DNA from: Melioribacteraceae bacterium
GTDB taxonomy: Bacteria; Bacteroidota; Ignavibacteria; Ignavibacteriales; Melioribacteraceae
Direction of reading: 5' to 3'
Length of the DNA stretch: 39,809 bases
NCBI GenBank assembly: GCA_026983795.1
Contig: JALSTI010000231.1
Location: 1-39,809 of the forward strand
Below, one piece after another: positions 1 to 39,809 of this stretch. Each line of letters begins with the position of its first letter. The first letter of the stretch is position 1. The notes under the pieces are model-generated. The model saw nothing but the letters and a program-made list of their open reading frames with translations, had not been told where the DNA came from and did not search any database. A program made the position numbers and the translations under genes.

Positions 1-662
1 TAAAAAATAATGCCCGTTTTATCTATGCTTCTTCGGCAGCTACTTACGGCGGCGGTGAAGCCGGTTATTCAGATGACGAAAACGGAATTGAGCAATTACG
101 ACCGCTTAATATGTACGGCTATTCCAAACAACTTTTTGACCTTTGGGCAAAAAAAGAGGGATTATTAAATAAAATAGTGGGACTAAAATACTTTAATGTT
201 TACGGTCCTAACGAATACCATAAAGGCGATATGAGAAGTGTTGTTCATAAAGCTTTTGGGCAAATTATGGAAACAGGCAAAGTGAAATTATTTAAATCCT
301 ACCGCGATGATTATAAAAACGGCGAACAGTTAAGGGATTTTATATATATAAAAGATGCTGTAGAGATGTCGATATTTTTTATGGAAAATAAAGACAAAAA
401 CGGGTTGTTTAATATCGGTACCGGGATAGCGAGATCCTGGAACGATTTAGTAACCGCACTTTTTAATTCCTTAAATAAAACGGTCAATATAGAATATATT
501 GAAATGCCGGAATATTTAAAACCAAAATACCAATATTTTACTCAAGCCGATTTAACAAAACTTAAACAAGCAGGGTATAAAAAAGAAATAACAGCTTTGG
601 AAAACGGAGTTGAAGATTATGTGAATAATTATTTAGTAGAAAACAAAACATTGGCTTGGTAA
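1..662 (+). CDS. hldD: ADP-L-glycero-D-manno-heptose 6-epimerase, 3' part
   Basis: The reading frame is open from the left edge, so the N-terminus (about 100 residues, including the Rossmann glycine motif) lies outside the window. The visible part opens with a family signature: an ASSAATYGGG stretch, then YGYSK, which is the Tyr-x3-Lys catalytic pair of extended short-chain dehydrogenases. A conserved FNVYGPNE segment follows, as in RfaD/HldD. The enzyme epimerises ADP-heptose at C6'' in the cytoplasm to make the heptose donor for the lipopolysaccharide inner core. A GT9 heptosyltransferase at 13737-14864 is a plausible downstream user. It ends with TAA and there is no clear terminator before the next gene. 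Family assignment is secure; only the truncation by the window edge limits it. Confidence 0.93.
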   Translation, partial: KNNARFIYASSAATYGGGEAGYSDDENGIEQLRPLNMYGYSKQLFDLWAKKEGLLNKIVGLKYFNVYGPNEYHKGDMRSVVHKAFGQIMETGKVKLFKSYRDDYKNGEQLRDFIYIKDAVEMSIFFMENKDKNGLFNIGTGIARSWNDLVTALFNSLNKTVNIEYIEMPEYLKPKYQYFTQADLTKLKQAGYKKEITALENGVEDYVNNYLVENKTLAW

Positions 663-714
663 TTTTTAATTGAAAATATTCTGTGTGCTTTTCAAATTAA
701 TTTTCTGATAATTT

Positions 715-1692
715 ATGAATGCAAAAAAAATTGTAACGAATGTGCTCAGGTCTAACAACTTGGGCAGAGAATTGATATTTCAGTTTAAGAAAACCGCCAA
801 ACGGTTGCCCGAACCGGACATGCAGTTCCCTGAATTAATTAATGTAGAAGTAGTTAGTTCTTGTAACCTTTCTTGCGTTCATTGTCCGCCGCATATGAAA
901 GAGTTCAGGAACGAAGTAAGAAAATTCGGAATAATGAATATCGATTTGTTTGAAAAAATAATGGACGAAATTGATAATTACGGTATTAGAAGAATTGCGT
1001 TGCATAAAGACGGCGAGCCTTTATTACATCCGGAAATTAAATATATATTGGAAAGGGTTAAGAGAAAAAACAATCATATTGTATATCTTACTACAAACGG
1101 ACACCGTTTATCAGAGGAAATAAGTCAAGCAATTTTAAAAAATAAAATTGATATAGTTAATTTTAGTATCGGTGCGGCTACCGAAAATTTTTACGGCAAA
1201 GTAAGAGGTAAAAATTTTGATAGTGTAATTAAAAATATTTTAACGTTCTTAAAATTAAGAGAATCGTTTTCATGGAGACCGAGAGTAATTGTTCAAATAA
1301 TCAATTTAAAACAATTTCCGGAAATGAAGGAGGAGTTAAAATTATTCAAAAAATTTTGGAGTAACTATAACGTTGAAATACAGGAATGGGAAAATTTAAC
1401 ATGGGGAGTTTTTGATTATAAAGAATCCGCCAAAAAAAGATACCCTTGTTATTCTTTATGGGAATCAATGGTTGTTAATTCCGACGGAATAGTTTCCGCT
1501 TGTTGTATGGATTGGCAGCAAAAATTACAAACAGGAAATGCAAATGAGCAAAATTTAAAAGATATATGGAAAGGCAAACCGCTCAGAAAAATTAGAAATT
1601 TACATATGGAAAACAGAACCGGCGAATTGCCAATTTGTCCAACTTGTAATTATTGGGCTTGGCAAACCCGGCTTGAGAAATATCACTTATAG
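715..1692 (+). CDS. Radical SAM protein with C-terminal SPASM-like domain
   Basis: The 325-residue protein has a radical SAM cluster motif near residue 50 (CNLSCVHCP, i.e. Cys-x3-Cys-x2-Cys) that binds the [4Fe-4S] cluster used to cleave S-adenosylmethionine. Around residues 245-315 a second set of cysteines (CYSLW, ACCMDW, CPTCNYW) matches a SPASM or twitch-type auxiliary iron-sulfur domain. Such proteins modify peptides, sugars or cofactors; the substrate here cannot be read from sequence. It follows hldD by 52 bp on the same strand and precedes a Nudix gene by 8 bp, so it may be in a surface-polysaccharide-related transcript, but that is inference. The ATG has no obvious Shine-Dalgarno sequence. 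No precursor peptide gene is visible nearby. Confidence 0.85.
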   Translation: MNAKKIVTNVLRSNNLGRELIFQFKKTAKRLPEPDMQFPELINVEVVSSCNLSCVHCPPHMKEFRNEVRKFGIMNIDLFEKIMDEIDNYGIRRIALHKDGEPLLHPEIKYILERVKRKNNHIVYLTTNGHRLSEEISQAILKNKIDIVNFSIGAATENFYGKVRGKNFDSVIKNILTFLKLRESFSWRPRVIVQIINLKQFPEMKEELKLFKKFWSNYNVEIQEWENLTWGVFDYKESAKKRYPCYSLWESMVVNSDGIVSACCMDWQQKLQTGNANEQNLKDIWKGKPLRKIRNLHMENRTGELPICPTCNYWAWQTRLEKYHL

Positions 1693-1700
1693 GAATTTTA

Positions 1701-2159
1701 ATGAAACTTGCAACGCTCTGTTATATTCAAAAAGACGGTAAAACGTTAATGTTATATCGTAATAAAAAAGAAAATGATTACCACGAAGGTAAATGGAACG
1801 GATTAGGCGGCAAATTTGAACCCGGTGAGTCTCCCGAAAATTGCGCCGTTCGTGAAATTAAGGAAGAATCCGGACTGATTGTAAAAAGTTTGAAGATGAA
1901 GGGGTTCATTACTTTTCCCATGTTTGACGGAAAAGAGGATTGGTATGTGTTCCTTTTTGTGATTGATAAATTTGAAGGTGAGTTAATAGATTCGCCGGAA
2001 GGTAAATTGGAATGGATACCAAACGGGAAATTAAACGAATTAAATTTATGGGACGGCGACCGGATATTTATTCCCTGGTTATTTCAAGATAAATTCTTCA
2101 GTGCAAAATTTAATTACGATAACGGACAGTTTATCGATTATGAAGTGGAATTTTATTGA
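1701..2159 (+). CDS. Nudix hydrolase, MutT/8-oxo-dGTP diphosphatase type
   Basis: A full Nudix box is present around residues 39-61: Gly, five residues, Glu, seven residues, then REIKEESGL, matching GX5EX7REUXEEXGU. This box coordinates the metal ions that hydrolyse nucleoside diphosphate-linked substrates. The 152-residue length and the WNGLGGKFEPGE lead-in resemble MutT/MTH1-like sanitisers of oxidised nucleotides, though Nudix substrate specificity cannot be fixed from sequence alone. Its TGA stop overlaps the TTG start of the next gene (TTGA), implying translational coupling with a uracil-DNA glycosylase-like protein. The pairing supports a role in nucleotide-pool or DNA-base hygiene. Confidence 0.88.
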   Translation: MKLATLCYIQKDGKTLMLYRNKKENDYHEGKWNGLGGKFEPGESPENCAVREIKEESGLIVKSLKMKGFITFPMFDGKEDWYVFLFVIDKFEGELIDSPEGKLEWIPNGKLNELNLWDGDRIFIPWLFQDKFFSAKFNYDNGQFIDYEVEFY

Positions 2160-2842
2160 AAACCAATACTAAAAATATATTCGCATTAAAAGCAATTCAC
2201 TATTTTAATAATCTTACTTTGCCAAGCCGGCATCCCAATAATATTGAATTTATGAATCCCTATTCAAATCCGGAAGTAAAAAAAATTATAACCCTGTTTT
2301 TTACAAAATATTTTAATGATTCGAAAAAACGGATTTACATAATGGGAATTAATCCCGGCAGATTTGGCGGGGGATTAACAGGAATTTCTTTTACGGACCC
2401 CGTTGCGCTGAGGGAATACTGTAAAATTGATAACAACTTGGGAAACAGAAAAGAACTTTCAAGCGAGTTTGTTTATAAAGTTATAAATCATTTTGGCGGA
2501 GCGAAAAAATTTTACTCGAGATATTTTTTATCGGCGTTATATCCGCTGGCAATAATTAAAAACGGGAAAAATTTTAATTATTACGATAGTAAGGAATTGT
2601 GGAATTTTATGTCGCCTTTTATTGCCGACTCGATTAAGGAACAATTAAAATTTGGTGCCGAACGTAAATTTGCAATTTCTCTCGGTAAGAAAAATGCAAA
2701 ATATTTGACGAAGTTAAATAAAGAGTATAAGTTTTTCGACGAAATAAGAGTTCTGGACCATCCCAGATTTATAATGCAATACAGGCGGAAAAAATTGGAT
2801 GATTATGTTAATAAATATCTGGAAGTTCTTCAAAGTAAATAA
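2156..2842 (+). CDS. SMUG2-type uracil-DNA glycosylase (DUF4918 family)
   Basis: The 228-residue protein contains a GINPGRFGGGLTGISFTDP segment near residue 62, the active-site loop typical of the SMUG2 branch of the uracil-DNA glycosylase superfamily. A C-terminal DHPRFIMQYR segment matches the family's DNA-intercalation/His motif. Family members excise uracil or related damaged bases to start base-excision repair in the cytoplasm. Translation starts at TTG within the overlapping stop of the Nudix gene; no ATG occurs earlier in frame, and the coupling supports this start. The annotation rests on recognised motifs; which damaged base it prefers is not readable here. Confidence 0.8.
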   Translation: MKTNTKNIFALKAIHYFNNLTLPSRHPNNIEFMNPYSNPEVKKIITLFFTKYFNDSKKRIYIMGINPGRFGGGLTGISFTDPVALREYCKIDNNLGNRKELSSEFVYKVINHFGGAKKFYSRYFLSALYPLAIIKNGKNFNYYDSKELWNFMSPFIADSIKEQLKFGAERKFAISLGKKNAKYLTKLNKEYKFFDEIRVLDHPRFIMQYRRKKLDDYVNKYLEVLQSK

Positions 2843-2856
2843 AAGTACTTAACCTA

Positions 2857-3645
2857 TCAAAGATTTTCAATAAAATTTTTAATCTTTTCATTCACAAAAT
2901 CCGGGTTTTCCAACGGCGACATGTGTCCGGCTCCGGGTACAACAGCAAATTGACTTTTATAAATTAATTTTGCCATTTTTTTCATTACCGCCGGCGGAGT
3001 AAGACTATCATGCTCGCCAACAAGAACAAGCGTTGGCAAATTGAATTTTTTCAAAGCCTCGGTTGTATCCGTTCTGCTTAACATTGCAATTAACGATCCT
3101 TTCACGCCGAGCGGATTGTTGGATTTTGATCGGGTTAAAACGGAGTTAAACAATTCGCTTTTATTTTCAATAGAATCATTCCAAAAACAACCGGGTACAA
3201 AATCATCCACAAAAGCATTTAATCCCATAGTATTAATTTTATTTATAGCATAAGCTCTTTTCAATTTTCCCGCATTGTTATCAGCTTCCGAACGCGTATC
3301 GCACAAAATTAAAGCTTTAAATCTATTTTCGTTCTTTTCTACTGCCCGCAATGAGATATATCCGCCCATCGAAAGCCCGCACAATACCGGTTCATGCAGT
3401 TCAAGCCGGTCGATTACCGAAAATAAATCCCAAACAAAAGCTTCCATCGTGTATTGACCGTCGCCCACATAACTATTTCCCAAGCCTCTTATATCGTATG
3501 TGATACAATAAAATTGCTTTTCTAACTCTTCAATCTGGAATTGCCACATCTGATGATCGTATGGAAAACCGTGAACAAAAACTACCGGTTGACTTTCCGG
3601 ATTTCCTGAAATTTTTACAAACAAACTATTGATTATACTCTCCAT
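2857..3645 (-). CDS. Alpha/beta hydrolase
   Basis: The 262-residue protein has the hydrolase fold landmarks in order: an oxyanion-hole VFVHGFPYDH near residue 21, a GLSMGG nucleophile elbow (catalytic Ser) near residue 93, an acidic GEHDSLTPP near residue 210 and the catalytic His in GAGHMSPLENP near residue 240. The arrangement resembles 3-oxoadipate enol-lactonase and related esterases or lyases, but these names are routinely over-assigned in the family. It is convergent with the glycosylase gene on its left, 14 bp apart, and divergent from the CHASE2 sensor gene on its right, with a 76-bp AT-rich intergenic region that must hold both promoters. Cytoplasmic; no signal peptide. Confidence 0.85.
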   Translation of the reverse strand: MESIINSLFVKISGNPESQPVVFVHGFPYDHQMWQFQIEELEKQFYCITYDIRGLGNSYVGDGQYTMEAFVWDLFSVIDRLELHEPVLCGLSMGGYISLRAVEKNENRFKALILCDTRSEADNNAGKLKRAYAINKINTMGLNAFVDDFVPGCFWNDSIENKSELFNSVLTRSKSNNPLGVKGSLIAMLSRTDTTEALKKFNLPTLVLVGEHDSLTPPAVMKKMAKLIYKSQFAVVPGAGHMSPLENPDFVNEKIKNFIENL

Positions 3646-3721
3646 TTTTAAACTCCGGTTAAAATTAATATGGAATTTTTGTTAAATTAACTTTTATAAA
3701 TTAATTTTCTATTTTCAGCGT

Positions 3722-6163
3722 ATGTTTGAAAAAATTATCGGTTACCGAAAATATATTAAAATTGCCGTAATATTATTGGCATTTCTTGTTATTCTTTTAT
3801 TTAAAAATAGCATATTTAAGTTTGATAATACACTGACTTCGGTATTTAATTATACATACGGCGGAAATAAATTGGATACCAATATCGTTATTGTTCATAT
3901 TTCGGCTCACGATATTGAAAGTTTGGGTGATTGGCCGTTAAAACGAAGTTACTATGCTTTGTTAATCAATCAATTGAACAGGTACGGCGTTAAGAAAATA
4001 GGTCTGGAAATATTTCTCTCCCAAAATTTAACTTCGCAGAAAATTTATAATAATGTAATTGCAAATGTAATTAAAAAGTGGAAAAACGTTGTGCTCTCTT
4101 CCGATGCAGGTAATGTGCAAGTGAAAAATAATATAGCAATTGCAGATACTATCTTTTACCCGGCGCCGAAATTATTGTCGGAAAGTATTCCTTCGGGGCA
4201 TTTGAATGTTTTAACCTATGATGGAATTTACATCCCTACGCAAATACAGGTTAAAGACCGGCTTGAGCCCTGTTTTATTTATGCTCTTGCCGGAAAGAAA
4301 AATCAATCCTATGGTTTATTTAAGGTTAATGTATATTCTTCATGGAAATCGTTCAGAAATTTTTCTTTTTTGGAATTCTTTAATCTCGCTAAAAATAACA
4401 ATCCTGTTCTGAATTTGTTAAAAAATAAAATAGTTATCATCGGGGTTAGCGACCCTTTGCTTGCAAAGAAATTTTCAACTGTTTACGATGACGAATTGCC
4501 CGGTGTGGGTTTGCATGCATTGGCTTTGGATAATTTATTAACCGGAAGAAATATCAATTATTCATTTAAAAGTCTTTCCACTTACGTATTTATTGTTTTC
4601 TTATTGTTTCTCGGTTTTTTAAAATTTTCAAACAAAGCTTACTATTTCCATACGGGAATTGCTTTTTTAATAATTGCTTTCGGAATTTTTATCTTTTTTC
4701 ATATTGAAATCGACTACTTGAGTTTTTTCATCCCGTTAATTTTACTTGGTATTGTTGATACCGCAATTGATTTTTCAGAGAAAAAATTACTTTTGAAAAA
4801 ATCCGAAAGTGAAACGGAGAATTTAAGAAAATCACTCAGGTCTAAAGAAGAGGAATTATTAAAATTAGAAGAGGAGTTAAAGCATACCGCTTTTAGTCAA
4901 TCCGAAGCTCTGAAACAACAAATTGAAGAATTAAACGCTGAAATTGAAAAATTAAAAAAAGCGGAACAAGACGAAGAAATTGCCAAAGTTGTTGAAGACG
5001 AAAACATTGTTAAAAATTTTGAAGGAATTATTTACAGAAGTAAAAAAATAGCTTCGGTTGTTGACTTAATTAAAAAAGTTGCTCCGGAAAACGCAACTGT
5101 TTTGGTGCTTGGCGAAAGCGGAAGCGGTAAGGAATTGGTTGCACAAGCCATTCATAAGTTAAGTACCAGAAAAGATAAAAATTTTGTAGTTGTTAATTGC
5201 GCGGCATTGAGCGATACATTACTTGAAAGTGAATTATTCGGGCATGTGAAAGGTGCTTTTACCGATGCCGTAAAAGATAAAAAAGGCCGGTTTGAAGCTG
5301 CCGACGGTGGAACGATTTTCCTTGACGAAATAGGTGAAACATCAGAAAATTTTCAGGTAAAATTGTTAAGAGTATTACAAACAGGCGATTTTCAACGTGT
5401 GGGTTCTTCCGAAACCATTCATGCAGATGTTAGAGTTGTGGCGGCGACAAATAAAAATTTGGAGAAATTGGTTAAAGAAGGAAAGTTTAGAGAAGATTTA
5501 TATTACCGGCTCAATGTAATATCTATAAAAATACCTCCGTTGCGCGAAAGAAAAGAAGATATTGAAATTTTAGCTAATTATTTCATTAAAAAAGAGTTCG
5601 AGCAGTTATCAATTTCCAAAGCGGTTATGAATCAGCTGGTTCAAAATCAGTGGAAGGGAAACGTGAGGGAATTGGAATCTGTTATGAAGCGCGCAGCTAT
5701 TTTTGCAAAATCGGAAAATAGGGAAATAATAAAACTAAGGGATTTGCCGGAAGAATTGGCTAAACAAGATAAATCTAATTTGGAAAACTTAATTATAGAA
5801 TCTTTACGGGAAAAAAAGTTTTCCCACTCTTCTATAAATGAAACTGCAAGGGAATTAGGCGATTTGAACAGAACCGTGGTTTCCGAGAATTTTAGAGGCA
5901 TCTTTTTTAAATACTATTGCGAATATAATTACAATCTTGAAAAAGCCGTAAATAAAATTGCCGCTACAGACGAAGAGGAAGTAAAAGAAAAAGTAAGATC
6001 GAAAGTTACCACCTATTTAAATAACATCGAAAAAGATATAGAAAAATCCAACCATTCCGATTTTGAAAATATTAAATCCGAATTTGCTTCCAAGTATAAA
6101 AATTTACCGCAAAAATATCATTCCTATTTAGATAAAGTAATCCGTAAAATTATCGAAAATTAG
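3722..6163 (+). CDS. CHASE2-domain membrane sensor fused to sigma-54 activator ATPase
   Basis: The 813-residue protein begins with a membrane anchor (about residues 12-28). A CHASE2 extracytoplasmic sensor domain follows (about 45-275, with [17 protein letters not shown] near its start), then three closely spaced membrane helices (about 283-350). A charged coiled coil (about 355-430) leads into a complete AAA+ sigma-54 interaction domain: Walker A GESGSGKE at 464-471, a GAFTDA loop at 511-516 in place of GAFTGA, Walker B LDE near 535, and an LYYRLNV sensor region. A Fis-like helix-turn-helix follows near 705-735, with an unusual extra tail of about 75 residues. Inferred role: sense an envelope signal directly and activate RNA polymerase-sigma54 in one polypeptide, without a kinase. 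A sigma-54-like promoter and repeats lie just downstream. GAFTDA is common in Bacteroidota-type activators and is not by itself inactivating. Confidence 0.9.
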
Positions 6164-6209
6164 CCTGAGAAGATTTATTTCAGGCAAAATCTTATCCGTT
6201 TCAGGCAAA
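6163..6209. repeat. TTTCAGGCAAA direct repeats with overlapping GCCTGA hairpin
   Basis: TTTCAGGCAAA occurs at 6178-6188 and again at 6199-6209, start-to-start distance 21 bp, i.e. two helical turns. The first copy is also the right arm of an inverted pair GCCTGA (6163-6168) / TCAGGC (6180-6185). Same-face repeats about 70-110 bp upstream of a sigma-54-like promoter are where activator binding sites usually sit. The neighbouring gene encodes such an activator, so these are candidate upstream activating sequences. They could alternatively be part of a weak terminator for the sensor gene. Confidence 0.45.
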
Positions 6210-6231
6210 GGTTAAAAAACCGGCAAAGCTT

Positions 6232-6258
6232 GTAACTTATTGATTTCAAATAAGTTAC
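6232..6258. promoter_or_regulatory. Perfect 10-bp inverted repeat, candidate activator site
   Basis: GTAACTTATT (6232-6241) and AATAAGTTAC (6249-6258) are perfect reverse complements separated by 7 bp. There is no T-tract after the right arm, so it is unlikely to be an intrinsic terminator. Its centre lies 30 bp upstream of the start of the sigma-54-like promoter element. A dimeric DNA-binding protein, most simply the Fis-type HTH of the adjacent CHASE2-sigma54 activator, is the natural candidate. Confidence 0.5.
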
Positions 6259-6274
6259 CTAAATGCGGCAATGC

Positions 6275-6290
6275 TGGCACGGGATGTGTA
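6275..6290 (+). promoter_or_regulatory. Sigma-54-like promoter
   Basis: The sequence TGGCACG-N4-GTGTA matches the -24 element of the sigma-54 consensus (TGGCACG-N4-TTGCA) exactly, while the -12 element has GT where GC is usual. It sits 49 bp upstream of the lipoprotein start codon, directly after a gene for a sigma-54 activator. The weak -12 match is the main caveat. Confidence 0.5.
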
Positions 6291-6339
6291 GTGAGATTGG
6301 CAGAAGCAGAAACTAACAATAAACAAATAGGAGGAACAA

Positions 6340-7293
6340 ATGAAACGGTTTAAATCAATGCTAACATTATTATTAGCTCTTTCTTTAATAACCATCTTTT
6401 CTTTCGGTTGTAAAGATCAAAATTCTATTGTACAACCCGAAAATATTTCCAATGATCAACAAGCTTTGGAAAAAGTAGCCGAACAAGACGAATTAATTCA
6501 ATCGTTCGATGCAAATTATAACGAAGACCAAGCAATGGATTTTGTTTTCGGTAAAACCAATACGCAAATATTCCCTGTAAGAGTCGGTCAAAAAATGAGA
6601 CTCGTAAATGCCGAATTTAATGCAACTATTCAAGGCGATTCCGCTTACGGTACTTTAACAAGAACATTTGAAGGGATGTTATTTATTATTGCTTCGTACG
6701 ATTCAAATGCAACGCCGTTCGATTCCAATTTAACTTTAGTTCAAAAACCCTTTACTACAACAGTAACAAGAAATATTATTTTCAAACGCGTAGGTAATTC
6801 CAATAACCCATTGGAAAATTGGAAGGTTGTTGCTGTTTCGCTTCCCGAAGGTGGAACTCTGACGGATAATATTAGTATAAAATCCATGACGGTATATTTG
6901 CCAAACGGAGATTCTTTGAAAATTGATTCACCTAACGATTATTATCTTTCGAGGGACGAAGGTATAAGACACCTTATTCCAATTTTGAGAGATAATCAAT
7001 TTGTTGATGTTGATGTGGAAATTCAAAGCGTTTACGAAGATCCGGATTTTGTTACTTTAACCTACGGCGCAGGTATAAAAAGCAGAATGCACAGAGCTAA
7101 AAGGAAATTTGAAATGGTTTCGGAAACATTTGACGGGCAGTTTTATCACAGAGTTTATAAAGGCAGCTGGAGAATTAATCAATTTCCCGGCTTAAAACAT
7201 GCTGTTGTTAACGCTTTTCCAAGATTGGTTATTTACGATGATCAAGCACCGGTCGAATCGAATTCATGGGGAATACCTTATATGGTTAGATAA
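6340..7293 (+). CDS. Lipoprotein of unknown function, likely target of the CHASE2-sigma54 activator
   Basis: A basic N-terminus, a hydrophobic stretch and an SFGC lipobox put the lipidated cysteine at residue 24, so the 317-residue protein should be a membrane-anchored lipoprotein. I do not recognise its family; the rest is mixed beta-rich sequence without obvious catalytic motifs. A strong AGGAGG ribosome site precedes the ATG. It is bounded by the repeat/sigma-54 promoter region on the left and an intrinsic terminator on the right, so it looks like a single-gene, highly expressed transcript under its neighbour's control. That regulatory link is inferred from position only. Confidence 0.8.
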   Translation: MKRFKSMLTLLLALSLITIFSFGCKDQNSIVQPENISNDQQALEKVAEQDELIQSFDANYNEDQAMDFVFGKTNTQIFPVRVGQKMRLVNAEFNATIQGDSAYGTLTRTFEGMLFIIASYDSNATPFDSNLTLVQKPFTTTVTRNIIFKRVGNSNNPLENWKVVAVSLPEGGTLTDNISIKSMTVYLPNGDSLKIDSPNDYYLSRDEGIRHLIPILRDNQFVDVDVEIQSVYEDPDFVTLTYGAGIKSRMHRAKRKFEMVSETFDGQFYHRVYKGSWRINQFPGLKHAVVNAFPRLVIYDDQAPVESNSWGIPYMVR

Positions 7294-7308
7294 ATCGGAT
7301 TAAATTAT

Positions 7309-7340
7309 AAAAAAGACCTCTTGTTCGGGAGGTCTTTTTT
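7309..7340 (+). terminator. Intrinsic terminator after the lipoprotein gene
   Basis: A perfect 12-bp stem (AAAAAAGACCTC / GAGGTCTTTTTT) with an 8-nt loop ends in a run of six T. It starts 16 bp after the lipoprotein stop codon and separates that gene from the following operon. Confidence 0.9.
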
Positions 7341-7424
7341 ACTTGTTTTTTAAGTTAACATTCTTATAATTATTTTATTAATTCTTTTTATTTTGAATAA
7401 CACAACTAAAGAACTTTTAAGAAA

Positions 7425-8339
7425 ATGAAACGGTTGAAAATATACGGATTGATATTTTTGGTTTTAGCGCTATTAATTTCGTGCGAAGACCCTCTGCCGG
7501 TTGAACTGGTTCAGGAAACTTCTTCTCAAGAATACGATGTTGATGTAATTACACCCCAACCGGATGCGGCTGTTTTTACCGGTTATGATTCTACCGGTAT
7601 TACAAGTCCGGTTCCCGTAAACAGATCCGTTATAAGTCTTAGCGGAATTAAAAATACGTACAAAAATATAACGGTTTCTAAAGGTTACGCCCAAGCCATT
7701 TTTTACGATACTACAAAACCGGTTTTTTCCAGAAATAATGTATTGATCGGATTTAAAACTTTGGAATTCGGACGCGTAAAATTTGATAATGATACAGCTC
7801 GGGTTGTGCCGCACCGTTTGTTTTACCGAGAGAACGGGGTTATAAAAGATACTTTGCTGGGTGTAAAACATATTCTGGTTTATAGAAAAAGAATTTTGCC
7901 TTTCAGATCAAATTTTCCTTATGATTCAAGCGTGAAATTTCATTTCGATTTTTTTGGTCAAAAACCTTTTTTGCAAACGATAAAAACTCCTGTAGAAATT
8001 ACGGCTAAATTAAAATTGGAGGGTTCCAGAAAGAATAACGACTTAAGAGTTGAATTAAGCTGGAATAAAGCTCCAAAAGGCGACATAATTGTAATTATAG
8101 GCGGTTTATTGGAAGGACGAAATGAGATAATCCCTTTGATAAGATTAAAATCAATTAAAACCGATAAGATAATTATTAGAAACTCGCTACTGCAGAAAAT
8201 TCCGTTTAATAAATTTGATGCCCTTATTTTTACAGTAGTAAGGCATTTTAGTCAATCTGTTTCAACAATAAGGTTGGGTGATATATTTATTTCGTCACAA
8301 AGTATTCATAATATTAGAGTTGATACGCCTAAAAATTAA
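7425..8339 (+). CDS. Lipoprotein of unknown function
   Basis: An N-terminal signal ending in LISC places the lipid-modified cysteine at residue 20; the mature 285-residue part is beta-rich with no recognised domain. It is the first gene of a run of three (lipoprotein, barrel/transglutaminase-like protein, FecR-like protein) with short gaps (10 and 33 bp). The ATG has no good Shine-Dalgarno. The family is unknown to me; the location suggests it works with the barrel protein at the outer membrane. The two nearby lipoproteins (this and the one ending at 7293) do not look like close paralogues. Confidence 0.75.
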   Translation: MKRLKIYGLIFLVLALLISCEDPLPVELVQETSSQEYDVDVITPQPDAAVFTGYDSTGITSPVPVNRSVISLSGIKNTYKNITVSKGYAQAIFYDTTKPVFSRNNVLIGFKTLEFGRVKFDNDTARVVPHRLFYRENGVIKDTLLGVKHILVYRKRILPFRSNFPYDSSVKFHFDFFGQKPFLQTIKTPVEITAKLKLEGSRKNNDLRVELSWNKAPKGDIIVIIGGLLEGRNEIIPLIRLKSIKTDKIIIRNSLLQKIPFNKFDALIFTVVRHFSQSVSTIRLGDIFISSQSIHNIRVDTPKN

Positions 8340-8349
8340 TATTTTAAAA

Positions 8350-10338
8350 ATGGGACTTGTAATTGTCATGCTTCTTTCGGAAATGACATATTCACAGGTT
8401 TCCTTCGATATTTACGGAAATCTTCCGTCGTTCGGAGAATCGAAATTCAGGCTCAACAGCCTCGAAGGAAATCCGTTAAATTTTAATCTTACTAAAGATT
8501 GGGAATTTTCTTTGTCGCTAAGTACTTTCTTTTCAACTCCGGCAACTAGTAATTTACACATGGTATCGATAGCAAAAAGATTTAACGGGCATTATCTGTA
8601 TGCAAGATATACACCGGGAATTTTACGTAAATTTGAATTTACAAAAGCTGAAAGCAAAGTTGATGACTCACTTCAAGTATTTAAAACCAATTTGGTATAT
8701 CAAGAAAGATTCGGCTTCGGATATTCATATAATTTAACAAAAGAATTATCTGCCGGATTTTCATTTAGATATTTTCAACAAGATTTTAGCGAACAGTTTC
8801 CCGAGTTTATTGCCGATACGACAAAGCAAGTTATTATAACTCAAACCGAAGAAATTAATAAGAACTTTTGGCGCGGGGATATAGGGATTGAATATATTCC
8901 GTTCGACAATTTACGCTTAAGTTTATATTCGCATAACTTTTTTATCTTAGGTGAAAATTTCAAAAACGATACTAACAGCGATTTCGAAATTAAAACAAAT
9001 CATTTCGATATCAAAACGAATAAAAGCGCAATTTTCAATATCTCCTATTTGCCGTGGAAATTTTTTAATTTGAACATGACGTACGAAACGTCTAATTCAT
9101 TTATAATAGGCGCTAATACTGGTTTTAAGTTGTTCGGCGAAAATTTAGCTTTCGGTATTTCTGTTTTGCACGATAGATTTCAAGAACCGACAATTGCCGG
9201 AATCAATCCAAAATTAAGTTATTCCAATGAACTTTTGAGCATTACATTTTCGGGAATCCATTATTTCGGGTCAAGAAATAAAACAAGATCGTTAAACGAA
9301 TTTAGAATATTCGGTATTCATAGTTTGACGAATAATTACTTCTCGAATGATATGGCATTTCTTAACTTTAATTTGGCACTGTCGTTCAGACCCGAAAAAT
9401 CGGTGAAAATTTTAGATGTGAAAATATTAAAAGAAATATATCCAACGCTTGCCGATGTTTATTTGAATCAACCGTTTGCTGTTGCAAAAGTAGTTAATCT
9501 TACCAATAAAAAAGTTACGGTTAAACCCTCAAGCTACATTTCGGAAATTAATAAAGAAAGCGTGCAATCGCCTCAAGTTACAATTCTGCCTAAAGATACT
9601 TTGAAAATTCCTTTTTATACTATTGTAAAAGAAAATCTGAATATTCAAAAAAGAAAAATTGAACAAGTGGCTTTTATTTTAAAAACTACAAACAGCACTC
9701 CTGATGACGAAATACAAAAACCTATTCTCGTTAACGATGTTCATAGCTGGGACGGAAACGTCAGGAACCTGAAATATTTTGTTGAGCACGATTACGACTT
9801 TTCTACAAAATATGCGAAAAAAATACTTAGCGCTTATAAAGATTCGTTGGAACAAACCAACATATCGGTTCGTAATTTTTTGAGGGTAAAAATATTATTT
9901 AACGAATTTGCAAAAAAAATGTCGTATGTTGCCGATAGAAGAGCTTCTTTCGATAATGTCCAATTTCCAAGCGAAACTATTGAGCTTAAAGGAGGCGATT
10001 GCGACGACTTAAGCGTTTTCTTCGCTTCATTATTGGAAGGCATTGGAATACAAACGGCTTTTGTGGATTATAAACCTATTGATAATATTGGTCACGTGAA
10101 TTTAATGATAAATACAAATTTAACTCCCCAGCAAGCTAGTTTAATTACTTCAAACGACAAAAAATTTATTATAAGGAAAAATACCGATGGAAAAGACGAA
10201 GTTTGGATTCCTCTTGAAGTAACCGACTTAACTAATTTTGAAAGTGCGTGGGATACGGGAGCTAAAAAGTTTTACGAAGACGCAATAAATAAATTGGGTC
10301 TTGCTAAAGGAAACGTGGAGATAATTGACAATTATTAA
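8350..10338 (+). CDS. Outer-membrane beta-barrel-like protein with C-terminal transglutaminase-like domain
   Basis: Translation most likely starts at this ATG because it gives a short hydrophobic signal sequence ending TYSQ; an in-frame ATG at 8278 would bury it and overlap the previous gene. The 662-residue product has an N-terminal region (about 20-350) of repeated amphipathic strands ending in aromatic residues, like an outer-membrane beta-barrel, then a linker domain. The C-terminal domain has GGDCDD (Cys551), GHVNLMIN (His582) and LEVTD (Asp626), the Cys-His-Asp triad order of transglutaminase-like/cysteine-protease folds. It could cleave or cross-link envelope proteins or peptidoglycan-linked peptides in the periplasm. 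Substrate unknown. It is followed 33 bp later by the FecR-like gene. Confidence 0.8.
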   Translation: MGLVIVMLLSEMTYSQVSFDIYGNLPSFGESKFRLNSLEGNPLNFNLTKDWEFSLSLSTFFSTPATSNLHMVSIAKRFNGHYLYARYTPGILRKFEFTKAESKVDDSLQVFKTNLVYQERFGFGYSYNLTKELSAGFSFRYFQQDFSEQFPEFIADTTKQVIITQTEEINKNFWRGDIGIEYIPFDNLRLSLYSHNFFILGENFKNDTNSDFEIKTNHFDIKTNKSAIFNISYLPWKFFNLNMTYETSNSFIIGANTGFKLFGENLAFGISVLHDRFQEPTIAGINPKLSYSNELLSITFSGIHYFGSRNKTRSLNEFRIFGIHSLTNNYFSNDMAFLNFNLALSFRPEKSVKILDVKILKEIYPTLADVYLNQPFAVAKVVNLTNKKVTVKPSSYISEINKESVQSPQVTILPKDTLKIPFYTIVKENLNIQKRKIEQVAFILKTTNSTPDDEIQKPILVNDVHSWDGNVRNLKYFVEHDYDFSTKYAKKILSAYKDSLEQTNISVRNFLRVKILFNEFAKKMSYVADRRASFDNVQFPSETIELKGGDCDDLSVFFASLLEGIGIQTAFVDYKPIDNIGHVNLMINTNLTPQQASLITSNDKKFIIRKNTDGKDEVWIPLEVTDLTNFESAWDTGAKKFYEDAINKLGLAKGNVEIIDNY

Positions 10339-10371
10339 AATTTTGAATTTAATTAATAAGGAGTATAAATT

Positions 10372-11055
10372 ATGAAAAAGTTAGCAGTTCTATTAATGGT
10401 TTTATTTGCCGCTAATATTTTTGCTCAGGAATATGTGGTTGAAAAGTTAAGCGGTAAAGTGCTTGTACAAAAAGGAACAAACGAAAATTGGGAGACCGTT
10501 TATCCCGGCGAAAAATTAAACGGAGACGCTTTGGTTTTAACGGATAAAGATGCTTACGTTCAACTTAATAAAAAAGGTACGCATTTTTTAATAAGCGCAA
10601 ATTCGGCGCTGGGATTAAACCATATTAAAAAGATTTCTACAAACGATTTGCTTTTAGCACTGGCTATGGAGGAAATTCGTAACGTACCGAAGTTAAAAAG
10701 TAAAGGGGAATCGAAAAGTACTGCCGTTTACGGAAGTGAAGTCTCCGGAAAGAATACCGAGGTTGTTCCGGAAAACGATTTGGGTATTAAAAAATTAAAC
10801 GGTGCGAAAATTCTTGCCGAAAACGGATATAAAAAATCCGGCGTTATTGTTGCTAAGGAAACTTATAGAAAATACCCGGTAACAAAGAAGCAAATTAAAG
10901 ACAGAATTTACTTTGCCGATATTCTTTACGGATTAGGTTTGTATCAAGAAGCCGCCGCCGAATACGCGGATATTGAACAACAACCTATGTCCGCTTCCGA
11001 AAGGAAAATAGTTGATAAGAAGATTGAAGAAGTGAATTTGAAGCTGGCAAAGTAA
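10372..11055 (+). CDS. FecR-like periplasmic protein
   Basis: A signal peptide (cleavage near ANIFA-QE) precedes about 90 residues resembling the FecR beta-roll: a VVEKLSGKVLVQKG opening, then GEKLNGDALVLTDKDAYVQL, a pattern shared by FecR-domain proteins that read or bind envelope ligands. A charged linker (about 110-150) and a helical TPR-like tail (about 155-227) follow. It has a good AAGGAG ribosome site and closes the operon, with a strong terminator 33 bp on. FecR-domain proteins are often encoded next to CHASE2 proteins in other bacteria, which supports treating 3722-11055 as one functional neighbourhood. Confidence 0.75.
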   Translation: MKKLAVLLMVLFAANIFAQEYVVEKLSGKVLVQKGTNENWETVYPGEKLNGDALVLTDKDAYVQLNKKGTHFLISANSALGLNHIKKISTNDLLLALAMEEIRNVPKLKSKGESKSTAVYGSEVSGKNTEVVPENDLGIKKLNGAKILAENGYKKSGVIVAKETYRKYPVTKKQIKDRIYFADILYGLGLYQEAAAEYADIEQQPMSASERKIVDKKIEEVNLKLAK

Positions 11056-11087
11056 AAATAAATCCAGTTTGAAGAATAACTGAAATT

Positions 11088-11114
11088 GGGCTCATTGTGA
11101 GCCCTTTTATTTTT
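11088..11114 (+). terminator. Intrinsic terminator closing the FecR operon
   Basis: A perfect 7-bp stem GGGCTCA / TGAGCCC with a 3-nt loop is followed by a T-rich tract. It lies just after the FecR-like gene. Confidence 0.9.
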
Positions 11115-11400
11115 GTGTTATTTCTTGCGGTGAGATTTTATTGTGAATGAAAAATCTTTTGTGCTTTATTCTAACTGCCAAATCGCAACGCTGCAGGGAA
11201 AATAAAAGCCATTTCAAAAAGATAAACCGAGACAAACAAAAAATTGCAATAAGTTAAAACATTTTTAAAATTTTCAAATTTCCGTGAAAATCTGTAATAT
11301 ATGTATTCTCAAAGTCCTATCTCTTCATCTAAAATCATAACCAATCAGATTTTATCAGCGTCCTATTGTTCTTGCTTCTTCAACATATTTAAAAATTTTT
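11115..11400. other. Intergenic stretch without a recognisable gene
   Basis: I see no coding region, RNA gene or terminator for rtcB with a good T-tract here. A pair of 8-bp complementary arms, AAAATCTG (11287-11294) and CAGATTTT (11346-11353), lies 51 bp apart. The surrounding wording resembles decayed dispersed intergenic repeats, but with one copy in the window that is a guess. Confidence 0.4.
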
Positions 11401-12855
11401 CTATCCTTTAATAACTCCTAACGGTCTTAATTTTGCCACTTTTTTACTGATACCCGCTTTATCCATAACGTCAACTACATCGGAGACGTCTTTATATGCA
11501 TAAGACATTTCTTCGGCAATGGTTCTATAACCTTTGGCTTGAATTTCAATTCCGGCTTTTTTCAACTCTGCAACTAAATTACGACCCTTGCCCATTTTTA
11601 ATGCTTTATGCCTGCTTTTCACCCTGCCGGCACCGTGGCAAGAACTTCCGAAAGTTTCATCCATTGCTTTTTCGGTTCCGGCAAGTACGTAAGAGTATCG
11701 GCCCATATCTCCCGGAATTAAAACGGGTTGGCCTGTAAAAGAGTATTTTGCCGGTATCTGGTTATTACCGGGCGGGAACGCGCGGGTAGCGCCTTTCCGG
11801 TGAACACAAACTTTTTTTACCTCTCCGTTAATATTATGTTCTTCAATTTTTGCAATATTGTGACACACATCGTAAACCAGATGAAAATCCAATTCGCTTT
11901 CGGAAATGTTTAATGTTTGCATCAAAGTTTTTTTTGCAATGTGCATTATTATTTGCCGGTTGTTCCATGCAAAATTTGCTGCGGCTTGCATAGCTCCCAA
12001 ATAATTTTGTCCTTCTTCCGATTTTACCGGAGCGCAGGCAAGTTGTTTATCGGGCAACTTAAATCCGTATTTGTTTCCGGCTTCCACTAAAACTTTTAGG
12101 TAATCGTCACAGACTTGGTATCCTAATCCGCGGGAACCGGTATGGATTAAAATTACAATTTGACCTTTGAATAATCCGAAGACTCCGGCTTTTTCCTTGT
12201 CGTAGATTTCCTTAACAATATCCACTTCCAGAAAATGATTGCCCGAGCCGAGAGTTCCGGCTTGGTCCATTCCTCTTTCAATTGCGCGATTACTGACGGC
12301 ACCGGTATCGGCGCCTTTTAGTTTGCCCTGTTCTTCCGTATAAATTATATCTTCATCCGAGCCAAAACCTTGTTCAACCGCCCACTGCGAACCGTTAACC
12401 AGAATATTTTTTATTTCTTTTGCGGAAAGCTTCCTTATTGCACCATGTGCTCCCACTCCCGTTGGAACATTCTTGAAAAGATTTTCAATAAGTTTGGAAA
12501 TTCTCTTTTTTATTGAATTAAATTCAAGAGAAGTTCTGGCAAGTCTTACTCCGCAATTAATATCGTAACCTACGCCTCCGGGAGAAATTACACCCTCGTC
12601 CAAATCCGTTGCGGCAACTCCGCCTATAGGGAAACCGTATCCCCAATGAATATCGGGCATTGCCAAGCTGTATTTTTGAATTCCGGGAAGATGCGCAACG
12701 TTAACAACTTGCTTAATAGCTTCATCGTTTTGAAGAGTTGAATCCAATAAATTTTTTGAAGTATAAATTCTGCCTGGCACAAGCATTCCGCCGTATTTAG
12801 GAATTTCCCAAAGCGTATCGTTTATTTTAGTTATTTCTATTCCTTGAATTTTCAT
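11401..12855 (-). CDS. rtcB: RNA-splicing ligase RtcB
   Basis: At 484 residues it has the full length of archaeal/bacterial RtcB (about 480). Diagnostic motifs are GGVGYDINCGVRL (metal-binding Asp98 and Cys101), HTGSRGLGYQ, and GSSCHGAGR, which contains the histidine that is guanylylated. RtcB joins RNA 2',3'-cyclic phosphate or 3'-phosphate ends to 5'-OH ends using GTP and Mn2+, acting in RNA repair in bacteria. It lies 1 bp downstream of archease, its activating partner, so the two are co-translated from one minus-strand mRNA. No RtcR regulator gene is present in the window, although a sigma-54 activator of a different type lies at 3722-6163. Confidence 0.96.
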   Translation of the reverse strand: MKIQGIEITKINDTLWEIPKYGGMLVPGRIYTSKNLLDSTLQNDEAIKQVVNVAHLPGIQKYSLAMPDIHWGYGFPIGGVAATDLDEGVISPGGVGYDINCGVRLARTSLEFNSIKKRISKLIENLFKNVPTGVGAHGAIRKLSAKEIKNILVNGSQWAVEQGFGSDEDIIYTEEQGKLKGADTGAVSNRAIERGMDQAGTLGSGNHFLEVDIVKEIYDKEKAGVFGLFKGQIVILIHTGSRGLGYQVCDDYLKVLVEAGNKYGFKLPDKQLACAPVKSEEGQNYLGAMQAAANFAWNNRQIIMHIAKKTLMQTLNISESELDFHLVYDVCHNIAKIEEHNINGEVKKVCVHRKGATRAFPPGNNQIPAKYSFTGQPVLIPGDMGRYSYVLAGTEKAMDETFGSSCHGAGRVKSRHKALKMGKGRNLVAELKKAGIEIQAKGYRTIAEEMSYAYKDVSDVVDVMDKAGISKKVAKLRPLGVIKG

Positions 12856-12856
12856 T

Positions 12857-13285
12857 TTAAATATCGAAAATTATTTTTGTTCTATATCCGGTTCCCGTTT
12901 TTTCTATATTCATTTGATGAAAAGTGACGGCTTTTATTTCTTCTTTCGGAATAACCTTTACCGATTGCAAATCACTGCCGTTTAGAACTGCTCTGAGCAT
13001 ATATTTATTATCATGTTTGTTAATTTTAAGATATTCGCATTCCAAAGCAATCCATTTTTTTGTTAGGAACAAATAATTTAATTCACTTATAAAACTGACG
13101 AGTAAATTTTCCAACGAGAACGATTCCAACGCAATTTCTTTTTTAGTAGTAATAGAAAAACTCTTTATTTCAGCCGTTGATTTTAACCATACTTCGGCAG
13201 CCGTCTCAAATAATTCTTCTAACGATCCGGCAGTAATTTCAAATGCAATATCCGCGGTATGATCGATTGTTCTGTAATGTTTCAT
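12857..13285 (-). CDS. Archease
   Basis: The 142-residue protein starts with the archease signature YRTIDHTADIAFEI, whose His/Asp residues bind divalent metal. It has the typical ELFETAAEVW helix and an ending that fits the family. Archease speeds RtcB guanylylation and multiple turnover. It directly precedes rtcB with a 1-bp gap, an arrangement known in other genomes. It is 37 bp downstream of a small basic ORF that may be the first gene of the same transcript. Confidence 0.94.
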   Translation of the reverse strand: MKHYRTIDHTADIAFEITAGSLEELFETAAEVWLKSTAEIKSFSITTKKEIALESFSLENLLVSFISELNYLFLTKKWIALECEYLKINKHDNKYMLRAVLNGSDLQSVKVIPKEEIKAVTFHQMNIEKTGTGYRTKIIFDI

Positions 13286-13322
13286 CAGAATGATAATTTA
13301 TGAGTTACAAATTTCCCATGCT

Positions 13323-13526
13323 TTAATTCGACGTCTTATTCTTTGAACTCAATTTTTGATTTAACATAAGATTTTTGTTTTTCCTAAAATAATAATAAGT
13401 TCCCTTTGTTATTAAAGCCAACTCACTGGTTTTATTATTTTTGTGTTGATACGAAAAAGCGCCGACATATTGGAATTTACCGGTTCTTTTATTCTTGCGT
13501 TTCCAAACATCCGTTAGTTCTTTCAT
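13323..13526 (-). CDS. Small basic protein upstream of archease-rtcB
   Basis: The 67-residue product is strongly basic (Lys/Arg/Asn-rich), with no signal peptide or membrane segment. I do not recognise it. Support for it being real: an excellent GAGGTG ribosome site a few bases before the ATG and placement 37 bp ahead of archease on the same strand. Its first half (about 10-50) could fold as beta-hairpins, and its charge is compatible with RNA binding, which would fit an RNA-repair operon. That function is a guess. It may simply be an unrelated small gene. Confidence 0.55.
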   Translation of the reverse strand: MKELTDVWKRKNKRTGKFQYVGAFSYQHKNNKTSELALITKGTYYYFRKNKNLMLNQKLSSKNKTSN

Positions 13527-13588
13527 TTCTCACCTCTCATTTTATGAGAAAAATTTAAACAATGGAAAATGTTCTGTACGAAAATCAC

Positions 13589-13650
13589 TAAATTTATTTT
13601 TAATAAATTTATTTGCGCAAGTAAGAACTTGAAGGATGCTGGAGCTTGCG
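13589..13650. repeat. Two inverted repeats between divergent genes
   Basis: TAAATTTATT (13589-13598) and AATAAATTTA (13602-13611) are perfect 10-bp arms around a 3-nt spacer. Immediately after, CGCAAG (13616-13621) and CTTGCG (13645-13650) can pair. The region separates the minus-strand archease/rtcB transcript from the plus-strand heptosyltransferase, so it probably holds both promoters. No assignable sigma-70 boxes stood out. Confidence 0.45.
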
Positions 13651-13736
13651 GGAATTCTTTTTATTAATGTAAAGTATATTACTTAAAAAGTCAAGAATTT
13701 ATTTATTTGCAAGATATAATTAATGCTAATTTATTA

Positions 13737-14864
13737 ATGAATGAAGACTATAAAAATATTTTAATAATTTCCGAGGGACAATTGGGCGACCTTTTATTGC
13801 TCACTCCAACAATAAAAGCGCTTAAGAAAAAATTTCCTAATGTAGGATTAGATTTATTAATCATTGCCAGAAATTCCAACAACCTGCCGGAAAAATCTAT
13901 TGCCTTAAATGAAAGAGTTATAATTCATAATAATGATTTCGTGCTCTCCGGAAATAATAACATTAATAATATTTACGTTGTACCGCATTTCGTTTTGAAA
14001 AACCTCCCGCTCTTAAAAAAGATAAAATCGGAATTCGATATAGTCAGGTTCATAAGAAAGAAAAAATATGATGTTGTATTAAATGCCTTTCCCCACGATA
14101 GATTCATAATTTGGTCATTTTTATCCGGAGCAAAAATTAGAGTAGGCGAGCGGAAAAATATTTTAAGTGTTCTTTTAACCGATAAATTGGAAATTAATAA
14201 AGAAAACGAAGGAGTGTTGATTTATTACACAAAACTTCTTCAACCGTTTAATATAAATGTTACGGAGTTTAGCACGGAATTTTTTATTAATGAAAAAACC
14301 GAAAATTGGTTGAACCGGCTAATAAAAAAATATAAAATCAATTCCGGGGAAAAAATTGTTACTATTCATCCCGGCGCCAGCGGAAACTATAAAATTTGGC
14401 CGCCTGAAAAATTTGGGGCTTTAATCAAAAAATTGGAATTGCAAAATGTACAAGTAATATTATGCGGAGGTGAGTCCGATAAATTGATTATTAACGAGAT
14501 TAAAAAATATAATTCGATAAACCCTTTTGTAATATTTTTGGATTATGACCTGAATAAATTAGCCGCACTGTTTAAACTTTCTAGCTTATGTATAACAAAT
14601 GATTCCGGTCCCCGGCACTTAGCGGTTGCGGTTGGAACAAAATCATTAGCAATCTTTAGAAAATATCATACCAATGCCTGGAAGATATATCCGGAGGGCG
14701 AAAAAATTTCCATTGTTGTTAGCGATAAAAAATGCTCTGTCTGTCCCGTAAACGAATGCAAGGATTTAATTCCGGAGAATACGATGTTCGGTTCATATTG
14801 TATAAGTGAAATTAGTGTGGATACGGTTTTCGAAAAAGCAATGAAAATGATAAACTTCCGGTAA
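13737..14864 (+). CDS. Glycosyltransferase family 9, heptosyltransferase-like
   Basis: An N-terminal IISEGQLGDLLLLTPTIKAL segment and C-terminal nucleotide-sugar binding motifs (TIHPGASGNYKIWPPEKFGAL region; TNDSGPRHLAVAVG) are those of GT9 heptosyltransferases. These add ADP-heptose to the growing LPS core at the cytoplasmic face of the inner membrane. A C-terminal CSVCP...C...C cluster is common in the family. The ATG used here gives a 375-residue protein; an in-frame TTG 30 bp earlier is possible but neither has a Shine-Dalgarno. With hldD at the window start this supports a heptose-containing LPS. The acceptor sugar cannot be read from sequence. Confidence 0.87.
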   Translation: MNEDYKNILIISEGQLGDLLLLTPTIKALKKKFPNVGLDLLIIARNSNNLPEKSIALNERVIIHNNDFVLSGNNNINNIYVVPHFVLKNLPLLKKIKSEFDIVRFIRKKKYDVVLNAFPHDRFIIWSFLSGAKIRVGERKNILSVLLTDKLEINKENEGVLIYYTKLLQPFNINVTEFSTEFFINEKTENWLNRLIKKYKINSGEKIVTIHPGASGNYKIWPPEKFGALIKKLELQNVQVILCGGESDKLIINEIKKYNSINPFVIFLDYDLNKLAALFKLSSLCITNDSGPRHLAVAVGTKSLAIFRKYHTNAWKIYPEGEKISIVVSDKKCSVCPVNECKDLIPENTMFGSYCISEISVDTVFEKAMKMINFR

Positions 14865-14974
14865 TCTTTTAAAATTGTGTTGATTTTCAGTAAAAATTTA
14901 TATTTATTAAAATATGATTGGTGGACTATAATCTCTTAAAAACTTTTTATGAAAATAAAAAGGAGGAGGCAAAA

Positions 14975-15547
14975 ATGGTATATGAAAGTCTTATTGCAAT
15001 AGTAGAAGAAAGCGTGGATAACCTTGCTAAAAGTTGGAGCCGGGAAGTAAATAATTGCGAATACTTGGACACTTATAAAGCTCTTCCGGAAAAGGAATTG
15101 TTTGACCGCGGACAAAAATTATTTACCAATTTATTGCATTGGCTCCAAACCGGTGCATCTAACGAAGATGCCGCAAAATATTTTCAAGAAGTCGGGGAAG
15201 AAAGAATAGGCGAAGGGTTTCCCTTAAGCGAAGTTTATTATGCTTTATATCTCGAGAAGAAAGTTCTATGGAGCTTTGTAGCCTGGAAGGAGGAAATTAC
15301 CAATAAATTAAAAGCTGTTGATGCAATTGAATTTATGACCGTGATAAATAATTATTTCGATCTCGGCAATTTTTATATCATTCGCGGTTTTATGAATAAA
15401 CTTTATGAAGACCTTTCGGGCAGCGATAAATTTTCTAAAGAAGAATTGGAAAAAATATTTTCGAAAGGCGCGCTTTACCGTGAAACCGTAAAACAAATAA
15501 AAGACGGTATGTACGGCGAAGGCTTGAATATTGGAATTTTACGTTAA
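14975..15547 (+). CDS. Stand-alone RsbRD N-terminal-like (globin-like sensor) protein
   Basis: The start is set by a textbook AAGGAGGAGG site 5 bp before this ATG, giving 190 residues; earlier in-frame TTG/GTG codons lack one. The all-helical protein resembles the RsbRD_N domain found at the N-terminus of stressosome proteins and some histidine kinases, with an EERIGEGFPLSEVYYALY segment typical of that family. No kinase or STAS domain follows, so it is a free-standing sensor or adaptor. It lies upstream of the sulfur operon but a hairpin and over 200 bp separate them. Partner unknown. Confidence 0.65.
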   Translation: MVYESLIAIVEESVDNLAKSWSREVNNCEYLDTYKALPEKELFDRGQKLFTNLLHWLQTGASNEDAAKYFQEVGEERIGEGFPLSEVYYALYLEKKVLWSFVAWKEEITNKLKAVDAIEFMTVINNYFDLGNFYIIRGFMNKLYEDLSGSDKFSKEELEKIFSKGALYRETVKQIKDGMYGEGLNIGILR

Positions 15548-15606
15548 TTGCAAATCCTCCGGTTATTCTTAAAAAGTATTCCGGTTAACTAACCTCAAAT
15601 TTTCCC

Positions 15607-15626
15607 ATCCGGTTGTAAAACCGGAT
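15607..15626 (+). terminator. Hairpin after the RsbRD_N-like gene
   Basis: A perfect 8-bp stem ATCCGGTT / AACCGGAT with a GTAA tetraloop is followed only loosely by T-rich sequence, so it is a moderate terminator candidate. A second small palindrome GGTTA-AC-TAACC lies at 15583-15594. Confidence 0.55.
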
Positions 15627-15744
15627 AATAAGACTTATTTTTCCCAAAAATTAAAAATCTATTCCGCATTTTTTTCATTTTCGATAATTTTTTATTTCAT
15701 ACAACTTGTTTTCAAGCCGAAAACCTATATTACTTAATGGCAAG

Positions 15745-15772
15745 AAAGTTGATATCATTTAGTATCAACTTT
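15745..15772. promoter_or_regulatory. Perfect palindromic operator upstream of the MerR gene
   Basis: AAAGTTGATA (15745-15754) and TATCAACTTT (15763-15772) are perfect 10-bp arms with an 8-bp spacer, ending 11 bp before the MerR start codon and just before its GGAAGG ribosome site. The dyad size and position fit a MerR-family dimer site controlling the regulator and the downstream sulfur operon. As RNA the same dyad could form a hairpin close to the ribosome site. Confidence 0.65.
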
Positions 15773-15783
15773 GGAAGGTAAAA

Positions 15784-16206
15784 ATGGACGAACCGAAATA
15801 TACAATTAGTAACGCGGCTAAATTAATGGGTATATCTGTACATACTTTAAGAATGTACGAAAGGGAAGGATTGATTATTCCTTTCAAAAAAAGCAGCAAT
15901 CAAAGGTTATATTCCGACCGTGATTTGGAAAGGGTTAAATGTATAAGAAAAACCATTAATGACGATAAAATTAATATTGAAGGAATTAGAAGAGTTCTGG
16001 CTTTAATACCGTGTTGGGCTATTGTAAAATGCAGTGCGGAAGACAGGTCCCATTGCGAATTTTTTAGCGGTTATACTAAACCTTGCTGGATGATTAATCA
16101 TAAAAAAAATGTTTGTAAAGACAGGGAATGCAGAACATGCGAAGTTTACCAAAGTTTCGGAAGTTGTTCTTCCATAAAAGATAAAATGAAAGAATTATTA
16201 CCCTAA
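15784..16206 (+). CDS. MerR-family regulator with cysteine-rich C-terminal domain
   Basis: Residues 6-75 form a MerR winged helix-turn-helix (TISNAAKLMGISVHTLRMYE, then NQRLYSDRDLERV), closest in style to HspR-like members. The remaining 65 residues hold eight cysteines in pairs and singles (PC, KC, HC, PC, VC, EC, TC, SC), unlike the short metal-binding loop of classical MerR proteins. This suggests a Zn or iron-sulfur site, or a redox/persulfide-sensing cysteine set. It is the first gene of an operon with an SQR-like flavoprotein, DUF1641, a DsrC/TusE-like protein and DsrE2. Inference: it senses reactive sulfur or redox state and controls sulfur-transfer genes through the palindrome just upstream. 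Confidence 0.85.
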   Translation: MDEPKYTISNAAKLMGISVHTLRMYEREGLIIPFKKSSNQRLYSDRDLERVKCIRKTINDDKINIEGIRRVLALIPCWAIVKCSAEDRSHCEFFSGYTKPCWMINHKKNVCKDRECRTCEVYQSFGSCSSIKDKMKELLP

Positions 16207-16223
16207 TTTAGTGAGGAGAAAAG

Positions 16224-17453
16224 ATGAAAAAACTTGTTATTCTTGGTGCCGGTACTGCGGGCACAATGATGTTAAACAAATTAAGTAATGTACTTGAAAA
16301 AGATGAGTGGCAAATTACAATTGTTGATCAATACGAAACTCATTATTATCAACCGGGATTTTTATTTATCCCTTTTAATATTTATAACAAAAAAGACGTT
16401 ATTAAACCTAAACGCGATTTTTTCCCTACGGGAACCGAAGTGATTATATCGGAAATAGATAAAATTGAACCCGGTAAAAATCGTGTTCTTTTAAAAAATA
16501 ATAAGGTATTATCATACGATTATCTTATTATAGCAACAGGTTCCAAAGTAAAACCGGAAGAAACGGAAGGAATGAAAGGCGAACTTTGGTATAAAAATAT
16601 TTTTGATTTTTATACAATTGAAGGAGCGCTTGCTTTGCAAAGCTTTTTCAAACATTGGGAAGGCGGGAAATTGGTCCTTAATATTACCGAAATGCCAATT
16701 AAATGTCCCGTTGCTCCTCTGGAATTTGTCTTTTTAGCCGATTGGTTTTTCACCGAGCAAGGAATACGTGATAAAGTTGATATTCATTTTGTTACTCCGC
16801 TTCCGGGAGCGTTTACAAAACCAAGGGCTGCGTCAATTCTGGGCGATTTTCTCGATAAGAAAAATATAAATCTTACTACCGAATTTAATATTGCCAAGGT
16901 AGATAATGATAATAAGAAAATTGTTTCTTGGGATGAACGCGAAATTCCGTTCGACGTTCTTGTGACTATTCCGACTAATATGGGAGATGAAGCAATAGAA
17001 AGAAGCGGAATGGGAGACGAACTGAATTTTATTCCTACCGATAAACATACTCTTATGGCTAAAGGATATGATAATATTTTTGTGATTGGCGATGCGACAG
17101 ATTTACCGAGTTCAAAAGCCGGATCGGTAGCGCATTTTGAAGCCGATATTTTGTTCGAGAATTTTTTAGATGTAATTGAAGGAAGAGATCCGAAAGCTAA
17201 ATTTGACGGTCATGCAAATTGCTTTATAGAATCCGGATTCGGTAAAGGAATATTAATAGATTTCAATTATGATACGGAACCTTTACCCGGTAAATTCCCG
17301 CTTCCCGGCGTAGGTCCTTTCTCTTTGCTCGAAGAAACAAAAATGAATCATTACGGAAAAGTAATGTTCAGATGGATGTATTGGAATTCTTTGATTAAAG
17401 GTCAGGAATTACCGATAGAATCAAATATGTCAATGGCAGGTAAGAGGTTATAA
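16224..17453 (+). CDS. Sulfide:quinone oxidoreductase-like flavoprotein
   Basis: An N-terminal FAD-binding GAGTAG motif (residues 8-13), an ATGSK segment (104-108) and a VIGDATDLP segment (287-295) mark the pyridine nucleotide-disulfide oxidoreductase fold; TPLPGAFTKP is typical of SQR-type proteins. Cys161 (in IKCPVAPLE) and Cys333 (in HANCFIESG) are the two redox cysteines visible; the third cysteine of some SQR types is not. Such enzymes oxidise sulfide to polysulfide or persulfide and reduce membrane quinone; some relatives act on other substrates. It has a GAGGAG site and sits 17 bp after the MerR gene. Its operon partners suggest that the sulfur product is passed to DsrE/TusE-type carriers. 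Confidence 0.82.
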   Translation: MKKLVILGAGTAGTMMLNKLSNVLEKDEWQITIVDQYETHYYQPGFLFIPFNIYNKKDVIKPKRDFFPTGTEVIISEIDKIEPGKNRVLLKNNKVLSYDYLIIATGSKVKPEETEGMKGELWYKNIFDFYTIEGALALQSFFKHWEGGKLVLNITEMPIKCPVAPLEFVFLADWFFTEQGIRDKVDIHFVTPLPGAFTKPRAASILGDFLDKKNINLTTEFNIAKVDNDNKKIVSWDEREIPFDVLVTIPTNMGDEAIERSGMGDELNFIPTDKHTLMAKGYDNIFVIGDATDLPSSKAGSVAHFEADILFENFLDVIEGRDPKAKFDGHANCFIESGFGKGILIDFNYDTEPLPGKFPLPGVGPFSLLEETKMNHYGKVMFRWMYWNSLIKGQELPIESNMSMAGKRL

Positions 17454-17454
17454 A

Positions 17455-18162
17455 ATGGAAGAAAAAAACATTCAAGAACAGGTTAATGAAATAAATAAAA
17501 AACTCGATTTTATTCTCGAGGAAATGAATTTACAGAGAACTCGCCGTAAAGAAATGGAAGACCTTAAAGACGATTTAATGAGAGTTGGTAAAGATGTTTA
17601 CCAAACTGCGGTCGTTGAATTGGAAGGTGTTCACGATTATCTTCAAACCGGCGATGTATTACATCTCGGTAAAAAACTTCTTCGAAATGTAAATACAATA
17701 AATAAATCAATTGAGCAATTGGAAAGCTTAAGAGATTTTTTACAGGACTTTTCACCCATCTCCCGCGAATCGGTTATTGATTTGATGAATAAGTTGGATG
17801 AACTTGACAGAAAAGGATATTTCCAATTCCTGAAGGAATTTAAAAATATTGCAGATAATATTGTTACGTCATTTACGGTTGAAGATGTTAAAGCTTTGGG
17901 AGATAATATTGTAACTATCCTGAACACCGTTAAAAATTTAACTCAACCCGACATGCTGCACGCAATTAATAACGCTGTTTCGGTTTATGAAAAACTTGAT
18001 ATTACCGTAGACGAAAAAATCTCATATTTTACGCTGTTCAAACGTATGAACACACCGGAAATGAGAAGAGGAATAGCGTTTGCAATTAGATTTTTGAAGA
18101 GTTTGGCTGAAACCAAAAAAGATAATAATAATACAAATATCAACAAAATATCAACTAACTAA
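17455..18162 (+). CDS. DUF1641 family protein
   Basis: The 235-residue helical protein begins one base after the SQR-like gene and shows a DUF1641 hallmark near its C-terminus (TPEMRRGIAFAIRFLKSLAE). The N-terminal 50 residues look coiled-coil forming. There is no signal peptide or clear transmembrane helix. DUF1641 proteins recur next to SQR-like flavoproteins and may act as a membrane-associated partner, but no activity is known to me. The tight spacing implies co-expression at similar levels, which would fit a complex. Confidence 0.82.
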   Translation: MEEKNIQEQVNEINKKLDFILEEMNLQRTRRKEMEDLKDDLMRVGKDVYQTAVVELEGVHDYLQTGDVLHLGKKLLRNVNTINKSIEQLESLRDFLQDFSPISRESVIDLMNKLDELDRKGYFQFLKEFKNIADNIVTSFTVEDVKALGDNIVTILNTVKNLTQPDMLHAINNAVSVYEKLDITVDEKISYFTLFKRMNTPEMRRGIAFAIRFLKSLAETKKDNNNTNINKISTN

Positions 18163-18176
18163 AGGAGGATGTAATT

Positions 18177-18494
18177 ATGTCCACAGTAGAAGTTTTAGGG
18201 AAACAATTGGAATTGGATGCCGATGGCAATTTGGCAAACCCTGAAGATTGGAATGAGGAAATTGCCAAAGAATTGGCTAAGCAAGAAGGAATTGACGAAT
18301 TAACCGAAAGGCATTGGATGGTAATAAACTTTATGAGAAAAGAATATCAGGAAAAAGGTGACGCTCCTTCTATAAGAAAATTAACCAAACAAAGCGGCGT
18401 CGATACAAAAGAGTTATATCAACTATTTCCAAAAGGACCGGCAAAAAAAGCGGCCAGAATTGCCGGTTTGCCAAAACCTAAAGGATGTATTTAA
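18177..18494 (+). CDS. DsrC/TusE-family sulfur carrier with only the C-terminal cysteine
   Basis: The 105-residue protein has the full DsrC/TusE fold length, with the conserved DWNEEIAKELAKQEGI and LTERHWMVINFMR regions and a flexible C-terminal arm ending GLPKPKGCI. The penultimate Cys104 (CysA) is the persulfide-carrying residue. The second cysteine of true DsrC (CysB, about ten residues earlier, in an AC(R/K) context) is replaced by alanine (KKAARIAG). It is therefore TusE-like and should carry a persulfide but not form the DsrC intramolecular di- or trisulfide. A strong AAAGGAGG site precedes the ATG. No dsrAB genes are in the window. Confidence 0.9.
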   Translation: MSTVEVLGKQLELDADGNLANPEDWNEEIAKELAKQEGIDELTERHWMVINFMRKEYQEKGDAPSIRKLTKQSGVDTKELYQLFPKGPAKKAARIAGLPKPKGCI

Positions 18495-18515
18495 TTATTT
18501 AATAGGAGAAATAAC

Positions 18516-18983
18516 ATGTCCGATCAAATTGAGAAAGTATCAATTATTATTTCAAAAGGTTCATTGGAAGGAGTTTATCCCGGATTAATAATGGCAAACG
18601 GCGCAAGAATGGAAGGCATTGAAGCTACTTTATTCTTTACTTTTTTCGGATTGGATGCCGTTATCGATAAACGCATGGACCATTTGAAAGTAGCTACCGT
18701 CGGTAATCCGGCTATGCATATCCCTACAATGGTAGGAGGGCTGCCGGGAATGGCGGCAGTTGCAACCGCTAAAATGAAAAGCGAAATGGAAAAATTGGAT
18801 ATTCCTCCGGTACGTGAGTTTATTGAAATGATTCATGATACCGGAGCTGAAATTTATGCTTGTAAAGCTACTGTTGATATGTTCCACCTCAAAAAAGAAG
18901 ATTTCTGTCCCCAGGTAGACGACATAATAACCGTCGGCGAGTTTTACGAAAAATCTGCCGGAGCTAGCATAATCTTTACCTGA
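18516..18983 (+). CDS. DsrE2-type sulfurtransferase (DsrE/DsrF family)
   Basis: The 155-residue protein matches DsrE2-like members: an N-terminal VSIIISKGSLEGVYPGLIMANGA... strand-helix, a central Gly/Met-rich loop around VGGLPGMAAVATAKM, and a conserved cysteine in EIYACKATVDMF (near residue 123) expected to carry a persulfide. Related proteins pass sulfur to TusA or DsrC/TusE partners. It closes the MerR-SQR-DUF1641-DsrC operon and is followed by a strong terminator. No signal peptide. Some family members are membrane-tethered; this one has only a hydrophobic loop, so cytoplasmic location is likely but not certain. Confidence 0.88.
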   Translation: MSDQIEKVSIIISKGSLEGVYPGLIMANGARMEGIEATLFFTFFGLDAVIDKRMDHLKVATVGNPAMHIPTMVGGLPGMAAVATAKMKSEMEKLDIPPVREFIEMIHDTGAEIYACKATVDMFHLKKEDFCPQVDDIITVGEFYEKSAGASIIFT

Positions 18984-18990
18984 TTATAGG

Positions 18991-19028
18991 GAAGTGGATG
19001 CCTTTGCATCCACTTCTAAAAATTTTTT
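18991..19028 (+). terminator. Intrinsic terminator of the sulfur operon
   Basis: An 11-bp perfect stem GAAGTGGATGC / GCATCCACTTC with a CTTT loop is followed by an A-rich then six-T tract. It starts 7 bp after the DsrE2 gene. Confidence 0.9.
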
Positions 19029-19099
19029 GATATTTAATTCAGATAATTGTAAATTTAAATGAGTTATTAATATCTTTTTATCAAAATATAGAGGCTTTT

Positions 19100-20194
19100 A
19101 TGCTAAAAAAAGTTATTATAGTCTTTTTATCTGTATTTGGTTTAACCCTGTTTGCCCGGCAACACGGAATGTATATTCATACGGTGACTTCGGTTACGGC
19201 GGATGTCAAAACTGTCGCAAGTACCATTATTAACAAACTTAAATCTAACGGATTTGATATTTACGATTATTATGATATTGCTACACCTGACATTGTAAGG
19301 GAAAGTAAATCCGACCAATGCAAACTGAATGCAAAACTAATTGTTTTTTCTTCGCCGGATTATGTAAAAATGCTAACATCGTACGGCAATAAATATCTCG
19401 TTGCTTCTTTCCTCAGAATTGCCGTTTATCAATCCGGCAAAGGAACGGAAGTGGAAATGGCGGATCCAGAAGCGATTAACATGATTGTATTTAACGATTT
19501 ATGGGATAATGATAAAGAAAAAGAGTTTAACGATGTTATTGCAAAAACGAAAATTTTTAAAGATAGAATTGTAACTTTAATTCACAGTTGTAACTTGGGA
19601 AAGAATATAGAAGAACCGATGGAGCCAATTCGTGACGATGAAGATTTGCGGGAAGCTTCGAAAGATATGTTTATGATGGTTGGTCCGCTTACGTTTTTTA
19701 CCGACGAAGATCAATTCCCTAAAATTAATAAACCGAACAAAGAAACCGACATCGGAAAATTTATTAATGAGATTAAATCGAACATGAATTTATTTGTCCC
19801 TAATAAAGATGATATTGATTACCGGTTAACAAAAACTCCTTCGGTATTAAAATGGAGAATTGTTGGGGAAGTAAAATCTCCGGATTCCAAAGCTGTATTG
19901 TTTGGTATAACCCGTCCAAGAACTGAAGGTTTATCATTCGATATTGCCGGAAGCAGCAGGGAAGATGAACATAACAAATGTCCTGGCTTGGATCATTCGG
20001 CTGCTTATCCAATAGAAGTTTTGGTAATAAAAGAAAATGGAGGCATCTCAGTTTATACCCCGCGCGAAATGTTCAGAATGGATATGTTCTTCTGGGATGC
20101 CGGAATGGGCGCATTTATGAACCATATGAGTATGCCGGGAATTTTAGACGAATCGATAGGAAGAGCTTTATTGAGAGATGAATATGCCGAATAA
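19100..20194 (+). CDS. Secreted protein with DUF302-like domain(s)
   Basis: A signal peptide (cleavage near TLFA-RQ) precedes a segment (about 25-140) resembling DUF302: a helix opening VASTIINKLKSNGFDIYDYYD, a strand IVFSSPDYV, and a later EVEMADPEAI. The C-terminal part (about 245-350) has a partly similar outline and unusual Met-rich stretches (MFRMDMFFWDAGMGAFMNHMSM), which could bind a soft metal. DUF302 has no settled function; links to c-di-GMP, heme or metal chemistry have been suggested in the wider literature. It starts a two-gene unit with a FadL-type porin 46 bp downstream. Exported, probably periplasmic. Confidence 0.65.
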   Translation: MLKKVIIVFLSVFGLTLFARQHGMYIHTVTSVTADVKTVASTIINKLKSNGFDIYDYYDIATPDIVRESKSDQCKLNAKLIVFSSPDYVKMLTSYGNKYLVASFLRIAVYQSGKGTEVEMADPEAINMIVFNDLWDNDKEKEFNDVIAKTKIFKDRIVTLIHSCNLGKNIEEPMEPIRDDEDLREASKDMFMMVGPLTFFTDEDQFPKINKPNKETDIGKFINEIKSNMNLFVPNKDDIDYRLTKTPSVLKWRIVGEVKSPDSKAVLFGITRPRTEGLSFDIAGSSREDEHNKCPGLDHSAAYPIEVLVIKENGGISVYTPREMFRMDMFFWDAGMGAFMNHMSMPGILDESIGRALLRDEYAE

Positions 20195-20240
20195 ATTTTA
20201 CCCAAATAACTAATTATCAATTATTAAAGGAATGACTGTC

Positions 20241-21566
20241 ATGAAAAAATCTAATATTGCAAAATTAATTTTGGTCGTTACACTTTCTTTCGGTTTAATG
20301 ACCCAGTTGTTTGCAACAGGTGGTTATTTTAGACATGGATATGGAATCAAATATGGTGCGTTGGCAGGCGCCGGTACGGCTTTGTCTTTAAGTAGTTTTG
20401 GAGCCGCATCCAACCCTGCCGGATTAGCATTTATTGGTACAAGATACGATGTGAACTTCGCGTATTTCAGTCCGAGCCGTAAATTTACGGTAACGGGTAA
20501 TCCTTCCGGTTTCCCGGGTACGTTCGGATTAGCTCCCGGAGTAACTGAAAGCGAATCAAACGGATTTCCAATGCCTTCTTTAGGCGCTAATTGGATGATT
20601 AACGATAATATGGCAATTGGAGCTGCATTATTTGGAAACGGCGGAATGAATACAGATTATCCTAAACCGATTTTCGGCGATCCTAATTCACCAGACGCAG
20701 GAGTAAATTTGGAACAAATGTTTTTCGGTTTAACATATTCAATTAAATTGGGTGAAAACCATGCATTAGGTATTACCGGCCTTTTTGCATGGCAAAGATT
20801 TGCAGCTAAGGGATTGGGAATGTTCGGTGCAATGGGAATGTCAAGCGATCCTGCAAATTTATCAGGAAACAGACATAGTGTTTCAACCGGTGTTGGAGTG
20901 CGAATTGGTTATCAAGGCAGATTATTGCCAAATTTGGCTATCGGTGCGTCGTATCAAATAAAAACCAGTATGAGCGCATTTGATGAATATAAAGGACTCT
21001 TTGCCGAACATGGTAAGTTTGATATTCCTTCCACTTGGAATGTTGGTATTGCCTTTGACGCAACAAAAAACTTTACTATTGCTCTTGATGTTCAGCAAAT
21101 TCTTTACGGCGGAGTGAAATCAATTGCAAACCCAATTGATCCGAAAGCTTTACCGCCGGCATTTCCTGACGGGCAAGGTGGATTTATTCCTAATCCCAAT
21201 CACGTTCCCTTAGGTGCCGATAACGGATCCGGTTTTGGTTGGGATGATATTTTTATTTATAAAATCGGTTTGTTATACCGTGTAAACGATTGGACTGTTA
21301 TGGCAGGTTATTCGTATGGCGATAACCCGGTTAAAGAAAGCGAAGTTTTATTCAATATTTTAGCGCCTGCCGTAATTCAACAACATATAACATTCGGAAT
21401 AACTAAAAAAATCAACAAATCAAACGAGTTGAGTCTGGCGTTTATGTATGCGCCGTCTAATTCGGTAAGCGGAGCTAATGTATTCGAAGCACCTAATCAA
21501 CAAACAATAGAAATCGAAATGAGTCAATTCCAGGTTGAAGTAGGTTATGCCTTTTCGGTTAAATAG
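20241..21566 (+). CDS. FadL/OmpP1/TodX-family outer-membrane transporter
   Basis: After a signal peptide ending near LFA-TGG, the 441-residue protein has the FadL N-terminal plug wording (GALAGAGTALSLSSFGAASNP, AGLAFIG) and a 14-strand-type barrel with a C-terminal aromatic-rich strand (FQVEVGYAF). FadL proteins import hydrophobic substrates such as fatty acids or aromatics across the outer membrane. An ATG 9 bp earlier is in frame, but it directly abuts the AAAGGA ribosome site, so the second ATG, about 10 bp from that site, is preferred. It shares a transcript with the DUF302-like gene and ends at a terminator. Confidence 0.87.
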   Translation: MKKSNIAKLILVVTLSFGLMTQLFATGGYFRHGYGIKYGALAGAGTALSLSSFGAASNPAGLAFIGTRYDVNFAYFSPSRKFTVTGNPSGFPGTFGLAPGVTESESNGFPMPSLGANWMINDNMAIGAALFGNGGMNTDYPKPIFGDPNSPDAGVNLEQMFFGLTYSIKLGENHALGITGLFAWQRFAAKGLGMFGAMGMSSDPANLSGNRHSVSTGVGVRIGYQGRLLPNLAIGASYQIKTSMSAFDEYKGLFAEHGKFDIPSTWNVGIAFDATKNFTIALDVQQILYGGVKSIANPIDPKALPPAFPDGQGGFIPNPNHVPLGADNGSGFGWDDIFIYKIGLLYRVNDWTVMAGYSYGDNPVKESEVLFNILAPAVIQQHITFGITKKINKSNELSLAFMYAPSNSVSGANVFEAPNQQTIEIEMSQFQVEVGYAFSVK

Positions 21567-21583
21567 ATTTTAATTGTTTTTAC

Positions 21584-21612
21584 AAAGGCGTCTTTACGGC
21601 GCCTTTTTCTTT
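21584..21612 (+). terminator. Intrinsic terminator after the FadL-type gene
   Basis: AAAGGCG (21584-21590) pairs with CGCCTTT (21600-21606), followed by TTTTTC and more T. It ends the DUF302/FadL unit before the arsenosugar-like cluster. Confidence 0.85.
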
Positions 21613-21740
21613 TTAAATCCTTTTTAATTGAAATTTTATATATTTTCTCCAAATCAAAATAAAAAAGTCGTAAGGTTTACATTTTCTTAAAATATTTTTT
21701 GTGAAATTATAACCCAGAAAAGTAAAATTGAGGTAATACC

Positions 21741-22517
21741 ATTAAACGAGCATTAATCTTATTTGCGCAACTTCCATATTTGGATTCATTGAAAAAGAAT
21801 CTTGCGCCGTCAAAAAATCTTTCTATTAAAGTAATAGAGACGCTTAACAAAAAAACAATAGAAACAGCAATTAATGCTGCAATGGAAAATAACATCGATT
21901 TATTTCTTTCTACTAATTTTAGCAAAACGGATAAACTTCCGGCAGTTTTCAAAAAATATACAAAGTTTTTTAAAGGTATTATTTACCAGGATGGCTATAA
22001 TTTTAATATTAAATTTTTATCCGCTCTAAAATATGTTGCCAACCTTAATTATGATAATATGGCTGTTATAGGAAACGATACACCTGATTTAACGAAAAAT
22101 GAAATTTTCAGATCTTTGAATTTATTAAGCGACGGGAAAGCTTTTATTGGACCGAGTAAAGACGGTGGTTTTTATCTTTTCTCAATAACTAAAAATGATT
22201 TTAATAAAATAGCGGAAGAAGATTTTGTAGGACTTCCGTTTCGAACCGGGCGGATAAGAAGCTCGCTGATTAAATTATTAACTCAGAATGGCATTCTATC
22301 CGTTAAATTGCAAGAAAAATATGACGTTGATTATTTGAATACCATTGGTAATTTTGAACAGTTTAAAAATATAATTTTACGATTGCTTGAAAGTTTTTTG
22401 CTTAACCGTTTTAAAAAAATTAAATGTTTATGTTCGGATTCCATAATTGTATTTACCAGTTTAAAAAAATTCAAAATTTCCTTTCATAAAGCTCCTCCGG
22501 TTGTTTCCTGTTTTTAA
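21741..22517 (+). CDS. DUF2064 / TIGR04282-like transferase, apparent ATT start
   Basis: Family members open with M-K-R-A-L-I-x-F-A, and here the frame reads I-K-R-A-L-I-L-F-A from an ATT codon preceded at 7 bp by GAGG. The frame has a stop just upstream (21729-21731) and no ATG, GTG or TTG until a TTG at 21780, which would delete the first conserved strand. Later motifs are intact: VIGNDTPDL and FIGPSKDGGFYL, as in CofC/MobA-like nucleotidyl/glycosyltransferase folds. The usual GKVKTRL segment is degenerate (DSLKKNLA). About 45 residues past the usual DVDYL end form a low-complexity tail. The family is a companion of the rSAM/Cys-rich (ArsS) genes found two genes downstream. Either it is a real ATT-initiated gene or one damaged by a start-codon mutation. 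Confidence 0.7.
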   Translation: MKRALILFAQLPYLDSLKKNLAPSKNLSIKVIETLNKKTIETAINAAMENNIDLFLSTNFSKTDKLPAVFKKYTKFFKGIIYQDGYNFNIKFLSALKYVANLNYDNMAVIGNDTPDLTKNEIFRSLNLLSDGKAFIGPSKDGGFYLFSITKNDFNKIAEEDFVGLPFRTGRIRSSLIKLLTQNGILSVKLQEKYDVDYLNTIGNFEQFKNIILRLLESFLLNRFKKIKCLCSDSIIVFTSLKKFKISFHKAPPVVSCF

Positions 22518-22560
22518 ACTACTAATTAATTTCTAGAAAATATTATTGCAGGAGACAACT

Positions 22561-22893
22561 ATGGATACTTACTATAATCCAAAAGATTTAAATAAATTTG
22601 CCGAAATGAACGAAGGAGCGCCGGTGCTATGGGAAAAATTTAATGCATGGTATACCGAAGTTTTTAAAGAAGGCGCTTTGTCGGAACGCGAAAAAGCATT
22701 AATAGCACTTGCAGTTGCGCACGCTGTCCAGTGTCCCTATTGCATTGATGCATATACTCAAGCCTCATTGGAAAAAGGAGCTGATTTGGAACAAATGACC
22801 GAAGCCGTTCATGTTGCCAGCGCAATACGGGGCGGAGCTTCGTTGGTGCACGGCGTTCAAATGAGAAATGTAAATCAAAAATTAACAATGTAA
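22561..22893 (+). CDS. Carboxymuconolactone decarboxylase/AhpD-like protein, arsenosugar-associated type
   Basis: The 110-residue protein is one CMD domain with the AhpD-type redox pair in QCPYCIDAY (Cys-x2-Cys) and a downstream HVASAIRGGASLVHG segment holding the usual histidines. It matches the peroxidase-like family regularly encoded beside ArsS. The start is the ATG with a CAGGAGA site; an in-frame TTG 15 bp earlier overlaps that site and is rejected. It is 14 bp upstream of the radical SAM gene. Expected role: thiol-dependent redox step in making or protecting an arsenic- or thiol-containing product; the actual substrate is not shown by the sequence. Confidence 0.85.
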   Translation: MDTYYNPKDLNKFAEMNEGAPVLWEKFNAWYTEVFKEGALSEREKALIALAVAHAVQCPYCIDAYTQASLEKGADLEQMTEAVHVASAIRGGASLVHGVQMRNVNQKLTM

Positions 22894-22907
22894 GAAAGGA
22901 AATTAAA

Positions 22908-23954
22908 GTGGAAAGCAGACATAAAAGTATGAAAGCTTTTGGCGAAGATTTAGCTTTGCCCGAAGTTCAGTTGCAAATTATTAACCGGAACAACGGTTTC
23001 CCAAGTTTTGAAGAAAAATATCTTGAAGTAGGCGAAGGCGAGCTGAGAACAGGTAAAATTGAAATTATGCAAATTAATTTAGGTAAAATGTGTAATCAAG
23101 TTTGTAAACATTGTCACGTTGATGCTGGTCCCGATAGAAAGGAAATTATGACGAAAGAGACAATGCAACTTTGTTTAGATGCCCTCGCTAGTTCGGATAT
23201 TCAAACGGTCGATTTAACCGGCGGAGCTCCGGAGCTTAATCCCGATTTCAAATGGTTTGTAACGGAAATTAAAAAATTGGATAAACATATTATCGTTCGT
23301 TCCAATTTAACAATTCTGGTTACTAACGGTTTTGAAGACTATCCCGAATTTTTAGCAAAAAACAAAGTGGAAATCGTTTCGTCGTTACCATATTATAAAG
23401 CTTCATTTACAGATAGACAAAGAGGCAACGGTGTTTTTGCTAAGTCAATAAAAGCTATGCAAATCTTAAATGAACTCGGCTACGGAAAAGAAGATACGGG
23501 ACTTATTTTTAATCTGGTTTATAATCCGGTAGGTGCATTTCTCCCTCCGGGTCAGGAATGTTTGGAAAAGGATTACAAAAGAGAACTGGCAAAAAATTTC
23601 GGTCTTGTTTTTAATAATTTATACACAATAACCAATATGCCTATAAGCAGATATCTGGATTATCTTTTGGCTTCGGGAAATTACGAAGATTATATGACAA
23701 AACTTGTAAATGCATTTAATCCCGCTGCCGCGGCAAACGTTATGTGTAAATATACGCTTTCAGTAAGTTGGGAAGGGAATTTATACGATTGCGATTTTAA
23801 TCAAATGTTGGAATTACCCGTATCTGAAGGCGCTCCGCGGCATATTAAAGATTTTAATCAAGCACAGTTGGAAGGCAGAAAAATTATTGCCGGGCAGCAT
23901 TGTTTCGGTTGTACTGCCGGTGCAGGTTCCAGCTGCGGCGGCGAACTGACATAA
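22908..23954 (+). CDS. arsS: Radical SAM/Cys-rich protein, ArsS family
   Basis: The 348-residue protein has the radical SAM motif CNQVCKHC near residue 64, a LTGGAPELNP segment, and a C-terminal Cys-rich (DUF3641) domain with MCKYTLSVSWEGNLYDCDFNQ and a final CFGCTAGAGSSCGG. This layout is that of ArsS-type proteins (TIGR04167), which in arsenosugar synthesis add a deoxyadenosyl group to dimethylarsenic. Some relatives carry selenocysteine; here the corresponding residues are all cysteine codons. It starts at GTG with an AAAGGA site. No arsM methyltransferase is seen in the cluster, so the product could differ or ArsM may be elsewhere. Confidence 0.9.
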   Translation: MESRHKSMKAFGEDLALPEVQLQIINRNNGFPSFEEKYLEVGEGELRTGKIEIMQINLGKMCNQVCKHCHVDAGPDRKEIMTKETMQLCLDALASSDIQTVDLTGGAPELNPDFKWFVTEIKKLDKHIIVRSNLTILVTNGFEDYPEFLAKNKVEIVSSLPYYKASFTDRQRGNGVFAKSIKAMQILNELGYGKEDTGLIFNLVYNPVGAFLPPGQECLEKDYKRELAKNFGLVFNNLYTITNMPISRYLDYLLASGNYEDYMTKLVNAFNPAAAANVMCKYTLSVSWEGNLYDCDFNQMLELPVSEGAPRHIKDFNQAQLEGRKIIAGQHCFGCTAGAGSSCGGELT

Positions 23955-23997
23955 ATAGAAATGATTTTTTTTATTCAAACAAAATCGGAAGGTTGAA

Positions 23998-25407
23998 ATA
24001 GCTGCAAATAAAAACAAAATTAAATTTTTAGGATATTTTTTTCTGTTGTTATTGTTTTTTTATGCGGTAATAATTTTAATATCCGGTAAAAATTTAACAT
24101 TTGCGGCTAAACCTTCCGATAATGCGGTCTTTTATTTTGCTTTATGCAGAATAATTATAGGAATATTTTTTGCAGTTTTTATCTTCTCTCTTCAGAAAAC
24201 AAAAATTACCCGAACGTTTCTGGTTGCTATTCTATTTATCGGATTTTTGGTAAGGTTAATTCTCATCTTCTCTCAACCCATTTTGGAAGATGATTATAAC
24301 AGGTATTTATGGGACGGAGCAACATTTTCCCATGGAATTAATCCTTATAAATACAGTCCTCTTCAAATAATGCAAAACGAGTCGGATCCCGAGTCCGAAA
24401 TTTCACGGTTGATTAAATTGGAAAAAGAATCCGGTCCAATTTTTCACCGTATAAATAATGCCTATTTAAGAACAAGTTATCCAATTTTCAGTCAAATTGT
24501 GTTTGCTGTTTCATATCTGATAAAACCATGGAGTATAACGGTTTGGAAATTATTGCTATTGCTTTTTGATATTGTTACGATTTTTTTAATTATCCGAATA
24601 TTAACCAAATTAAAACTTCCGCTTGTATTATTATCGATATATTGGTTAAATCCTATTGTAATTCACGAATTTTTTAACGCGGGACACATGGATGTTTTAA
24701 CATTTCCGTTTGTTTTACAAAGTATACTTTTTTACTTAAACCGGAAGTTAAACCTTGCTTCAATCTTTTTATCGTTGGCAATAGGATTTAAAATTTGGCC
24801 TATTTTGTTATTTCCGTTATTATTCAAAAAATTATCGGGCAATAAAAAATATTTACTCTTTTCTTTGTTATCGTTAATTGCTGTTGTGCTTATTGTTACT
24901 GTTCCTTTATTGGAAACACAATTAGACAGTACACTAGGATTAATAAAATATTCTACAAGTTGGGAGAATAATGATGCGGTATATAGAATTATAGATTTTT
25001 TAATAGAAAATATTCTTATGATTTTTAATAAACCTTACTTTTGCAGTTTATGTATTACAAGATGGGTTACGGTGATTTTGGTATTGATAACTACTTTTTA
25101 TTTTGCAATAAAAGAGGAAAATATAAACAACGCATTAATTGTAAAATCCTTTTTTATAATTGCAGTTTTATTCTTTTTAAGTCCTACCGAATTTCCATGG
25201 TATTATACGTGGGCAGTTATTTTTTTAGTTTTTACTCCAAATTTATCTTTTGTATTATATCCGGCATTTCTTCCTTTATTCCAATTAAAGTACAGGTGGG
25301 AATTTTTAATTTACATTGAGCATTTGCCGGTTTTAATAATATTTATATGGGAATTTGCGAAAGGGAGGAGTTCTTTTTATCAAAGGTTAGTAAAGGCTAA
25401 CCGGTAA
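23998..25407 (+). CDS. Polytopic membrane glycosyltransferase (GT87/mannosyltransferase-like)
   Basis: About ten hydrophobic helices surround a first loop with the family-like LEDDYNRYLWDGATFSHGINPY segment, whose acidic pair is expected to bind the polyprenyl-phosphate sugar donor in GT-C-type enzymes. No ATG, GTG or TTG occurs in frame before the first helix: a TTG at 24046 lies inside it. An ATA codon 5 bp after a GGAAGG site gives a sensible basic N-terminus (AANKNKIKF) and is taken as start with low certainty. Alternatively an ATG at 23961 reaches this frame if one T is lost from a run of eight T (23965-23972). It follows arsS directly and may add a sugar to the cluster's product. Confidence 0.7.
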   Translation: MAANKNKIKFLGYFFLLLLFFYAVIILISGKNLTFAAKPSDNAVFYFALCRIIIGIFFAVFIFSLQKTKITRTFLVAILFIGFLVRLILIFSQPILEDDYNRYLWDGATFSHGINPYKYSPLQIMQNESDPESEISRLIKLEKESGPIFHRINNAYLRTSYPIFSQIVFAVSYLIKPWSITVWKLLLLLFDIVTIFLIIRILTKLKLPLVLLSIYWLNPIVIHEFFNAGHMDVLTFPFVLQSILFYLNRKLNLASIFLSLAIGFKIWPILLFPLLFKKLSGNKKYLLFSLLSLIAVVLIVTVPLLETQLDSTLGLIKYSTSWENNDAVYRIIDFLIENILMIFNKPYFCSLCITRWVTVILVLITTFYFAIKEENINNALIVKSFFIIAVLFFLSPTEFPWYYTWAVIFLVFTPNLSFVLYPAFLPLFQLKYRWEFLIYIEHLPVLIIFIWEFAKGRSSFYQRLVKANR

Positions 25408-25430
25408 ATTTTACCGGTCAGCCCGAAAAA

Positions 25431-25883
25431 TTATTTGTTTTTTTTGTCGCTCCAAGTACTGAGCGCTTTTATTACGTCATTCATTACGTCTAAAACAACG
25501 TTACGGTTGCTTTTCTTTAAACTTTCTAAAATTTCCTCATGAATTTTAACATGATTTTTATTAAGATTTTTAATAAACGGTTTACTTTTGCTGGTTAAAT
25601 ACACAATCATATTCCTCTTATCGGCAGGATCGGGTTTCCTTTTAATAAGCTTTTTTTCTTCCAACGAAGTAAGAATATGAGTTGTTCTGCCGGGAGTAAT
25701 TCCCATTGCAGCTGTTATAAATTTAATCGTTAAAGAATCGTGGTTAGAAAATAACCTGAGACATCTAAATTCTGCAGGCGTAAGGTTAAATTGTGCTGCG
25801 AATATTTTTTCCTTGTCGTTGCAAGCCTTTGCCAGCTCGCAAGTTAAAGATGCCATCCTTTTTGCTAATTCTGAAGTAGACAT
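25431..25883 (-). CDS. MarR-family transcriptional regulator
   Basis: The 150-residue protein shows a MarR winged helix: helices around LTPAEFRCLRLF, recognition region ITPGRTTHILTSLEEKKLIKRKPDPADKRNMIVYLT (DxR wing motif), and terminal dimerisation helices. Such regulators repress divergent or own genes and release DNA on binding phenolics, oxidants or metals. It is convergent with the glycosyltransferase gene. Two palindromes upstream (25926-25941 and 25954-25979) are candidate operators. The divergent neighbour is a small membrane protein whose link to it is unproven. Confidence 0.9.
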   Translation of the reverse strand: MSTSELAKRMASLTCELAKACNDKEKIFAAQFNLTPAEFRCLRLFSNHDSLTIKFITAAMGITPGRTTHILTSLEEKKLIKRKPDPADKRNMIVYLTSKSKPFIKNLNKNHVKIHEEILESLKKSNRNVVLDVMNDVIKALSTWSDKKNK

Positions 25884-25925
25884 AATATTGCTCTTTGATT
25901 ATTGGAAAATATTTTACATTCTAAA

Positions 25926-25979
25926 CTAAAATTTATTTTAGAATTATTCAACATTATAAGTAAAATTTTATGCTTATAA
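25926..25979. promoter_or_regulatory. Two palindromes upstream of marR, candidate operators
   Basis: CTAAAAT-TT-ATTTTAG (25926-25941) is a perfect 16-bp dyad of MarR-site size, centred about 50 bp upstream of the start codon. TTATAAG (25954-25960) and CTTATAA (25973-25979) form a second dyad with a 12-bp spacer. The rest of 25884-26209 is AT-rich with no gene I can support. Confidence 0.5.
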
Positions 25980-26209
25980 ATTAAAATAATGCGTCGTTTA
26001 GCATGTTTTAAGGATATTTTTTTTCCGTATTTGCTTGGTTTTAATATAATCTTGAACAAAACTTACTAAATAAAATTCAGGTATATTTTTAAAAAAAATA
26101 TAAAACTGTTCTAAATCAAAATTATTTAAATAATATAATTGATGTAATTTTAAAAAACTATTATATTTCTCTACTAATAAATTAAGAAAATGTGAGGAGC
26201 GTCACTTTA

Positions 26210-26245
26210 ATGAAACAAGCGTCCACTATTTTTACGGTGAACTAA
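26210..26245 (+). CDS. Possible 11-codon leader ORF coupled to the next gene
   Basis: An ATG 12 bp after a GAGGAG site opens 11 codons (MKQASTIFTVN) ending in TAA immediately before the next ATG at 26246. The stop-start contact would allow translational coupling or leader-peptide control. It is too short for any statistical support. Confidence 0.3.
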   Translation: MKQASTIFTVN

Positions 26246-26476
26246 ATGATTAAATATGGTAAAAAACAAAAAGGCAGTGGCTCTATGGAAAACTATATAC
26301 AACAACCCTTAAGTAACCCATATTGGGACCCTAAAAAAGGCGACTTTTACAGCGAAGAAGCTCTTGCGGAAGAAAGGTTATACCGTAGAAAAGAAATAAT
26401 GAAAAAAGTTTCGATAGGTACGCTAATTTTACTTCATTTAGCACTTATGGTTTATGCAATTATCTATCTTGCTTAA
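26246..26476 (+). CDS. Small single-span membrane protein
   Basis: The 76-residue product has a polar N-terminal half with a Pro/Tyr-rich patch (NPYWDPKKGDFYSEE) and one C-terminal transmembrane helix (about residues 54-74, ending in AIIYLA). I do not recognise it. An in-frame ATG at 26285 is an alternative start; neither has a strong ribosome site, but the first abuts the stop of a mini-ORF with a GAGGAG site. The last codons form the left arm of a large perfect hairpin. It is divergent from the MarR gene and may be regulated by it. Confidence 0.5.
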   Translation: MIKYGKKQKGSGSMENYIQQPLSNPYWDPKKGDFYSEEALAEERLYRRKEIMKKVSIGTLILLHLALMVYAIIYLA

Positions 26477-26494
26477 TTGCAAGATAGATAATTG
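26457..26494. repeat. 16-bp perfect inverted repeat straddling a stop codon
   Basis: CAATTATCTATCTTGC (26457-26472) and GCAAGATAGATAATTG (26479-26494) are exact reverse complements with a 6-nt TTAATT loop. It is the longest perfect dyad I found in the window. It covers the last codons and stop of the small membrane protein gene. No proper T-tract follows, so it is either an atypical terminator, an mRNA-stabilising hairpin or a remnant element end. Confidence 0.85.
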
Positions 26495-26651
26495 TAAAGC
26501 TTTTCATCAAATTTGTAATTTTAAATTTCCTACTTATAAAAACATCCTTATCTTATTCTTTTTATTCACCTTAAATATCCTTTTATATTAAGAATTAATT
26601 TTTTTTGTTGGATAATATATTTATTTATTCAACACAATTGATTTTGATTCT

Positions 26652-26924
26652 ATGGTTACAAAAACCAACGAGCGAGAACTTGCATCGAAAATATCCGAAT
26701 GGATAAATGAGATAATTAAGCGTAATGATTTTCCTTTTACTTCGACTTTCAACGGAACCTACCAAATTAAAATTTCCAAAGACGATAAAATGATAAAACA
26801 AATAATAGCAAGGTATAAACAAAAACTAAAAGAAAGACTTGAACAAAACGCCCACAAAAAACTGCACGATTGGCATCTATCAGAAAAAATGGTAAAAGAA
26901 ATTTTGGGTGAGTGGATTTGGTGA
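26652..26924 (+). CDS. Orphan 90-residue protein, possibly a gene remnant
   Basis: The protein is highly charged, helical and without membrane or signal segments. Its first 30 residues (NERELASKISEWINEIIK then DFPF) resemble the opening of larger restriction/modification-associated proteins, while the rest does not continue that pattern, so an internally deleted remnant is possible. I cannot name a family with confidence. The ATG lacks a ribosome site. It converges on the PIN gene with only 2 bp between stop codons, inside a small accessory stretch beside a tRNA gene. Confidence 0.45.
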   Translation: MVTKTNERELASKISEWINEIIKRNDFPFTSTFNGTYQIKISKDDKMIKQIIARYKQKLKERLEQNAHKKLHDWHLSEKMVKEILGEWIW

Positions 26925-26926
26925 GA

Positions 26927-27499
26927 TTATTTATTTTCAAAATTTCCAAATAACTTTTTAATATTTTTCTCAAACGTTATTAAATTTGTCGGCAAATCAT
27001 TTTCATATTTCCAGTATTCTATAATTTGCTTAATCAATTCGATATCAATATGATTATTATCTTGCATAAGCTTCATTAGTTCCAATGTTGTTAAAATATC
27101 AACTTCAAACTCTTTACATACCTTAATCATATTCCGGTCGTCAGTTACCAAATTAATTCCCAATTCCAAAGCAGTTGCAATACAATAAATATCTTCGCGT
27201 GATAAATTATATCTTTTATCTTTTTGATATTGCCATATATGTTCATAAGTGTTTTCAATATCTGCTTGTTTTGTTTTCTTGATTATAAGTTTTTTCTTTC
27301 GGTTTTCTTTATATTCTTCTTGTCCAATCCAGTTAAACTTGCTCTGTAATCTGGAACTTCGATTTAATTCAATTTCAATTTCTTTGTGGATGTAAAGAGC
27401 AAAATTCTTTTTGCCGAATTCTTTACCTAAAAGTGGATGTATAGACTTGGCAAGTCTGAGGTAGGCATTGGTATCCAGTAATATTTTAGTTTGAGGCAT
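26927..27499 (-). CDS. PIN-domain protein, probable toxin-like RNase
   Basis: The 190-residue protein starts with a PIN strand LLDTNAYLRL (catalytic Asp9) and later shows SREDIYCIATALELGINLVTDD, carrying the remaining acidic metal-binding residues of PIN nucleases. Length is longer than VapC toxins (about 130), with about 40 extra C-terminal residues. Its start overlaps the 3' end of the upstream XRE-ImmA/IrrE gene by 14 bp, so the two are translated as a coupled pair. This XRE/metallopeptidase plus PIN-like layout recurs in accessory regions and is read as a toxin-antitoxin or defence-type pair. The RNA target is unknown. Confidence 0.8.
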   Translation of the reverse strand: MPQTKILLDTNAYLRLAKSIHPLLGKEFGKKNFALYIHKEIEIELNRSSRLQSKFNWIGQEEYKENRKKKLIIKKTKQADIENTYEHIWQYQKDKRYNLSREDIYCIATALELGINLVTDDRNMIKVCKEFEVDILTTLELMKLMQDNNHIDIELIKQIIEYWKYENDLPTNLITFEKNIKKLFGNFENK

Positions 27500-28622
27500 T
27501 TGTCAAATATGCATAAATTTCTTTAATATCTGTTGGTGGAATATTAAATATGGTTTTTAAATAATTAGTAGTAATCTTATGTTTTTTGTTGCATTCTCTA
27601 AGCAAATTGAAAATAGGTGTGTTGAATTTTTTTTCTGCAATTTCAATATATTTTTCAACAGTAGGTTTTTCTTTTCCTAAAAGTAATTCGCTTACCAAGC
27701 TGTAATTCTTCGTGAATTTGGTTGTAATAGCATAAAAACTATTTCCTTCTAAGTCAATGATTTTTAATCCATGATGTTTCGCATATTTATTTATTTCTTT
27801 AAGGATTGTAATTGGAGATATAATAAGATCGGAAGCAGTACTTATAATTGAATTGATCTTTTTTGTTTTACTTTTGAATAATAAAATTTCGTAATACTTT
27901 CTCTTAGCTAATTCTTCAGGAAATAAAAAAGCGCCGGCAAAATCATCTGCAAATTTTTCAGCTTTGTTATTAACAAGCGAAGGTGTTAAAATATGCCCCA
28001 GTTCATGCGAGAACCAAAATTTAAAATCAAATATATTGGTATCTAAATTTATATAAATCCAAGTGGTTTGACTTTTAGGAAGATAAATATGAATCGCATT
28101 TTCATGGTTCCTTTTGTTCCCTAGAAGAACTGGAATCAAAATAACATTTAAAGAATTTAAAATATTTATAATTTCATCAAATTTAATTTTCCAATCAGAA
28201 ATATTAAAGTTCTCTCTTATTATACTTGCAGCGCTTTGAATGTATTTGTAATTGTTTCTTGGTTCTTTTAATTCCGGAGGCTTTATCATCATATTGTTAG
28301 GTAAAAAATCTACTAACTGTTCAAGAGCATAGCCCATTTCTTTAGCTTTTTTATAATGAATATCTTTTGTTTTTGCCGATCCTACTTTTCTGAATGCTAT
28401 TCGAGGTTCCAAACTTGTATCAATGTTAACAAGGTCGGAATATTTAATATTTAGAATTTTGCTTAATTTTAATAATTCAGAAGGTCTTGGAAATGTTTGA
28501 TTATTAAACCACAATGATACAGCTTGCTTAGTTAATCCAAGTTCTTCACTTAATTTTGTTTGGGAGAGTCCATATTCAGCAATTTTCTCTTTTATGAGTT
28601 CTGTCTTAAGTGATTTTTTCAT
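27486..28622 (-). CDS. XRE-family HTH protein with ImmA/IrrE metallopeptidase domain
   Basis: From the chosen ATG the 378-residue product begins with an XRE helix-turn-helix (about 18-45: GLSQTKLSEELGLTKQAVSLW). A central ImmA/IrrE (M78-like) domain follows with the zinc motif HELGH in WFSHELGHILTP near residue 200. Family members cleave or control repressors; in two-gene units with a nuclease they act as the antitoxin-like regulator. A TTG 45 bp upstream is in frame but lies within the promoter repeat and has no ribosome site. Transcription from the promoter just upstream would give a leaderless mRNA. It precedes and overlaps the PIN gene. Confidence 0.85.
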   Translation of the reverse strand: MKKSLKTELIKEKIAEYGLSQTKLSEELGLTKQAVSLWFNNQTFPRPSELLKLSKILNIKYSDLVNIDTSLEPRIAFRKVGSAKTKDIHYKKAKEMGYALEQLVDFLPNNMMIKPPELKEPRNNYKYIQSAASIIRENFNISDWKIKFDEIINILNSLNVILIPVLLGNKRNHENAIHIYLPKSQTTWIYINLDTNIFDFKFWFSHELGHILTPSLVNNKAEKFADDFAGAFLFPEELAKRKYYEILLFKSKTKKINSIISTASDLIISPITILKEINKYAKHHGLKIIDLEGNSFYAITTKFTKNYSLVSELLLGKEKPTVEKYIEIAEKKFNTPIFNLLRECNKKHKITTNYLKTIFNIPPTDIKEIYAYLTNASN

Positions 28623-28628
28623 ATTGTA

Positions 28629-28667
28629 AAAATAACGTAAAAGCTCACGCTTGTCAAGTTTTGTCAA
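28629..28667 (-). promoter_or_regulatory. Promoter and tandem repeat of the XRE-PIN unit
   Basis: On the minus strand TTGACA (28657-28652) and TATTTT (28634-28629) are separated by exactly 17 bp, a near-consensus sigma-70 layout. The hexamer TTGACA is repeated 10 bp upstream (28667-28662), making a tandem ACTTGACAA-type repeat over the -35 box that could be the XRE autorepression site. The expected start point falls at the ATG, implying a leaderless transcript. Confidence 0.65.
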
Positions 28668-28811
28668 GTTTTTAATCTATCGGGTAAAGAATAAATGCTT
28701 TTGTTAAACATTAATTTAAATTAAAAACACCAAAATAAGTTAATGATTTTCATTTTGTAAAATATGGAAGTACCTGAAGAGGGATTTAATGGGAGTTACT
28801 AATTGATAATT

Positions 28812-28847
28812 AATAAAAAAAACCTCAACAAAAGTTGAGGATTTTTT
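28812..28847 (-). terminator. Terminator of the tRNA gene (bidirectional form)
   Basis: CCTCAAC (28823-28829) and GTTGAGG (28834-28840) flank an AAAA loop with A-runs on the left and T-runs on the right. On the minus strand this is a stem followed by eight U just downstream of the tRNA. Confidence 0.88.
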
Positions 28848-28852
28848 CTTAG

Positions 28853-28925
<73 letters not shown>

Positions 28926-29044
28926 ATGTAAAATTTAGGGACACAAATATAATTACTAAACTAATAAAGAGCAAACCATAATATTATATTTTTTATTATT
29001 TTTAACTATCATCTCATAAATTATTCTTTTTATCATATTGGAAT

Positions 29045-30748
29045 ATGTTAAAGTCGCTTCAAATAAAAAATTACGCTTTAATTGAAAATATTTACGTAGA
29101 GTTTGGCAACGGTCTAAATATTATTACCGGAGAAACCGGAGCGGGAAAATCAATTTTAATTGGAGCTATGGGATTACTCCTTGGAGAACGCGCTTCTTCG
29201 CAAATAGTAAGAAAAGGAGCTAATAAAGCCGTTATAGAAGGAATTTTTGACGTAAAGAATAATAAAAGCGTCGAAAAAGTTTTGCATAATTATAATCTGG
29301 ATTTTGAAGATGATTTAATTATCCGGAGGGAAATTCCCGTTAAAGGTTCCGCTAGAAACTTCATAAATGATACTCCGGTTAATCTTTCGCAAATTAAAGA
29401 AATCGGAAATATTCTTGTAGATTTGCACGGTCAGCACGATCATCAATCGTTGCTGAAAACAGAAGAACAATTAAAAGTGTTGGATGAATTCGGCGATTAC
29501 TCAAACCTCCTTTCCCGGTTTTCTTCGCTCTATCTTAAATTCAAACAAAAACAAAATGAATTGTTGGAATTATTATCGAAAGAAGAAACCCTGAAGCAAA
29601 AAAGTGAATTTTATTCGTTTCAACTTAGTGAAATCGAAAAAATCAATCCGCAGTTAAATGAAGACATCGAGCTTGAAAATGAGTTGAAAATTCTGGAAAA
29701 TTCGGAAAAATTTTTAAGTAATTCGAAATTGATATATCAAAAACTTTATGAAGAGGAAAATTCGGTCCACGATGCCTTAACTGAAATAAAACGGTTAATT
29801 GACGAATTGGCTGAAGTTGACGCTTCTTTTAATAAACAAAACGAAGAATTAAACAGTATAATTGTTACAGTAGACGATTTATCTTCATTTTTCCGGGAAT
29901 ATTATCAAAATTTGGATTTGGATACTGAAAATGTTGAACATTTACGTCAGCGGTTGGGTCAGTTAAATTTATTAAAGAAAAAATACGGTTCCTCCATTAA
30001 TTCAATTCTCAATTATAAAAAGAAAATTTCCGAAGAAATTGAATTATCTGAAAATTATGAAGAAAAAATTAACGGAATAAAGAGCGATATAGAAAAATTA
30101 AGAGCCGAATTGAGCGGAATTGGTGAGAAAATTTCTGAAAAAAGAAAAAAATCGGCTTTGGAAGTTAAGAAAGGCGTAGAAGCCGGATTAAAAAAATTGG
30201 GAATTGTAAATTCTATTTTCGAAATTGTATTTTCAAGAAGCAAAGCCGGTACAAACGATGAGAATTTTGTAACGATAAATAATGAAAAAATTAAAATAAC
30301 TTCTAAAGGAATTGATGAAATAGAGTTTTATATATCAACAAATTTGGGCGAGGAAATTAAACCGCTTTCCAAAGTTGCTTCTGGCGGAGAAATTTCACGG
30401 ATTATGCTTGCATTAAAATCCGTGCTGGCTAAAACCGATAAACTGCCATTATTAATATTTGATGAAATTGATACGGGAGTTAGCGGCAGAATAGCTCAAA
30501 AAGTAGGAAAAGCAATGAAATCTTTAGCCTCTTTTCATCAATTAATTGCAATTACTCATTTGCCGCAAATAGCCGGATTAGCCGATCATCATTATCTTGT
30601 TGAAAAAAAACAAGTAGACAACCGGGTTATAAGTAATCTGTATAAATTGAACAATGAAGAAAGAGTAAATGAAGTGGCTAAATTGATGAGCGGCGAGGAA
30701 ATAACCGAAATAAACCTGCAAAGCGCTAAAACATTAATGCAGAAATAA
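29045..30748 (+). CDS. recN: DNA repair protein RecN
   Basis: The 567-residue SMC-like ATPase has the N-terminal Walker A (ITGETGAGKSILIGAMG, near residue 28), a long central coiled coil (about 150-370), the ABC signature SKVASGGEISRIMLALK near 453 and Walker B PLLIFDEIDTGVSG near 476, followed by the D-loop and ITHLPQIAG switch. RecN holds broken chromosome ends together during recombinational repair. Length and all motifs agree with the family (about 550-570). The next gene is 113 bp on and seems independent. Confidence 0.96.
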   Translation: MLKSLQIKNYALIENIYVEFGNGLNIITGETGAGKSILIGAMGLLLGERASSQIVRKGANKAVIEGIFDVKNNKSVEKVLHNYNLDFEDDLIIRREIPVKGSARNFINDTPVNLSQIKEIGNILVDLHGQHDHQSLLKTEEQLKVLDEFGDYSNLLSRFSSLYLKFKQKQNELLELLSKEETLKQKSEFYSFQLSEIEKINPQLNEDIELENELKILENSEKFLSNSKLIYQKLYEEENSVHDALTEIKRLIDELAEVDASFNKQNEELNSIIVTVDDLSSFFREYYQNLDLDTENVEHLRQRLGQLNLLKKKYGSSINSILNYKKKISEEIELSENYEEKINGIKSDIEKLRAELSGIGEKISEKRKKSALEVKKGVEAGLKKLGIVNSIFEIVFSRSKAGTNDENFVTINNEKIKITSKGIDEIEFYISTNLGEEIKPLSKVASGGEISRIMLALKSVLAKTDKLPLLIFDEIDTGVSGRIAQKVGKAMKSLASFHQLIAITHLPQIAGLADHHYLVEKKQVDNRVISNLYKLNNEERVNEVAKLMSGEEITEINLQSAKTLMQK

Positions 30749-30861
30749 ATATTTTTGTTGCGATTGGAAATTTGTCCATTAAATTTCTGAAATGTTTTTT
30801 CGAATATAGTACTTACGATGTTTTCTTAAATATTTTCTCCATATAAAGAAAGGAGCTTTAG

Positions 30862-31740
30862 ATGAAAAAACATCTTTCTTGGTTAATTATTACTCTTTTA
30901 TTTGCTTCGCAAGTAAATGCGCAATTAGAGGACCGCTTCGGATATCTTCTTGAAAAAGATTTATCGGCGTATGCGCAACCGCTTGCAACATCACTCGGTG
31001 TAGCTTTTAATTCCGGCGGTTATCATGATGCATCAGTATCAAAACTATTCGGATTTTCAATTGGAGTTAAAGGAATGTTTATTTTCATTCCCGATAATCA
31101 AAAAACTTTTACTCCGCAAGGTTTACCGGCCGGATATAACGCGACTGAAGAAACGGCAACAATTTATGGTAACAAAGGCGCAGCATACAGCGGACCTTTA
31201 GGCTATTTGACTTATCCACCCGGTCTTGACAGGTCTTGGGTACCCGCAGCTTTTCCGCAAGCAACCGTAAGCGTATTGGGTACTGAATTATTGGTTAGAT
31301 ATTTGCCTACTATAAAAGTGGGCGACGAAGAATTGGATTTGTTTGGATTTGGAATTAAACATAGTGTTAGTCAGTATATCCCGCTTTTACCTGTGGATAT
31401 TGCTGTTCAATTTTTATATAACAAATTAACAATTACAAATCTTCTTGATGTTAAAAATACCGCCTTTAACATTCATGCAAGTAAATCTTTGGGAGTATTG
31501 TTAGTGTACGGTGGATTGCAATATGAATCTACATCTGTGGATTTTACTTATAAATTCACCGATCCAAATGGAATTTCACCCGGTCAAAAAAATCAGGAAA
31601 TTACTTTAAGTCTTAACGGTGAAAATTCATTTAGAGTTACCGTAGGCGCAGCTCTTAAATTGGCGTTTTTTGTATTAAACGCCGATTATAGCGTTGGTTC
31701 GCAAGGTGTATTTACAACTGGTTTTTCTTTCGAATTTTAA
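30862..31740 (+). CDS. Outer-membrane beta-barrel-like protein, DUF6588-like
   Basis: A signal peptide (cleavage near VNA-QL) precedes a 270-residue beta-rich protein. It opens LEDRFGYLLEKDLSAYAQPLATSLGVAFNSGGYHDA, a pattern I associate with the DUF6588 family common in Bacteroidota/Ignavibacteria genomes, and ends in an aromatic outer-membrane-type strand (GFSFEF). It probably forms a small barrel; function unknown. A strong AAAGGAG site is present. It lies 11 bp upstream of a lipoprotein gene, so the two probably act together. Confidence 0.65.
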   Translation: MKKHLSWLIITLLFASQVNAQLEDRFGYLLEKDLSAYAQPLATSLGVAFNSGGYHDASVSKLFGFSIGVKGMFIFIPDNQKTFTPQGLPAGYNATEETATIYGNKGAAYSGPLGYLTYPPGLDRSWVPAAFPQATVSVLGTELLVRYLPTIKVGDEELDLFGFGIKHSVSQYIPLLPVDIAVQFLYNKLTITNLLDVKNTAFNIHASKSLGVLLVYGGLQYESTSVDFTYKFTDPNGISPGQKNQEITLSLNGENSFRVTVGAALKLAFFVLNADYSVGSQGVFTTGFSFEF

Positions 31741-31751
31741 AGGAGTATAAT

Positions 31752-32309
31752 ATGAAAATAATCAATAAACTTTTATTGTTCGTTGCTCTTACCGCTTCAG
31801 TTATTTTACTGAGTAGTTGTAATTTAGCGGATTCTCTAACTACTCTTCCCGTTAATATTCCTATTTCCGTTAATTTTTCAACAGGCGGAAATAACAGTAC
31901 GGTTGCGGGTTCGAGCGAATTTTGTTTGGAAAACAATGAAACATTCCAGAAATATCAAGATAAAATTAAAAAAATCAAAATTGTGAAAATTGCAATTCGA
32001 ACTGTAAGTTATTCTCCGCAGGATATGAAAGGGGACCTTAACGTATCGGTTAAAGATGATCAGGGAAATGTTCTGTTTTCCGAATCTTTAACGGATATTA
32101 ATCCCGGCGATTATATTAACACACCTTTCGAGTTCACGCTTTCGGCTAGTGAAATTGAAGCGTTTGACAACTATTTACAGAGCGTATTAGACGCAAACCG
32201 AAGTATTTGCTTCACTGGATCGTTAAATTTGCAAATTACAAACGGAAACGCGCCGTATGTTTTTAACGGTGCCTTGGATGTTGTTTTTGAAGCCGAAACC
32301 GAATTGTAA
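31752..32309 (+). CDS. Small lipoprotein of unknown function
   Basis: The signal sequence ends in LLSSC, giving lipidated Cys23. The mature 163-residue part is predicted beta-sandwich-like, with two further cysteines (in EFCLEN and SICFTG) that could form a disulfide. A good AAGGAG site precedes it and it follows the barrel gene at 11 bp, ending at a terminator 27 bp on. No family recognised. Confidence 0.7.
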   Translation: MKIINKLLLFVALTASVILLSSCNLADSLTTLPVNIPISVNFSTGGNNSTVAGSSEFCLENNETFQKYQDKIKKIKIVKIAIRTVSYSPQDMKGDLNVSVKDDQGNVLFSESLTDINPGDYINTPFEFTLSASEIEAFDNYLQSVLDANRSICFTGSLNLQITNGNAPYVFNGALDVVFEAETEL

Positions 32310-32336
32310 AACAATTATTATCTATCCTTTTTTTGG

Positions 32337-32375
32337 TGGAATCCGTTTGATTTGTTATGCGGATTCCATTTTTTT
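32337..32375 (+). terminator. Intrinsic terminator after the lipoprotein gene
   Basis: A 9-bp perfect stem TGGAATCCG / CGGATTCCA with a 14-nt loop is followed by seven T. Confidence 0.88.
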
Positions 32376-32504
32376 ATTCACATAATACACTTCGCATACA
32401 AGACTTCCAGCAATTAAATAAAATTCAGTTACAGATTTACAGCCAAAATTTTTTCTAAAAAATTCGTATGTTTAATTTTAGAACAAAAACCAAAGTATTT
32501 GTTA

Positions 32505-33635
32505 GTGAAAAATTTATCAATTTATATTCATATACCGTTTTGTGATCATAAATGTATTTATTGTGATTTTTATTCAATAATAACAACGGAAAATCAATCA
32601 AACTTTATTAATGCAGTTACAAAAGAAATTGGTTATTACGCTGAATTATATGGAAAAAACAGAATTGTAAAAACTATCTATTTTGGAGGCGGCACACCTT
32701 CGTATTTACCGGTTCAAGCTATAAAAGAAGTAATCGAAAATATTAAGAATAATTTCAAAGTATACGACGATTGCGAAATTACGTTGGAAACAAATCCCGG
32801 AACGGTTAACAAATCCAAACTGAAAGAACTGAAAAATACCGGTATAAACAGAATAAGTATAGGCATTCAATCTTTTTTAGAAAGTGATTTGGATTTCCTT
32901 ACAAGAATTCACGATAAAAAAACGGCTATTGCAACCGTGGAAAATGCCGCCGATGTTGGGTTTAAGAATATTAGCATAGATCTGATTTTTAATTTACCCG
33001 GTCAAACAAAAAGCAACTGGTTAAATAATTTAAGTATTGCTGTTGAATTACCCGTAGTCCATATTTCCGCCTACAGTTTGATTATTGAACGGGGTACGAT
33101 TCTGAATAAAATGATTCTTGACGGAAAAGTGAATATTGGAGATGAAGATTTTGATGCGGATTTGTACGAAACAACAATACGGTTTCTGAATGAAAACGGC
33201 TTTGAACAATATGAGGTATCAAATTTTTGTAAAAGCGGATTTGAATCCAAACACAATTTAAACTATTGGAACTACGGCGAGTATATTGGTTTTGGTCCTT
33301 CTGCACACTCATTTATTAAAAATAAACGTTGGTGGAATTTTTCCAGTCTAAAAAAATATATTGACGAAATTAATAAAAGCAACCGGGCAGTTAGAGGAAG
33401 CGAGTTATTGACTCCGGAGCAAATGCTGAATGAGTTTGTAATGTTGACTTTAAGAAGTACCGGAATTAATATAAATGAAATCAAGAAAAAATTTAAGAAA
33501 AGTTGGTTAATAAATAATAAAAATAAACTTAACGGTTTAGAACAAAAGGGGTTGATTATTTTTGACGATAATCGAATTAAATTAACTCCCAAAGGATATT
33601 TGGTTTGTGATGAAATTTTGCTAAACTTGAATTAA
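32505..33635 (+). CDS. hemW: Radical SAM heme chaperone HemW
   Basis: The N-terminus IYIHIPFCDHKCIYCDF carries the Cys-x3-Cys-x2-Cys motif in the form typical of HemN/HemW. Then FGGGTPSYL, ETNPGT, GINRISIGIQSF and a C-terminal HemN_C region (ELLTPEQMLNEFVMLTLR) follow. At about 376 residues it matches HemW rather than the longer HemN coproporphyrinogen dehydrogenase; HemW inserts heme into respiratory enzymes. No ribosome site is visible; GTG here or TTG at 32499 are both possible and differ by two residues. It sits 14 bp before a symporter gene. Confidence 0.9.
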   Translation: MKNLSIYIHIPFCDHKCIYCDFYSIITTENQSNFINAVTKEIGYYAELYGKNRIVKTIYFGGGTPSYLPVQAIKEVIENIKNNFKVYDDCEITLETNPGTVNKSKLKELKNTGINRISIGIQSFLESDLDFLTRIHDKKTAIATVENAADVGFKNISIDLIFNLPGQTKSNWLNNLSIAVELPVVHISAYSLIIERGTILNKMILDGKVNIGDEDFDADLYETTIRFLNENGFEQYEVSNFCKSGFESKHNLNYWNYGEYIGFGPSAHSFIKNKRWWNFSSLKKYIDEINKSNRAVRGSELLTPEQMLNEFVMLTLRSTGININEIKKKFKKSWLINNKNKLNGLEQKGLIIFDDNRIKLTPKGYLVCDEILLNLN

Positions 33636-33649
33636 CAAGGAGTTAACGA

Positions 33650-34870
33650 ATGTTAAAACTTAAATTACACTGGCAAATATTAATTGCATTAGCATTAAGT
33701 ATAATAGTAGGAATATTTTTACCTGAATCAGTTAAATACACTTCCTGGATGGGAACTCTGTTCTTGAACGGATTAAAAATGGTGATTGTTCCCTTAATTT
33801 TAAGCTCAATAGTTTCCGGCGTTGCCAACATAGGAGGTGCAAGTGATTTTGGCAGACTGGGACTTAAAACACTCGGCTATTACATATTAACTAGCTTGTT
33901 AGCAATAATTACGGGTCTTGTTTTTGTTAATGTAATACGTCCCGGTTATGGAATAGATTTGGGCTTTACTCAATCCGTTCAGGGTTTGGCTTCCGCAAAA
34001 AATTCATTCGGCAGCACTATTCAAAATATTGTTCCGAGTAATATTTTTAGAGCGTTTGCCAATAACGAAATGCTTGGAATTATTTTCTTTGCAATGATTC
34101 TCGGTTTTTTTATAACAAAGGTTGATAACAAATACCAAACGTTACTTACCGATTTTTTTAACGCTTTTTTTGAAGTGATGATGAAAATTACGATGTTCAT
34201 CATAAAATTTGCTCCTCTCGGAATTTTCGGAATAGTTTCTAAAATTGTTGCCAAGCAAGCTACTCAAGGAAATTTGGCGCAAGTCGGCTCAAGCTTGGGT
34301 TTATATATGCTAACGGTAATTCTGGCTTTATTTACGCATGCGTTTATTACTTTACCGTTACTAGTTAAATTTATTGGTAAAGCAAATCCTGTTAAACATG
34401 CGAAAAATATGGTTACGGCATTACTTACTGCTTTTTCTACCGCATCATCCAGCGCTACGCTTCCGCTTACAATGGAAGCAGTTGAATTTGAAGACGGTGT
34501 ATCGAATAAAATTACTAGTTTTGTACTTCCCTTAGGTGCTACGGTTAATATGGACGGTACCGCACTATACGAACTTGTTGCGGCAATATTTATTGCCCAG
34601 GCTTACGGACTTGATATTCCTTTGGTTCAGCAGTTTGTAATGGTTTTTGCCGCATTGCTTGCTTCAATTGGTGCGGCGGGAATTCCAATGGCCGGATTGG
34701 TAATGATTACTGTCGTTCTCTCCGTCGTGGGCCTGCCGCTTGAAGGCGTAGGACTAATTTTAGCCGTTGATCAAATTTTAGATATGATGCGTACAACGGT
34801 AAATGTTTGGAGCGATTCGTCTTGTGCCGTAATCATTGCAAAATCCGAAGGTGAAAAACTGAAAGTTTAA
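33650..34870 (+). CDS. Dicarboxylate/amino acid:cation symporter (DAACS family)
   Basis: The 406-residue protein has eight membrane helices plus two re-entrant loops. Family motifs include the serine-rich hairpin (STASSSATLPLTME), the GATVNMDGTALYE segment and DQILDMMRTTVNVWSD near the end, matching GltP/DctA-type carriers that couple uptake of glutamate, aspartate or C4-dicarboxylates to Na+ or H+. An AAGGAG site supports the start. The Arg residue in DMMRTTVNVWSD suits an acidic substrate, but glutamate versus succinate cannot be decided. Downstream lies proC at 20 bp. Confidence 0.92.
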   Translation: MLKLKLHWQILIALALSIIVGIFLPESVKYTSWMGTLFLNGLKMVIVPLILSSIVSGVANIGGASDFGRLGLKTLGYYILTSLLAIITGLVFVNVIRPGYGIDLGFTQSVQGLASAKNSFGSTIQNIVPSNIFRAFANNEMLGIIFFAMILGFFITKVDNKYQTLLTDFFNAFFEVMMKITMFIIKFAPLGIFGIVSKIVAKQATQGNLAQVGSSLGLYMLTVILALFTHAFITLPLLVKFIGKANPVKHAKNMVTALLTAFSTASSSATLPLTMEAVEFEDGVSNKITSFVLPLGATVNMDGTALYELVAAIFIAQAYGLDIPLVQQFVMVFAALLASIGAAGIPMAGLVMITVVLSVVGLPLEGVGLILAVDQILDMMRTTVNVWSDSSCAVIIAKSEGEKLKV

Positions 34871-34890
34871 ATTCAAAAGGAAAGTTTTAT

Positions 34891-35700
34891 ATGAAATTGG
34901 AATCAAAAAAAATTGCAATTATCGGTTGCGGAAATATTGGATCGGCAATTGCGGACGGAATTATAAAAACCAAGTCTGTTATTAGAAAAAATATTTTTAT
35001 AACCAGACGTAAAAAAGAAGCTTTGGCGAAATATAAAAAGTTAGGGCTTAACACAACCACGGATAATAAAAAAGCTGTCCATAGTTCGGAAATTGTTATT
35101 ATTGCGGTTACGCCACATCAATTAGATGCTGTTTTAGAAGATATCAAATATAGTTTAGACGAAAAAAAGCACATAATATTTTCCGTGGTTTCCGGTGTGA
35201 ACATCAAATCTATTAAAGATAAAATCGGGAAAAATATTCCCGTCGTTAGGGTTATGCCGAATACTGCAATAAAAATCAGTGAATCGATGACATGCTTAAG
35301 CGTTCTAAATGAGAATAAAAAAGCGCTGGATTTGGCAAAGCAACTTTTCGATTTACTTGGAAGCACGCTAATTATAAAAGAAGAACTTATGGTTCCGGCT
35401 ACGGTTTTGGGCGCTTGCGGAATAGCTTTTTTTATGCGGGCTATTCGCGCCGCTTCCCAAGGCGGTATAGAAATAGGGTTTCATGCCGAAGAAGCTCTTT
35501 TTATAGCCGCACAAACCGCCAAAGGCGCCGCTTCCATTTTACTTATGAATAAAACACATCCGGAAGAAGAAGTAGATAAAGTTACTACGCCGCAAGGCTG
35601 TACCATTGCAGGATTAAACGAGATGGAACATAACGGATTCAGTTCGTCCTTGATAAAAGGTATAGTTACATCTTCGGAAAAATGTTCGAAGTTATCATAA
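34891..35700 (+). CDS. proC: Pyrroline-5-carboxylate reductase
   Basis: An N-terminal Rossmann motif (IIGCGNIGSAIADG, residues 10-23) for NAD(P)H, the VVRVMPNTAIKI segment, and the ProC signature near the C-terminus (DKVTTPQGCTIAGLNEMEHNGF) identify it. The length of 269 residues is standard. It makes the last step of proline synthesis. Location beside a glutamate/dicarboxylate-type carrier may reflect a metabolic link, since proline is made from glutamate, though both are common genes. Confidence 0.95.
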   Translation: MKLESKKIAIIGCGNIGSAIADGIIKTKSVIRKNIFITRRKKEALAKYKKLGLNTTTDNKKAVHSSEIVIIAVTPHQLDAVLEDIKYSLDEKKHIIFSVVSGVNIKSIKDKIGKNIPVVRVMPNTAIKISESMTCLSVLNENKKALDLAKQLFDLLGSTLIIKEELMVPATVLGACGIAFFMRAIRAASQGGIEIGFHAEEALFIAAQTAKGAASILLMNKTHPEEEVDKVTTPQGCTIAGLNEMEHNGFSSSLIKGIVTSSEKCSKLS

Positions 35701-35730
35701 TTTATTTTGACCGTAAAGGATGATTAAAGT

Positions 35731-37038
35731 TTGAATAAAAAAATCCTTCGCCTTGCAATCCCAAATATTTTAAGCAATTTAACAGTGCCTCTTCTAAGTT
35801 CGGTAGATACGGCAATAATGGGGCACTTGCCCAATCCGGCTTATATAGGAGCAATTGCAATCGGCTCAATGATATTTAATTTTCTTTATTGGGGATTCGG
35901 ATTTTTAAGAATGGGAACCACAGGTTTAGCTGCTCAATCCTACGGCGAAAATAACCGGAGCGAAACAATATCGATATTAGTAAGGGCAATTTTAGTAGGA
36001 TTGTTTTTTGCATTAGCTTTTATCATAGCTAAAAAGTGGATAGGAGAAGTTGCTTTTTCACTTGTTAACGGTTCCCGTGAAGTGGAAAACTACGCAATGA
36101 TTTACTTTAATATAAGAATTTTTGCCGCTCCGGCAACACTTTCGCTCTACGCATTTTATGGTTGGTTTTTAGGAGTTCAAAATGCAAAATTCCCGTTGTA
36201 TTTAAGTATAATTATTAATTTGTTAAATATTTCCTTAAACTATATATTTGTCTATAAATTCAATATGACGGTTGATGGAATTGCTTATGCTACTGTTATT
36301 TCGCAATATGCCGGATTATTGATTGCATTCGTTTTTATATTAACTTCTTACCGTAAATATTTAAGAAAAATTAAATTTCAATCGGTATTGGTTTTTAGCA
36401 GAATAAAAAAATTCTTTACCGTTAATTTTGATATTTTTATCCGCACCCTCTTTTTGATTTTTACTTTTAGCTATTTTACAATTCTTTCTGCCGATTTTGG
36501 CGATAAAATTTTAGCCGCCAATTCAATCTTAATTCAACTTTGGATGATTTTATCTTACGGTGTAGATGGATTTGCATTTGCAGCCGAAAGTTTAACAGGA
36601 AAATTTATTGGTGAAAGAAACAAAGAAAAACTATCGAAATTAATTAAGTATATTTTTTATTGGGGAATGGGACAAGGGGTTTTGCTGTCGATAATTTTTC
36701 TATTTGACATCAAAGGGATTATTAAACTTTACACAAACCAAATTAATATTATAAACACGGCAATGGAATATGCTTTTTGGACAATCTTGGCTCCGGTTAT
36801 TAATTCCGTCTGTTTTATCTGGGATGGAATTTTTATCGGTGCAACGGCTACCAAAGCAATGCGTAATTCAATGTTATTTGCAACGTTAATTATTTTTCTG
36901 CCGGTCTTTTATTTAACCCAAAATTTTCTCAATAATAACGCTCTCTGGCTGGCTATGATAATGTTCATGTTTGCGCGGGGCATTACTCTTACTTGGTATT
37001 CAAAGCGGTATATCTTTAAGGTATTCAATACCGGTTAA
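35731..37038 (+). CDS. MATE-family multidrug efflux transporter, DinF-like
   Basis: Twelve hydrophobic helices in two halves and the opening PNILSNLTVPLLSSVDTAIMGHL are those of MATE exporters of the DinF branch, which expel cationic drugs or organic compounds in exchange for Na+ or H+. Length (435) is normal. It uses a TTG start overlapping the stop of a 4-codon ORF that begins just after an AAAGGA site; no better start is in frame. It is 30 bp after proC. Confidence 0.9.
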   Translation: MNKKILRLAIPNILSNLTVPLLSSVDTAIMGHLPNPAYIGAIAIGSMIFNFLYWGFGFLRMGTTGLAAQSYGENNRSETISILVRAILVGLFFALAFIIAKKWIGEVAFSLVNGSREVENYAMIYFNIRIFAAPATLSLYAFYGWFLGVQNAKFPLYLSIIINLLNISLNYIFVYKFNMTVDGIAYATVISQYAGLLIAFVFILTSYRKYLRKIKFQSVLVFSRIKKFFTVNFDIFIRTLFLIFTFSYFTILSADFGDKILAANSILIQLWMILSYGVDGFAFAAESLTGKFIGERNKEKLSKLIKYIFYWGMGQGVLLSIIFLFDIKGIIKLYTNQINIINTAMEYAFWTILAPVINSVCFIWDGIFIGATATKAMRNSMLFATLIIFLPVFYLTQNFLNNNALWLAMIMFMFARGITLTWYSKRYIFKVFNTG

Positions 37039-37159
37039 TAATAAAGTCATTTTTACATTCTATACTAATGAAAAAATAACTTATTTAATAATTTGATTTT
37101 GATTAAAAACATTAATATTTTAAGGATTATATCCATTAGTTAAAGAAAGGAGAAAAATA

Positions 37160-38785
37160 ATGAAGAGTTTAATTTTATTGTTAATAATTTCCTTTTTCTA
37201 TTCTTCTAAAGCTCAAACAACAAAAATAACCGGAACTTTGGAAGGTGTTGACGGTAAATTATCTTTAGCTCATGTTCATGTTCAAAAAGATGAATCAAGT
37301 AGTCCGGTTAATTCTTATAAAGTTGATAAAAACGGTAATTTTAGTTTCAATATAAATAAAAAAGGCGTTTATTATTTGCAATTTACCGGAGTAAACCATT
37401 CCCCTTTGAAAACACCAATTTTTCTAAACGGCGGGAAAGAAATCAAACTAAAAGTTAAACTTTCAACTTATAAAATAAATAATGTAATTGATAAAGTTAA
37501 AATTATTGGCAAATTTAATAATTATAACTTTAGCAGCGGAAAATTAATGAAAAAGGAAAAAGACGGTACGTTTTCCTTCACAATGAAAACGGATGAACCC
37601 TTTTTTGAATATCAACTGTTAGGCGTTGATGTTAGTAGAAGTATAAACGGTACGCAATCCGATAGTTATAAATATGACGGCGGCGGCGACTACATATCCG
37701 TTGTAAAAGTAAAAGGCGGAAAGGTACACATAACCTTCGATCCGGGAAAATTGGTAAGAAGCGACCAGGAAGGTTCAATAGAATTTGTAAATAAAAATAG
37801 TGTCAATAATCAAGTATTTTTATTGAACAAAACTTTTAATCTAAAAAACGAAGATTTCAGAAAAAAAATAACGGAATATCGCAACAGAGTTGGTGATTTG
37901 AAAGGTTTTAGTTTCGATTTTGGTGATTTTAAAACCCGGCTCGAAAAAAATATAAAAGATAATCCCGACAAATTAATTAAAAAAGTTTCGCTTATTTATT
38001 ATGCTTCTTTGTTGAATTATCGCGCAAAGGACATTGATACGAGCTTAGCCTTAAAAGTATTCGACGAAGTTTCTCCGGCTTCTAATTTATGGTCGTTAAA
38101 TACCATGGCATTGTTTAAGCCTCTGTCCCTTTATCCTAACAGAAATGATTTTACACAAAAATTATTAAGTAATAAATATTTAAATAATGAAGTAAAAGCG
38201 AATTTGTTAAGCCAAGAACTTTTTGAGGCTAAGTTTGTTAAGAAAGATGAAGACAAAACCAAAACTATTTATAATAGAATTCAAAAAGAGTACGGAAATA
38301 CGAATATTGCAAAATATTTAAAATCAAGATTTTTTACCAAAAAGAAAGTCGCTCCGGGCAAAAAAGTTCCCGAGTTTAGCGTCAAATCCATCGACGATTC
38401 TAATGTTGTTTACTCAAATAAAAGCTTGTTGGGGAATGTATATTTAATTGATTTTTGGGCTACGTGGTGCGGACCTTGTTTGGGTGAGATGAAATTTTTA
38501 CACAATGCGTACGCAAAATTTAAAGATAAGGGATTAAAAATACTTAGTCTCTCGTTCGATACAGCACCGGAAAAAGTTAAAAACTTCAGAAACAAAAAAT
38601 GGAAAATGCCTTGGATGCATTCATTTGTAAAAGGTGGTTTTTCAAGTAAACTTGCTAAAAAATTTGAAGTGCTTGGAATTCCCAAACCTATTTTAGTTGA
38701 TAAAGACGGAAAAATTATTGCGAGCGAAATGGATGTGAGAGGTTCAAATTTGGAAAAGATATTAAATAAGGTTTTTGGAAAGTAG
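37160..38785 (+). CDS. TlpA/ResA-like periplasmic thioredoxin protein with long N-terminal region
   Basis: A signal peptide (cleavage near SKA-QT) precedes a beta-sandwich domain (about 20-105) like DUF4369/carboxypeptidase-regulatory folds. A second beta domain (about 112-205) looks like an early-set/AMPK-type module, and a helical linker follows. The thioredoxin domain (about 400-541) has FWATWCGPC with redox Cys437 and Cys440 and a cis-proline segment VLGIPKPILV. TlpA-like proteins reduce disulfides in the periplasm, for instance in cytochrome maturation or repair. The large upstream region is typical of Bacteroidota-type versions. A strong AAAGGAG site is present. Substrate unknown. Confidence 0.88.
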   Translation: MKSLILLLIISFFYSSKAQTTKITGTLEGVDGKLSLAHVHVQKDESSSPVNSYKVDKNGNFSFNINKKGVYYLQFTGVNHSPLKTPIFLNGGKEIKLKVKLSTYKINNVIDKVKIIGKFNNYNFSSGKLMKKEKDGTFSFTMKTDEPFFEYQLLGVDVSRSINGTQSDSYKYDGGGDYISVVKVKGGKVHITFDPGKLVRSDQEGSIEFVNKNSVNNQVFLLNKTFNLKNEDFRKKITEYRNRVGDLKGFSFDFGDFKTRLEKNIKDNPDKLIKKVSLIYYASLLNYRAKDIDTSLALKVFDEVSPASNLWSLNTMALFKPLSLYPNRNDFTQKLLSNKYLNNEVKANLLSQELFEAKFVKKDEDKTKTIYNRIQKEYGNTNIAKYLKSRFFTKKKVAPGKKVPEFSVKSIDDSNVVYSNKSLLGNVYLIDFWATWCGPCLGEMKFLHNAYAKFKDKGLKILSLSFDTAPEKVKNFRNKKWKMPWMHSFVKGGFSSKLAKKFEVLGIPKPILVDKDGKIIASEMDVRGSNLEKILNKVFGK

Positions 38786-38937
38786 TTTATAAAATAGTGC
38801 TCGAAATAGAAATAATAAGAAAATTGAATATATAAAACTTGTGTAATAATGGAATTGAATTCTTGGTTCTTATTTCCATACCGCAGGTTATGAACGAATA
38901 CAATAAATAAAAAATTGCACAAGAGAAATATGACCAC

Positions 38938-38959
38938 TCCCAAAAAGCCCGTTTTGGGA
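38938..38959. repeat. Palindrome in the TlpA-rimP intergenic region
   Basis: TCCCAAAA (38938-38945) and TTTTGGGA (38952-38959) are perfect arms with a 6-bp spacer, without a T-tract. The surrounding 38786-39037 holds no gene I can support on either strand. Confidence 0.45.
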
Positions 38960-39037
38960 AATGGGATAAAACCAAATATAAACATGTCAGAATCTTGCTA
39001 AATCAATAATAAGTTCGTAAATTTATGAATCCTAATT

Positions 39038-39064
39038 TCGCCCCTTGAGGGCGATTTTTGTTTT
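39038..39064 (+). terminator. Intrinsic terminator/attenuator abutting the rimP start codon
   Basis: TCGCCC (39038-39043) and GGGCGA (39049-39054) flank CTTGA and are followed by TTTTTGTTTT, which runs directly into the rimP ATG. It may simply end upstream transcription, or act as an attenuator of the rimP-nusA operon. The rimP start has no Shine-Dalgarno because this element occupies the place. Confidence 0.75.
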
Positions 39065-39517
39065 ATGGAATTGAAGAACAAACATATTAAAGAAATATTT
39101 CGGCCGGTTATAGAAAATCAACATTTTATGTTGATCGATTTAATAATCCGGGGGAACACTCAAAATAGAATTATAGAAGTTTTTATTGACGGCGATAATC
39201 CTATTACTACAGACGATTGCGCGGTTGTTAGCAAAAAATTAAACTCCGTTATAGAAAATCAAAATTTGTTCAACGGTAAGTATCGCCTCGATGTTTCTTC
39301 GCCCGGAATTGATAAACCGTTAAAGTTTTTAAGGCAATATAAAAAACATCTTAATAGAAATTTTGAAGTAAAATACGAGCTCAACTCGGAAAAGAAAAAA
39401 TTGGAAGGAAAATTAATAAATATCGAAAATGAAACTTTGATCTTTCTTTCAAAAAATGATGAAATTCGTTTGAATTTCGATCAAATAATAAAAGCAAAAG
39501 TATTAATTAGTTTTTGA
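39065..39517 (+). CDS. rimP: Ribosome maturation factor RimP
   Basis: The 150-residue protein has the RimP N-terminal domain with VFIDGDNPITTDDCAVVSKKLNSVI and the junction motif YRLDVSSPGIDKPLKF, then a small SH3-like C-terminal domain. RimP assists 30S subunit assembly. It is followed 15 bp later by nusA, the conserved bacterial order. The start codon lies immediately after a terminator-like hairpin, suggesting leaderless translation from a promoter inside it, or readthrough-dependent expression. Confidence 0.94.
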   Translation: MELKNKHIKEIFRPVIENQHFMLIDLIIRGNTQNRIIEVFIDGDNPITTDDCAVVSKKLNSVIENQNLFNGKYRLDVSSPGIDKPLKFLRQYKKHLNRNFEVKYELNSEKKKLEGKLINIENETLIFLSKNDEIRLNFDQIIKAKVLISF

Positions 39518-39532
39518 TTTGGAGGCAAAATT

Positions 39533-39809
39533 ATGAATTCAGCTATTGTTGAATCATTTTCGCAAATGGTACGTGAAAAAGGACTCGACAAAGACGTTCT
39601 TGCAGGTATTATTGAAGAGGTTTTTGGCGTTTTGGTAAAAAAGAAATTCGGACCCGATGCCGAATATGATGTGGTTGTTAATATGGACCGCGGCGATATA
39701 GAAGTCTTTTTGGTTAAAACCATTGTAGATGAAGTTGAAGACCCTAATACCGAAATAAGCATTGATGAAGTAAATAAAAGAGGAAATGAAGAAGAATTGG
39801 AAGTTGGCG
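39533..39809 (+). CDS. nusA: Transcription termination/antitermination factor NusA, 5' part
   Basis: Starting at an ATG 7 bp after a GGAGG site, the first 92 codons read as the NusA N-terminal RNA polymerase-binding domain (MNSAIVESFSQMVREKGLD, later VLAGIIEEVFGVLVKKKFG). The gene runs off the right edge of the window. Its place after rimP is the standard operon order. Confidence 0.93.
   Translation, partial: MNSAIVESFSQMVREKGLDKDVLAGIIEEVFGVLVKKKFGPDAEYDVVVNMDRGDIEVFLVKTIVDEVEDPNTEISIDEVNKRGNEEELEVG

Follow-up and report, generated by a model that had tools for sequence, protein, structure and literature searches.

A perfect 16-bp hairpin across the end of a small gene in a Melioribacteraceae bacterium: a candidate mRNA 3' end structure

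Results

A conserved small gene ends in a long hairpin

We analyzed a 39,809-nt stretch of DNA from a Melioribacteraceae bacterium (contig JALSTI010000231.1; hereafter, the window), focusing on a small gene whose end coincides with a long inverted repeat (Table 1). The gene probably starts at the ATG at 26285 rather than at the in-frame ATG at 26246, since its relatives align from the former position. The hydrophobic C-terminal stretch of the product, judged by eye, is probably a single membrane helix, and the protein has no match in Pfam (E 0.1) or NCBIfam (E 0.01). Orthologs are present in the three remaining genomes of the genus (G001, G002, and G003), in every case divergent from a MarR-type regulator gene. 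A single-sequence search of the genome contigs with the small protein found no relative, and an alignment-based search with the protein family found nine loci: six in Melioribacteraceae MAGs, two in Bacterium BMS3Abin04, and one in an Ignavibacteriae MAG. A wider search across 79 genomes from the same bacterial family detected the protein family in 22, the window's own genome among them.

Upstream of the gene, all four orthologs in the genus show a CRP/FNR-like site and the exact 20-nt spacing from this site to TATTTT. The site agrees with the CRP consensus and its spacing with that of class II promoters activated by CRP/FNR, and the two elements likely form an activated promoter of the small gene. 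Judging from this promoter-like arrangement, the small gene appears to be a unit of its own, under separate control and closed by the hairpin.

Table 1. Coordinates of features at the small-gene locus (window numbering)
Feature	Position	Strand	Remarks
MarR-type regulator gene	25431-25883		Close to the small gene
CRP/FNR-like site	26191-26206	+	TGTGAN6TCACT
TATTTT element	26227-26232		20 nt after the CRP/FNR-like site
Small gene	26285-26476	+	63 aa; W-x-P-x-x-G-D motif
Left arm of hairpin	26457-26472	+	CAATTATCTATCTTGC; last codons of the small gene
Loop	26473-26478	+	TTAATT, 6 nt; contains stop codon TAA (26474-26476)
Right arm of hairpin	26479-26494	+	GCAAGATAGATAATTG; directly 3' of the stop codon
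C-rich, G-poor tail	26495-26594	+	100 nt of rut-like composition; putative Rho landing zone
90-aa ORF	26652-26924
Region varying within the genus	26652-28667		L023, L024, L025
tRNA-Met gene	28852-28925	-	Borders the variable region

An inverted-repeat search of the window shows that the two hairpin arms are 100% complementary (16 of 16 pairs), confirming the perfect 16-bp hairpin across the gene's end that a sequence-only reading of this DNA had reported. The next-longest perfect inverted pair is 13 bp long, among 22 pairs listed with arms at most 60 bases apart. The hairpin sits at offset -20 relative to the stop codon. That reading had described the right arm as an exact mirror of both the final codons and the stop; the first part stands, but the stop codon belongs to the loop and to neither arm. 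It was also correct that there is no T-tract: only three T fall in the first 8 nt past the stem, and no 8-nt window around the stem end holds more than four. Five of the 16 pairs are G-C (31% G+C). The predicted RNA fold of the 38-nt hairpin reaches -21.9 kcal/mol, as compared to a shuffle mean of -3.1 (z -10.4). In a context of 101 nt, the corresponding values are -30.0 and -11.9 (z -6.8), with none of 200 shuffles folding as well. A search of the window for known RNA families, at the gathering threshold, returned only a tRNA and left the hairpin unmatched.

To gauge chance, we made 300 dinucleotide shuffles of the window and recorded the longest perfect stem with a loop of 3-10 nt in each. 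None of these shuffles reached 16 bp, and one reached 15 bp. Analytically, the expected number of such stems is 0.0004 in the window, 0.002 when the local base composition is used, and 0.03 in 3.35 Mb of the window's composition. AT-rich DNA favors inverted repeats, as the 22 pairs found in the window illustrate, but with 16 bp beyond the reach of every shuffle we regard a chance inverted repeat as scarcely credible, and the earlier judgment that arms of this length are unlikely to arise by chance is borne out.

The arm sequence is not a dispersed repeat

The same reading had named other copies of the arm, as a common dispersed repeat, as one outcome that would overturn its interpretation. A genome-wide search with the arm found no exact copies in the window's own genome beyond the two arms themselves. 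At up to two mismatches, the arm occurs at seven places in this genome, including both arms, versus five for a reversed control, and at 17 places across G001, G002, and G003, versus six for the control. Two of these 17 places, both in G002, differ by a single mismatch. No arm-like sequence lies at the orthologous gene end in G001, G002, or G003. A dispersed element in the window's own genome was rejected as a candidate, with the arm sequence being single-copy there. Two further suggestions of the sequence-only reading, a protein-binding site and the scar of a mobile element, are weakened by the lack of another exact copy: the former also by the absence of such a sequence at the orthologous gene ends, and the latter also by the left arm being the coding end of a gene conserved across the genus.

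Hairpins recur, in different forms, at the ends of related genes

The G002 ortholog ends in a different hairpin, with a 12-bp stem and a 5-nt loop, positioned one base past the stop codon and followed by the tail ACATACTT. By a relaxed count (defined below), this hairpin has a T-tail with exactly five T. The hairpins of G002 and the window share no common sequence, and their offsets to the stop codon differ (+1 versus -20). In G001 and G003, no perfect stem of at least 8 bp is found at the orthologous gene end; both carry GGGGACCC shortly past the stop codon of the small gene. The DNA past the stop codon is too diverged in the three relatives for an alignment to show a derived arm.

Among the 13 best-scoring members of the small-gene family, including the window's, we counted perfect stems within 40 nt of the stop codon. 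Seven members have a stem of at least 8 bp, with six of these reaching at least 10 bp, and six members have none. Two of the seven stem-bearing members have a T-tail by the strict count and four by the relaxed count. Four of the seven represent one paralog in four genomes with a common GCCTGA core, and orthologs of one paralog make up three of the six members with stems of at least 10 bp; given this shared origin and core, these hairpins are not independent. The hairpin is also not required for the small gene, since the G001 and G003 orthologs and six of the 13 family members lack a stem.

The paralog (L080-L083, with L019 and L021) has its gene-end hairpin with the GCCTGA core in all four genomes of the genus. 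Its hairpin is followed by a third half-site, TTCAGGCAA, giving three arms and two possible pairings. The GCCTGAA hairpin pattern of this paralog has one exact match in the window's own genome, at a location elsewhere (C97).

Gene ends in the genus are enriched for long hairpins

We surveyed gene ends in 235 kb of the window's own genome (window included) and in 600 kb from a single contig of G001. ORFs of at least 100 aa were called by a simple rule, by which some may be false; this cut-off keeps the small gene out of the 678 surveyed ends. T-tails were scored by a strict count, requiring at least five T among the first 8 nt past the stem, and by a relaxed count that allows any 8-nt window around the stem end and reaches into the stem end.

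Long hairpins are enriched at gene ends. Perfect stems of at least 10 bp occur at 27 of 678 gene ends, versus 5 of 678 control places inside the same genes (9 versus 1 of 181 in the window's own genome; 18 versus 4 of 497 in G001). Stems of at least 8 bp are found at 23 gene ends in the window's own genome (14 T-tailed) and 44 in G001 (26 T-tailed), as compared to 4 (none T-tailed) and 12 (3 T-tailed), respectively, inside genes. By the relaxed count, 40 of these 67 gene-end hairpins are T-tailed and 27 are T-less.

Whether T-less hairpins form a class of their own hinges on the definition. By the relaxed count, gene-end stems of at least 10 bp comprise seven T-tailed and two T-less cases in the window's own genome and ten T-tailed and eight T-less cases in G001, with one and three T-less cases, respectively, inside genes. 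The resulting excess of T-less stems at gene ends over the control, 10 versus 4 of 678, is modest. The strict count raises the T-less share: six of nine gene-end stems of at least 10 bp then lack a T-tail in the window's own genome (181 ends), as do five of seven in G001 (164 ends). Other T-less hairpins also touch a stop codon, for example at offsets of -9 (L036), -12 (L087), and -1 (L102).

The sequence past the hairpin is C-rich and G-poor

The 100 nt following the hairpin contain 3 G and 16 C. None of 184 sampled intergenic tails has three or fewer G in 100 nt, and a C minus G value of at least 13 is reached by five of the 184. For 80-nt tails, none of 215 has as few G, and the same C minus G value is reached by 4 of 196 tails without a hairpin. 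In the orthologs, C minus G at 30-130 nt past the stop codon is 9 in G001, 10 in G002, and 2 in G003. The tail composition was tested post hoc, once an account of E. coli transcript ends (PMC13289151) was known to us.

Other T-less gene-end hairpins in the sample do not have such tails: over eight intergenic cases, the mean C minus G is -0.25 (p 0.41 versus T-tailed hairpins; p 0.71 versus ends with no hairpin). With T-less hairpins as a class having no C-rich tail, the Rho-like signature is limited to this locus and does not amount to a rule. A Rho gene is found in all four genomes of the genus and a PNPase gene in the window's own genome, each by family matches over curated cut-offs.

Gene content downstream varies within the genus

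The region 3' of the small gene varies among the genomes of the genus. In both the window and G002, it holds a PIN-domain gene and an HTH gene; the latter has a weak, below-cut-off match to an M78 peptidase-like domain, and the two genes are likely a toxin-antitoxin pair. In G001, there are matches to the PADLOC models for oligonucleotide cyclase, E2, and type I restriction enzyme, alongside one more gene without a match. In G003, two near-identical short genes were read by eye as GIY-YIG genes, and the contig ends ~850 bases past the small gene. The proposal in the sequence-only reading that the hairpin marks the edge of an accessory stretch retains one supporting result: a hairpin and the PIN/HTH genes occur together in the window and G002, with neither in G001 or, as far as its contig runs, in G003. 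Yet the two hairpins are unrelated. For the 90-aa ORF that begins the variable region, fragments alone can be recognized by eye at the same place in the G002 DNA, where tblastn reported no match.

Discussion

A candidate mRNA 3' end

The hairpin is an ordinary kind of feature, and the simplest reading makes it an mRNA-end hairpin of an established type that is unusually long and exact. More specifically, we consider it an even call that the hairpin sets and protects the 3' end of the small-gene mRNA, with termination taking place further downstream. In this model, transcription would run past the hairpin and end in the C-rich, G-poor stretch, most likely by Rho. The hairpin would form in the transcript, and PNPase and other 3'-to-5' exonucleases would then trim the RNA back until blocked by the 16-bp stem. 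The product would be a protected mRNA ending just past the stop codon. Template switching during replication may have produced the perfect stem itself in a single step.

Of the four options raised in the sequence-only reading (an unusual terminator, an mRNA 3' protector, a protein-binding site, and a mobile-element scar), the mRNA 3' protector appears to fit best. This reading is consistent with a stem beyond chance, the enrichment of hairpins at gene ends, their recurrence in the gene family, the separate hairpin in G002, the composition of the tail, and a genome that encodes Rho and PNPase. Against it stand G001 and G003, which have no hairpin, the other T-less hairpins, which have no such tail, and the AT-rich stem.

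The closest parallel we found is in E. coli. An excerpt of PMC13289151 describes E. coli transcript ends with a hairpin, no strong U-tract, and C-rich, G-poor sequence downstream, and interprets them as the outcome of Rho termination followed by trimming to a stabilizing hairpin. Our locus likewise combines a U-tract-less hairpin at a gene end, C-rich and G-poor downstream sequence, and genes for Rho and PNPase. Unlike the E. coli trimmed ends, whose hairpins are GC-rich in that excerpt, the hairpin here has an AT-rich stem with the stop codon in its loop.

If this reading is true, the locus provides one more example of mRNA-end formation, from a little-studied group and with a stem-loop overlapping the stop codon. 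A narrow literature search found no published transcript-end map for the Melioribacter group, and the main text of a Flavobacterium transcriptome study (PMC9723704) does not contain the terms "hairpin" or "U-tract".

Alternative explanations

The main rival to an mRNA-end role is that the hairpin is a fossil of a replication error with no present function, in which a polymerase switched templates and added a reverse-complement copy of the gene end just past the stop codon; the stem would be perfect because it is young. We view this as unlikely, yet as an explanation with real weight. An excerpt of PMC8794818 presents template switching as a single-event route to perfect stems, and the pairing here is perfect, with no mismatch or wobble; moreover, the sequence is missing from the orthologous gene end in all three relatives. 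A weaker sign is that the small protein ends in L-A where seven of eight aligned relatives end in F-S or L-S, as if the arm had slightly bent the end of the protein. What a random accident would not lead us to expect is the enrichment of hairpins at gene ends in the genus and their recurrence in the gene family. A different possibility, which we hold to be a good deal less probable, is an intrinsic terminator without a U-tract (I-shaped), in which a strong stem would by itself suffice to pause RNA polymerase or release it. The stem is very stable and lies right at the gene end, and a U-less hairpin lowers downstream expression in a mycobacterium according to an excerpt of PMC5335608, which also calls the evidence on U-less hairpins contradictory. 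Ordinary T-tailed gene-end hairpins exist in the genus, however (40 of 67 by the relaxed count, stems of at least 8 bp), and an excerpt of PMC4824070 describes an E. coli terminator as almost completely repressed when it was placed several base pairs or less from the end of a gene.

Two further explanations fare worse. An inverted repeat bound by a dimeric protein would account for the perfect dyad symmetry, and a MarR-type regulator gene lies nearby, but the arm searches at up to two mismatches gave nearly as many places in the reversed control as in the window's own genome, and none of the 17 places in the other genomes is at an orthologous gene end. The conserved dyad at this locus is instead the CRP-like site upstream of the gene, and we consider a protein-bound repeat very unlikely. 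A scar or end of a mobile element, at the edge of accessory genes, would agree with a hairpin that separates a conserved gene from DNA of variable gene content, and with the restriction of a hairpin to the genomes with PIN/HTH genes (the window and G002). However, the left arm belongs to the coding part of a conserved gene, the arm has no other exact copy, and the hairpins of the window and G002 are unrelated in both sequence and place, so that such a scar is highly improbable in our view.

Setting these alternatives aside and returning to a hairpin that acts in the mRNA, the position of the stop codon raises one further idea. The final codons make up the left arm and the stop codon is part of the loop, so a ribosome that terminates here has to keep the stem from closing. 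The hairpin may then report translation, with ribosomes keeping the stem open and the stem folding when they are absent, although we think this quite improbable. Under this idea, 3'-end formation or stability of an apparently CRP/FNR-controlled mRNA would depend on translation reaching the stop codon.

Relation to other gene-end hairpins

The hairpin resembles an intrinsic terminator in being a stable gene-end stem-loop, and differs from one in its lack of a U-tract, its low stem G+C, and the stop codon in its loop. The I-shaped mycobacterial terminators of PMC5335608 are likewise gene-end stem-loops without a U-tract; they differ in being described, in the excerpt of that work, as common in GC-rich genomes.

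REP elements and MITEs are palindromic hairpins with many copies in a genome. The hairpin described here is likewise palindromic and sits beside a gene end, but is single-copy in its own genome. A small genome-specific palindromic repeat does exist in G001: the hairpin GCCACCGT-N4-ACGGTGGC has four copies there (G001:C16, L114-L117) and none in ten other genomes searched. At least three of the four copies sit 0-12 nt past the stop codon of an ORF, without a T-tract.
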